64,000 nucleotides of DNA from Dryomyza anilis (Eukaryota; Arthropoda; Insecta; Diptera; Dryomyzidae): the NCBI GenBank assembly GCA_951804985.1, contig OX638130.1, positions 123,765,593-123,829,592 of the forward strand, in the 5' to 3' direction. The notes below the pieces were generated by a model that ran no database searches, was not told where the DNA came from, and worked only from the letters and a program-made list of their open reading frames with translations. The stretch's first letter is position 1; each line of letters begins with the position of its first letter. Of the stretch, positions 1 to 64,000 are shown piece by piece. The position numbers and the translations under genes are program-made.

Positions 1-107
1 TATTTGTCGTAGATCTTTTATTTAAAATTTAAAAATTAAAATTTTGCAAGATTCTTGCAAGCAAGAGCAAGAAAGGTATTGCAATAACAAGACCAACAAC
101 AAGATCA
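1..107. other. AT-rich DNA with a degenerate CAAGA-rich stretch
   Basis: About 45 AT-rich bases are followed by a short purine-rich stretch with GCAAGA and ACAAGA words (about 46-106). These resemble the degenerate CAAGAACAAG repeats at 19.0-19.8 kb. No gene is visible. Confidence 0.4.
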
Positions 108-175
108 TACACCCAGAAAAAATACTATATATATAATAGTTTTTTACTATTGAATTTATAAAATAAAATGGTGAA
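108..175. repeat. MITE family A, terminal fragment
   Basis: The sequence starts with TACACCCAGAAAAAAT and an ACTATATA-type subterminal stretch. It matches the reverse complement of the right end of the copies at 8613-8834 and 23732-23953. Only about 65 bp is recognisable, so this is one end of a decayed or truncated copy. Confidence 0.5.
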
Positions 176-2228
176 GTCGCCTAAAAGTAGTGTTAGATTT
201 CTGTGGCAATATGAATTAACAGCATAACTTGAGATATGTTCAAATTGAGTTATTAATACCATCGTAATCCAGATATACGAATTCATTTTGTGTCAAATTT
301 TGATACTGATCCTTCGTATCGTTGCTGAGATACAAGCAAAAAACCTAAAAGCATATCTACTTGTTATTAAATATTTATTTTTATTAAAAAAAATCTTTCG
401 AAAAAAATTGTAACAAAAAAATTTTGCAGAAATTTAGTTTATTTAAATTTTTCATAAATTTGCAAATATAATTTTTAAAATATTTTTAAAAATCATTTTC
501 CAAATCAGTTGCAAAGCTTAAAATGCTCTACTGAAAAGTACAAAAAATAGTCTTATGCTTTTATTTCATATTGCCACAAATTTAAAGGACATATGTTCTA
601 CACTACTGACATTGGTCACATTACAGTTTACTGTAACTTTCTATTAATGTTGGAAAAACTGTTGCTACGCATGTCCTCAAGTGGTGCTTTCATCGTTTAA
701 TTGTCTTTTTGTTAACATTGCGTTGCGTGTTGCATGCTAATTGAGAAGTTTTATGTTTTTTTTTTAATGTGTAGGTTAGTGTTGGGTTACCTCACAAAAA
801 ATCAAGACAAACTAATTATTTTAAGTACCTTTTTCAATTTTTTTTCTATTGTGTAATTAATAGTTTTTGTAGCATGTTCGCTAGGTGTTTGTTTAATGGT
901 TCTTGCTGTCATTATAATTGCTATTTTTTTTTAGTTTTTTATGTCCAGACATTCTCAAATTAAAATCTGATTAATTTGCATATTTTCTAAAAAAAATGTC
1001 TTTAAACTTCATAATGAGAAGATAAAACAATTCTCATTTTTAATATTTATTTTTAAATAAATTTTATTTGAAAAAAATTGTTACAGTTCTGTTTTTGAAA
1101 TCATTTCCAGGGAAACTCTATTAATAATGTTTTAATTTATATTGAAAATATTTGATATAAATTTAATTTTTTTGTAAATTTGTTGTTTATATTTTTCATT
1201 AAAATTAATATGGCTATAATTATGAGCATTCAATAAGCCTCAACAGAAAAAAAAGTAGACTTCAATAAATTTTACTTTATCTTTTGAGAATGATATCCAC
1301 CGCCAACACTTGCTAGCCAAACACACAAATATAAAATCGCATTTTTCATGCATCCGCGCCTTTATTGGATTTATTTTAATTTTTATTTTTTCGTTTTTCA
1401 TTTTTTTTTACATGTCTGGCCATACGCACGCATTCACACAGTAAGTAATACCGGGTTTTTTTTCTTGTACTTACCTCCCATATGTGCCAGTGTTATGTAA
1501 ATTAACCCACATCCCTCACTACCCATCCCCCACTTATACAAATTACGCCTGGCAAAAGGATATTCGCAAATGTAATTTTCATACATTTCTTTAATGCAGC
1601 GACAACTTCGTGTGCTGGCTGCTTTATTAAGTTTATGCTTTGATCATCGTTTCAACGATTCGATATCGAATTAAAGTCGGGTTTATTTAATTTGCACAGT
1701 GGGTTGTTTGGTTTATGTTGTGACTTGGGGGTTGTTAAGAGGTCACGAAATGATTATTCATAGGATTTCATATTTAGTCATACTTTAAATATACGATTTT
1801 TATAATGTTGAAAATAGTTTATAAAACTATCACAAACATTTTATAAATTTACATATTTTTCAGAAATAGTTAACAATTATAAGCTTCTAAAATTATTTAA
1901 TGATAAATGATACGTGGAATAAAATTCACAAAATTTAATGCTTTCAATTGTAATGCTTTTAATAAAAGATAATATTTTAAAAATCCTTATCTTATTATAT
2001 TAAGAATTAAATCAGAACAAAAAGTTATATTATTTGAAACTCCAGTTATAAAGTCATAGTTTAAACTTAGTTTAATTGTGTTATCTTTTAATTAATCGAA
2101 GTTTAACATTACTAGATATTTTTCAGAGAAAGAGTTAAAAATGAATACAAATTAAGTCAATAATTTCTGTATAATATCATTAAGATTTACTTTTTCCGTG
2201 ACATTATTCAATTTAACTTAGTTTAAAC
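176..2228. other. AT-rich non-coding DNA
   Basis: Low-complexity AT-rich sequence with poly-A and poly-T runs. I see no open frame worth calling, no RNA gene and no clear repeat. A somewhat less AT-rich patch lies at about 1300-1740. Confidence 0.5.
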
Positions 2229-2375
2229 TTGATGTATTTTTGTCTAAATTCAAAATATTTCATTTTAACTCATTACTAATTATCTTTCGGTTTATAAAAT
2301 TTAAAGACATTCGGCAATTTTGATTAGGAACTATTGAAGTTAGGAAAAGTTGAAACTAAGTTTAAAGTTGGGCAC
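2229..2375. repeat. Dispersed repeat fragment shared with 42.6 kb
   Basis: The word ATTTTGATTAGGAACTAT (about 2315-2332) and its surroundings recur in inverse orientation near 42655-42700. Both places also carry AGTTTAAAC-type words. This is a decayed dispersed repeat of unknown class. Confidence 0.4.
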
Positions 2376-2433
2376 AAAAATAGAGGAATAAATATATAGA
2401 TATTAAAAAAGATTTTACAAAATATTTAAAATA

Positions 2434-2679
2434 TCATCGTTGTAGAATAAAAAGTCACCAAATACATTTTCAAAATGCCAAATATTGATTTACAACAAAC
2501 TTTATATATCTGTCAATTTTTAATCGATGATCTCATGCATGATAAGAAAATATTAATCTATGAATTGATATTTCAGTTTCAAAAATGCATCAATTACTTT
2601 TTGTAATATTAATCAACAAACTCGAAATTAAAGTTTTTCATAAAAATGTATTTAATTACTTTTCGTTCTACAACGACGA
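2434..2679. mobile_element. MITE family B, copy 1
   Basis: A 246-bp non-coding element with terminal inverted repeats of about 37 bp, beginning TCATCGTTGTAGAA and ending TTCTACAACGACGA. The interior is AT-rich. The copy at 19969-20212 has the same ends, and its interior matches the reverse complement of this one. No transposase is encoded, so it would depend on a transposase supplied elsewhere. The superfamily is not determined. Confidence 0.75.
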
Positions 2680-2900
2680 TATATTTTTCCAAATATAAGC
2701 AAATTTTAAATTTAAAACATATACAAATATTAAAAAATATGTTAATTGTAAACAGACAGAACAACAAATATCGAAATAAAGTAATGTTACTATCCAAAAA
2801 AAATAGTGTAAACAAAGTTTAATCGATCGGTTAAACTTATTCTAAATTGCATTTGAGATTCACTGAAAAATTCCAATTTAAACAAAATTTAAATCACATA

Positions 2901-2934
2901 GGGCCAGTTTTCAAGCAGCATTCAAAACTGGCCC
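2901..2934. other. Perfect 11-bp hairpin
   Basis: GGGCCAGTTTT (2901-2911) is the exact reverse complement of 2924-2934, with a 12-nt loop. It is GC-richer than its surroundings. It may be the end of a decayed foldback element or a chance hairpin. Confidence 0.5.
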
Positions 2935-2984
2935 TTAGTGAAAAAAATCTGCAACAGCATTCTAGAGGTACTCTTACTGTATTT

Positions 2985-3045
2985 GTATTCTAAAGGTCTC
3001 GTGTTCGAAACTCGTCTGGACATGGGTGTTCGTGGTGATAATAAC
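2985..3045 (+). repeat. Possible SINE-head fragment
   Basis: AAAGGTCTCGTGTTCGAAAC followed by a CTGGAC word resembles the B-box part of the SINEs at 36.0 and 39.5 kb. It is heavily diverged and lacks a recognisable A box, so this is a weak call. Confidence 0.25.
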
Positions 3046-3152
3046 CTCAAAAATTTAGGGTAAAATGTATCACCTTAGTAAACATTAATAAAAAAATAGA
3101 TTGGATGAATTTTTTATCGGTTAAAAGTTATTAGACATTATCATTATAATAG

Positions 3153-4050
3153 TTATTAGACATCTGCACAAGTGTATTTGAAACCCATTTCAAGACATTC
3201 ACTTTATTTCAAAACATTTACTGTCTTCAACTCTATGCTTGAAAATCAAATGAATGTGTTGCTCACCAAGTACTGTCAAAACAAAACACAAACAAAACTG
3301 CAGTGATGAGGTCTATGATGTTGTGCAATAAAAATTCAAATATAGAAATGAACTGCTTATGACACCGAGTACTTAGTGCATTTTTCATTTTTATCATTCT
3401 TACTCTAAGGAGTTTTCATTAATATTGAAAAATAAAAAATTCAAAAGGTATAAAAAAATCATATGATATATTATATTAAGTTTTTTATTTATGGAACAAC
3501 ATTTTTTTCATTATTTAATTTTTGTCATTATTTAATTTTTTAAATTTTTTTATTTTTTTTTTTTTTTCATTTTTTAATTTTAAAAAAATAGTTAGATATA
3601 TTACTTTTCGACTAAAGCGTTGTTTTTGTCGTACAAACATTTTTTTATAATTTTTTTTTTTAAATAATTTTTGTTGTATTTTTTATTAACACATAAATAT
3701 CGATAACAACATTACAGCCGTAGACGGCCAAGCGGCAGATTTGTTGTTGTTTTCAATGTTCGTCTGCTCACTCGTTACTAGTTGCGCTCACTCGCTGCAC
3801 TCACTCTATGCGTTGCATGTTCAGCGACAGTGTTGTCATTTGGTTTCGTTTTTCAAAACATTGAATGACTTGATGTTTTGACAGTACTTCACAGAAATAA
3901 AACAAATTCTGCAGTGAAGTGAAGTCGGGCAAGAAACTTCAGCATAATACTGTCGACTGTCATTTGCAAAATGCAGTCAAAACTTTAGAGTGCAGTAGTG
4001 CATATTTGCAGAGGAAACTTTAAAAACATTTGTACAGATGTCTAATAGTT
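3153..4050. mobile_element. Non-coding inverted-repeat element, ~0.9 kb
   Basis: The left end TATTAGACATCTGCACAA and the reverse complement of the right end (TATTAGACATCTGTACAA) match at all but one position. Homology continues inward: both arms carry AAGTACTGTCAAAACA. The interior is AT-rich apart from a less AT-rich stretch at about 3715-3850, and shows no open frame. It looks like a non-autonomous foldback-type DNA element. Confidence 0.6.
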
Positions 4051-4057
4051 ATCTTTA

Positions 4058-4860
4058 TGGAAATTTGCTAATTTTTTGCTTATTGAATTCGAATAAGGGA
4101 TAATTCAAATTGTTTTATTTTTTATAATCTACGCAAAAATATTAATGGTTTCGTCATTCGTGTTAACAACTAGAAGAAGTCGTGGCATTTTCTTAATCAG
4201 CGTCACATCGTAAACCTTGTATACATTTTTTTATATTAGGGAAGACTAGATCACGTGACTTTTCATGTTGGGACAAGTGAACAGTTCCCGATCAGGGCCT
4301 TAGTAAAATGTCTACTAAGGAATTCGAATTAACTATCTATCTATCTGTAGCTAAAATCACGATTACGTGAATATCCGATCAACTAGATCAATGAACCTCA
4401 GGAATTAGAGACTTTGTATACTTGACAATCTATTATAGAAAATGGGCGGAATTGTTTGATTGTTACCTGCAAACCGATTACTTTTGGAAATATATGGCAC
4501 ATAGCACTAAAATCTACGAGAGCATTTAACGTTTTTTTGTTTAACAACCACCTTTATGTTATGTAAAATATATAGAAATAACTTGTGGTGCTCTAAATAA
4601 ATCCGTATAGGTACTGAAAGGAAATTCTTTATTTCTCAATTTCGCATTTTTTTTAGGTTCCTGAAACTTGGGGACCTGTGGGCCACTTTGACAGCCTTTA
4701 ATTTTGTTCCTGTCACACATGTAGAGGCTATTTATAGTCGGTTTAAACTGGTTAAAATTTATATAACTCTTACTAATTTAATTACACCAACTTTTTTTTT
4801 TAAACTGCCACCTCAGAACCCTAATCAGTAATTACCTTACAACGCCTACAATTGCCAACC
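4058..4860. other. Non-coding gap
   Basis: AT-rich. A short imperfect dyad (CCTTAGTA/TACTAAGG) lies near 4298-4320, and TCTACTAAGG resembles the TTCTACTAGGG near 21650. No gene is visible. Confidence 0.4.
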
Positions 4861-6400
4861 GAAAGTCAATGCCGGCTCAACTCGAAATTAAAAATGCATG
4901 TTTCATTTCAAATACAACACTGGAAAAGTATAATAAAATGTAAATATTCACAAAATAAGCGCAAATAAATAATGCACGAAAACGAGCCCAGAAACATTCG
5001 AAACAATGAAGACGGTACACGAAAGAAAAGCGCACTTAAAAATTCCAAAACCAGAGAGGTAAGACGTAAAAAGAAGGCTGCTGTGGATGAGTTGAAAGAT
5101 GCGGATGCTTTCGCAGTAGCATTAAATATTAACACGCAATCAGAAAATTTGCGCGCAACTTGCATGCGAGAGATAACATAAAATAAAATATAAAAAAAAA
5201 ATATACAAAAGAAGAATGTATAAAAGAAATAAAGGTGTAGAAAGTGCACGAAAAAAAAATAAACAAGAGTTGAAGAGGTTTTTGCGTGTGGTATGAGATA
5301 TATTTGATAAAAGAAATGTTTTCGGAAAAATGAAAAATCTCTGTGCAGCTTAATTAATCAAGCAACCTAAATATGGCGCTGCCTGCACACTTTTCAGCAG
5401 AGTTTGCGCGATTTCGCAGCAACCCTTTTTTATTTAGGTTTTAGTGTGGCGTTGTCAGAAATAATGTGACAAGCAATTAAACAGTCTTCAATGGTAGTTG
5501 CCAACATAAGAAAAATATATATATCTTTTCTTAAAATACAGCTCCGAGTAGCCGTCTGACCGCATATTGCCCGCTCTCTGCTACTTTATTAAGTATTTAT
5601 GAGTGTTTTTGCACTTTGCCAACCCCGGTCTCAAATAATCCGGTTGCTTTGCATTAACCTGACTCACAAGTTAACCCGCTGCTGCCAAAGGTGCAAAAAA
5701 ATCAGTACACAAAAAAAGGTAGGTAACTAAAATAATTTTAACACTCAGTCAGGATGTCGTCCTTGTTCTCATCATTGAACGACGCAGCTTATACTACTCT
5801 TTTTTCGTACTACTTTTTTTCAGCACTTCTTTTTATTTCCTACGTTTGCTTTCTTCTGTTATCGCAGTGGGTCAGTGATTTATTATGTTGCCTGCTGCAT
5901 GCCTTTCCGTTCGGTTTTTCCTTCCGTCTTCATGGTGCCGTTTTTTATTTCAATTTCTCGATCTTCTTGGTTTGCACTTGCCACGCCAACAACTCATATA
6001 AATTCACAGTCATGAACTTGTCTTTTGTTGTCAGACGCGTGTCGTGCTTTCCTGCCAGCTGGCCATTTATTTCAGTTCCTTCCGTTCAGCGTCCGAGTGT
6101 TTTCGTCCCTCTTTCTGTTCCCCATTCTTCTGGCACTTTACCGTTTGACACCTTTTGGCATGTTGGCAATTTTTCAGATTGCTTCAGGTTGCCCGTGTCA
6201 CGTTTATATTTTCGCCACAAATATCAACACGCACTGACCCAGTGACATATGTGACATGGGTGTGTGGAAGGAGGTTCAGAGTGCCTTCTACCATTTGAAA
6301 ACAGGTCCCACGTGACCTGACCAATGCACATTTCAATATTTCAATTACCGCGTGTAATCGCTATTTTAATTGCACAACATTAAGTCGACTCGCATGTCGT
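4861..6400. other. Less AT-rich island with two unassigned ORFs
   Basis: A region of more balanced composition that looks like single-copy DNA. It holds two ATG-initiated frames on the + strand. One is 4972-5181 (69 aa, lysine/arginine-rich in its first half, ending TCMREIT). The other is 5754-6245 (163 aa, rich in F, S and L, with hydrophobic stretches near residues 15-55). I recognise no family in either. An overlapping frame runs on the opposite strand of the first, and the second lies in a pyrimidine-rich stretch that favours F/S/L codons. Both are more likely chance frames than genes. Confidence 0.3.
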
Positions 6401-7060
6401 GCACAATTAGTTTTGTTTAAAAATACATCTTGCATTTAGTTACAATTACGTTTGTTTATAAATATAATTCTCATTTAGTAGTTTTTTTAAAATAACTAAC
6501 CTTTTAAACTGAATATAAATAATATAATTTAGTCATTTGTTTTAACCTTTAAGCACTAAAATTAAGTTGCACGCAAGAAAATGAAAAGGGTAACGTTTTT
6601 AAAATAAACCCTTTAAATATAGCTATTAAGTTGTTTAGTCACGACACTGTGAAAATTATAAGGATTACTGAATCGTTCATAGAAAAAATATAAATATATA
6701 TTGAATGAATTTCGTTCTTCAAACCATGATTCATTGTCTTCAGTACAACGATTCATAATATTAATAACTAAAAAACATCAATGTTATGAATTCATTATAA
6801 ATTTGATGAATGACCGAAAAAATGTTCTTCAATATGATGAAGTGTATGTGAAGAATAAGTTTAATCATATTAATGAACAAATATTTAAAATTCAATATAC
6901 ATGGTATTTGGTTCATGGATGTCTAAAATTCAGTGGGCCATTCTATGACACAAAAATATAAGAAAATTTTAAATAAAGATATGTCTAATTCTGCACACAG
7001 TTTCAGATACAGCATTTTTAAGAGATGCATATTACTGACATAACCTAGTCAAGAAAATGT
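6401..7060. other. AT-rich gap with a chance ORF
   Basis: AT-rich. An 86-aa frame at 6701-6961 has biased N/K/I/F composition and no recognised motif. It is probably not a gene. Confidence 0.35.
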
Positions 7061-7848
7061 TTATACCCTACACCTATAAGGTACAGGGTATATTAACTTT
7101 GTGCATATATTGTAACGCCCCTTAGGAGGCGTGTCCGGTATGGAAAAGTATATATATTCTTGATCAGCATCACTACCCGAGTCCGTTTAGCCATGTCCGT
7201 CTGTCTGTCTGTCTGTCTGTCCGTCTTGCTGTCTTGCTGTCCGAATACAGAATAACTTGAGAAATACTGATCAGAATGCGATGAAATATATTTTAGCCAA
7301 AAGTAGGACCTGAGTTTGAAAATGAGCCAAATCGGTCAACGGACACGCCCACCTCCCATACAAGTCACTTTTATATAACTCTTTAGGAACTAATAACTCG
7401 AAAAGTATTCAAGATATAGGCATAAAATTTAAAACGTATTGTTATAATTCACCTAAAAATATATGATCCAAAAATGGGCGTGATCCGCCCACATTTTTTT
7501 TTCATTATTTCCCGGGTTTTCATAGTGGAAATTTGAACCGTAAATTACTAAAATCAAAACTATGAAATATTATATGTTTCTATTTTTTTATTATTTTTTT
7601 ATATTTTTATATACATTTTTTAATTTATGGGGATATAAGACGTAAATTTCTGATATGTGAATAATATTCTGAGGGTGGGGAGGTTCAGCATAATTAAAAT
7701 CTTTAAAATTAAGGTATGCAATTAAATATCCCACATTAATATCCCCACCAAAGGTGTAGGGTATTCCATAGTCGGGCCCGATCGACTATAAAAATCCGCC
7801 CCATGTGACCGAACTTACCCATGTGACCTAACTTTCCCAACTCGTTTT
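7061..7848 (+). repeat. Dispersed repeat family C, copy A
   Basis: About 790 bp that matches 40986-41838 nearly end to end. It starts TATACCCTACACCT, has a CTGT/GTCTGTC microsatellite near its start (7198-7225), and ends in TTTCCCAACTCGTTTT. AGGTGTAGGGTAT near 7755 is the inverse of the left end, so the family has partial terminal inversion. No coding capacity is visible. Compared with copy B it lacks a block near the middle. The class is unknown. Confidence 0.75.
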
Positions 7849-8391
7849 TATTTTTTTTTATTTTAGAAAATTAAATTATCTTTCCAATGGTATATCATAT
7901 TTTTAAATGATATGTAATGTTAAAATTTGCAAAAATAAATATACAAATTTTTTCTTTGTCATTGATTTTCTCAAAATTTCGTTGTAGATCATCTTATTTT
8001 TTCTAATTTATAATTATAGACCAATTCATTCTCAGTATTAGACATATTTTTAATTTACAGATTCTTATTTTTTTGAGTCATAGAATGACCACATGAATTA
8101 TTGACATCGATGAACCAAACACCCTGTATATGTACTTCGTATTGAAGAATGCGGTTCATCAAACCAAATTTCAATCAGAATATTTGTTTTTCATTTTGCC
8201 ATACTTTTCAGTTGAATTTTTTTTTTACAATTTTTTACTTCGAAACAATATTTTTTCAGAATTTTTTTTCGATTTTTTTTTTTTTTCGAAAAAATATATC
8301 AATTTATTTAAAAAAAACATCTGTTTTTTCAAAATAATATTTTACAAATCAAGTAAGCAGTATATAACAATATCTTATAAGAATAGTAAAT
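7849..8391. other. Poly-T/poly-A rich gap
   Basis: Low-complexity sequence with long T runs. The small F/K/N-rich frames at about 8130-8393 are compositional artefacts. Confidence 0.4.
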
Positions 8392-10105
8392 AGGGATCTG
8401 TACGATATGTCGAATAAAAAATGTCGAAATTCTTAAAGCTAGAAAATGTTGAAAAATCTCTGAAACTTAAAAAAAAAACATTTTTTTATAGGATCAAAAA
8501 TGTCGAAAATTAAAATACCGAAATAGGAAAGGTCCGTAGTTCGGGCCAGTCCGTAGGCTGGGCTACCGCTATTTTTTTGTATTTTTTCATTCGCGATCTT
8601 AAAATTTTAATTCACCAAAATAAAAAATTCCCTCAAATTCCATTAAAATTTGTCAATAGGACAATTATTGATTTAATAGTATACATAAAATAAATATTTT
8701 CATATAAACTGAATGGCAATGTCATGGTAATTTCTAGTATTTAATGGTATTTTCCGACTAAAATAATAATTTATCCTATTGGCTGTGTTTAATAGTAAAA
8801 AACTACTATTTATATAGTATTTTTTTCTGGGTGTGGTACATCTCAAGTAAGATTACACTCCAACTTTTCTCGAAACTTTTCTCGAAGTGAAATGGGCTGT
8901 TGCTTATAACTCATCCAGATGAATACCAAAATGTACTCAAAAAAAGTTTTTTTGTTGACTTTTTTAAGTGTTGTTTAGATGGTCAATTTAAAATGTCGTT
9001 AATGAATACCTTCTTATAATGTAAACAAGTTTTTTATCAAAATTTGATGCAGAAAAAATATATAGTATTTTTTTTGAAATGTGATAAAAACGTAGGTTGG
9101 GCCATCCATTTTCTCATTATTAGAAGCACTCACAAAGATTTTCTTAGCATATAATTGTTCAAACGCAAGTTTAATAGTGATTTTTTTTAAATATAGAGTA
9201 CGAGATCAAAACATTTTTCGTTAATTTTGAATGATTTTTCAATTTAGGGTTTTCGGTTCACATTTACGTATAAAATATCAAAATGAATAATCCTCACTAG
9301 TTCATGATTTGCAAGTTCTATTAAATGAAAAATTATACAGATTGATTGAAAAACGATAATATAATTAAAATAATTTATTTTCGGTGTTTTTGAAAGGTTT
9401 TTAACGTTTTTTCGTGGTGGCCTACGGACCTACGGATCAATTTTTTGTTGTTGTATTTTTTTTTGTTCATCAGAAAGTAGGCTGTATTTTTTTAAATTTT
9501 TATGTAACCATAAACCATTCTACAAAAGATAGTCCATTAAATGCACTTTAAATTGGTATATATTATTCCACTAACTTGTTTGCACACAAAATATAAAACT
9601 ATGTCCAACCTACGGACCTTTCCCCCTGCAAATTTCATATCGTATTTGAGCCATTCCACGTTTTGGTGGTTAATATTGAAATATCTCTTGATTTTAAAAC
9701 TAATAAAACAATCTTTTGGAATATGTAAGTCTTCTTAACATGATCATTTGGCCAATGACCATCATCCTTGAACTTCAACTTTCATGTCCTTAAAAAAAGT
9801 TAATTTTTAAAAAAATCTATATTTGTGTTGATTTATATTAAGTGTTTGAGCTAAATTCCAAGATGGTTATTTTAAGGCATTTAGAAATTTTCTATCATTT
9901 TTCAGCAAAAAATAATTTCGTTATATTAAATTTCGACATTTTGTTTTTTAATATTTTCGTTTTCAACATTTTTCTATTTTGACATTTTGGTTTCGACATT
10001 TTTGTTTTCGACATTTTTAGGTTTTGGCATTTTTATTTTCTACATTTTTGTCTTCGGTATTTTCAGTTTCTATATTTTAAATTTCGACTTATCGTACCAG
10101 ACCCT
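8392..10105. mobile_element. Foldback element, ~1.7 kb, with a nested MITE
   Basis: The ends are imperfect inverted repeats: AGGGATCTGTACGATATGTC on the left, and AGGGTCTGGTACGATAAGTC as the reverse complement of the right end. Subterminal blocks are built from repeated AAATGTCGAAAA-type words. The right block (about 9925-10090) holds a long run of TTTCGACATTTT variants. A second inner inversion pairs GGAAAGGTCCGTAG (near 8527) with CTACGGACCTTTCC (near 9609). No transposase frame is visible. The composition fits a decayed foldback transposon. Confidence 0.55.
8613..8834. mobile_element. MITE family A, copy nested in the foldback element
   Basis: About 222 bp, near-identical to 23732-23953 and including the shared internal word TGGCAATGTCATGGTA. 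The right end ATTTTTTTCTGGGTGT is the inverse of the family's left end; the left end here has decayed. The interior lacks coding sequence. Confidence 0.7.
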
Positions 10106-10416
10106 TGTAAATACATATTGCATGTGTAAACAAACAAAGTTTTGTGTTTAAAGTTGATGTTTAAGAACATCATATTGAACAATAAAAAATTACATTTCAA
10201 TTCAATGCATGAATTCTTCCATATGATTATTCTGGTAGTTGATGAAAAAATTCATAATATTCATTAATAAAATCATCATATTGAAGATTTGTTATCTGTG
10301 TATACAATGTAACAAAATTTGTAATAGAAAATAAACGAAAATTTCTAAAAAACATAAAATAAAATTTGAAAAAAATATTTTTGAGTTTAACTATTAAATT
10401 TCACTATAGTGTTGTT

Positions 10417-10806
10417 GCGTCTGTAGCTCAGTTGTTAGTGAAAAAAATAATCGACGTAAATATAGCACCAGATATTAATTGCATTCATTAATCAATCCAG
10501 CAATGAAATACATGCTATTCTTCGTTTAATCTGCAATTTTGTTATATAAGCTATTTCGTTCATATTATCAGCAATTATATTTTCTAAAAATTCGCGACTA
10601 AATTATTTGCTGCATTGACGTACAAATATTCATATTAGCGAACGAAATTGCTTATATAACGAAGAAAAGCAAATGTTTTCATTAAATTAGTGATTGTCAT
10701 TGCTGGATTGATTAATGAAGGCAATTAATATCGGTTGCTATATTTACGTCGATTATTTTTTTCTGTGTTAGTACTTCAAAATAGTAGCGCCAAACTATTA
10801 TTATTC
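10417..10806 (+). repeat. SINE remnant split by a MITE
   Basis: Left of the MITE is GTAGCTCAGTTGTTAGTG, matching the A-box region of the SINE family at 36.0 and 39.5 kb. Right of it is TAGCGCCAAACTATTATTAT, the 3' end of the same family. The middle of the SINE, about 200 bp, is missing. Confidence 0.65.
10440..10765. mobile_element. MITE family E, copy 1, in a SINE
   Basis: A 326-bp element that is almost a full palindrome. Its arms of 65 bp or more run from AAAAAAATAATCGACGTAAA at the left to its inverse at the right. TGTTAGT occurs immediately before (10433-10439) and after (10766-10772) the element as a target duplication. The right end reads ...TTTCTG, so a CAG/CTG terminus with a 7-8 bp duplication would suit a hAT-derived MITE, although the left end lacks the CA. 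A second copy lies at 21968-22332. Confidence 0.75.
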
Positions 10807-11434
10807 TAATGTTTTTGCTATAATCATAAATATTTTAAATTTAAGTATAAATTTTTAAGTTTTAGTTAAAATTAAAATTGTTTACAAAAAGTATTATGCA
10901 CAAAGTTTCACTAAAAATTTAAATATTTTACCAAAATTAGATTTTTTATTAACTACACTAATTTCCGACAGACACACAGTGTGCCCAAACGCCCTTAATT
11001 CGGATGACATTCATTATTTTGGAAAACACACACCGATTTTAAAATTTTAAAAAGTTTTGTATTGAGAATTTCTGAGAAAACTAAAGTTCTGAAATTGGAG
11101 ATTGTATATTTAGTTGTTATGGCGATAAAAATCAGTAAAGTTCAGATTTTGTACATGAACATTTTTTGAAAAATTGCAAAAAAAAACCAAAAGTTATCTG
11201 ATATTAAAATTTATTTTATTAGTGAAAAGCTTACATTATTATCTATAGAAAATGTGTTCAGTTGAGAAAAGCGAAAAGAGGAACACGAATTAATAGCAAC
11301 AACATTGAAAGCAAAACCGATGCGTTACTCAAATGCATTCGTTCTACCGATCTTCGGTACCACTCGTCATTCTTGCAACAAAGTTTGTTCTAAAAATAGA
11401 ACAGACAAAACTGCAACTCAGACTAATGATGGTT
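10807..11434. other. AT-rich non-coding gap
   Basis: Low-complexity AT-rich sequence up to about 11260, then a somewhat more balanced stretch. No gene or repeat is recognised. Confidence 0.4.
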
Positions 11435-11519
11435 GTGTGGTTCAGTAGCCGAGCACATAGCGTGCTTGACTACCAACTCCCGACGTTTCTGACGGCATGA
11501 GTTCGAGCCCCAACCACAC
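11435..11519 (+). ncRNA. tRNA-like cloverleaf head of a small element
   Basis: GTGTGGTT (11435-11442) pairs perfectly with AACCACAC (11512-11519) as an 8-bp acceptor-like stem. Inside is a hairpin combining GTAG/CTAC and AGCAC/GTGCT. It is followed by a weak CCG/CGG arm and a T-arm-like GGC/GCC with GTTCGA in its loop. TGGTTCAGTAGC resembles an RNA polymerase III A box and GAGTTCGAGCC a B box. It is not a normal tRNA gene, since arm lengths are wrong and no clear anticodon stem exists. It is more likely the Pol III head of a SINE-like element that also contains the downstream ribozyme. Confidence 0.5.
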
Positions 11520-11563
11520 CGAAATCGTATATACGAATTATTTGTTGTTATCAATACGTCATC

Positions 11564-11634
11564 ACACAAAGATCACTGATGAGGATACTTGGCTGTATCC
11601 GAAACGGTCCGTATGATCATTGCCTGTATTGTGT
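11564..11634 (+). ncRNA. Hammerhead ribozyme (type I topology, short helix III)
   Basis: The core is complete. CTGATGA is at 11576-11582. Helix II is GGATAC/GTATCC (11583-11588 with 11595-11600), with a TTGGCT loop and the required G-C closing pair. GAAA is at 11601-11604. Helix III is very short (A11604 C G G against C C G T11612, around one T). The triplet before the predicted cut is GTA (11611-11613). The inner part of helix I is GATCA (11571-11575) with TGATC (11614-11618). An outer 6-bp segment, ACACAA (11564-11569) with TTGTGT (11629-11634), is separated by an asymmetric internal loop. In natural hammerheads that is where contact with loop II occurs. Self-cleavage after A11613 is predicted. 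Similar short-helix-III hammerheads are known from Penelope-like elements and animal retrozyme-like repeats; membership here is inference. Confidence 0.8.
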
Positions 11635-11639
11635 TTTCA

Positions 11640-12574
11640 ATTTGTTGTTGTTTCTTCAAACACTTTCAATAGAACTTAGCCAGTCATTTAGATGTCGGCT
11701 GTCTTCCAAAAGAGTACATCGAAAAAACCTTCTAATAAATTATCTTGTTTAGTTTAAAAGATATAACAAAAGATATACAAATTTCAAAAAACACTCTGTA
11801 GATAAACCACGTTTATTAATTATAAAAAAAGACTCATTAAAATCAATAAAATTTAAAGACTAGCTATAAAATAGTATCTACCACCAAACCACATGCCATG
11901 GCTGTGACATTAAAAATACACCGAAAAAAAAATTAAACACAATGCTGTGCTAATGTTGCTGCTCCTGCTGATGCTGATGCTTTGCTTGAAGATGAAATTG
12001 CGCTCTTATAAAACCGCAACATTAATGCACTTAGCTTGATTTAACGTCATCCATCGCAGCTCATTTATCATGCCAGCAGTGCCGCCTGTCCGCCTGTCCG
12101 CCTGTTATCCTGTCCTCCTGACATCGTTGTGCCACAGAGAGCATGTTGTAAGAAAACGGGAAAATTAAAAAAAAAATAAAACTAAAACGGTGCGGAAAAA
12201 ACTGAACAAAAACGGACGCCGCTTATAACATGCTCTACTACGAGAGTAATACGTAGTATACAAAGTAATCCAATTTTTATCGTGGTAATTTTGCAACGGA
12301 AAGCTTTGCGTTTTTGCAAAAACACTCCCACATATAGACACAAAACACCCACATTCACAAAGAGCCAAAGGCAACGAAGACCGACCTACCGACCGACCGA
12401 GGATGACCACACGATGAAAATTCAATTTTGTTGATTACTTGCAGAGGTTTCTGGGGATAAATGGCAACACTGCTGTTGCTGCTGCTACAGCTGTTGGAGG
12501 TGTACCAGTGTCGAATACAGGGCAAGGTCTCCAAATTTTATGAAATTACAAAAATATTTTTGATAAATTTAATT
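11640..12574. other. Unique-looking island, no gene recognised
   Basis: AT-rich up to about 11880, then more balanced sequence with GCTGCTCCTGCTGATGCTGA-type runs, short CCGCCTGT repeats (12083-12105) and ACCGACCGACCGA (12388-12400). No frame with a recognised domain. It resembles fly intronic or intergenic DNA. Confidence 0.4.
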
Positions 12575-12768
12575 TTGTGATTTTTTTACTTGAATTTTCA
12601 GTGAAAAATTGAATTTTTTTCATAAAATTTGTATTTTTTAGTGAACATTTTGATTTTAATGAAAAATTTGATTTTTAGTGAGAAATTTAAATTTTAGTGA
12701 AAAATTAATTTTTATTTAAAATTTTAATTTATAGGTGAAAATTTTAAAGTTTAGTGAAAAATTGAATT
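12575..12768. repeat. 19-bp satellite, array 1 (left part)
   Basis: Degenerate tandem units of the type GAATTTTTAGTGAAAAATT, the reverse complement of the arrays at 16.2, 27.0 and 63.6 kb. It continues at 14158-14400 on the far side of the LINE, so the LINE landed inside the array. Confidence 0.8.
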
Positions 12769-14157
12769 GAGTGCTTCAACACGGCGAAGCCAGCGCAATC
12801 CTTGTCGGTGTCGTCTCAAGTCAACTCACATTGTTTAAGACCGAACTACCGTGGGATCAGCCTACTCAATATCGCATACAAGGTTCTATCGAGCGTATTA
12901 TGTGAAAGACTGAAGCCCATCGTCAACAGACTGATTGGATCTTATCAGTGCGGCTTCAGACCTGGAAAGTCCACCATAGACCAGATTTTCACATTGCGCC
13001 TAATCCAGGAAAAGACCCTAGAAAAACAGATCGACACCTACCACCTATTAGTCGACTATAAAGCCGCCTTCGACACTCCGATAAGGGAACGATTATATGC
13101 CGCAATGTTCGGTATACCTGCGAAACTTCTAAGGCTTTGCAGGATGACCCTGAGCAACACACGTTGCTCAGTGAGAATAGGAAAAGACCTCTCCGAGCCA
13201 TTTCATACCGAACGAGGTTTCAGACAGGGTGACTCCCTATCGTGCGACTTTTTTAACTTATTGATGGAGAAAATAGTTCGAGCTGCCGAACTCCGTCAAA
13301 GCGGCACTATCATCAACAAAAGTGTCATGCTGCTCGCATATGCCGACGATATTGATATCATTGGCAGGAGCACACGAGCAGTCAGCGCAGCATTCTCCAG
13401 ATTGAAGAAAGAGTCGCGTCGAATGGGTCTAGCGGTGAACGAGGACAAGACGAAGTTCCTTGTGTCAACAAGCAAAAAAGAGTCCGTGCGTCTTGGACAA
13501 AAAGCTGATTTTGACACCCACAAGTTCGACATTGTGAAGGACTTCGTCTATCTGGGATCCAGCGTAAACAGCAACAACGACGTCAGCCTGGAGATCAAAT
13601 GGAGAATAACTCTTGCCAACAGGTGCTACTTTGGACTCAGTAGGCAATTGAGAAGCAGAGCCCTCTCTCGCCGTACAAAAATAACGCTCTACAAGTCTCT
13701 CATCATGCCCGTCCTACTTTATGGTGCAGAAACATGGACGCTGGCCTCCACCGATGAGAGAGTACTGGGAGCGTTCGAGAGAAAGATTCTCCGTAAAATC
13801 TTTGGCCCTATCTGCTTTGCTAACGAGTATCGAATCAGGATGAACCACGAACTGTATGAGTTTTTCGACGACATAGACATAGTCAAGCGCATCAAGATCC
13901 AGCGGCTTCGCTGGCTAGGTCATGTCGAACGAATGGATGAAAACACTCCAGCCAAGAAGGTGCTTGAATCGAAACTCGAAGGTAGACAGCGTAGAAGAGG
14001 GCGTCCAAATCTGCGTTGGCAAGACCAAGTTGAGGACAACCTGGCAACGCTTGGTATTTCTAACTGGCGTCAGCGCGCGCAAAGCAGATCCGACTGGCGC
14101 GGCTTGATCTCAGCGGCCAAAACCGACCCACGGTTGTAAGGGCCATTTAAGTAAGTA
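12769..14157 (+). mobile_element. 5'-truncated non-LTR retrotransposon (LINE)
   Basis: A 1.39-kb insertion in the 19-bp satellite, consisting of the 3' part of a LINE. It retains most of the reverse transcriptase and the C-terminal region but no endonuclease. Only about 18 bp follow the stop codon, ending in TAAGTAAGTA. A very short 3' UTR with a short tandem tail is typical of RTE-type LINEs, but the clade is not certain. AAATTGAATT occurs at both junctions and may be the target duplication, though the satellite itself contains this word. The 5' truncation fits target-primed reverse transcription. Confidence 0.8.
12802..14139 (+). CDS. LINE reverse transcriptase, C-terminal part
   Basis: An open frame of about 445 codons with no ATG start. 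It is open back to 12766 and simply begins at the truncation point; recognisable homology starts near NYRGISLLN (residues about 14-22). Motifs of non-LTR RT follow in order: GFRPGKSTIDQ, the palm motif VDYKAAFD (residues 84-91, catalytic D85), RQGDSLS, and the catalytic YADD (180-183). Then come NEDKTKF and YLGSSVN, and a C-terminal region with WLGHVERMD and RRRGRP near the end. It lacks the N-terminal apurinic endonuclease and the start of the RT, so it cannot be autonomous. The frame has no stop or visible frameshift, which suggests a fairly young insertion. It also has noticeably higher GC than its satellite surroundings. Confidence 0.8.
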   Translation: MSVSSQVNSHCLRPNYRGISLLNIAYKVLSSVLCERLKPIVNRLIGSYQCGFRPGKSTIDQIFTLRLIQEKTLEKQIDTYHLLVDYKAAFDTPIRERLYAAMFGIPAKLLRLCRMTLSNTRCSVRIGKDLSEPFHTERGFRQGDSLSCDFFNLLMEKIVRAAELRQSGTIINKSVMLLAYADDIDIIGRSTRAVSAAFSRLKKESRRMGLAVNEDKTKFLVSTSKKESVRLGQKADFDTHKFDIVKDFVYLGSSVNSNNDVSLEIKWRITLANRCYFGLSRQLRSRALSRRTKITLYKSLIMPVLLYGAETWTLASTDERVLGAFERKILRKIFGPICFANEYRIRMNHELYEFFDDIDIVKRIKIQRLRWLGHVERMDENTPAKKVLESKLEGRQRRRGRPNLRWQDQVEDNLATLGISNWRQRAQSRSDWRGLISAAKTDPRL

Positions 14158-14400
14158 AAATTGAATTTTTATTGCAAAATTGAATTTTTATCGAAAAATT
14201 TAATTTCTAGTGTAAAATTTAATTTTTAGTGAAAAGTTTAAATTTAAGTGAAAATTAGTTATTTTAGTGAAAAATGTAATTTTTAGTGAAAAGTTGAATT
14301 TTAAATGAAAAATTGAATTTTAAGTGAAAAATTGAATTTTGAGTGAACATTTTATTTTTTAAAATTGAATTTTCAATGAATATTTTTAATGAGTATTTGA
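14158..14400. repeat. 19-bp satellite, array 1 (right part)
   Basis: Continues the array interrupted by the LINE, same orientation (AATTTTTAGTGAAAAATTG units), more diverged towards its right edge. Confidence 0.8.
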
Positions 14401-16194
14401 AAAATTTCAATTGCAAATAATTTAAGATTTTTTTGTTTTAAATCAACTACAATTATTTTTTTAGACCCTGTATTAGCTCTGTCATTTCACTCTATTAGAA
14501 AATGTTAACTTTTTACAACCTCATCAACTGGCAGCAAAGTACATTATGCCACATTATATAAAATATATACGAGGCGCCGAGGAGTTGAACCCGCAGGATG
14601 AGTGCGGATCAGCGTCAACGGCAACAAAATGTGTCGCCGCTCATTGTCTTCGATAAGGACACCGACGTGATGTGACGATGACGGTGACGGAGAGGAAGAC
14701 GGAAGAGCACTTGGAAAAAAAGGCTACAAAAAAAAGGCGTTAGAAAAACACACACGCGATCGGATAAACAGACTGATAGACTACAGAAAGACAGACAGAT
14801 AGACGGGCAGATAGACGGACAGATAGACAGACAGTTATCCGGACGGATGGAACGTACGCTTAGCTGGACAAACACTGGGACATTAATCCATCCATCTACA
14901 TATCAACAGCAGTGGTGCCACATTTTTGCTGCTACTGCTGCATTAAAAGGATGTAAAAGACGAAGGCAACACTGTTTAAAAATAACCACGTCGTATAACT
15001 GTATTAAGTAACGAAATTTGCTGTTAATCAGAATATCTAAACACCCGCTTATGTGGAATGGTTGGACAGAAGCACAGATGAATGGACGGTCGTCCAGTTT
15101 GTCCTTCGTTCATTGAGTTGCTACATATATTCTCTACATTGTACTACTCCACTCTACTCTGCTCTAATATCGCATCCTTAATTAAAGTGATAATTTATGC
15201 TGTCAAACTAGATTTTCAAACGTTTTCACTTAGTTCGGTGCGAACTAAGACAGTGGAACACTTCACTTGAAATTAAATTTTAGATATTTTTAGACATTTT
15301 CTTTGACTTATGTATACCCACTTTGTGTATATCGAAACTAACTAAATATGACGCCAAAATTTCGTCGCACGAATTTAGATTTCATTGTACTTGACTTCTG
15401 AATTATTGAAATAAGTTTAATATAACGGCACTTTCTTCTAGTTCTAATTCATTTCTATTTATATACAAACAAAAGTATTTAAACTTAAAATTTAAACTAC
15501 AGAATTTTTCAAAATATACATCTCATTTTATATTAAGAAACCAGTTTTTTAAAAGATCCGTTTCGACATCACAATTTCAGAACAAATAAAAAGATACATT
15601 TTGCTCCACTGTGCAATTTAATACGTGTAAATGAGACTCAAGATAAATTTGCGTATTAAAACAATGTGTTAAAAAGTGAAGGAAGATCATTAAGCACACT
15701 GTGGCAGTGTGCGATAAAGAGATGGAAGATCAGCATAGTAACACACATGAGTGCGAACGAGATGCAAAAGCATGCAGCAGTCTCGATAAGCGTAGAATCT
15801 TCTCGAAACGTGTCGAACAGATGTATGCTACATAGAATGGTGCCGGATCTGAAGCGCAGCACTTCACATGGGAAAGTGGTCGAGAAGATCTCATGAGCGA
15901 ACAATGGCAAATTAAATTGTTGACTTGCAGCAGTTTTTAGAGAATTTATAATACGTAGAGTAAATTAATAAAATTAATTGTTGCAATTTAAACCACAAAT
16001 ATGTGTGTTTTATATTGTAGACAATCCAGAGATACAAACTTTTCGTACAGTTTTTGTGGTAGTAATACCAAACAAATATAGTCTACCATTATAAAATTTC
16101 AATTGCACTAAAAATTCACTATTCAGTCAATATATAAAAATTTAAATTTTAAATATATTGAATTTTGCACTGAATTTACAATAAACTCAGCGAG
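14401..16194. other. Unique-looking gap with a short GACA/GATA microsatellite
   Basis: A mixed island. A degenerate GACAGATA/GACGGACA microsatellite lies at about 14786-14834. A more balanced patch at 15660-15900 has TG/CA-flanked ends (TGTTAAAAAG at 15667, TGTAGACA near 16016), but no target duplication or LTR partner is seen. No domain is recognisable in the small frames here. Confidence 0.35.
14786..14834. repeat. GACA/GATA microsatellite
   Basis: Imperfect tetranucleotide tract of CAGACAGATAGACGGACAGA type. Confidence 0.75.
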
Positions 16195-17450
16195 TCACTA
16201 AAAATTCTATTGTTTATTAAAAATTTAAATTTTCACTAAAAATTCAAATATTCACTAAAAATTCAAATATTCACTAAAAATTCAAATTTTCAATAATAAT
16301 TCAATTTTTCACTAAAAATTTCATTTCTCAATAAGAATTCCATATTTCAGTAAAAATTCAATTTTTCACTAAAAATTCAATTTTTCTTTAAAAATTCAAT
16401 TTTTCACTAAAAATTCAATTTTTCTTTAAAAATTCAATTTTTCACTAAAAATTCAATTTTTCTTTAAAAATTCAATTTTTCACTAAAAATTCACTAAAAA
16501 TTAAATTTTTCACTAAAAATTCAATTTTTCACTAAAAATTCAATTTTTTACAAAAATTAAATTTTTTACAAAAATTTCAAAATTTCACTAAAAATTCAAA
16601 TTTTCACTAAAAATTCAATTTTTCACTAAAAATTAAATTTTTCACTAAAATTTCAAATTTTCACTATAAATTAAATTTTTCACTAAAAATTCAAATTTTC
16701 ACTACAAATTCAATTTTTCACTAAAATTTCCATTTTTCAATAATAATTCCATTTTTCAGTAAAAATTCAAATTATCACTAAAAATTCAATTTTTCACTAA
16801 AAATTATTTTGTACACTAAAAATTAAGTTTTTTACTAGAAATTAAATTTTTCACTAAAACTTAAAATTTTCAATAAAAATTCAATTTTTCATTAAAAATT
16901 CAATTTTTCATTAAAAATTGAATTTTTTACTAAAAATTCAATTTATCACTAAAAATTAAATTATCACTAAGAATTAAGCACTATAAATTAAGTTTTTTTT
17001 ACTAAAAATCCAATTTTTCACTAAAAGTTCAAATTTTCACTAATTATTTAATTTTTCACTAAAAATTAAAATTTTCACTAAAAATTAAATTTTTCACAGA
17101 AATTAAAATTTTCACTAAAAATTCAAATTTTCACTACAAGATCAATTTTTCCCTAAAAATTCCATTTTTTACTAAAAATAATCAAATTTTCACTAAAAAA
17201 AAATTAAATTTTCGACAAAATTTAAATTTTTCACTATAAATCAATTTTTCAATACAAATTTAAGTTTTCACTTAAAATTCAAATTGTTACTAAAAATTAA
17301 ATTTTTTACTTAAAATTAAAATTTTTACTAAAAATTTATTTTTTTACAAAAAAATTCAATTTTTTACTAAAAAAAATAAATTTTTCATTTTAATATTTCA
17401 CTAGAAAAATTATTTTTTACTGAACGTAGATTTTCAGCAAAAATTTGTAT
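16195..17450. repeat. 19-bp satellite, array 2
   Basis: About 1.25 kb of tandem units CAATTTTTCACTAAAAATT, opposite in orientation to array 1. Each unit has a dyad (AATTTTT - CACT - AAAAATT), so either strand can fold into short hairpins. The best copies, at about 16360-16500, alternate with a TTTCTTTAAAAATTCAA variant in a two-unit register. Divergence rises towards both edges. Confidence 0.9.
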
Positions 17451-19004
17451 TTTTTTTTTGTAAAAAAAATAACAAAATATGTTTTTAAAAGAAAAAAAAT
17501 TAAAACCAGAAAATTATCCAAATTTACTAAAAATGCTACAAGATGAAACAACTCGGAATATGTTTAACACTTGCTCATTTTGCTCTTTAAAATTAAATTT
17601 ACGCAATAAATACCACGGTGTAAATGTGAAACGTTGCTCTACTACGGATGTGGTAAAGAGGACAACTACAAAAACAACAATAATAAAAACAAAAACAACG
17701 ACAAAAATTACAACTACTTTAAAAAAAAAAATACAAAAACTTTACTTTCGCTGGCTGCCTGCACAGCAATGGCAACGCATTGCATTGTGTCGCGCCACGA
17801 TATGAAACGACAGGACAGGACGATTGCATTTAGCGCGAAAATCCTTTTCAGTTCAGCATTATTTTCGGCACAAAGTGGGTGTGAAAATCAGTTGTTTGTG
17901 TGAAAATGTAACAAAAATTGCCAGAGGCGACTGCAACAGCAGCATTAGTGGCAGCAGTAACAGCAGCAGCAGCTGCTCAAACAGCAAAAATATGTTGCAA
18001 ATAAAAACAAGCATGAACAAAAACGAGAACTATGATTCTTTTTTGAAATTTTAAATACAACCAAAAATTACCTACGAGAAGCGTGTTCTGTAGCAGGTGC
18101 TGGGGAGTGAGGGGTGTGTGGCTGGTTTCAGCGATTCGCTCCAATTAAAAGTATGAAGAACAGAAACTTAATTATCACAGCCCGCCAACAAGGCTGTGTG
18201 AAGTGAAATGAATTTTTGTTGCGTCAGCTGGCAACACTGGCTGTAATTAGAATTCAAAAATCAGCAACAATTTGGCGCGCAATGCAGAACTTTGTGAATT
18301 TAATAAATTTAAACATGGCGTAGGTGGTGGCATCAGTGGTCAGGAGACAGAAACACACGCACGCAATTGATGTGACCACATTAACACATACTATACACAA
18401 ATTGGTATATATTACCAGGGATTTCAATTCCGGAAACATTTGGCAATCCATGACTCTTGGTATTAGAAATAAAAACCACGTTGTTAGGCACAAATTACAA
18501 GCCGCGGCTCATTCGTTGAAAAGAAGACGAAATTTTCCTTTTGGTTCCAAAAGTGGTATTATACTCACTGAGACACTTAAGCCACATATATATTTTTTTG
18601 TATTCGGGTATTAGTTAGCGATTGTATTAAAATTGCAGCGATGTCTTGCAAGCCGTATCAATAGTGATGATTAGAACGACACAAAACGTGCGCGTATCAG
18701 CAGTATTTTAGATGTTTTTTTTTTACTTTGGCCACACTTATGAACTCAAAAATGATTAGGATTTATTAATTCAAGTATTCTTAACAATATTCAATTAAAA
18801 TGTAAATTATAAAGAACAACAAATCATTTGTATTCATTGCTTTATATCAATAACATGAAGATTAAAAGTTTTCTAGATTTGCATCTCATAAAAATGCAAC
18901 TAAAGTTGCTTTCATGATTTTAAATAATTGTTGATTAGTTTTCTTTATGAATTTAAAACCATTTAGTTTTTTCTATTTTCTAATGAACAATAAATGCAAT
19001 ACTC
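17451..19004. other. Unique-looking island, no gene recognised
   Basis: 17620-18680 is less AT-rich, with AACAACAAT and AGCAGCAG runs. Small frames here (for example 17479-17805 and 18324-18614) overlap on several frames, often lack ATG, and show no domain. 18720-19004 is AT-rich. Confidence 0.35.
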
Positions 19005-19820
19005 TTGTAGAAAATGCAAGAACAGCTCGAAGTTCGAATGCAGGAGCAAGACAAAACACATTCTTTTGTTAAATAAACATTATATTTTGTATCCATTTAA
19101 TACTCAAATTTCAAAGTATATGCAGAAAACTGACCAACAAATTATTTATTTTAAAACCGAAACAATTTAAATTATTTTTGTGTTGTCTTCTAAATTACCG
19201 TTTTTTGAAGTTTTGCAGGACCTAGATCAAGATCGACCTTATGATGCAAGAACATGTGATAAGCAAAAAAATGCAAGACTCTTGATGAAACTGCAAGAAC
19301 AAGAACGACATTCTAATGCAAGAACAAGACCTACCATGAAAGAACAAGAGCAAGAACAACACTAATTTAGCAAGAAATGCGAAGAGCCAAGAATAAAATT
19401 CTTTCTTTTTTAAAATTTATTTTAAATTTTTCATTAAATAATAAAATTATAAATTATATTGAAATATAAATATTCTGTAAGTACTCTCTTAATAATCGTT
19501 TCGGATGTTTATCGTTTCATTGTTTCGCATTATACTCGTTACCACTAAGTCTTAAAATGGTTACAGAAAATCAGTTTTAAATATCAGTTTTGGTTGAACC
19601 TTAAGCATTTTATTTATTAAAACAGAATTCTTATCTATATTTTTTTAAATCGAAGAACTAATGCTATAATTCAAGTTTTTCATTCCCGAAATTTTGAATA
19701 GTAGATAGACCCTGCAAGCAGCTAGATCGTCCTGTCAATGCAAGAACATGAACGACGCTGAGCATAAACGTGGGCAAGAACACGACTATCATGTTCTGTT
19801 CATGTTCTTCCATGTGCTCA
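19005..19820 (+). repeat. Degenerate CAAGAACAAG-type repeat region
   Basis: Clusters of TGCAAGAACAAGA-type words occur at 19005-19060, 19210-19375 and 19705-19800, spaced irregularly with AT-rich filler. The inverse motif CTTGTTCTTGCA fills 21790-22620. The small Q/E/R-rich frame at about 19180-19365 is produced by the repeat. Confidence 0.6.
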
Positions 19821-19968
19821 TCACTAATATGTTTGAGTCTCTCGTTTTATTATTAAAATCGGAGTCGTACAAATAGTTTAGGATTCAATAAATTCGGAAT
19901 TATCGCCACTGATTTTCTTGGCATCTTATGAATTCAGGATCTTGGGATTTAAACCTCTTATATACATA

Positions 19969-20212
19969 TCGTCGTTGTAGAACGAATAGTCACCAAACAC
20001 ATTTTTATGAAAAACTTAAATTTTGTGTTTGTTGATTAATATTATAAAAAATTATCGATACATTTTTAAAGTTTAAAATATCAATTGATAGATTTACATT
20101 TTCTTATCATGTGGTAAAAAAATGAGTTATTTGATTAAAAATTGACAGATATATAATGATTTTTGTAAATTTTTGAAAATGTATTTAGTGACTTTTCGTT
20201 CTACAACGACGA
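19969..20212. mobile_element. MITE family B, copy 2
   Basis: 244 bp, ends TCGTCGTTGTAGAACGAA and its near-perfect inverse; interior matches the reverse complement of 2434-2679. Non-coding. Confidence 0.75.
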
Positions 20213-20407
20213 AAACACACACACACCGATGAAAGAACCGGAGTAACAATATATAATACTACCATATCGTTACTTGTCTCGGTATTCAACAAAACCCCCA
20301 GTATTAATTCCTACCAGTATGCAGTCAGTATTACTAGTCAGTTTTCGAGGAACTCGCAAGACCAAAAACTATCCATTAAAATTTTTCGGGTTTTGGCCAT
20401 TTCTCTG

Positions 20408-20587
20408 CCAGTAACCAACCAGTTCTGGACTAGTTTTACTGGGAGTTATTCACAATTCGAATCCCTTCCAGTAACCTACCTGTTTTTGACTAGTTTTACT
20501 GGCGGAGATATACCCTTCAAATCCCTACCAGTAACTGACAAGGTTTCGACTAGTTTTCACTGGGGCGTATATATTCGTCAAATTTCT
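20408..20587 (+). repeat. Three 60-bp tandem units
   Basis: Units start at exactly 20408, 20468 and 20528 with CCAGTAAC, and each contains GACTAGTTTT(C)ACTGG. CCAGTA words also occur just upstream (about 20310-20330) and at 20600. Since 60 is a multiple of three, the frame is open through all units and reads LPVT at each unit start. The enclosing open frame (to 20770) has no ATG at its start and no domain. Confidence 0.8.
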
Positions 20588-21299
20588 ACGAAAAACTTAC
20601 CAGTATTTGAGCTGCCTAGTAAATTGTTGATTGGGAAATTTCGAGATTTTTCCAAACTGCATCCTGGGATTTCAGAATCCCGTTATACGCAACCACTATA
20701 CACAGATACACACATATATAACTGGATATATGCAATGCAATCGCTTAACCACCAAATTATCCTTTGTTGATTTCTGGCTAATTAATGATTTTCGTTGACC
20801 ACAAAATTAACATATGGCTTATTATGTGTTGCCTGCTACTACTACCAGTTACAGCCAGTGAATTTTGTGGATATTGTAATATATCAATGTTGTTGTTGTT
20901 GTTGTATGTTGTTAATACAAAAGCATATTATGCATTATATTATGTTCAATTATTTATAATTTCTTTTTGTGTTGGATATTGTTGTCATTGCATAAAATTA
21001 TAAAATACTTCAAATTTTGACAAAATTTGTTGAATTATTTATTTTAATAGATATATACAACAGTACGACATAGTTTTACAATTTGGTCAAAAATTTGGTT
21101 AAAATAAATATTTAATTTGATTTGTACTACAATATAATAAATTTATATATTTGCAGTAAATATTAAATGTTTAATTTATGTTTTAGAAATGCGTTTAAAG
21201 TGAACAATTTAAAATCCGCTAACATTATTTTGGTCTAATATTTCATTAAATACTTAACAAAATAGTAAAAAAAGTTATAGTACCAGTCTGGAATAAAAT
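20588..21299. other. AT-rich gap
   Basis: AT-rich sequence with a TGTTGTTGT run near 20890. No gene recognised. Confidence 0.4.
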
Positions 21300-21660
21300 T
21301 GAATATTAGGTTGTCCTTGTAACGCAGTGTCCTGATCATGTATTGACCTCAGGCCATGATCATGTACTGATCGGACAATTCCCCATTTTAATATTTACCT
21401 GACAATTGCCTTGTCTGAGCCCGAGCATAATAAGGTTTCTCTCATTAATCTCGATCATTGACTGATGCTAATTTCGTTATGAGGAACAAGTAATGTAGCT
21501 ATGATCGGGAACATTGACTGTTTAGATAATGTAAACCCTGCTATGGTAAGCATGATAAGGGCATGCAAAGGCAATGATCATATTTTCTCTAATAGGGCTT
21601 ACCCAACGAAAACCCGATCATTTCCCGATGGGCATCGGGTAAATTTCTACTAGGGAAACT
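21300..21660. repeat. Unclassified repeat with a GC hairpin
   Basis: A patch rich in GATCATG, CCCGATC and TGATCGG words. A perfect 7-bp hairpin, CCCGATGGGCATCGGG, lies near 21624-21639, followed 10 nt later by CTAG. Hairpin plus CTAG is reminiscent of a Helitron 3' end, but the next base is G rather than T and no partner copy was found. The same words appear weakly near 4285. Confidence 0.3.
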
Positions 21661-21789
21661 GGATGAAAAAAATATAAAATTTTAAGAAATGTTATATCTA
21701 TGTGGAATGTTTCTGCTTTTCATTGTATTTTACATAAAAGTTGTGAAGAGCAAATGCCAAAGCAAAAACAGCACATTATAGTTTGGTTC

Positions 21790-22620
21790 TTGTTTTTTTT
21801 CTTACAGGGTCGTTCTTGTTCTTGCATCAAAATTCGATATTGTTCTTGCAATGTTTGTATTATTAATGCAGCGTGGAATTTGGTTTTGCATTGGTTAGTC
21901 TATCTTGTTCTTGCACTTTTTTCAGAACTTATTCTTGCATTGAACAATTGATCTTGTTGGAAAGTCTATCTGACGTAAATGTAGCAACCGATATTAATTG
22001 CATTAATTAATCTATCCAGCACTGAGATTCACTAATTTTTTGAAAACATTTTCTACTCTTCGTAAACATAGCAATTCCGTTTAATAATATGAAATTTTTA
22101 CGTCAATGCAGAAAATTAATTAGTCGGCGCAGTTTCAGCAATTATATTTGCTAGAACTGCGCTGAATAAATTTGATGCATTGACGTACAAATATTCATAT
22201 TAGCAAACGGAATTGCTGAGTTAACGAAGAATAGAAAATGTTTTCAAAAAATTAGTGAATTTCATTGCTGGATAGATTAATTAATGTAATTAATGTCGGT
22301 TGCTATATTTATGTCGATTATTTTTTTTTCTGTAAATGTTTGTATTATTGATGCAGCATTGAACTTGGATTTAGTATCGGAAAGTCTATTTTGTTCTTGC
22401 ACTTTTTGCAGAACTTGGACAATTTGATCTTGCCGTTGGACAATTGATCTTGCCGTTCTTGTTCTTGTATCATAATTCGAACTTGTTCTTGCGCATTTCT
22501 TACTTCGGAAATTCTAACTTGTCTTTGCAAAAACTGCTCCTAGAATTTGTTTCTAAATCGTTAAGTTAAGCTTGTTCTTGCACAATTGCAAGAAGAAGAA
22601 CCAGCTCTTTTTGCTCATTC
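21790..22620 (-). repeat. Degenerate CTTGTTCTTG-type region, split by a MITE
   Basis: TTGTTCTTGCA-type words lie at 21790-21960 and 22335-22600, with MITE family E between them. This is the inverse orientation of the 19.0-19.8 kb region. Before the MITE inserted, the two blocks were probably one. Confidence 0.6.
21968..22332. mobile_element. MITE family E, copy 2
   Basis: About 365 bp with arms well over 100 bp. GACGTAAATGTAGCAACCGA at the left matches the inverse of TCGGTTGCTATATTTATGTC at the right, and homology continues inwards to near the centre. The right end is TTTTTTTTTCTG; the left end has decayed. It shares internal words such as TTCATATTAGC with the copy at 10440-10765. Non-coding. 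Confidence 0.75.
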
Positions 22621-23539
22621 CAAAAAATTAGTTTAACAAATTTATTTGCAAAAAAAAACACATTTTTTATTGATTTTAAAATATTTTATAATTTTAAAAT
22701 TTTGATTAAAAGAAGACCAATTCAACAAAAACTGCAAAAATATAAATTTTATTACATAATTTCTTAGCAAATAAAAAAAAAAACCTAATTAATTGACAAC
22801 CCTGTGAGTAGCACGTGCGCCCCTGAGCACTTTATGACAGTAAAAGTTCGAACTGTAATTTAATTAAAACAATATAAATTATATTTAAATAATAATAATC
22901 AAAAAGTATATCAAAAGTGTATGTCAACCACAGTCCACAATTGTCAGATTTGCGAAAATTTCAATTTATAACCCACCAAAAATAAAAAGTGTTGCCAACT
23001 TCAAGCTGATGTCTTTGTCAAATTCTCTCCCATTCAGGAAGAAAAGAAGGCAGAAAGGAAGGTAATATAACAAAAACACAACATTAATTTTAATAAGCTG
23101 TAGGGTATTTGTTTTTGATGTGTTTTTCAAATAAGCAACTAAACAACGAGTGGAACAAAACAATACAAATACTACTAATAAGCTACAGAGCAACATCGGA
23201 GCAGCATCATCATAAGAAAATCACAAATAATTATTTTACGTTTGTCATTTTTTGGTTTGTTTCATTTTGTTTTGACATTTTGCTTAAGCAAACATAACCG
23301 CAAAATAATTTTTACCTTAGCAGTAGGGTCCGACTTACTTTAAACAGGTCTGTATTTAGTTTAATTTGTGGGATTTAAAAAAAAATGTTTAGATAACTTG
23401 AAGCATTTGCAATAATTTGAAAATTAATTTTAAAATAGAATTCGAATATATCAAGTATTCGAGTTTTTCATGCAAATTCTAAGGGACCCAACACTTTTTT
23501 AATCGAATAAAATAAATATTTTTGAAGAATCATATCTGG
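22621..23539. other. AT-rich gap
   Basis: Mostly AT-rich. A patch at 22800-23220 is slightly less so. Small frames near 22966-23297 overlap on both strands and show no domain. Confidence 0.4.
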
Positions 23540-25720
23540 AATGAATAATCTCTAGAAAGAATTGTGTCGGGGAAGAATATTATTATTCGCATATGAATAG
23601 TACGAGGAAAAATCGTCTGTTGAAGAGTTTTCTGGAAAGAATTGTCTGGGGAAATATTGTCTCTCGGAAAAACTGTCTAAGGGAAGAATAGTCTTGGGGA
23701 AAGAATTTATTCGGGTATGAAATATCAGTGTACACCCAGAAAAAAATTCCCTCAAATCCCATTAAAATTGGTCAATAGGACAATTATTGATTTAATGGTA
23801 TACAAAAAATAAATATTTTCATATAAACTCGATGGCAATGTCATGGTATTTTCTAGTATTTAATGGTATTTTCCGATTAAAATAATAATTTATCATATTG
23901 ACTATTTTTAATAGTAAAACACAATTATTTATATAGTATTTTTTTATGGGTGTACAAATGAAATCTGGATATATTTATCACTCTGGGATTATCTATCTCA
24001 TCGATTAGTAACCAATGGAAAGACTTTCCTTAGAGAAGAATTGTTTCAGAAAAGAATTGTCTCGGGGAAGATTTTTATGGGAAAACATTGTCTCAGCGGG
24101 TTTTTTTCTGAGGTATAAATATCTCAGGAAACTTTGTCTCGGGGAAGTATTGTCATGACTGAATTGTAGGAAGAAGAATTGCTCAAGAAAGAAATTGCTG
24201 AAGAGTTGTTTGGGATAGAACTGTCTCGGAAAAGAATTGATTCTGGGATATTTAAATAATAGTCTAGGAATTGTCTCGGAAAACTGTCTAAGGGATGAAT
24301 AGTTTTGGGGAAAGAATTTTTTCGTGTACGAATTATCTGGGTAAAAATTATATGTGGAGATATTTATCACTTAGAAGCATTTGTTTGGGGAGAATTATCT
24401 CTGTTAATAATTACCTCTGGGATGAGCTATCTCTGCGATAAGTATCCACTAGAAAGCCTTGCCTAAGAAAAGAATTGTTTCGGAAAAGAATTGTCTCAGG
24501 GAATATTTTAATGGGAAAGCATTGTCTCGGGGAGATTTTTCTGGGAAAGAACTGTCTCGGAAAAATTTGTCTGATTCTGGGATAATTATTTATAGGAAGA
24601 ACAATCTTCAGGAAGAAGTGTTTAGGGCATAATAGTCTTGGAAAATTTCTGTTTTAAGAGAATTTAACTGTGTAAGAATAGTCTATGTAAGAAATATCTT
24701 TGGAAAGAAATATCTCTTGTATCTTTCCCAAGACAATTCTTAGCTTGAAATAACTATGGGGAAGAATTCTTTTGAGAAAGATATTTTTGCGATTTTTCTG
24801 GGAATAATTATCTCTAGAATGAGATATTTCTTGGAGTAACCTCTTGATAGAATTGTTTCAGAAAATAATTGTCTGGATGAAGATTTTTCTGAGAATGAAT
24901 TGTCTCGGGGAAGATTTTTCTGAGAAATAAATTCTCGCTAAATATTATATTTGGGAAGACTTGTCAGGAAAATTCCCTTGAAGAGTGGTTTGGCATAGAA
25001 TTGTCTTGAGGAAGAATAGATTCTGAGATACTTTTTTCTGGGAATAATTATCCCCACGAAAAATTGCATCGGAAAAAATAGTCTTTAAGAATAGTTTGGA
25101 TAAAAATTGTTTTTAGATAGAAATATCTTAGATATATTTCCGGAGACAAAATTTACCCCAGAAATTACTATTTGGAAGAATTATCTCGGGAAAGATTTTT
25201 TTGAAAAGAATTATCTCGGGAATGATTTTTCTGTGGAAGAATTATCTCGGGGTTGAATTGTCGGGACTGATTTGTCGGGTTGAATTGTCGAGTTAAAATG
25301 TCCGGGAAAGAATCTTTTCGGTAATGAGCTGTCGGGGAGTATTGTCCGAAGAAGAATTTTTCTAGGAATTCTAGTGAAGAGTAATCTGGGTAAGAATTGT
25401 CTGGGAAAGAAACGTCTAGACAAAATAGTATCTGGGTAAAAGAATCTCTAGAAAAAATGAATGCGAAGAATTATTTAGGAATAATTGTCTCGAGGTTGAG
25501 TTATCTCCGAGAAGAATTGTCTCTGGATATTTTCATATCTGGGAAGAAATATCTATGAGAAAAGTTATCTCTTACCCAGAGACTATTTTTTCTAGTAGAA
25601 TAAATTGTAATAGATGAGAGGAATTGTATCGGGAATGAATTGTATCAGAAAGAATTGGCTCCGAATTGAATTGTCCAGTAAAGAATTTTATCGTGAATGA
25701 TTTGTCGGAGAAGAAATGAA
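23540..25720. repeat. Degenerate GAATTGTCTCGGG-type tandem array
   Basis: Over 2 kb of loosely repeated GAATTGTCTCGGGGAAGA, GATTTTTCTGGG and GAAAGAATTGTC words, roughly 15-18 bp apart but without strict period. Read on the minus strand it gives frames rich in FPRQF/NSS (for example 24005-24370), which are by-products. A MITE family A copy sits at 23732-23953. A related GAATTCTACGGGAAA block occurs at 37107-37200. Confidence 0.75.
23732..23953. mobile_element. MITE family A, best-preserved copy
   Basis: 222 bp. Left end ACACCCAGAAAAAAATTCC, right end ATTTTTTTATGGGTGTA. It interrupts the GAATTGTCTCGGG-type array and carries no coding sequence. The inverted repeats are short (about 15 bp) with AT-rich subterminal stretches. 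Confidence 0.75.
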
Positions 25721-26343
25721 ACTCCTATATAAAAATACAGACATTTCTAATTAAGTCGCCCTCACTGAAAACGCACCTGTCTACATAGCGCTCCTTCGGG
25801 CACATATTTGTTTCTTTCGTTTTCCTAATAGCTAGCAGAACACTGCACATACGTAATCCCCCACCCACGATGATACCTATTAAAACACCAACCCTCAAAA
25901 AAAAAAAAAAAACTTTTTTTAAACTTTTGCCTTTTCTGAAGACTCTGAACTCGACAAAACCGCATTTAAATGGCTGCTGCCGCAGTCGCTGCTTTAAGGA
26001 TAATAAAAATCCCGTTACACACAAATGCGTGTCCTCGTTGTCGTGGTTTATTTTATTTTATTTTTTGTAGTACTCATTGTATTTTTATTTTTTAATATTT
26101 TTGTTGCTCGTTTATTTGCCTACAGGTGGTGTTTTTGGTATTTAAGAATTCCTTCAAATTGTCTTCTTGTAATTTTCGTTTGTCCTTTGCAGCATGTTTA
26201 TTATGTATTCAATTTTTTTTTTTAATATTATTTTTTGTCATTGCGCCATTTCTGTTGGCATTTATCTGCTGATGACTTTAGTCGCAGACGGGCACAACTT
26301 GTTCTAAAAATATGTTAGAAAAATATTTTATGAATGTTTTTTT
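25721..26343. other. Unique-looking island
   Basis: Mixed composition with poly-A and poly-T runs. Overlapping small frames on both strands show no recognised domain. Confidence 0.35.
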
Positions 26344-26532
26344 TTGCATAAGGTCAGGCAATGGAAGTTACTGTGCTTCGCATTGTTTATTTATTTAACC
26401 TTTTATTCCGGCACACATCACAGCCACATCTACGGAAAATGGCTACAAAACATCGAGAAACGTTCCGAAATTTCCCCGGGGGCCACGAAGATGGTGAAAG
26501 AATTGCGCGAAGCATGCAAAGGGATCGCGTAA
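26344..26532 (+). CDS. Possible cryptic exon or small secreted-type peptide, unassigned
   Basis: A 62-codon frame opening at TTG, not ATG, and ending in TAA at 26530-26532. Near the start is a basic then hydrophobic stretch (KVRQWKLLCFALFIYLTFYS) resembling a signal peptide or membrane anchor, then a charged tail ending EACKGIA. Just upstream a T-rich tract runs into GCATAAG (to about 26351), which could be a splice acceptor, and AATAAA lies shortly downstream (about 26573). Third positions are richer in G/C than the surroundings. A competing ATG frame at 26361-26582 (73 codons) overlaps it, so coding status is unproven. I do not recognise the family. Confidence 0.2.
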   Translation: MHKVRQWKLLCFALFIYLTFYSGTHHSHIYGKWLQNIEKRSEISPGATKMVKELREACKGIA

Positions 26533-26582
26533 TGTGCAGAAACAATTACTACAAGTTAATAGAAAATGCAAAAATAAATTAA

Positions 26583-27017
26583 TAGAATATAAATATTGTT
26601 TATTTTTTATTCGTTCTTTTATAACCTGCAGGGTTGTGCGTTTAAATATTCAGGAGAAGGGATTTCTTAAGAAAAAAAAATATTATAATCAAACATAGAA
26701 GTAACAAAGAAGTATTTATCATTTATATAACAAAATATTTTTGGTTTGTTTCACTTTCTGTTTATCAGATATAAATGGTACAAATTTTGATTTCTGTATT
26801 ATTTATTTGTAAATGTAGGTCACATCCCATGAAAGTGAATTTTAAAATAAAGTCATTTCAAAGTTGTTTGGTAGTCAGAAGAAACAATACAAACCGTAAC
26901 ATTTAGCATTTCAAACATTTGCAAAATTTAGAGTTTATCCTAAAGGTGCTAAATTTCTAACTTCATTACGAAAGTAATTTGGCTTAGCCAACAACTTATT
27001 GTTTAAAAAATCGACTT
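26583..27017. other. AT-rich gap before the satellite
   Basis: AT-rich, no gene or repeat recognised. Confidence 0.4.
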
Positions 27018-28620
27018 TTTTATCACTAAAAATATAATTTTCGATAAAAAAAAATAACATTTTTCACTAAAAATTCAGTCTCTCACTGTTCAGTTTTTTC
27101 ACTCAAAAATATAATTTTCACAAAAAAAAAACAATATTTCACTCCAACACCAAATTTTCTTCAAAGAATCAAATTTTCACTCAAAAATCAAATTTTCACT
27201 CAAAAACCAATTTTTACTTGAAAACAAATTTCACTTAATAATCCAATTCACTCAAAAATAAATTTTTCACTCAAAAATAAAATTTTTACCCAAAAATCAA
27301 TTTTTCACTCAAAAATCAAATATTCACTCAAATATCAAAATTTCAATTATATATTAAATTTTCGCCTTATTACCAAATTTTCACTTAAAATAAAATTTTC
27401 ACTCAAAACTCAAATTTTCAACCAAATTTTCACTTAAAATCAAATTTTCACTTAAAATCAAATTTTCACTTAAAATCAAATTTTCACTTAAAATCAAATT
27501 TTCACTTAATATTCAAATTCACTCAAAAATCAATTTTTTACTCACTTGAAATCAAATTTTCATTTAACCAAATTCACCCAAAAATCAAATGTTCACAAAA
27601 AAATAATATATTCACTAAAAATCAAATTTTCACCCTAAAATGTAATTTTCACTCAAAAATCAAATTTTCACTCAAAAATCAAATTTTCACTCAAAAATCA
27701 AATTTTCACTCAAAAGTCAAATTTTCACTCAAAAATCAAATTTTCACTCAGAAACCAAATATACAATTAAAAATCAAATTTTCACCCAAAAATCAAAATT
27801 ATAATCCAAAGTAAAATTTTCACACAAAAATCAAATTTTCACTCAAAAATCAAATTTTCACTCAAAAATCAAATTTTCACTCAAAAATCAAATTTTCACT
27901 CAAAAATCAAATTTTCACTCAAAAGTCAATTTTTCACTCAAAAATCAAATTTTCACTCAGAAACCAAATATACAATTAAAAATCAAATTTTCACCCATTA
28001 ATCAAATTTTCACTCAAAAATCAAAATTATAATCAAAAGTCAAATTTTCACACAAAAATCAAATTTTCACTCAAAAATCAAATTTTCACTCAAAAATCAA
28101 ATTTTCACCCAAAAATCAAATTTTCACTCAAAAATCAAATTTTCACTCAAAAGTCAAATTTTCACTCAAAAATCAAATTTTCACTCAGAAACCAAATATA
28201 CAATCAAAAATCAAATGTTCACTCAAAAATCAAATTTTCACACAAAAATCAAATTTTCACTCAAAAATCAAATTTTCACTCAAAAATCAAATAATCACTC
28301 AAAAATAAAATTTTCAATTCAATATTAAATTTTCCCCTTAAAAACAAATTTTCACTTAAAATCAAATTTTCACTTAATAATCAAATTCACTCAAAACTCA
28401 AATTTTCAACCAAAAACCAAATTTTCACTTAAAAATAGAGTTTTCACTTAAATCAAATTTTCACTTAATATTCAAATTCACTCAAAAATCAAACTTTCAC
28501 TGAAAAATCTAAATTTTCACAAAAAAAAACAGATTTTCTTTCAAAAATTTAATTATCACTCAATACTCAATTTTACACTAAAAATAAATTTTTCGCTAAA
28601 AATTCAAATTTCCATTTGAA
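27018..28620. repeat. 19-bp satellite, array 3, with higher-order periodicity
   Basis: About 1.6 kb of the variant unit TCAAATTTTCACTCAAAAA (19 bp), same orientation as array 2. A marker variant, CAGAAACCAAATATACAAT, recurs at about 27749, 27958 and 28186. The spacings are 209 and 228 bp, exactly 11 and 12 units. Blocks of many units were therefore duplicated together. Edges are more diverged. Confidence 0.9.
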
Positions 28621-29519
28621 AATTTAATAGATTAGTTTCGTTTTACAAAATGCTATTGAGTTTTATTAAATGATCTTAAACACCACATTCTTTGAAACAC
28701 TTTCTCTAAACTAAGTCATTTCATTAACATGTTAAATAACTTTTTAACTGCATTGCAACCTGCATCATAAAAACGTCTTTGGCTCTGGGTGCGCCTTTGC
28801 AGTCGCTCGGCATCTTTTGTAGTCATTTACCGTCTGTTGCCACTTATGCAGCAGCAATAGGAGCAGCAACAACATCAACTAGGTGCAGAGTAACAATATG
28901 TTGCTACAAATGCAGCAACAAAAGTGAGGACAAACTTTAGCAACACCAAATTTTCGCATGTCTGTCGAAGTCAAAGAGTCAAATGGCGATGATGACAATG
29001 ATGGCGATGATGAAGATGATAGTGGTAAAAATGAAGTTGATGTTGGCGAGAACAGAACAAGGACGTAAAAAGTATGAGGCAGACTTTGCCAAAAGCATTT
29101 ACGCTCAAAACTGTCAAACGTTATTGAGACAGGCAAATTTTGTCTTGGCCTGGCTTAGACGACAAGTGCTTAAATGTGTGTGTGTGTGTGGGTCTGCCTA
29201 TGTCTACGTGGGAGTGTGACTTGGTGCATGTGCCTCCTTTCTAAGGACCAACGAGAACAAGGATCAAATAACGATGCTGCATATTTAGGCGGCACTAATT
29301 GTTGTTTAGAGTGACTTTTGGGACACGAGGTTGACACCCCAGACGACGACGATGATGATGATGATAATGGTGATGGGGCCACGACTGTCACAACAAAAAC
29401 AACAATTTGTGCATAACTACTTTCATAAAAAAATTTTATTGTTGATTTTTTAATGAAATTTTAATGAAAAAATTGAAAATTGAAAACAACTTCAATTTTT
29501 TAGTAAAATCTTAAAGTCC
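28621..29519. other. Island between satellite arrays 3 and 4
   Basis: 28740-29400 is more balanced, with GCAGCAGCAA, GATGATGATG and GTGTGTGTGTGTGG runs. Small frames on both strands are built from these repeats. No gene recognised. 29400-29519 grades into the next satellite. Confidence 0.4.
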
Positions 29520-30415
29520 TTTTAGTCAAAATTTTTATTTTTAGTTAAGAATTAAATTTTTAGTGAGGTATTGAATTAATAATAAGGAATTGAATATGTA
29601 GTGAAAGATTTAATTTATTGTGAAAATATAAATTTTTAGTGAAAAATTGAATTTTTTATTGAAAAATTGAATTTTTATTGAAAAATTGAATTTTTAGTGA
29701 AAATTTGAATTTTTAGTGAAAATTTGAATTTTTCGTGAAAATTTGAATTTTTAGTGAAAATTTGAATTTTTAGTGAAAATTTGAATTTTTAGTAAAAAAT
29801 TTAATTTTTAGTGAAATTTGGAATTTTTAGTGAAAATTTGAATTTTTAGTGAAAAATTGAATTTTTAGTAAAAAATGTAATTTTTAGTGAAAATTGGAAT
29901 TTTTAGTGAAAAATAAAATTTTTGGTGAAAAATTTGAATTTTTAGTGAAAATTTGAATTTTTAGTGAAAATTTGAATTTTTAGTGAAAATTTGAATTTTT
30001 AGTGAAAATTTGAATTTTTAGTGAAAAAGTGAATTTTTAGTGAAAATTGGAATTTTTAGTGAAAAATTGAATTTTTAGTGAAAATTTGAATTTTTAGTGA
30101 AAATTTGAATTTTTAGTGAAAAAGTGAATTTTTAGTGAAAATTGGAATTTTTAATGAAAAATTGAATTTTTAGTGAAAAATAGAATTTTTAGTGAAAAAT
30201 TGAATTTTTAGTGAAAATTTGAATTTATAGTGAAAATTTGAAATTTTAGTGAAAATTTTAATTTTTAGTTAAAATTTAATTTTGAGTGAAAAATTTAATT
30301 TTTAGTGATAAATTTAATTTTTAGTGAAAAATTGAATTTTTAGTGAAAAATTGAATTTTTAGTGAAAAATTGAATTTTTAGTGTAAAATTGAATTTTCAG
30401 TGAAAAACTGTTTTT
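29520..30415. repeat. 19-bp satellite, array 4 (inverted)
   Basis: Units GAATTTTTAGTGAAAATTT, opposite in orientation to arrays 2, 3 and 5, so arrays 3 and 4 face each other across the 0.9-kb island. A marker variant, GTGAAAAAGTGAATTTTTAG, recurs at 30021 and 30116, 95 bp apart (5 units), showing local block duplication. Confidence 0.9.
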
Positions 30416-32210
30416 TTTATTGAAATCCCTGCATTCTTCAAATTATCGCTTTAATATTTAAGCCTGGAAATCGAAAATTTTGCACTCAAACATTTAAAAT
30501 GTCTGCTGCAATCAAAAAAAAAAAAAAAAAGGAGTTAAAACGTCAAAAACAAAACACAATCACAGTTCCAGTCAAAGCCGCATGCAACGCAGCACCGCGC
30601 AACAATTCGACACAAACAAACAATTTCATTTCCGTTTCCACTTCCACATCCGGTTGCGAATAAAAGCGTTGTGTAAGGCGCGTCAGCCGTCGAGGAGCAA
30701 ATCAGCAACGCACACAAAGACGCTACTACGAGTGGAGGCCCCCTCCTGCCACTTGCACGATTGCAGTACTAGCAGCAGCAGCAACAGCAGCTAGTTGGAT
30801 GGATGGATTTGCAACATAATTTGCAAAACGGAAAACGAACGCCAAAAAGGCGAAACAACAAACACGCTACAAGGGTTCTTGTAGGCAAATCTTGATACAA
30901 CCCCATCCTACCTTTTCTCTTTATTATCCTCCTTGTTCTGCTAAATCTCTTCCTGCTCGAAAACCCGCTGCTAATCATTCATCCTCATCATGTTTCCAAG
31001 AATGTTGCGTAGTTAGGTAGAGTAGGCAACAGGCAAAATGCTACTTTTGGCATGTCTTCTTCCTTCCCATTAACCGACTGTCAGCCCTAAATGATGCAAC
31101 AATCGAAATGTTGCAAATGTTGAGACAATACTTCAATTGTAATTGTTGTTGTTGGTACTATTGCTGCTGTGCGACATTCTATCGCAATCGTCTGGTATCG
31201 CCTGACAGCTCTCTACAACCCTCCAGTAATGGGAAATTAATTGCTCCACAAGGTTTGCAGCAACATTGGTTTCTGGTTGGCATCGGCAACATCCACAGCA
31301 GCAGCGGCAGCAATATCTACAACAACAAATGCAACAGCAGCAGCATCAATATTAACAGCAAATACAACAATGTGACACCATCCTTGATGCCATCGATTAT
31401 TTATTTATTGTTAAAGATTTTTCCATTGTCAATTGTTGATGGCGTTACTGGGTCTGTGGCCCCAGCCCCAGCCGCACCCATTTTCACACTGCACATCTTG
31501 CTTTTGTCTCCACACTATGTGTGTAAATTACGACCATAGTTTCCAACCATGCGATATGTTTATCGAGTTGTTTATCGGGTAGGAAATACGGAAAATGCAT
31601 CATGGGGTCGAATACTGCACGGCTCCCTACAAATTTTCATAATTTTAGAGGGAGAGTTCGCCTCTTATTGGGATCTAACACTCTTCGAAAAAATTGGTAC
31701 ACAAAACTCTTTTAATTAATGCTTTGTTTTCTTAATCATAAACTATTTTAATGGAGTTTAAAATAATATATCTGGGTCTAGTTTATGCAAAAAACAAAAC
31801 AATTTTCCATATATTATTAAACTGTCCTGTTTCCAATTAAATTGCAACGATCGTTTTCAATGCCGTACTAGGTAGATAAATATTATCGTTTCATTTTTAA
31901 TATACCTAAAAATCAAAACTGGTCCACATAAATGTTTTTTTTGATTTACGAGGATGTTTTTGAAGATATTTTTAATATATAGTTTTATTGTTACTGCCAA
32001 TAATTCTGAAAATACTTTCAGATGTATTTATTATCCATTCTTAACCATAATAAGCACTTCCTGTACATACATTGACATTTGAAATCTTTATATTTGGAAC
32101 GTTAAAATTGGAACGTTTTTCAGTAAAAATATATAGTCCTATTTGTTGTCAAAATGAATAAGCCTTCTCTACGTCCAGACGAGACTTTAATCATTCCTAT
32201 CTGAAATCGG
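30416..32210. other. CAG-rich island, no gene recognised
   Basis: 30480-31640 contains AGCAGCAGCAACAGCAGCTA-type runs (30772-30794, 31300-31350) and more balanced composition. A + frame at 31108-31539 (ATG, 143 codons) is C/S/N-rich because it crosses these runs. I recognise no domain. 31640-32210 is AT-rich. Confidence 0.35.
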
Positions 32211-32575
32211 CATTCCTATATACCACTTTCGACCTATTAGATCTTTGATATGACCGTGCCTTAGTCGAAGCAATTTCTTAAAATTGGAGCATCATAATTT
32301 ATCATACGTTTCGTATATACGAACTAATTGTGTTTGGGATTCGAATTCATGTTGTCTCAGTTTATCTGAAATACCAATTGAATTGTCATTCCTATATACA
32401 ACTTTCGATCTATGAGATCCTTGATATGACCGTGCCTTAGTCGCAGCAATTTCTTAAAACTGGAGCATCGTAATTTATCAAACGTTTCGTATATACGAAC
32501 TGATTGTGTTTGGGATTCGAACTCAAGTTGTCTCTGTTTATCTGAAATACCAATTCAATTGTCATTCATATATGA
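32211..32575 (+). repeat. 176-bp tandem dimer
   Basis: Unit 1 (32211-32386) and unit 2 (32387-32562) both start CATTCCTATATA and contain GATATGACCGTGCCTTAGTC, the palindrome TCGTATATACGA and GTGTTTGGGATTCGAA. A third unit starts at 32563 and breaks off. GGATTCGAACTC is slightly B-box-like, but no A box is clear. Confidence 0.8.
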
Positions 32576-32989
32576 CTGAATTTCCCGGCGGGTACGTTCG
32601 CGAGGTAAAACTCATTCGGTGGGAGTAAGTAAAGTGGCATGTCTCGTGACTTATCTAATGAAATATTCGTGACAACCAAAAATTTATTGGTGATTACTTA
32701 AAAAACCAAACAACGACAGTAAAAATACCGTAAATGTTTCAGAGAGGCTCAGAGCATGGCAGTGAAATATTTAACCGAAATGGAACATAAATAATGGTTC
32801 ATTAGGCATGGGTACTACAAAAGAATATCTCAGTTATGTTGTACTAGATATTGATACAATTAAAAATGGTAAATAGATTAAGTTCACTTTTAATGATTGG
32901 TATTATCAAAAACAGCGAAAAATGTATGTTATTAAGAAATATGTGTTATTGTTGAAATTAAAAATTTCGTACACATTTTTCTAATTCAG

Positions 32990-34200
32990 GTATTTCTATA
33001 TGCTACACCAAAAGTGATAGGGTATATTCAATTTGTTCATCCGTTTGTAACACCGTAATGAAAGTGTGACAGGTAGAGAAAAGTATAAAATAAAGTTCAG
33101 ATGGTTAGTCCGTTGGACTAGGACCCAGTATACCATTCGTATCGAAATCGTTACGAGACCAATGCACCAAACACCATCAAATTGGACCTACGTGGTAGGT
33201 TTTGTTGGAGTTTTCTCGGTACGAGAAATTTTTTGAAATCGGAACGATATCGATGAAAAATGATTAATGCTCGATATTGCTTCGAAAAATATTACGACAT
33301 CAATTCAATAAATATTCATATATCGTATCTTGTCAATGAATTTTAATGTACGAGAAATTATAAAAACTAGAATAGATAAAGCAACGAAATCGAACTTTTT
33401 TCTCTAAGTTATTCGATAAGAATTACAGGTATCAGAGTTCTCCGAGACATGGCAAACTGGGGAGCTGAGACACTGTTTCGAATCATCGCCGGTTCGACTC
33501 ATGCGTCTCCATCAACAATAAAAATAAATTGTTTTTCTCTCCGATGGTACCTCTGGGCAGACGATGGAAAATCGACGAGAGTAAAACGCCGCACTGTAGG
33601 TTCCGTTTCCATTTTGTGTACACATTTTTCAAAACGTTAGGACTATTATAATTCTTGAACAGCATCACCTCTTGAATCGATTAAACGGTATCGTTCTCTC
33701 TGTCTGCCTCCGTCTGTAAATCTGTCGTCAGTTGAAACCGTGATTACAGGAAAACCTAAAGAGCTAGATCAATGATACTTTGTTATCTAATATACATTTC
33801 CAATTGGGTATTGAAAATAGGCGATCCGCCCACTTTTGTAATTATACCAGATATAGCACCAAACAAGGGACCGCAAAGAACCGTTACCGAAATCGTTTCG
33901 ATTTTTGGTCACAGTCTAAAACCTATAAGAATGATATACTTTACTGGTCGAAAATCCGTTTACTTTTATGGTAAAATATATAAAACTAAAAAAAAAACTT
34001 GTTGTATATATAGAAAAAAAAAATCGGTAAATCTACCCAAAAAACCAAATGCGTGCTCAAATGAAAGAAAATCATTTTACTATGAAAAGTCAGCAGTTAT
34101 TTACAAAATACATCCGCCCTGGTTGCCTGTCAACCACTTTAAACTGATACCACATTTAATGTTCTTTCCATCTCACATATTACTTAAATATAGGGTATAA
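32990..34200 (+). repeat. Decayed family C-like and SINE-like repeat mosaic
   Basis: It begins with CTACACCAAAAGTGATAGGGTATA and ends near TATAGGGTATAA (34190), the terminal words of family C. 33090-33110 (TGGTTAGTCCGTTGGACTAG) and 33440-33610 (GCCGGTTCGACTC, then CGACGAGAGTAAAAC) match parts of the SINE family at lower identity. The 142-codon + frame at 33772-34200 lies wholly inside the repeat and shows no domain. Confidence 0.5.
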
Positions 34201-36015
34201 TGTTTACTATAGCAATCACAATACTTAGGTAACATTACACCTACCTACTATCAGAAAGTTCCTACTAAAAAAATGCCCACGTCACATAACTTTCTCTGCT
34301 GCTTTCATTTCATAAACACACTTTGATTCCATAATATTTCAACTGATTTAATTACACAAGCACTCATTGTTTGACCCATACCATTTAAAATACGCTATGC
34401 TACCCGAATGGTAATGCGGAATAACGTGTTAATAAAAGCGCTCCAAAAAAACACAAATTCGAATCGTAATTAAATTTTTAAATGTTTGACCATGTCTTTC
34501 GTGCCAACGGAAAAACAAAAAGCATAAAATAAGGATGTCAGCAAAACAAAAGTAGTGTACGTAAAAACGAGAAAACAAATGAAAGATAAACAGAATTTGT
34601 TTGTTGAATTTTTCGTTGACAAATGAACGACTGAAACTGGTTCCGTTGTGCAAACACAGAAAATCGTATATCGTGCACCGGGTGTACACCCGAACACACT
34701 GAACACCGAACAAGGTGCCATATTTAATTGAAAAATTCAGTGCTGTCAACCGAAGTTTTTCCGTTAAACAAACATAACTGGATGCAGCCATTTTCAATTC
34801 CAAACCAATTTTTTGTTAGTGCTCGGAGACCATTCAAGTTGAATGTGTTTCAAGTAACGCGTTTGATTCTGACATTCGTTTTTCTTTGGTCGTTTTTCGT
34901 TACGGTTTTGTTTTTGACTGAATCCTGGTTCAATCGTTGTCGATGCCGCTGTCATAACGACGACTGACAATTATAAATGACACTTCAGGAGCACGAAAAC
35001 AGCGTCAATTTGTAAGGCTCCCCAGCTGAGAGTCACTCAGTCTGTCCATCTATATGACTGACTGACTGTCTGTCGCTATGACGAGCTGGTACAAGATTCT
35101 AATTGATTTCTACAGAAATTTGCTAATTTCATCGCTCGTTTTCAATGAATGGTGCTGCCTTTAGTGCCGTGCCGTGCCATGCCGTTCCTGATGCTCGTCA
35201 TTCGCTCTGTTAGAATAGGGACCGATTTTCGCATCGATTCACCGACGACAATAGGGAATTCGGTAAAACGTTAGATGGTCTATTGGTCCGCCGGACGATG
35301 GATTGATTGAGTTGAAGTGCTCACATCAGAGTTCTTGTTTATTTGGTTATTTCTGTGTGCAAAAATAGGTTCACTGAACCCACTTGATTCTTCTATTCGA
35401 TCCGGTGAACCGGCGAACGCAGTAACTGTCATAAAGTGAAAAATCTTTGATATATTGATGTTGTTTGCCTTGAAGTGACGTGATTTGATTTGTGACCAAT
35501 GTATACAAATCCATTTGTATAATTAAAATACATGTTGCATGTTTATAGCACTGACTAATTTTAATATTTCTTATGTTTCACTTATAGTTTATATTAAATA
35601 TATTTTACTTACGCTCTAATATATAAATTTATGCACACATTCCACATGTCCAATTTCCAGCCAGAGTCATGTAGACAACTTTAATAGCTAAACTTAAAAT
35701 TCGTCTTTTAATATCCTATCCAGACATTTGCCATTATTCATGCTGTACATGTGAATAACCTTTTGGGCAAACGCATTTTAGTCTACTTAACGAACTTGTT
35801 AAATATTCAATTAGAGATACGACAAATTTAAGGAATTAACAGAAATTATTAAAATTTTCAAATACAAACTTTCAAGATATGACTTGAAAAATGGTAAGAA
35901 TGTATAAAAGTTTTAAGTTAGTTAAGTTTAAAATGTCGATAATTTTTCACCAACAAAATTTCAGAAGACTACCGTGTCAGTTTTAATATTTGAAGCAGTA
36001 AATTGTGACTTGAAG
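34201..36015. other. Island, no gene recognised
   Basis: 34260-35420 is balanced and unique-looking. It has frames on both strands without domains, a GTGCCGTGCCGTGCCATGCC run (35165-35184) and a CTGACTGACTGTCTGTC run (35056-35072). 35420-36015 is AT-rich. Confidence 0.35.
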
Positions 36016-36326
36016 CCGCGGCAGCTCAGTGGTTAGTGCGTTGGACTGCGAGCCGAAAGGTCCCCGGTTCAAGCCTGGACTGGGGCTAACAACATCTTTT
36101 CATAGAAACATTTTTCTATACCGCGCTACCTCTCGTCAGTAAATGGCAAACCTACGAGAGTAAAACCATTGCCTATGAAAAAGCTCTCACCCGCCGTTCG
36201 GATTCGGCAATAAACTGTAGGTCCCACCACTATGAGTCCAAATATAACACGCACAGCTCAAAAATGGTGAGAGAGCTCGACCGAAAATCTATAGAGGACT
36301 GTAGCGCCAAACTATTATTATTATAT
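36016..36326 (+). mobile_element. tRNA-derived SINE, copy 1
   Basis: About 310 bp. The tRNA-like head has an A-box-like CAGCTCAGTGGTTAGTGCG and a B-box-like GGTTCAAGCC spaced as in a tRNA gene. The body has TACCGCGCTACCTCTCGTCA, ACCTACGAGAGTAAAACC and AAACTGTAGGTCCCACCAC. The 3' end is TAGCGCCAAACTATTATTAT with a short TTA tail. Transcription by Pol III and mobilisation by a LINE are expected of the class. Confidence 0.85.
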
Positions 36327-36983
36327 AAATTGTGACTTTTTTTAAATTCTTTTTTCCTTGGACCAGCCCATTACATACGGTCATTGTTTTCCACAATTTG
36401 TATACATTTTAATAACATAGACTAGTGCTATTTTTTTTTCGTTCATTTTTTGCCGTACTTCTCAGTTCTCAAGTATATTGTTTCTTATATACTGCTTGCT
36501 CGATATGCATAAATTAGTAGACATATTTATAATATATTTATTTATAATTTTATTAATAAAAAGTTATATTTAAAAAAAAAATATTAAAAAAAAAATATGG
36601 GCTATTGCACACGAAATCGACACGCGCACATTGGGTTGAGTGCATGGAAAAGGCGTGCGTCGAAGTTTTTTGTATGTAACTTTTGAACTATAAAAGATTT
36701 TGAAAAAAGAAAAATTGTTTTTAAAACTAGACACTTTAGGGACACTGTCTGTCTGTTTGTTCCAGCATCACGTCTAAACCGCTGAACCGATGTAACTGAA
36801 ATTTTGTCACAGGATACTATGGAGTCCGGGGGGTGTCATAGGCTATATATGGGCGCGATTGGACAAAGGGCGTGGTACCTCCCATACAAACTAAACATTC
36901 CAAACGACATAACTCAGCACATACACAAGCTAAAAAGATGAAACAAAAAACTCAAATACAAAAAAAAATATACAAAAGCAACC
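36327..36983. other. AT-rich gap with a family C-like fragment
   Basis: 36720-36900 contains CTGTCTGTCTG, CCGCTGAACCGATGTAACTG and ACCTCCCATACAAACT words like those within family C (GACACGCCCACCTCCCATAC). No gene. Confidence 0.4.
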
Positions 36984-37105
36984 ACACCACATTAAAACTC
37001 ACCACAATGAAACTCACCACACTAAAACTCACCACACTAAAACTCACCACACTAAAACTCACCACAATAAAACTCACCACAATAAAATTCACCACACTAA
37101 AAATT
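36984..37105 (+). repeat. 15-bp minisatellite
   Basis: About eight units of CTCACCACACTAAAA and close variants. The repetitive small frames on both strands here are by-products. Confidence 0.85.
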
Positions 37106-37200
37106 CTACTGGGAAAAACTCTACGGAAAAGAATTCTACGGAAAAGAATTCTAACGGGAAAGAATTCTACCGGGAAGAATTCTACGGGAAAGCGTTTTAC
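37106..37200 (+). repeat. GAATTCTACGGGAAA-type minisatellite
   Basis: Five to six imperfect units of about 16-17 bp (AAGAATTCTACGGGAAAG). It directly abuts the 15-bp minisatellite and is related in word content to the array at 23.5-25.7 kb. Confidence 0.75.
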
Positions 37201-37439
37201 AGAGAAGATATAAATAATAAAAATGTTCTTTATATTAATAAAATCACTCCATATCCTTGCATTTACAAAATCTTGGCACGAGTCGTGCACGGGTCCAGCT
37301 ATTTTACTATAAAAAACCTGGAAATAATGTACAAAAAAAATGACGCCCATTTTTGGAACAAATATTTTTAGGTAAATTCTAACAATATATTTTATATTTT
37401 GTAATTGTATCTTCAGTACTTTTCGAGTTATAGGTTTTT

Positions 37440-38830
37440 ATTATTATTATTGCTTCGGGGTAATGCACTGCGACCTGAATAGATCTATTGTGCCCCGCTT
37501 GATACCATGGCTGAAGCCATTCTCAGCTGTGGCATCTTCCTATACTATTTATAGGGGGTTCTGGTTTTAATAGTTCTATAGGATGTCCGTCAAGCCTATC
37601 TCAGTTAAAAACCTGATTATATGGTTCGGGTTCATCTTTCTAATATCGTTTTGACTTGGTTGTCGATTCCCAAGTATTTGCATTCTTGTACGCATTAGCG
37701 CTGGACACGTTTCTAAAATGTGTTCTGGATCTTCATCGTCTTCTAGACAGAATCTACATGTACTGTCCGTTTGTATACCCATCCTAGTCAGATGTTTAGC
37801 AAGCCGACAATGACCTGTAAGAAGTCCTGTTAGAATTCTAAGGTTTTTCTTCGATAGTTTAATATATTCTTTAAATCTTCTTAAGTCATTGGACCCAATG
37901 AATTTCTTTGATTGACGCATTTTAACCTGCCCTAACCATAGTTCTTCTCTGGTGTTAAGTAGTTCTTCTCGTAATAACTTTTTTACAACAATATCACCGA
38001 TTCCACAAAAAGGTTCGGGACCTATTAGCTTTGTGGTGGCTCCTTTCCGTGCAAGTTTGTCAGCTTCTTCATTGCTTTCTATTCCCTTGTGGCCAGGGAC
38101 CCAGAATATGGTGACACTATTATTCATGCCTAGTTTATTTATTTTACCATTCCCATACTAGTTCTGAATTGATCTCGTAAGATGGCTGTCCGACAGGATT
38201 GCTATATTTTTATTGCTATAATTTATATCCAGATTGAACTGGATGCATCTATCTATAGCGTATATATCCGCTTGAAAGATACTGGTGTATTTTCCCATGG
38301 CTTCGAAGTATTTGGTTTTAGTCCCATATACTCCTGTTGCGTTTCCTTCATCTGTTAATGATCCATCCATATCAGATATGTTTTTCCATATCTTTTTGTT
38401 ACTTCGTTTCGTCCTGAAGTTTTTTACGAAGTTGAATCTCTTCGTTTTATGGTCTATTGGAGTTGGTAGCGTGGGAAACAGTCCGGTCAGAAGACACGCT
38501 TTCCCGGGCTCCATACGTCCTCCATTTCCAATACCTTCGTTTGCTATGCGGTGGAGTGCTCCTCTTGCTAATATTATGGTTTCTTCTTCTTGTAAAGGGT
38601 ACAATGGTGGTTTTGCGGAATTTATATTTAGTCCTACAGTTACACACCATTCCTTTGTTGTTCTGAGACCTAATTTTATTCTATCACATAGAGTGTCTTC
38701 AAATTTCCCTCTGCATATGATTACTATGTCGTCGGCGTACCCTTGACATTCAAATCCCATGTTTGTAAGTTTCCACAGTAGCTCATCTACAACCAAGCTC
38801 CATCCATTTCATTAGATTCCGACTAGTATT
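37440..38830 (-). mobile_element. 5'-truncated LINE with RNase H, decayed
   Basis: On the minus strand it runs from an abrupt 5' break near 38830, where it meets a family C fragment, to a 3' UTR of about 125 bp ending in an AATAATAATAAT tail at about 37440-37450. It carries the end of the reverse transcriptase and an RNase H domain, as in R1/LOA/I-type LINEs. The exact clade is not determined. Confidence 0.75.
37576..38796 (-). pseudogene. LINE RT/RNase H pseudogene
   Basis: The upstream frame (38796 to 38158) opens at TTG, not ATG. It contains LVVDELLW, FECQGYADDIVII (catalytic YADD about residues 20-23) and then NINSAK, after which homology shifts frame (VPFTRRR is in another frame near 38600), implying a frameshift. 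RNase H-like words follow: DMDGSLTD, QADIYAID and LSDSH. A single TAG at 38158-38160 ends this frame. Ten codons later the same frame resumes with TIFWVPGHKGIESNEEADKLARKGA, a classic RNase H motif, and a C-terminal zinc-knuckle-like CRFCLEDDEDPEHILETCPAL, ending at 37576. Truncation, frameshift and nonsense codon together mark it as dead. Confidence 0.8.
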
Positions 38831-38834
38831 TCTC

Positions 38835-39018
38835 AAGTTACCGTGCAACAGATAGACAAACGGATAGACCGACAGATTGACATGGCTGAACGGACTCGGG
38901 TCGAGATGCTGATCAAGAATATATATACTTTTCCATAAAGGCCACGCATCCTAAGGAGCATTACCATATTTGCACAAACATAATATACCCTGTAACTCAT
39001 ATGTGTAGTATAAATTTT
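38835..39018 (-). repeat. Family C fragment, reverse orientation
   Basis: On the minus strand it gives GGAAAAGTATATATATTCTT, TGATCAGCAT, GACCCGAGTCCGTTCAGCCA and ACAGGGTATATTA, the first ~170 bp of family C. It forms the 5' break of the LINE pseudogene. Confidence 0.65.
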
Positions 39019-39461
39019 TCTATTTTTTTAAAAAGACACTTTTTCAAATCGGTTTTTTTTATCTCTCCGGGGCGTTCCGGGCCGAAGTTTTTATACTAGC
39101 ATATATCTAAATATCTGTAGTTATCAATGCTAGTGTTTTTTGCATTAGCCACACATGTTGCATCCTATTTACTAATTTTTTTTTCGAACTATTTCATAAT
39201 TTGCTACTTTTGTCGCAGAAAGTCGAACTTAAAAATATAATTTTTTAATAATTTTCTAAAGTGAATAAGAAATACATAATTTTAGCTATAATATGTGAAA
39301 ATTTCAATGTAATAACTTAACAAGAAGTAATTCAAATTAAAATTTTAAACAAGTATTCAAAAAAAAATATTAAAATTAACAAAAACCAGTTGGGAAGGAT
39401 AGATCACATGGGAAATTTTAAAGTAGGGACATTTTATAGTAAGTGTTATTATAATAGTTGT
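39019..39461. other. AT-rich gap
   Basis: AT-rich apart from a GC patch at 39066-39090. No gene. Confidence 0.4.
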
Positions 39462-39773
39462 AGTAGCGGTAGCTCAGTGGTTAGTGCGTTGGACTGCGAG
39501 CCGAAAGGTCCCCGGTTCAAGTCTGGACTGGGGCTAACAACTTCTTTTCATAGAAACATTTTTCTATACCGCGCTACCTCTCGTCAGTAAATGGCAAACC
39601 TACGAGAGTAAAACCATTGCCTATGAAAAGCTCTTACCCGCCGTTCGGATTCGGCAATAAACTGTAGGTCCCACCACTTTGAGTACAAATATAACACGCA
39701 CAGCTCAAAATGGTGAGAGAGCTCGGCCAAAGTTCTATACAGGACTGTAGCGCCAAACTATTATATTATTTAT
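39462..39773 (+). mobile_element. tRNA-derived SINE, copy 2
   Basis: Near-identical to copy 1 along its length: GGTAGCTCAGTGGTTAGTGC head, GGTTCAAGTCTGG B-box region, CTACGAGAGTAAAACC body and TAGCGCCAAACTATTATATT tail. It is among the best-preserved copies in the window. Confidence 0.85.
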
Positions 39774-39799
39774 TATAATAGTTAGGATAATCAAAATTA

Positions 39800-40378
39800 T
39801 AGTCGGTCTAAGCCGACTATAAATACCCTACACATATGTGTGGTTACCATTCAAAGTTGTATATAGGTCACCAGGGTATACGAAATCTGAAAATAACCTC
39901 AAACTTTCAATTGCTGAAGAATTTCCATTCATTTACATATGGATAGGTGCACCGAATTTCGATTTTTTTTGGGAACCACAAGTCGTTTCGCGGGAGAACA
40001 TTATTTTCATGTATTGGAGCATGAAGTCAATATATATTTGACCAAAAAAAGTTTACCTGAACACGTATACAGTAAAATTCACCAGTAGATGTGTTTTATA
40101 TGATAAATTTGAACATAAGTGGTCGGTTCACAGGTCATACCTATTTTCACTGACAGACAGCGTAGATATATAAGTAATCTAAATTAGGAGTTTAATTTAT
40201 TTAGCTCTTCCAGTTTTTCTGTAATCGTGATTTCAACAGACAGACGGACATCGCTAAATCGACTCAGGATGTCATGCTGATCAAGAATATATATACCGGG
40301 TGTGCTTCCTGCTGGGTGTTACAAACGGCGTACTAAACTGAATATACACTTTCACTCTTAGTGTAGGGTATAAAAATC
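39800..40378 (-). repeat. Family C-like element, divergent
   Basis: Bounded by ATACCCTACACATATG on the left and TAGTGTAGGGTATAAAA on the right, so the outer ends are inverted. The minus strand contains TTCTTGATCAGCATGACATC and GATGTCCGTCTGTCTGTTGA. It is a diverged relative of copies A and B, without coding capacity. Confidence 0.55.
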
Positions 40379-40985
40379 GAAAAAGAGCCCACTTTGGACT
40401 GATATCCTGTTGACAATAATACATATAAAATAATTCATTTAATTGTTTTCTATTCACTAGAATTTCTATTTTATGATTGCACAAAAAAAATCAAATTGAT
40501 GAAATTTTTGTTTCGGCCCAAATGCGCGCCTTCGATCCACTGTGCAGCGTTTGGATTTCACCTTTTTCTATTTCAATAAAATTTGGGCAACTGATATGCA
40601 TTTACCATTTTTTTTTTATTTTTTCGCACACTACTCCCAGAAACGTTTAAAATTGACAACTTAATTTTTCTAAGAGCTTGTTCTATTAACTTTTGAAACG
40701 AACCATCAACGGAGTTACTAGCATTTCTACTTTAAGATATATTGAAATATGAACCACCATACAAAAGTAATTTTTGGACCATTTTTGTAAGTTGGTGCAA
40801 CTGTAAAAAAAGTGGTCGGTGCATATCTTGATACCATTTATCAGTTGCCCAAATTTTATTGAAATCGAAAAGACAAAATCTCAAAATTTGACTTTTTTGG
40901 TCGATTTGGTGTGGAATGGACCATATATTTTTGGACAATTTGACAAAAAAAAAATTTTTCGAAACATTTTTTTCTCGGATAATTT
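40379..40985. other. AT-rich gap
   Basis: Small overlapping frames on opposite strands at 40732-41004, no domain. No gene recognised. Confidence 0.4.
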
Positions 40986-41838
40986 TTATACCCTACACCT
41001 ATGAGGTACAGGGTATATTAACTTTGTACATATATTGTAACGCCCCTTAGGAGGCATGTCCGGTATGGAAAAGTATATAATTTCTTGATCAGCATCACTA
41101 CCCGAGTCCGTTTGGCCATGTCCGTCTGTCTGTCTGTCCGTCTTGCTGTCTTGCTGTCCGTCTTGCTGTCTTGCTGTCCGAATACAGAATAACTTGAGAA
41201 ATACTGATCAGAATGCGATGAAATTTCATCTCAATATATTTTAGTCAAAAGTAGGAACTGAGTTTGAAAATGAGCCAAATCGGTCAACGGACACGCCCAC
41301 CTCCCATACAAGTCACTTTTGTGTAACTCTATAGGAACTAATAACTCGAAAAGTATTCAAGGTATAGTTATAAAATTTAAAAGGTATTATTAGAATTCAC
41401 CTAACAATATGTGGTCCAAAAATGGGCGTGATACGCCCACTTTTTTTTTTCATTATTTCCCGGGTTTTCATGGTGGAAATTTGATCCGTAAATTATTAAA
41501 ATCAAATCTATGAAATATTAGCCTTCCAAAATTATAAATATAGGCGTGGTCCGCCCAATTATATTTTTCAAATTTTTTTTTAATTTTTTTATACTTTTAT
41601 ATACATTTTTTAATTTATGGGGATATGAGACGTAAATATCTGATATATGAATAATATTCTGAGAGTGGGGAGGTTCAGCATAATTAAAAACTTAAAAATT
41701 ATGGTATGCATTTAAATATCCCACATTAATATCCCCACCAAAGGTGTAGGGTATTCCATAGTCGGGCCCCACCGACTATAAAAATCCGCCCCATGTGACC
41801 GAACTTACCCATGTGACCTAACTTTCCCAACTCGTTTT
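40986..41838 (+). repeat. Dispersed repeat family C, copy B
   Basis: About 850 bp, collinear with 7061-7848. It keeps a middle block (about 41521-41590, with AGGCGTGGTCCGCCCAA) missing from copy A. The sequence just before it (about 40968-40987) and just after it (about 41845-41864) shares TTTTTCTCGGATAATTTTT, an apparent ~19-20 bp target duplication. No open frame of note. Confidence 0.75.
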
Positions 41839-41864
41839 AAAATATTTTTCTCGGATAATTTTTT

Positions 41865-43178
41865 TCGATTTTTTTTTTAATAACATTTTTTACAAATTTT
41901 TTTAAGGTATTTCAAATTATTTCCTAAATTTTTTTTTTTTTTTTTGAAAAATTCGTCATTTAATGAACGGTGATATTAATATGATAAATATAAATAAATA
42001 AATAAATAAATAAATAGTAAATAAATTCATAATATTTATGAATAAATTTATTGATGATTTTTTTCTGTGTAGAAATGAATTTCCAGTTGGGCTCCAATAA
42101 ATTTATAAACAATCGTAAAGTTATGAAAATAATAAAAAAATCATTATGTCACCATGTCAAATTTGGGTTTAAAAAATATTTTGAAAATAAAATCACCCTA
42201 CTGGAAAATATTATGAATCGGTCCTAGTTCTGTCCTTTTTATATGAAACCAACCGCCAACTTTAACATTGCGTTGTCATAGGATGGGGTGAATTATTACC
42301 TCATACAGCACTGAACTGTTCTTCAATTTGAGAATTTTAAGTTGAATGATATTCTCCAACTGAAGACCAATTCAGTACAGATCTTAAGGTTTGCATGACG
42401 TTGAAGACCAGTTCAGTGATAGGTCTAAAGTCTGGGAAATTCTATGGGAGACTTTTACCGGAAAAATTAACATTTTTTATATAAAGCCACCATTAGTTTA
42501 TGGAAATACATATTATTATTAATTCAATACATCAACTACCAAGAAGTCCCTACTTTCAAATTTTCAATATGAATTTCTTTCTGGTTGTTCTTTTTAACGA
42601 ACTTTGGTCCAGTTTTTCAGTGCTAGTTTAAACTTTGTTTACATTTACATACTTTTAAAATGTTCATAGTTCCTAATCAAAATGGCCGAAAATCGTTGAA
42701 CTTTACAGAAAGAAAGACAATTAGGAATCGGGTAATATAAAATTTTAAACATTTGTGTTATGTGAACTATTGACGAAATGGCATCTAGTTTAAACAAAGT
42801 TTAAATTAAAAATGTGACAGAACAACTGAACCATATTTTAATAAATATAAAAAATATTTAATGATTTAATTATATTTTAATTTAAATAATTTATGGGCAT
42901 GATTTCTCATAAAAGGGACAATATTACAGACAAACCTAGATCGAATAAAATAACAGTAAGATGTGTTCATCCAATTTTTGGAAGAAAGCAGCAACAATTA
43001 AAATTTTTTTAATACATAAAACATTATCCTCTGCATATATATAATTGCGTATATTTAATATTTTGATAAAAAAAGAGCGACTGTTTCTTAAAATAAAGAT
43101 TGTTAACGTTTAGCTGTATATCACTCCGTATACATCTAGATTTCTTCTGGATTTTAGAAGTTTTTCCCTCTATGTATT
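41865..43178. other. AT-rich gap with decayed repeats
   Basis: An AAATAAAT microsatellite lies at about 41990-42016. 42230-42430 is more balanced and has several words in inverse pairs (GAAGACCAATTCAG/GAAGACCAGTTCAG). 42600-42840 shares words with 2229-2375 in inverse orientation. Confidence 0.4.
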
Positions 43179-43517
43179 ATGAGTTTTCTATTTGTATATA
43201 TTTGCCGAAAATTTCCATTGTTCTTTTTACATGAAATCTACGGCAATAATTTCATTAAAATTCCAGTGGTCATAAACTTTTATAATTTTAATAACCTAGA
43301 ACTGATATTTTTATTGTATAGGCAGTTCAATGTACTAAAAGACGAAGAGGCCAATACCCCAAATAAAGTTTTTTATATTATGACGAAGTTAAGTTATATA
43401 CAAAAATGCTCGCTAATAAAACGAATTCAAAAAATACCAAGGAAACATAAGATCACCATAAAACGACAACTAATGCGAACTTTATCAGATTCTTTATGCG
43501 ACCAAGCGTGGTTTTAA
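43179..43517 (+). CDS. Unassigned 112-aa ORF
   Basis: An ATG-initiated frame, not built from a tandem repeat. The first half is hydrophobic and aromatic (SFLFVYICRKFPLFFLHEIY). The second half is basic and better mixed (KDEEANTPNKVFYIM, then SLIKRIQKIPRKHK, ending SLCDQAWF). I do not recognise the family. The second half could be a fossil of a transposon or host exon; the whole could be chance in AT-rich DNA. Confidence 0.2.
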   Translation: MSFLFVYICRKFPLFFLHEIYGNNFIKIPVVINFYNFNNLELIFLLYRQFNVLKDEEANTPNKVFYIMTKLSYIQKCSLIKRIQKIPRKHKITIKRQLMRTLSDSLCDQAWF

Positions 43518-45727
43518 AAATTTGTATATTTTTTAATTCACCGAAAACAAGCCGTTTGAGGGGGTAAGAAAAACCACAAACAAGAGCAACCACACACTTT
43601 TCGATATTACAAACACGTTGGGAAAGATCAAAGAACCCAATGTGAAATATGGGGTAAAGTAGCGCTGAACCACATAACTCGCAGCGTCGGCACTACAGGG
43701 TTGTTGCCGATGTTCGCTATAAAGTGGTTATGCCGTAGGTTATGTCGTAGGTATTTCAAAAACAATCAACAATAAGTCGCTAAAACAAGATGGCAAAATG
43801 TTGCGCTCACACAGGGATTAAGCAGCGTTAAATTGTCATTTAAGCCCTGACACGTGCTCCCTAGGCAACCCTAGACAGGCTGCTTGCTCTTCTCATATGT
43901 AGATCCAGAAAGAGTAGTAGAGATATATAACTCATCATGTTGTTGTTGCTGTCGTTGTTTCGGGTGGTGTATTAAGTGATTTGCTGGTTCAAGATATGCG
44001 CCGACAGCTGAAGTATATAGAGACATTCGGGAATTAAATATAAAGCCTTTTTAATAGATAAAAACATAAGTTGGAATTAATGAGAATGGCAAATGAAGTT
44101 GGGTGTACTTTCTGAATTCAAAATAAATTTAAGAAACTTTTAAAAATGCCAGTAATTCAAATGTCGAACTTAAAAATAGACACTAAATAGTAGAAACTAT
44201 TTACTCTGTACCTTTTATTTCAGAGTTTAACCTGCCAAAGTCATTATACCCCCCTCCAAGTATTAGCTTTCATTGCCATACGTTTTTCTACTGCCATTTA
44301 TGACTTTTCTTTGCCACAACTATTTTCCGCTTTTAGTTAATAGGATTTGACAATAGCGACAGCCAACACGTGTTTCCATTACCATCGACCGAATTGAACC
44401 GAACCGTACCGTACCGCAGCGTACCGAACCCAACGAGGTAACCCTAAGTGACCCTCAGCTGCAGTTATAAATATCCTGTTTCTTCTACACGAGTACATCG
44501 ACAAGTTCTACGTGCGTAGAGCATGAAATCTGATGCACTTTATTAGCAATGACAAAACACTTCATAAGCCATATAGCCAGTCAGCCAGTGTTGCCATAGC
44601 AAAAGGATTGGACACTTTTTTTTCATTTTCTTTTATTGTACGCGGCGAACCCTTGACGTCCGGACACCAAGAGATCGAGACTTTTGTGTATTGTTACATG
44701 TTCGGCGTACATGTCAATTTGTTCTGTTGTCGCATAAAAACCCACCACCCTCCCCAGTAAATCAAACATTGTAACCCATGCAACGCGTCTGACAAGGTCC
44801 AGAACTCAATATTGATGCTAGCGTCGTGATTTCAATTTCATAAATTTATTATATTTCTTCGGTCACCTCGACGACATCATTTTCTAGGTTTTTTTTCGTT
44901 TTGAGTTTATGCCTGGCTGCAGACGCGCGCACCCGTTATTTTTTGTTGGTCTAAGGGTTACCTTTGAACATTGTCGTTGTTCCGTTGGCCCCCGTCAAGG
45001 GTCGATGTGTACAATATTGCAACCAGTTATCGCTTTTTATCGCACAGCAAAAATATGTCTTTTTTTATGTTGTTGCTGCTGCTTGAAGATGATATTTTTT
45101 TCATAGACTGTTTTTATTTTTTATCGTGAATGTATGTGCCTGTTACTTGCGTAGGTACTTTAAATTTAGCACCCCATAAAATATGATAACCATAAGTAAT
45201 CGCCAAGCAACAAGCAAAACGTGTGGTCGCTGGGGTAGGTTTTTTTGATTGGGGGCTGCTCGTGTGGCCCGCACGGTTACAAAGCCGCACTGGTTACAAT
45301 TGCAACTACTGATTTCATCATACGCAAAAATATATTTTTTTTAGTGCTACACAATTTTTGGTGAATAATTGTAACGATTAATCCAAATCCCATTTTAAAT
45401 GTTTCTATTTTTTTTTCATTTTAGCATTGCTACCTAACGTCATAAGCAAATGTTCCATCCTATTGTTTTTGTCATACTTCTCGGATTTCTATTTAATCAT
45501 ATTGCTTGTATTTTTCTTATTACTTCCTTGATCTCTCTATTTCTGCATCCGTTCGTACTGTACTATGGATACTCCTGTTTTTCTCCATTTCTTACTTGAT
45601 TTTTTTTACCATTTACAACTTTCTATATATTTTACATTCATTCCCTTTTTCCTTCATTTTTCCGTCCTTCTTTATTTCGTTCTTGCTTTCTGTATTCATA
45701 TTTTTTCGTTTTCGATTCATGGTTTCA
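43518..45727. other. Unique-looking island, no gene recognised
   Basis: One of the longer balanced stretches. It has ACCGAACCGTACCGTACCGC (44399-44418), then TTATAAATATCC (about 44464-44475), which could be a TATA box but has no supporting gene. A 75-codon ATG frame at 44533-44760 and a 65-codon one at 44909-45106 show no domain. 45300-45727 is T-rich. Confidence 0.35.
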
Positions 45728-46330
45728 TTCCTCCTTTCCTCCTTTCCTTCTTTCCTCCTTTCCTCCTTTCCTCCTTTCCTCCTTTCCTCCTTTCCACCTT
45801 TCCTCCTTTCCTCCTTTCCTCCTTTCCTCCTTTCCTCCTTTCCTCCTTTCCTCCTTTCCTCCTTTCCTCCTTTCCTCCTTTCCTCCTTTCCTCCTTTCCT
45901 CCTTTCCTCCTTTCCTCCTTTCCTCCTTTCCTCCTTTCCTCCTTTCCTCCTTTCCTCCTTTCCTCCTTTCCTCCTTTCCTCCTTTCCTCCTTTCCTCCTT
46001 TCCTCCTTTCCTCCTTTCCTCCTTTCCTCCTTTCCTCCTTTCCTCCTTTCCTCCTTTCCTCCTTTCCTCCTTTCCTCCTTTCCTCCTTTCCTCCTTTCCT
46101 CCTTTCCTCCTTTCCTCCTTTCCTCCTTTCCTCCTTTCCTCCTTTCCTCCTTTCCTCCTTTCCTCCTTTCCTCCTTTCCTCCTTTCCTCCTTTCCTCCTT
46201 TCCTCCTTTCCTCCTTTCCTCCTTTCCTCCTTTCCTCCTTTCCTCCTTTCCTCCTTTCCTCCTTTCCTCCTTTCCTCCTTTCCTCCTTTCCTCCTTTCCT
46301 CCTTTCCTCCTTTCCTCCTTTCCACCTTTC
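45728..46330. repeat. (TTTCCTCC)n, about 75 units
   Basis: About 600 bp of nearly pure 8-bp repeat, all pyrimidine on + and all purine on -. Only a few changed units occur (near 45747, 45792 and 46321). The lack of stops gives long frames on both strands, reading LLSSFPPF on + and KEERRKGG on -; these are artefacts. Homopurine-homopyrimidine mirror repeats like this can form triplex (H-DNA) structures. Confidence 0.95.
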
Positions 46331-47995
46331 TTATTTTTCTCTACTCTTTTAAAATCTAACCCTTTGGTATTCGATAACCGGTTTTTTAAAAAAATCCCAC
46401 TAACCACTTATATCATATTTTACCGCCACCATGAACCAACCGAGGCAATAGTCGTGAAATTGTAAAAATACATTTATGTATGTGAGGTCCAAAAACACTC
46501 AATAAAAGTTAATAAAAAATTCAGTTTTTTTCAATTTGCGACAAAAACGCATTCGCTGGCAATATCCGCCGCTGCCGAACGCCAACTCTGGGCAACGGAA
46601 AGCGGAAAACGGGCAGAACATATTTAGGATGTTGCGCGAAATGGCAGTCACGTGAGCGAGTGAATGAGCCAGTGATGCCATAAAATAGTCGTAGAGATTT
46701 CTGCGTGATTGCCACATACATATGTATGAAATGGTAGGGTCTGTAGAAAGGTCTTCAAAGACGAAATAAATTTCCAAATTGATTTGTTAGGGAAGTGCAC
46801 ACAACTTGGATTATTTCAATATCAATTAATTTAAAATGGGTTTCTGGGTTTGTGCAAATTAAAGTACCAACATTTTTTCAAATCATAAATAGGGGTAACG
46901 ATTTAAATAATGGGATTAATGGGATATTATGTATTAATTACAGAATTATAATACCATTGTTTACTGGACTTTAATACGATATAATAATTGTGTATAAATT
47001 GAAAATTAAAATTCGATTTCATTAAAATCCCTTTTTTCCCACTGGGTCACCTCTGAACTATATGCCCGAGTCACATGTCACCGTGTGTGCCATCGAATAT
47101 ATGTCTGCAATTTGGTTTAAACGGTACATTGGTCCTCATGGCTTTTGAAACAGATATGAAAAATCATAAAATAAAATTAAATTGTATCGCTCGCTCGCCC
47201 TTTTGCTTCTTGTTGGTCTTTTGTATGGTGCTACGGGTTCTACGGGTAGCAGGTTTTTCTTTTTGTATAAAAACATTTATATTGCAAAATATAGAACGTT
47301 ATACAAATACAAAACAAAAAGAGCGCAACTATACAGCCAACTATTTCATATATGGATTGGAGGCTACAACAAAAACAGCAGCAGCAATCTGTGCGAATGA
47401 ATACGAGATATGATTAAATTTTGATGCGGTTATCATGGCAGCCAGCAGCGGCAGCAGGAGCACAGTGCATAAAATGAAATTGAGTTGCAACAAAAATATT
47501 CGATTTTCGCCCAAAATAATATCAACCACGAATTGCAAATCCGCAATCGACACAATCAAAAAAAACATAACAAAATAAATAAAAACTCACAACAAAAACA
47601 CCGTATTTCAATTCATAAAAGATTCACAGCTGTTGCATAAATCATCGTTCATTTGTACATTCACTCATTCAATCATCTATTTATTCATTCGTCGTTTGGC
47701 AAAATTAGAGTCCCATGATGGGACGTAGTACACGATACAAGGTTCGGCACTGGTTTGGGTCCTAATTGATATTTATTGAACGAATGAAATGTAATCAATC
47801 ATCGCTTTGATATAATTTTATTTTTGATGGTAGGTATAAATAATTCAAATTATGTGGAAAATTAAATTTTAATACATATAAACGTGGTGCATAAGGGAAC
47901 GACGGGTAATACTGCGGAAAATGTCCGGTATTTGGTAGGTAACATTATGAGTTTTTACAACTGTTCCATTCAAAGGTCTTCTTAATTCAATTATA
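46331..47995. other. Islands and AT-rich spacer, no gene recognised
   Basis: 46500-46790 and 47040-47780 are more balanced. 46860-47040 is AT-rich, ending ATCCCTTTTTTCCCACTGGG, which faintly resembles a MITE family A end. The small frames at 47075-47413 and 47341-47568 lie on opposite strands with no domain. Confidence 0.35.
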
Positions 47996-48316
47996 CACGC
48001 AGAGAAATAATATGGTTGCGATATGATCACGACAACCTTGCTATGGTCTTTACAATCCTACATGGTTGTCACAATCAAAGTAAAGTATTTTCAATTTTAT
48101 TTTAACAATAATAAGGTCGCTCAAATCATATTATAGTAGACAATTTATTAAAATATGATTGTATTCCTGAAAAACCAAAATATGGTTGATAAGAACCATG
48201 TTATGATTACGATAAAGACTGCCACGAACAAAATATGGTCAATACCAATCATACCATGATATAGACTGATCATAATATTGTAATTTTTTATTTACAACCA
48301 TATAATTCCTCTTACT
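47996..48316. mobile_element. MITE family F, copy 1
   Basis: Left end CACGCAGAGAAATAATATGG; the right end ACAACCATATAATTCCTCTT is a decayed inverse. The interior repeats ATGGTTGTCACAATC-, ATGGTTGATAAGAACC- and ACCATGATATAG-type words on both strands. Related to 56475-56846. Confidence 0.55.
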
Positions 48317-48639
48317 GGCCTTTTTTGCTCACTTTGATGTTGGCTATGGCGGTGTGCAGTCGAGTTTTTTTTTTGTCGTGACAAAGTGTATTTTAATGTT
48401 TAAAACATCATTATTAAAAATAAACATATATCCGAAAGTTAAAACGTTAATTGTAAATGCTTAATATGAAGACAATACCCAATAAACATTTATGCTTGGA
48501 TTATTGTACGCTTACTCAAGTAAATATTTCCTTGAATATAAGCGTACGATTTTCTTTGGAAAACGGGTCTTAAATATAGCAATATTCAATATTATTAATG
48601 TGTTTCAAAACATAAGTCCAAAAAACTATATAAAAAGAA

Positions 48640-48722
48640 ATGGTTAGTTGGACTACGAGCCAAAAGGTCTTCACTGTGAAAAGCTGTAAAACTCTTCTGT
48701 GCTCGAATATATCCTTGCGATG
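48640..48722 (+). repeat. Decayed SINE fragment next to the BEL/Pao element
   Basis: TGGTTAGTTGGACTACGAGC followed by CAAAAGGTCTTC matches the A-to-B-box part of the SINE family with substitutions. A GTGAAAAGCTGTAAAACTC word recalls the body. Confidence 0.4.
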
Positions 48723-48727
48723 ACCGC
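48723..48727. repeat. Target-site duplication, left
   Basis: ACCGC immediately before the 5' LTR, identical to 55166-55170. Five bp is the usual length for BEL/Pao integration. Confidence 0.9.
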
Positions 48728-49200
48728 TGTTCGAATAAGTTATTATAATTATATTAAAATCATCAAGTTATTTGCTATAACATTAATTATGCATATGCAT
48801 AAATTAGTATTAAATTTTGTGCGTCGCTTTAAGTAGCGCTAAGCATTAGTATTTTGTATGTATACCAATGCTCTCTATTTAGTACAGATTATAAGAATAC
48901 TAAATTTTGGTCTAAACCGGTTTTGACTCTTATAATTAGTTCTCTGAGAGAATGCATTGCTATATGTTAGTATGCTATATGTTAGTATGCTACTAGTTAG
49001 TAAGCAAGACCTTATGTATATAAAATATTAGCATGTCGCAGAAAATGTATGCATTTCTCGTTCACTTAAATTTTGGACTGCATACGGTGAACATTGTTAT
49101 TTAATTAATAAATTTATAATCTTTTAATTTTCAGCTTCTTTTTTTTTCTATTTAAACAAATTAAAAAATTTTGTCAAACAAATATAAAGTACTTTGTACA
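48728..49200 (+). repeat. BEL/Pao 5' LTR
   Basis: Starts TGTTCGAATAAG and ends AGTACTTTGTACA, so it has TG...CA ends in a short TGT...ACA inverted repeat. TATATAAAATA at about 49017-49027 can serve as TATA box, and AATAAA at 49107-49112 as polyadenylation signal. ATGTTAGTATGCTAT is repeated within (48964-48998). Confidence 0.95.
49017..49027 (+). promoter_or_regulatory. Putative TATA box of the 5' LTR
   Basis: TATATAAAATA lies about 80 bp upstream of the LTR's AATAAA. Its place within the LTR fits the U3/R boundary of a retrotransposon promoter. No transcript evidence is available. Confidence 0.4.
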
Positions 49201-49204
49201 TTTT

Positions 49205-49222
49205 TGGTGCCGAAACCCGGGA
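49205..49222 (+). other. Primer-binding site, tRNA-Phe type
   Basis: TGGTGCCGAAACCCGGGA begins four bases after the LTR. Over 18 nt it is the perfect complement of the conserved animal tRNA-Phe 3' end (acceptor strand TTTCGGCA plus CCA). Minus-strand DNA synthesis would start here. Confidence 0.85.
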
Positions 49223-49334
49223 ACTGATTAAGTTCACCCCTTTTTAATAAAATAATCAAATTCGAAAAATACATGCTGTATTTGCTTTGATATTAACTGC
49301 AGTTTTTTGTGCATTAAAAAATAGAACTAACGTT

Positions 49335-52300
49335 ATGGCTCTTGATAAAAGCATTGCAGAACAGCGTGCAAGTTTGGATCAACTTAAACAGTTCCACAAT
49401 ATTTTTACTAAAAAGAATAGCGCTATGAAAACACGAGGATATTTGAATGGAGTTTTGCAAGAAATTGAAAAATTGTGTACTTCATTTAAAATCAATCATG
49501 ATGCAATTTGCGCCTTAATTCACGAAAATTCCTTAAATGCTTCTGATGTTCCGTACATAGCTGATAATTGTTATTTTGAATATTGTGAACTTTATCTTGA
49601 TTTTAAAGGTGAAGTTTTGGAGTCTCTTCCAGAGACATCCACATCACCTCATGCTCTTTACAGTAGTACATTTTCACTACCAAACCGTAATGAAATAAGC
49701 ACCAACATAGAGTCTAAACTACCAAAAATTTCATTGCCTAAGTTTTCTGGAGATTATATGGAATGGGTTCCATTTCAAGATATTTATTTATCGCTTGTTC
49801 ATGATAACAATTCGCTATCTAAAATTCAAAAATTCTACTATTTGAAATGTTCATTAATTGGCGAAGCAGCTAACTTGGTAAAAACTATAAGTGCTACTGA
49901 AGCCAATTACGACTCAGCTTGGTCTATTCTAAAACGTAGGTATCACAATAAGCGTTTAATTGTGGATACACTAACTAAAAAACTATTTAATATTCCAAAA
50001 TCGGAAGGTAACTTCCAGGGAATAAAACAAATTCTTGATACAACGCAAGAATGTCTTTCATCTCTATCAAATCTTGGTGTTTCTACTACTGATTGGGATC
50101 CGCTTCTGATTTATTTAATTGCTCAGAAACTCGATCTTGATACGAGAAAAGATTGGGAACAATCATTAAAGTCTTCGACTGAAGTCCCAGCAATTGCAGA
50201 TATGTTTTCGTTCTTAGAAAGAACTTTTAGGACACTTGAATCTATTTATGAAGAGATTCCGTCTCCTTTAGTTAAAACTTCTAAAGGAAAATTTTCTAAA
50301 AATAAGAACAAAAACAACAATTTTCATTCTAACCATTTAACACGATATCAGCCATGTGCCTATTGTGAAAAGACACATTTTTTAGCAAAATGTTTTAAAT
50401 TTCTTGCCTTGTCGTCAGATTTAAAGTATGAATTTGTTACAAAAAATAAACTTTGTCATAATTGCCTTTCAGCAGGTCACAATTATAATGATTGTAAATC
50501 AACTTATCGTTGCAATATTTGTAAAAAGCAACATCACAGCTTATTGCACGTTGATGAAAATCACACGACAAATGCATCTACTTCTCAAGCTGCTGACAGA
50601 TCATTAAACAGTCATCATGAAATTTGTAGTAATAATTCCACTCATAATACGCAAATGTTTCCAAATGTGTTGCTTTCAACAATACGATTGATGATTAAGT
50701 CCACGAGTGGACAATTTATTCTCAGGGCACTTCTAGATCAGGGTTCTCAAGCTACTTTAATAACCGAAAAGGCTGTTCAACTTCTCAAACTGGGAAAAAA
50801 TCGAGTTAATTGCAATGTATCAGGCGTAGGTGATAACAGCGACACACTTTGTCGCAGCAGTGTTTTTTTAAACATATTTTCATTGCAAAATAAACAAATA
50901 TTAGAGTGCAACGCTCTTGTGTTAAACAATTTATCAGCATATGTTCCAAAGGCCTCCAAATTAAACATTTCGGTTGAAGGTATCGAAGTTGATTTTCTTG
51001 CTGATCCACATTACAATAAAGCCGATCCAATTGATTTGCTTCTTGGATCCGATGTTTTTAGTAAAATTGTTATTGCTGGTCAGTCCTTCATTCATAACCA
51101 ATTGTTTTATCAAAACACCTACTTTGGTTGGGTTTTATCTGGACCTACAGGACAAATCAATACTCAGAATGTAGTGGTGAATAATATATATTTAGAAAAT
51201 ATATTACGATCCTTTTGGGAACAAGAAGAGGTAACGTGTAAACGAGAGTTAACAACAGAAGAAGAAAATTGTGAAAAATATTTCAGTAGCACAACTAAGC
51301 GTACTTTTTCTGGTCGTTACATTGTCAATCTTCCCTTCAGATCAGCTCTGGAAAACAATTCCAATCCATCGTTGTGTAATAACCACTTTAATGCGTTGAA
51401 ACGATTGCATAATCTAGAATCATCATTTAATAAGCGACCGTCTTTTCATAATGCTTATAAGGACTTTTTACAAGAATATGAACAATTAAATCACATGTCA
51501 AAAATCGGAAAATATCCCGATGACCTCACAAATTATTCATATTTTTTGCCACACCATGGCGTTTTTAAAGAAACTAGCACTACAACGAAATTAAGAGTAG
51601 TGTTTGATGGAAGTAGTAAACTTCCTGGTTACAATTCTATTAACGATGAGTTATGTCCTGGACCTGCATTACAAAATGATATGCCTAAAATCATTACGCG
51701 TTGGCGAAGGCACAAGTTCGCTTTTAGCGCAGACATCGAAAAGATGTTTAGACAAATTCAGGTTGCTTCAGAGCACCAGAATTATCAACAAATACTATGG
51801 CGTCATAATATTAGTGATGACGTTTGCATTTATAAAATGAACACTGTCACCTATGGTACAACGTCAGCTCCATATCTTTCAATAAGGGTTCTTCAACAAT
51901 TAGCTAATGATTACATAGATATATATCCAAAAGCAGCAAAAGTTTTGCTTTTAGATTCATATGTGGATGATATAATGTCCGGCTCAGATACTTTATCAGA
52001 CGCCCTAGCATTACATAAAGACTTATGTTTGCTACTAAATAAAGGTGAATTCACTCTACGAAAATGGATATCTCATTCAGCTGAATTTATTGAAGAAATC
52101 CCACCAGATCTAAGAGAAAATTCGAATACACTTGATTTCAATGATAACAATATTGTTAAAACACTTGGAGTTCAGTGGAACACCACCTCAGATTCTTTTA
52201 CATTTAAATTGCATTTAGACGAACCTAAAAATATAACAAAACGATCTATATTATCCGATTCAGCTCGTCTTTTCGACCCATTAGGGTGGTTGACCCCCTC

Positions 52301-54620
52301 TACTGTAATTTCAAAAATATTATTTCAAAAATTGTGGTTAGCAGGAGTTGATTGGGATGATAAGGTCCCCAGTGACATTCAAACAGATTGGATAAATTAT
52401 AGATCTTCTTTGAAGCTAATTCAAGAAATCAAAATTTCTAGATGGTTTGGATATCGGCCAGATACAACATTTGAATTGCACTGCTTCTGCGATGCCTCAC
52501 AAGCAGCGTATGCTGCAGTTGTTTATGCAAGAATTCAGTCTAGCAGCGAAGTATTTATAAATATTTTACAAGCTAAATCTAAGCTAGCGCCTGTAAAAAC
52601 AATATCCATTCCTAAGCTAGAGCTTTGTGCTGCTACCTTGTTAGCTAAACTTGTATCAACAGTCAAAGAATCATTTGATTCAAATTTAATTTCAAATATA
52701 ACGTACTGGAGCGATAGTACCACTGTCTTAAGTTGGATAAGACAACCGCCAGCTCGTTGGAGTGTTTATGTTGCCAATAGAGTCGGAGAAATTCAAAGAT
52801 ATACAAACATAGTTCAATGGAAGTATGTACCATCGGCTGAAAACCCAGCAGATTGTGCTTCACGAGGTAAAATGCCAGCCGATTTAAAAGATTTTAATTT
52901 ATGGTGGCATGGCCCACAATTTCTGAAATTGCCATCGTCTTCATGGCCAAAAAATATTTCTGATTATCAGACTACTTTAGAAGAGCGAAAACATAAAGTT
53001 ATATTGCATGCAACGCAAGTGGTATTCTACCCCGATATTTTTCTTAAATTCTCCTCTTTCAATAAGTTACTTCGTGTTGGTACGACGTGCTACAGATTTA
53101 TTCGAAACTGTAAGGAAAATAAAAATTGTAAAGATGTTGGTAGTCTTACATCAAAATCAGTCCGAACAACTATGTATTCGTTCGTTAAAATAATTCAAAA
53201 GATTGACTTTAATGCAGATTACAATAAACTTTTGTTGCATAAAGAAATCAGCAACAAAACCTTGCTTAAACTCATGGCATTTATTGACGAATCAGGTTTA
53301 CTGCGAGTGGGAGGTCGATTGCAAAATTCTCAATTTTCTTTTGAAAAGAAACATCCACTACTTTTGACTAAGCATAACCCATTGTCAAAATTAATAATTT
53401 TAGATGCACATGAGAGAACATTGCACGGTGGTATAACTTTAACAATGTCTTATGTGAATCGTACATTTTGGATTTTATCAGGCACTCAATTAGCCAAAAC
53501 ATTATTAGGAAAATGTATGATTTGTTTCAAATATACTGCGAAAACTTCGCAACAGATAATGGGCAATCTACCACCTGTTCGTCTCAATGTCACGAGGCCC
53601 TTTAAGCACAGTGGAGTAGATTACGCTGGTCCCATTTCCATTAAAAATTCTTCACTTAGATCTGCTGTCATATCTAAAGGATATATTTGTCTATTTGTGT
53701 GTATGGTCACAAAAGCTTTACATTTGGAAGTTGTGTCTGACTTGACCACTACCGCGTTTTTAGCAGCTTTTAGACGGTTTGTGTCAAGAAGAGGTAGTTG
53801 CACAGATATTTACTCTGATTGCGGCACTAATTTTGTTGGCGCATCTAAGGAATTGAAAGTACTCTTACATAAATCAGAATCATCATTGCCAAATGAACTG
53901 CTTGACACTCTTTCGATGATTGGTACTGATTGGCATTTTATTCCTCCTGCTTCTCCAAATTTTGGTGGTCTTTGGGAAGCAGGTGTAAAATCGGTTAAAT
54001 ATCACCTAAAACGAATTATAGCTGATCGAATTTTAAGCTTTGAAGAACTTGCCACATTACTTTGTCAAATAGAGGGATGTCTGAATTCCAGGCCCCTTTG
54101 TCCGCTCACATCTGATCCTAGAGATACTGATGCCTTAACACCAGCACACTTTTTGATAGGGGAACCAACCAATTGCTTACAGGAAGAAAATTTGTTAGAT
54201 GTAAACATTAATCGTTTGACCCGATGGAAATCTATTGAGAAATTAAAACAACATTTTTGGAATCGCTGGTATTCCGAATATTTAAATAGATTGCAGGCTA
54301 GACCAAAATGGCTGCACGCGAAACCAGATGCTAAAATAGGAGATTTGGTCCTTATTGCCGATGAACGATATGCTCCTGGACAGTGGGCATTAGGAAGGAT
54401 TAGTGACATTCACCCTGGAGCTGACGGACGTGTTCGAGTAGTTTCTATTATTTCAAAAAACAAACTTATTAAAAGACCAATTTCTAAAATCTGTTTTTTA
54501 CCTTCAGATGAACCTATTAATGAAACTGGATATAAAAAATCGTTGTCTAAATCCACGGATAATGAGATGGAGCCTACTGAATCGCGCTGTGAGTCGGAGC
54601 ATAGCGAAGTTTTGACTTGA
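49335..54620 (+). CDS. BEL/Pao Gag-Pol polyprotein
   Basis: 1,761 residues in one frame with no stop. The frame is open further upstream, but the first in-frame ATG is at 49335 and is chosen as start. Gag: DUF1759-type domain about residues 130-310, then cysteine/histidine knuckles at 341-353, 374-387 (C-x2-C-x4-H-x4-C) and 393-405. Protease (A17/DUF1758 type): catalytic LLDQGSQ with D468. Reverse transcriptase: LRVVFDGSS near 751 and catalytic YVDD at 876-879. RNase H: acidic quartet D1053, E1096, D1127, D1173. Integrase: HHCC zinc site H1359, H1364, C1394, C1397, then DDE triad D1429, D1495, E1548. C-terminal DUF5641 domain about 1675-1745. All key catalytic residues are present. The product would assemble into virus-like particles, be cut by its own protease, copy the RNA and integrate the DNA. 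No env is present. Confidence 0.95.
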   Translation: MALDKSIAEQRASLDQLKQFHNIFTKKNSAMKTRGYLNGVLQEIEKLCTSFKINHDAICALIHENSLNASDVPYIADNCYFEYCELYLDFKGEVLESLPETSTSPHALYSSTFSLPNRNEISTNIESKLPKISLPKFSGDYMEWVPFQDIYLSLVHDNNSLSKIQKFYYLKCSLIGEAANLVKTISATEANYDSAWSILKRRYHNKRLIVDTLTKKLFNIPKSEGNFQGIKQILDTTQECLSSLSNLGVSTTDWDPLLIYLIAQKLDLDTRKDWEQSLKSSTEVPAIADMFSFLERTFRTLESIYEEIPSPLVKTSKGKFSKNKNKNNNFHSNHLTRYQPCAYCEKTHFLAKCFKFLALSSDLKYEFVTKNKLCHNCLSAGHNYNDCKSTYRCNICKKQHHSLLHVDENHTTNASTSQAADRSLNSHHEICSNNSTHNTQMFPNVLLSTIRLMIKSTSGQFILRALLDQGSQATLITEKAVQLLKLGKNRVNCNVSGVGDNSDTLCRSSVFLNIFSLQNKQILECNALVLNNLSAYVPKASKLNISVEGIEVDFLADPHYNKADPIDLLLGSDVFSKIVIAGQSFIHNQLFYQNTYFGWVLSGPTGQINTQNVVVNNIYLENILRSFWEQEEVTCKRELTTEEENCEKYFSSTTKRTFSGRYIVNLPFRSALENNSNPSLCNNHFNALKRLHNLESSFNKRPSFHNAYKDFLQEYEQLNHMSKIGKYPDDLTNYSYFLPHHGVFKETSTTTKLRVVFDGSSKLPGYNSINDELCPGPALQNDMPKIITRWRRHKFAFSADIEKMFRQIQVASEHQNYQQILWRHNISDDVCIYKMNTVTYGTTSAPYLSIRVLQQLANDYIDIYPKAAKVLLLDSYVDDIMSGSDTLSDALALHKDLCLLLNKGEFTLRKWISHSAEFIEEIPPDLRENSNTLDFNDNNIVKTLGVQWNTTSDSFTFKLHLDEPKNITKRSILSDSARLFDPLGWLTPSTVISKILFQKLWLAGVDWDDKVPSDIQTDWINYRSSLKLIQEIKISRWFGYRPDTTFELHCFCDASQAAYAAVVYARIQSSSEVFINILQAKSKLAPVKTISIPKLELCAATLLAKLVSTVKESFDSNLISNITYWSDSTTVLSWIRQPPARWSVYVANRVGEIQRYTNIVQWKYVPSAENPADCASRGKMPADLKDFNLWWHGPQFLKLPSSSWPKNISDYQTTLEERKHKVILHATQVVFYPDIFLKFSSFNKLLRVGTTCYRFIRNCKENKNCKDVGSLTSKSVRTTMYSFVKIIQKIDFNADYNKLLLHKEISNKTLLKLMAFIDESGLLRVGGRLQNSQFSFEKKHPLLLTKHNPLSKLIILDAHERTLHGGITLTMSYVNRTFWILSGTQLAKTLLGKCMICFKYTAKTSQQIMGNLPPVRLNVTRPFKHSGVDYAGPISIKNSSLRSAVISKGYICLFVCMVTKALHLEVVSDLTTTAFLAAFRRFVSRRGSCTDIYSDCGTNFVGASKELKVLLHKSESSLPNELLDTLSMIGTDWHFIPPASPNFGGLWEAGVKSVKYHLKRIIADRILSFEELATLLCQIEGCLNSRPLCPLTSDPRDTDALTPAHFLIGEPTNCLQEENLLDVNINRLTRWKSIEKLKQHFWNRWYSEYLNRLQARPKWLHAKPDAKIGDLVLIADERYAPGQWALGRISDIHPGADGRVRVVSIISKNKLIKRPISKICFLPSDEPINETGYKKSLSKSTDNEMEPTESRCESEHSEVLT

Positions 54621-54680
54621 CTAAATCACTCCCAACGATAGGCCGTCTTGTTATTACCTGGAGCAAGAACAGCTGTTCTT

Positions 54681-54691
54681 ATGGGGGAGAA
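54681..54691 (+). other. Polypurine tract
   Basis: ATGGGGGAGAA ends directly at the 3' LTR. It is the expected primer for plus-strand DNA synthesis. Confidence 0.85.
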
Positions 54692-55165
54692 TGTTCGAAT
54701 AAGTTATTATAATTATATTAAAATCATCAAGTTATTTGCTATAACATTAATTATGCATATGCATAAATTAGTATTAAATTTTGTGCGTCGCTTTAAGTAG
54801 CGCTAAGCATTAGTATTTTGTATGTATACCAATGCTCTCTATTTAGTACAGATTATAAGAATACTAAATTTTGGTCTAAACCGGTTTTGACTCTTATAAT
54901 TAGTTCTCTGAGAGAATGCATTGCTATATGTTAGTATGCTATATGTTAGTATGCTACTAGTTAGTAAGCAAGACCTTATGTATATAAAATATTAGCATGT
55001 CGCAGAAAATGTATGCATTTCTCGTTCACTTAAATTTTGGACTGCATACGGTGAACATTGTTATTTAATTAATAAATTTATAATCTTTTAATTTTCAGCT
55101 TCTTTTTTTTTTCTATTTAAACAAATTAAAAAATTTTGTCAAACAAATATAAAGTACTTTGTACA
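54692..55165 (+). repeat. BEL/Pao 3' LTR
   Basis: 474 bp, identical to the 5' LTR by eye except for ten instead of nine T in the run near 55103-55112. It supplies the AATAAA at 55071-55076 for the element transcript. Confidence 0.95.
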
Positions 55166-55170
55166 ACCGC
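55166..55170. repeat. Target-site duplication, right
   Basis: ACCGC, matching 48723-48727. Confidence 0.9.
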
Positions 55171-56474
55171 TTCACTATGCGCATTTTCATAAGAACTCAC
55201 GAGTCTTATCGCACATAGGACATTTCACGCACAGTACAGCTTCACAGCGCGCAGGTGCCATTCGATATCAGAGACGCACTACTGGAACATCACCCATAGT
55301 ACGCATACCTCCATATTATTTTTGCATACACAGCTACGAAGAATGTAACATAAATGATAATATGCACAAAATTAGTTTAAATTGAAAAAATATATTTTCA
55401 ATTTGATTTAAATCATATATGTATGTACATTTTTTAAAAAATTATATCACTTTGCTAAAGTGCAACATTTTAAAAACACGTTTAAAAATATAAAAACGCA
55501 CGTATATTCCAAATACACACAAAATCCGTTTGGAAATTATTTGGAAGAACGTATATTTCAAAACCACATTCAAAATTGGAATCGACATTTATAAAAATAT
55601 TTATTAAACAATAACTAAGTTAATATACTCCAAGTACTCTCAAAATGCGTTGAAAAGTATTTGGAAGAACATGTGTTTCAAAACAATTTATTCAAGAAAT
55701 TCAGAATATAAACCGACATTCAATAAATACGTGTTAAAATAAAAATATGTAGGGTTTTTGTCAGGATTCTAGAAAACCTGAATAAACATAATTGTAATAC
55801 ATTTACTTGAAAACATTTTCTTATAATAGTTTCACAAATATTTTGATATTTGTAAATTCATTTGTGAAAATAAAAATACGTAAATTTTATGTAAATATTT
55901 TGATAATATTGTGGAAATTTATTTATTAGGATGTTAATTTCCAAACATTTTTACTATACGCTTATAAAAATGTTTATTGGGTATAGTTCAAACAAATTTC
56001 TATAAATAACATTAACTGATCGTGTTTAAAACAAATGTGATTAATCGTGTGCTCGCGTTGTCAACTTCATGACGGTGACGCTGTACTTTACACGAAAGTT
56101 CTTGTGCACGATAAAACTCGAACGATGCTGTCGGGCAATTGCAAGCACAGCTTCGCACAGCTTCATGAAGTTTGCAAAATTGTGTCCTTTTTTTAAAAAT
56201 ATAATCATATATAATAAAAAATGTAGATGTACAGATTTTCTTTCGAACGCCTTTCGGTAACCGGTAATTGTTCAAGTCCATAATCAATCCATTATCACAT
56301 GTGTGTTTGCTGTCTTCCAATTTAGTTCAATTTAGTTTGCTCGAAAATTTGCTAAATTGAAAAGTCGAACACTACGTTACCGACAAAATGCAGTTTAGTC
56401 GAACTCGTACACACCCTAAACATGTGTCTTATTTATAATTTCTTTTCAATCCGCTTTTTCAGGAATTTAGGATA
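55171..56474. other. Non-coding DNA right of the BEL/Pao element
   Basis: 55171-55330 is more balanced. 55520-55690 holds two diverged ~120-bp units (TTATTTGGAAGAACGTATAT at about 55536, and a similar word at about 55657). 56040-56300 is balanced with small frames on both strands and no domain. Confidence 0.4.
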
Positions 56475-56846
56475 ATCATAATATAATAATATGATCGCTG
56501 ACAACCTTAGTATGGTTGTGTGGAATCAGACTATGGTCACTGACAACCATAGTATGGTCACTGACAACCATAGTATGGTCACTGCCAACCATACTATGGT
56601 CACTGACAACCATAGTATGGTCACTTACAACCATAGTATGGTCACTTACAACCATAGTATGGTCACTCACAACCATAGTATGGTCACGGACAACCATAGT
56701 ATGGTCACTCACAACCATAGTATGGTCACTGGCAACCATAGTATGGTTGTGTGAAATCGGCGTATGGTCACTGAGGACCATAACCCCAAATCATAGTATG
56801 ATGCCCTTCAAATATGATCACCACAACCATATTTTTTCTCTGCGTG
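56475..56846. mobile_element. MITE family F, copy 2, with an internal minisatellite
   Basis: The right end CAACCATATTTTTTCTCTGC then GTG is the inverse of the left end of copy 1 at 47996. The left end has decayed (ATCATAATATAATAATATGA). The centre has been amplified into the 21-bp repeat listed separately. Confidence 0.55.
56528..56750. repeat. 21-bp minisatellite inside a MITE
   Basis: About ten units of ATGGTCACTGACAACCATAG plus T, each partly self-complementary (ACTATGGT/ACCATAGT across neighbouring units). Because 21 is divisible by three, both strands stay open: + reads MVTDNHS and - reads MVVSDHT per unit. These frames are artefacts. Confidence 0.85.
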
Positions 56847-57140
56847 TGGACAACATATTTGAGGAGTTCAGTTCAGTTTAGGAAAATTTCGGACATCGTA
56901 CCAAATGCTTTCGGTTTTCTTCTAGTTTCCAAATATACCGGGATATCTCTCTTCAAAATACCACAAAATTTGACAACCACTACATGACAAAATGTTTGTC
57001 CTTTTTTAGAATAGTTATGACATATTTCAGGAAAAGACATAGATAAATGTACGATTTTGGGAAGCGTATGGCAGGTTATCGAAATTAAGTTATTTTTATG
57101 AAGATTTTCAATATAAAAAAGTGTCGAGGGTTGTACGTTC

Positions 57141-57325
57141 TACACTCAGAAGAAATACTGAAATTATTCAATAGGATAAACTAAACTTCATTCGGTAAAT
57201 AAAATTAAATATCACAAAATTCTATAAATTGTGTATGAAAATATTTATTTTTTTGTATACTATTAAATCAATAACTTCCAAATGACAAATTTAATGGGAT
57301 TTTATGACATTTTTTCTGAGCATAC
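57141..57325. mobile_element. MITE family A, diverged copy
   Basis: Left end TACACTCAGAAGAAATACTG, right end ACATTTTTTCTGAGCATA. The interior is a diverged reverse complement of the 23732 copy (GAAAATATTTATTTTTTTGT, TTTAATGGGATTTTA). Confidence 0.5.
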
Positions 57326-59150
57326 AAACTTCAATTAATCTGTGTTTTTTTGGAAAAGATTTGAAAATTATAAAAAAAAAAATTAAAAAACGTCGAGTTC
57401 TTTTAAATCCGTATCGAGTACAACAAAACAAATCTCTGCCTACTCTCAACACTAGAACGAGTTGTTCTAGTGTTTCACACTAACTACTTGAAAATTGTAT
57501 ACTTAAAACCTGACTAAAATGTATCAACCTCGTGAATAACCCAACAATATTTCACATTTTAAAAGCCCAACTAAATTGTGCAACTCAAATGCATCTGTTA
57601 CAAATGGTAGCCACCTGCAACTCTATGCAACCGCTGCCCGCCAGGCTGGCAGGCAGGCAAGCGCATGCCAATAAAATTTCACTGACCGTTAAAAGCGTTT
57701 ATCATTGGACGTCGGACGAGCTCTTTCACACTAAATTAAATATTTCCGTATTTAAGCGAAATAATGGCGACAATAAAAAAACGAAATCACTGCATTTTAT
57801 ACGCCAAACAAAACAAAAAAGAAGGGCATGAAAACTATTGCGGCGGAAATAAAGCAGACAGCGACCATAAAAGCCTTTGAAAAGAAGGCGCACAAAAACC
57901 AAATCAACGAAAAAAAGTACGAACAGGCGTGCAACTAAAAACATACAAATTGCCATGGCAAATGAAATGAATAAAAAATGCACGAGCATAAAAAACGAGG
58001 CATACCACGTGCTGATGAGGGCCACAACGTTGATGCCGCCAAAAACACCCCCTAATTGATCGCAAAAGTTAAAAATTACAACAGAAATAAAAAGCAGGAC
58101 TATCTGACAGGCAGGCAGGCAGGCACAGGGTACATGGTAGATGCCACAGGACGGGGTAGTTAGATAAACGTAATGCACGGAAGCAAGGATATTAGACGTT
58201 AGATATCCACATCCTGCGCGCCTTGAGTTCATTTCACCGCCGACGCATATATGCGACGCTGATGAAAAATCAAAGTCAGTTGAAGGCACCTGTCTCGCGT
58301 AACCAAAAAGAAAAAACGGAAGGCAATTGAAAAACTTTTTTCTGTTTGTTCTTTTTGCAAAAGTAATAAAATCGCAGGTATAGAGAATCTGCCGAATGGT
58401 GGCTCTTCAAAGTGGGCCAAAATCAAAAATTCACGGTTTCGTGAAAAACTTCTGCACGTCTAATATGCACAAAATGCCATAGATGAGTTCTGGCGGAAAA
58501 CTCTTGCCAGTATCGAATTTGGGGTTGAAGGCAACCATCAGATGACGATGATGTTGGAAAATCAGCAGGGAAAACAATTTGTTGGTGTTTGATTTTTTAC
58601 GTTGTTTTCATTATGTTCAAATGTGAAGAAAATTTATCACAATTTGTTTCAGCATCGCTGAAGCTAATTTTCAAGCGGCTGATGGGTTATTATATATTAA
58701 CGCACAAAGGTTCTTCGATGTCTCAGTAACCGTGGAGTGGCAGACAGAGCTTCACTACAAGTTGTTGCCACGTGGGTACGTCAAACAATGATGGAAGTAT
58801 CCGAACAAATACAATAGATGTTGCTGCACTAATGAAGGCAGCCAGCGAAATATGTATTGCCATGGCAGGGTATTAACTTACGTGCGTCATCCATCGATGA
58901 ATGGAAATATAATAAATATTTAAATTTTCAGCTATAATTAGTTGCGTATAACTGATACATTTAATGTACTAATTGTGAAATCCGATAGAGAATTCTAAAA
59001 AGCAAAAATAAAGAAAGTATGCCTTAATTGGTACTTATATTGGCAATGTTCCTGAATGGTAAATGGTAGGTATTACAATGTTCAAAAGTTTAATATTTTT
59101 CACTTTCTTGAATAATCAGAATCAAATACATTTTCAGATATATATTTATT
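57326..59150. other. Unique-looking island, no gene recognised
   Basis: 57420-58900 is balanced. It contains GGCAGGCAGGCAGGCA (58110-58125). A 187-codon minus frame at 57726-58289 is rich in F, L, C and V and opposes + frames; it has no motif I recognise and is probably chance. 58900-59150 is AT-rich. Confidence 0.35.
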
Positions 59151-60545
59151 CATTATTTATTTACACACAAGATATACACAAACTCATTGCCCAACTAACT
59201 GGTTTGGTTCTCTCAACTCATTGCCCTACTAACTTGTTTGGTTCTCTCAACTACTAGTGCGGATAGTGTGGACTACAACCAATTTAGTACAGTTTTAAAA
59301 CAATTAGGTATGCGTATATGAAAAACTTTAAATTCTAACCAAATATATCAGTTACATCAACTAATTTGTATACATTTCTATATAACCGCATGAAGTTAGT
59401 TGCAACAACTAACATTTTTGTTCTTCTATCCTTAGGTCATAACAAAATCTTCATGTGAAACCATTTCAAAGATGTCAACACAGTTTTATATAGGTGTTTT
59501 AAAGATTTCAATAACTATATTAAATTATTAAATTTTAAATAATTAAAAAATGTTTCATCAATCGTTAGTTTTGTAGTATACCGCAATAGGTGCAAACATA
59601 AAAATCCTCTTTTGGCATGAGGTTGAAAGAATAAAAAGGTTAGTTGTACCGACTAACTTCATTCGGTTAAATCGAATGGTTTACACATTTGCTGGCGGAA
59701 CACCCATATATATTACATATGATATATTAGTCTATACACACGCCAAATGAGTCTAAATCTTTACTAAATTGTTCTAAAACAGTTCGAAATTGGTTGCACT
59801 ACAAACTTGTAGTTTTTATTTTGACAATAATAACCGACTAAGCGGTTGAAAGAACCGAATAAGTTGGTTGGGCAAAGAGTTGGTTGGGTCAACAAATCTA
59901 TATTCTGTGTGTGAAGAATTCCTTGTCCACCGACACAGTTATTAACTATTTAGATATTAAATTCTCGCTGTTATATATTGTGTTATCAGTACACACAGAA
60001 TAGCGCCAACCAACTCTTTGCCAAATTTACTTATTCAGATCTCTCAACCGCTTAGTCGGTTGTTATTGTCAAAACTAAAATAGATTTAGTTTGGACTACA
60101 ACAATTTCGTGCAGTTTTAGAACAATTGCAAACAGTTTTAGAATTATTTGTAGTGTGTATAGGCTAATAGTATTTCAAGTGTCAACCGAATAAGGCAGTT
60201 CCGCTGAAGTTAATTGGTACTACTAACTTTTTCGATTCTCCAACCTCATGCTAGAAGAGGATTTGTCTGTGTGTATGGTTATCATAATACATTTTCATTT
60301 TAATTCAAAAATCATATTTTTTATACCAACTCAAATATAAGTTAGATCCTTCCTTAAATTAGAATTACAATATTGATTTGGACAACAACCAATTTATTAC
60401 AATTTTCGACATATTTGATGTGCGTATACGATAATTTGGCAGTGTTAATCGAATTTTGAGTCGCATGTAGAAATATAGTTTTAATCGCAAAATTTGGTTC
60501 TTCCAACCAATGCTCGAAATCGAAATTGTATTTCCTGCGGTTCCA
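59150..60545. mobile_element. Foldback cluster: large imperfect palindrome plus partial arms
   Basis: The left arm (about 59595-59915) and right arm (about 60000-60280) are inverse copies. ACCGACTAAGCGGTTGA on the left matches TCAACCGCTTAGTCGGT on the right, GCAAAGAGTTGGTTGG matches its inverse near 60014, and ATCCTCTTTTGGCATGAGGT matches its inverse near 60245. The spacer is about 85 bp. Two more diverged arm-like units lie at 59160-59480 and 60370-60545. No coding frame. Confidence 0.65.
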
Positions 60546-61337
60546 GAATTAGATTCAGTATGACAAATTTTTATTATTTTTTATTCGGTTTATATTTCAA
60601 ACAAGTATAAGTAGACTGGTTCTGTAACAGTTTTGTGTTATGAATTCCGTTTTAAATAATGATTATAGTTTCAAGTATTGATTCCAGTTCCAATTCTAGT
60701 TTCTAAAAAAAAACGCGCAACATTAAATAGTAATAAAGTATATAGTAACGTTGGAAAATATTTCTATATTGTATAAAAAAATTACAAATGAACGTACTTT
60801 AAAAATCTACCGGATCAAGTACACTTCTTTTAAAACCATTTATATGAAAACATGTTATCGAAGTGGACAATTTCCAGAATGATCATTTCTCCAAAGACAT
60901 TTTACCGAAAGTTACATTTCTCTGAAAGGGACATTTCCCCGAAAGATGCATTTCAAAAATTAACAATCATTAAAATTTGTTAAATACAGCAAAAAATTTA
61001 ATTAGACAAATATTGTAAAAAGGCAATTGTAGTAAGTCGTATTGAGGATAATGAAAATTTAAGTTTGCCCCCTTGACAAATAAGTATTTAATTTTGTACT
61101 ATTTGAAGTAAGTTTTTATTTGAAAGTAAAAAATTAGAAAGAGCTATTACTTTTTCAATACTCTATTTGGCGGTAAAATGTTTTCATTATGGGAAAATAT
61201 AAAAATGTAATGTTATATTTGTACTCAAAACAAAAAGGCTACACACACGGAGAAAATTTTATACTGAAGTTTTATGAATAAGACATTCATAAATCATATT
61301 TTTTCTAATTTTCTCATTTATGAGTTATATTCATGGA
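60546..61337. other. AT-rich gap
   Basis: 60880-60960 has a few loose repeats of ACATTTCCCCGAAAG. Otherwise AT-rich with no gene. Confidence 0.4.
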
Positions 61338-61625
61338 TTATAATAATAATAGTTTGGCACTATCGTTCTATAAGAACTTAGGCTGTGCGTATTATATTTG
61401 TACTCAAAGTGGTGGGACCTACAGTTTATTGCCGAAGCCGAATGGCGGGTGAGAGCTTATCATGAACAATGTTTTACTCTCGTAGGTTTGCCATTTACTG
61501 CCGAGAGGTAGCGCGGTATAGAAAAATGTTTCTATGAAAAGATGTTGTTAGCCCCAGTCCAGGCTTGAACCTGGGATCTTTCGGCTCGCAGTCCAACGCA
61601 CTAACCTTGAGCTACCGACGCTAAA
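61338..61625 (-). mobile_element. tRNA-derived SINE, copy 3
   Basis: Minus strand: GGTAGCTCAAGGTTAGTGCG head, GGTTCAAGCCTGGAC B box, TACCGCGCTACCTCTCGGCA and CTACGAGAGTAAAAC body. The ATAATAATAATAGTTTGGC stretch at the + strand left edge is the inverse of the family's 3' end. Slightly shorter than copies 1 and 2. Confidence 0.85.
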
Positions 61626-61639
61626 TTTGTTATTTTGAC

Positions 61640-62160
61640 ATTATTGATAACAATTTCCAGTTGAAATATTAATTCGGGTTTCAGTAATTTTTTACAATTT
61701 ATTAAATACACAATTCAGTTAAAATAAATGTTTAAATAAATACAAAAAGTAGTTATTTTTATACAAATGTCGTAAATAGAAAAAAAAACAAATTTTTTCT
61801 ACATATTAATTGAATTTAAATAAACTCTGTATGACTACATAAACATTGTAGTCATTTTTTACATTTTTAGTTTATTAAATACAAAATGCAGTCAAAAATG
61901 ATTAAATAAATACAAAGTATAATAAATACAAAATGTTGCTATTTTTATGCAAAGGTCCTAAAATTTTAACAGTTGTAGTTCTTTTCCAAACAAAACCATT
62001 TTTTTACATAATTAGTTTATTAAATACAAAATGCAGTCAAAAAATTTTAAATAAATACAAAATGTAGCAATTTCATTGCAACTGTCGTTAAATTTGTACA
62101 GTTGTAGTTGTTTCCCACACAAAACCAACTACACTAATGTAGTAAAAACAAACAAAAAAT
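61640..62160 (+). repeat. Diverged tandem repeat, ~145-173 bp period
   Basis: TTTATTAAATACAAAATGCA-type words recur at about 61698, 61871 and 62016. Each is followed by TTAAATAAATACAAA and, in the later units, ACAGTTGTAGTT. Three diverged units. No coding. Confidence 0.6.
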
Positions 62161-63574
62161 AATAAAAAAAAATACATTTTGATTTCGAACATAAATCAAA
62201 TTAATTCCGGTGCAGTTATTTTTGTTAGCATGATAAAGTTTTTTCGATTTCCACAATGTACTCGAGAATCTTGAATATAAACACCAAATATTGGACATGA
62301 AGTGAAACGCTTTCTAAACCTCCAACTATTTTGATGTTTATAATGAAAAGAGTACTTTGAGTAAGTAATACCACTAAAAAAATTGTAAAGACAACTAAAG
62401 CTTAAGCGAAAAATTTAACAAGCAGCTCGTTACACTTTGGGCCCACAACACTATTCCATAACTACAAGTACTACAAGGAGCCAATTTTTCATCGTTTATT
62501 TCAACAATAAAAACGTCGTTGTCGACGTAAAAACCTCCAGTATGTTGAAAAAGAGTGGGTTGTACAACTGGTTTCTGTTGTTCTGCTGGGTGTTGATATT
62601 GCTGCTGAACACGTTAAATGTCCTTTAAAAAGACATTAGAACATTTTTGTTATGGCATTTAAAGGATTACGCTTAATGTGATAAAATGTCAACGTGACTG
62701 GAAATTTAAATATCACGACGAAGACCCTCGCAACGAGCCACACACTATTAACTGGTGCTCTTTGTGGCGTGGCATAAGTGGTGTGGAGTGGTGTGGCTGG
62801 TCGGTTTCATGGGTGGCTCTTGGAGGGTTCATGGTCGAAATAGAGCAGATGTAGCAGCAGCCATGGCCCATGGGCCAATAAATGCTAAACCAATACAGTT
62901 AAAATGAAAGTATTTATTGAGATGAGGCAGGCGGCGAAGACAACACGTTCACGTTCACTAAGTTTGTTGGTTCAGGGTCGTTCGAATAGAGCGACTTTCT
63001 TTCGTTCGTTCGCTCGTTCGTTCAGATACAAGATGCAGCAGACGTAGCGCACGTGATGGGGTGAAAAGTAGATTTTTTTGAAGCTGTTGATAGGTTTATC
63101 TGTAATCTGTGCAACTAGCAAAAAGCAATATTTGAAAAAATTGCTATATTTTGAGAACAGAGCAACATGCAACACCTGAGTGGTTGGCATGTCATGAAAT
63201 TGTCAGATATGGCGTGAAATTATGAAAAATGGTTATGCTGTTTGTCACTTCTGATAGGTTAGAGAATGTATGAACATAATGATGTTAACAGTTTAAAGTC
63301 ACAAATAACTGAAACATTTTATAACTTGTATTAAATGAATATTTTAATCTTATTTGGCGTCATTTATCATTTTGAAAATAGACATATTTTAAATTCATTG
63401 CATTAAATATTTAAAATGTTTGAGAAATTTGTTATGCTTACTTTGTGGATTTAAAATGCTAATATATTGTTGGAGACATTTCAAAGTTTTAATATGAATA
63501 ATGCAAAATATACGTACTATGTGCTTTGAATACTAAACAAAAACCGAAGAGTTGTAACATTTTTTTTTTACTTA
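62161..63574. other. Island, no gene recognised
   Basis: 62400-63060 is balanced, with GGTGTGGAGTGGTGTGGCTG (62780-62799) and TCGTTCGTTCGCTCGTTCGT (63002-63021). A 63-codon + frame at 62437-62628 ends with a hydrophobic stretch (YNWFLLFCWVLILLLNTLNV) but has no recognised domain. The rest is AT-rich. Confidence 0.35.
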
Positions 63575-64000
63575 AAATTAAATTTTTCACTAAATATTAA
63601 AATGTTCTCTAAAAATTCAATTCTTCCCCTATAAATTTTTTCTAATTTTTCACTAAAAATTCAATTTTTCACTAATAAATTCAATTTTTCACTAAAAATT
63701 CAATTTTTCACTAAAAATTCAAATTTTGACTACAAATTCAATTTTTCACTAAAAATTCAATTTTTCACTAAAAATTCAATTTTTCACTAAAAATTCAATT
63801 TTTCACTAAAAATTCAATTTTTCACTAAAAATTCAATTTTTCACTAAAAATTCAATTTTTCACTAAAAATTCAATTTTTCACTAAAAATTCAATTTTTCA
63901 CTAAAAATTCAATTTTTCACTAAAAATTCAATTTTTCACTAAAAAATTCAATTTTTCACTAAAAATTCAATTTTTCACTAAAAATTCAATTTTTCACTAA
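63575..64000. repeat. 19-bp satellite, array 5, open at the window end
   Basis: Units CAATTTTTCACTAAAAATT, same orientation as array 2. From about 63735 to the end they are almost identical, with one unit bearing an extra A near 63943. The array runs off the window. The sharply lower divergence than in arrays 1-4 suggests recent expansion here. Confidence 0.95.

Follow-up and report, generated by a model that had tools for sequence, protein, structure and literature searches.

Introduction

Which kind of element carries the hammerhead ribozyme motif found in the genome of the fly Dryomyza anilis, and does the ribozyme take part in the spread of that element? The motif lies in a stretch of 64,000 nucleotides, the whole of which was analysed and is referred to here as the window. 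As far as the accessible text of Perreault et al. (PMC3088659) goes, about 40% of hammerheads have pseudoknots linking stems I and II, and the hammerhead of an Aedes repeat has been described in a dimeric form. Metazoan non-LTR retrozymes have units of 150–450 bp in the portion of the primary report available to us (PMC7229834). A review of animal retrozymes, likewise available in part, states that they have no conserved motif hinting at their mobilisation, and its account implies that their transcription and copying are unsettled (PMC7761336). In this study, the motif was examined in the window and throughout the host genome. We estimate a probability of about two in three that the surrounding sequence, 11271–11738, is a 5′-truncated copy of a non-autonomous, apparently non-coding retrozyme of the animal non-LTR type.

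Results

The hammerhead motif

Read from outer helix I to helix II, the + strand of 11564–11634 is ACACAA-A-GATCA-CTGATGA-GGATAC-TTGGCT-GTATCC, and it continues after GTATCC as GAAA-CGGTCCG-TA-TGATC-ATTGCCTGTA-TTGTGT. Its parts are the following.

11564–11634, + strand: type I hammerhead ribozyme motif (sequence, random scan, genome cores, between-family covariation)
11571–11575, + strand: 5′ strand of inner helix I, GATCA, with its partner TGATC at 11614–11618
11576–11582, + strand: core CTGATGA, identical in family 2
11583–11600, + strand: helix II, GGATAC/GTATCC, with loop TTGGCT at 11589–11594 (compensated pairs between families)
11601–11604, + strand: core GAAA (direct reading)
11604–11612, + strand: minimal helix III, ACGGTCCGT, self-complementary, which could form a dimer helix
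11619–11628, + strand: internal loop of helix I, ATTGCCTGTA (direct reading)

The type I signature of CUGANGA, GAAA and a UH cleavage site appears here as CTGATGA, GAAA and GTA, together with three core helices, an open end in helix I and covariation between the two families described below. Inner helix I has 5 bp, helix II has 6 bp and outer helix I, beyond a 1/10-nt internal loop, has 6 bp. Cleavage is presumably 3′ of A 11613, in the GTA triplet at 11611–11613 (+ strand), by the general rule for hammerheads. GCC at 11622–11624 in the internal loop is complementary to GGC at 11591–11593 in loop II, a possible tertiary contact judging from the letters; in family 2 the corresponding loops carry GCCAA opposite UUGGC, a longer version of the same complementarity. 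Monomer helix III consists of A-U, C-G and G-C pairs capped by a GUC triloop, and ACGGUCCGU is self-complementary (4+4 bp with U-U in the centre; the 11-mer duplex amounts to -13.3 kcal/mol). The first-pass annotation had described a complete motif with a minimal, dimer-favouring helix III; direct reading of the core bases and the three helices, and the self-complementarity of helix III, bear out both statements. Self-cleavage by this motif would be expected from its sequence.

The same annotation had judged a chance origin very unlikely, and the numbers agree. First-order Markov sequence modelled on the window's dinucleotides contained 143 loose motifs in 1360 Mb; nine of these had a helix I of at least 5 bp with a helix II of at least 6 bp, and none added a helix III of at least 2 bp. 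When the 64-kb window was scanned on both strands with a motif descriptor, the single motif at 11564–11634 came up, with no core passing the scan apart from that at 11576.

A repeat family of about 600 nucleotides

When locus L001 was compared by BLAST with 29 other loci, similarity began near 11271 and stopped near 11669 or 11738, which delimits the following copy.

11271–11738, + strand: window copy of the unit of about 600 nt, 5′-truncated, running through the ribozyme and ending at the second of two preferred 3′ ends (BLAST)

The host genome searched has 69 contigs, among them six of 82–131 Mb, and totals 656.6 Mb, which agrees with the 'fly-type' label of the first-pass annotation. The 43-nt ribozyme core, with up to three mismatches, occurs at 305 places (152 and 153 on the two strands), which upholds the earlier view that the motif sits inside a repeat; the reversed core pattern, run as a control over the whole genome, gave none. 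Among the 100 core places listed, 65 were exact. Further copies came from two DNA similarity searches with 740 and 780 first-look candidates, 40 being scored in each. The unit is about 600 nt long (599 nt with 40% GC in locus L006), and no stop-to-stop frame of at least 100 amino acids overlaps 11271–11738. Copies are both dispersed and arranged in tandem arrays, as at locus L070, with head-to-tail spacings of 549–608 nt among exact cores on contigs C1 and C5 and of 601 nt for one pair of one-mismatch cores on C1. At G000:C4:3902727-3902914, two exact cores lie in opposite orientation with about 145 bp between them. A scan of viral contigs with the pattern gave 0 matches.

Diagnostic sites for subfamilies were defined on 26 loci chosen by whole-unit similarity. 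They number 0/71 in the ribozyme against 10/358 in the rest of the unit, a difference that is no more than suggestive of the ribozyme being specially conserved between subfamilies.

Covariance models and predicted folds

Rfam 15 gave no match at the gathering score in the whole window, no hammerhead and no tRNA at E<=10 in 11400–11700, and no hammerhead, again at E<=10, in locus L010, whose hammerhead is that of the family majority. With the type I model RF00163, 73 of the 64835 first-look candidates in the fly's own genome were scored and 0 matches resulted; none came from any of 14 control genomes either. A missing covariance-model score had been named beforehand as a sign against the ribozyme; it is indeed missing with Rfam, but the result does not discriminate, because the same model is silent in 14/14 controls.

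The isolated 71-mer is predicted to fold no more stably than its shuffles (z -0.59; 55/200 at least as good), and its best fold, at -16.2 kcal/mol against -12.3 for the hammerhead fold, is not a hammerhead. Monomer helix III hardly forms in any tested context. In longer linear context the window copy forms helix II at 0.89–0.97, and its inner helix I reaches about 0.55. Circular folds were scored for helices in L006, L054 and L043 (L012 was not scored): the ribozyme helices form in L006, with helix II at 0.98, and scarcely form in L054 and L043, with 0.11 and 0.02; both of these have helix II mutations. The circular folds of 3/3 units are more stable than dinucleotide shuffles (40 each), with z of -5.0, -3.8 and -3.0.

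A second hammerhead family and covariation

A genome pattern with a different second helix II pair matched 13 places, against six for the reversed control; three of the 13 form a second family (L091–L093), three are family-1 variants and seven look chance-like by eye. The three members of family 2 (251 bases each, 79–84% alike) have diverged from family 1, with which they have a short TTTTCAATTTGTTGTT-like tail in common. Their core is identical to that of family 1. Helix I pairs GACCG with CGGUC or CGGUU, the helices II differ from those of family 1 and contain one or two unpaired positions around the same loop letters UUGGC, and helix III is ACAGCUGU; a self-complementary helix III is thus common to the two families.

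Within family 1, the first 30 loci were examined except L012 and L025, which have deletions; in these 28 the helices do not covary beyond shuffles, as would be expected if one master gave rise to dead insertions that drift neutrally. Twelve family-1 and three family-2 loci were then aligned, giving 13 distinct rows; pairing holds in 92.2% of cells, and 6/14 pairs are changed on both sides. Four of five covariation measures are attained by 0/500 shuffles, the fifth (further pair types) being ordinary at 252/500. Compensation falls in helices I and II, including 2/5 inner helix I pairs; the third pair of helix III dropped out of the test through an alignment gap. Because one of the six pairs relies on a single family-1 row, the signal is best counted as five base-pair changes, and these are common to related rows rather than many independent events. 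Decay of the copies without covariation, the other warning sign named at the outset, is what is seen inside the family, whereas comparison with family 2 does reveal covariation.

These data bear on the reading that the motif is hammerhead-like but has no catalytic role, for which the silence of Rfam, the absence of covariation within the family and the misfolding of the monomer could be cited. Such a reading has to accommodate the lack of any equal motif in the random sequence and a second family with different helices round an identical core, and we regard it as scarcely credible. The random scan and the covariation between families speak against a chance motif in particular.

A tRNA-like module

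Upstream of the ribozyme lies a further feature of the unit.

11430–11523, + strand: tRNA-like module with paired ends GTGTGGTT/AACCACAC, A box at 11446 and B box at 11501

The two boxes are 55 nt apart, and random sequence matching the unit in composition would contain 0.01 such pairs in 600 nt; the pair is absent from the mutated L006 unit. ARAGORN reported no tRNA at default settings and made six calls when relaxed, among them a tRNA-Ser at 11432–11521. Within the unit, the module varies most, with 19/97 diagnostic sites in the same 26 loci, and B-box forms are retained in both subfamilies (GTTCGAGCC and GTTCAAATCC). Depletion of T runs, expected for Pol III, reached P<=0.05 in 1/5 units. 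The boxes suggest that the module could direct Pol III transcription. The SINE-like Schistosoma element SMalpha has a Pol III promoter.

Copies of a tRNA-derived SINE begin with a tRNA-like head; here 3/69 mapped loci start at the module's first bases, a weak recurrence, and a three-locus cluster somewhere is expected by chance.

Other A/B-box pairs in the window, at 39470/39515 (+) and 61614/61570 (-), both fall inside another repeat family (36010–36327, 39458–39772 and 61382–61617; about 93–94% alike) that looks like a tRNA-derived SINE. A tandem repeat of two 176-bp copies at 32211–32573 contains 40 nt that match 11498–11537 (B box, paired end and GTATATACGAA hairpin) at 80%.

Circularly permuted copies and their ends

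Copy ends were mapped on the 599-nt L006 unit for 69 non-redundant loci, 21 of an initial 90 having been removed as duplicates of place or array; for eight multi-piece loci the outermost ends were used. Because 30 of the 90 loci were chosen by exact ribozyme match and 30 by similarity of the ribozyme region, copies without a ribozyme are under-sampled. The copies are circularly permuted, full laps running from unit position q1 to 2, q65 to 84, q87 to 84 and q569 to 79, and 22/69 loci are longer than 1.02 units. The 5′ ends are ragged and scattered round the whole unit, and the 3′ ends gather at two places, with 7/69 loci outside both groups.

11669, + strand: first preferred 3′ end (...CTTTCAA), 28/69 loci at q589–599 or 1–10
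11738, + strand: second preferred 3′ end (...ACATCGAAAAAACCTTCT...), 34/69 loci at q65–89

No insertion end falls at the cleavage site among the 69 loci, 30 of the original 90 having been chosen by a pattern spanning that site. Some 5′ ends seemed to share a start at the ribozyme, but this point coincided with a deletion in the reference copy, and the ends scattered once another reference was used. Target-site duplications are at best short and weak (mean best match 5.93 against 5.33 for swapped pairs, standard error 0.21, in 40 hand-delimited loci). Few private variants are common to the laps of one insertion, except in the L070 array and L086; this is consistent with one master and would be the same for a circle or a uniform array.

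The permutation requires a circular or head-to-tail template, and ragged 5′ ends together with preferred 3′ ends indicate reverse transcription. The copy shapes therefore suggest traces of a reverse-transcribed circular or head-to-tail RNA, and spread through circular RNA. The permuted copies, like the length of the unit and the tRNA-like module, go beyond what the first-pass annotation had described.

Two other explanations meet the evidence at this point. In one, a tRNA-derived, SINE-like element moves as linear RNA, the hammerhead being a passenger or a trimmer of the transcript, and permuted or long copies derive from linear transcripts of genomic tandem arrays. Such arrays are present, including that at L070, as are the A and B boxes and the weak cluster of 5′ ends at the start of the module; however, most permuted copies have the module in their interior, linear transcripts of this sort would be cut by an active ribozyme, and the helices covary between families. 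We consider this explanation unlikely, though it keeps real weight. In the other, a satellite-like repeat spreads at the DNA level, for example as extrachromosomal circular DNA, with an incidental ribozyme. Arrays and circular permutation would follow naturally, but two sharp groups of 3′ ends with ragged 5′ ends are unexpected from random breakage of DNA circles, and this explanation appears very improbable.

Other repeats in the window

Directly downstream of the hammerhead repeat, 12766–14139 holds a LINE-like frame of 457 amino acids with a reverse transcriptase domain. An LTR retrotransposon occupies 48728–55165, with LTRs 99.8% identical and an open frame of 1789 amino acids; pieces matching DUF1759, Peptidase_A17 and reverse transcriptase place it in the BEL/Pao type. 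Arrays of a related 19-bp unit (TCACTAAAAATTCAATTTT type) occur in both orientations at 16195–17373, 27096–28611, 29520–30407 and 63564–64000, and a TTCCTCCT array of 75 copies (99% matches) at 45728–46330.

Discussion

The preferred reading, a non-autonomous retrozyme, suggests the following life cycle. Transcription of head-to-tail copies, perhaps driven by Pol III at the tRNA-like module, would come first. The hammerheads would cut 3′ of 11613, most probably when paired as dimers by their self-complementary helix III. Dimer cleavage is the likely mode because both families have such a helix III and, association costs aside, the predicted energies sum to -34.7 kcal/mol when two family-1 hammerheads share it and to -34.6 when two monomers each take their best fold. 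Cleavage would free monomers of about 600 nt, which host tRNA ligase would circularise, a step adopted from what is described of animal retrozymes in the accessible part of PMC7229834. A reverse transcriptase borrowed from another element would then start at either of two sites on the circle and run for up to more than one lap, giving permuted insertions. The circular RNA stage is conjectural, and the permuted copies fit it.

As far as the available portion of PMC7229834 allows comparison, the element resembles metazoan non-LTR retrozymes in having non-coding repeats, both dispersed and tandem, that carry a type I hammerhead, a GC content below 50%, a stable predicted circular fold and no protein frame. 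It differs in its unit of about 600 nt (the 150–450 bp of those elements being an observed range and not a strict definition), in the internal tRNA-like module and in the two groups of 3′ ends, and circles are here a prediction. By description, it is also like the repeat-type hammerheads of Aedes aegypti, which are type I and lie in dipteran interspersed repeats, and in both cases loop III is able to pair completely in a dimer (PMC3088659, accessible part). Schistosoma SMalpha, as cited in the part of PMC8490949 available, is similar by description in being SINE-like with a type I hammerhead, in another host. With tRNA-derived SINEs the element has in common A and B boxes 55 nt apart, dispersal and the lack of a long frame, and it departs from them in the internal position of the module, in copies exceeding one lap and in the ribozyme. 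On the best reading, the tRNA-like module and the larger unit set it apart from the animal retrozymes described so far; no fly retrozyme with a tRNA-like module was found in a literature search covering titles, the openings of abstracts and few subscription papers.

A more specific proposal, put forward tentatively and rather against the odds, is that of a self-contained retrozyme: an RNA circle of about 600 nt, equipped with a tRNA-like Pol III promoter of its own, that cleaves only as a dimer. Were this so, permuted insertions would be expressible wherever the circle had opened, the two 3′ ends would be two entry sites for the borrowed reverse transcriptase and, with cleavage confined to dimers, productive source copies would be only those insertions that exceed one lap.

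Hundreds of cores, permuted insertions, two 3′ ends, the module and a second family in one genome make the promoter and the priming site of such an element testable, and the same features do so for dimer cleavage and the shape of the template. If the template is circular RNA, the ends of the insertions mark where reverse transcription began.
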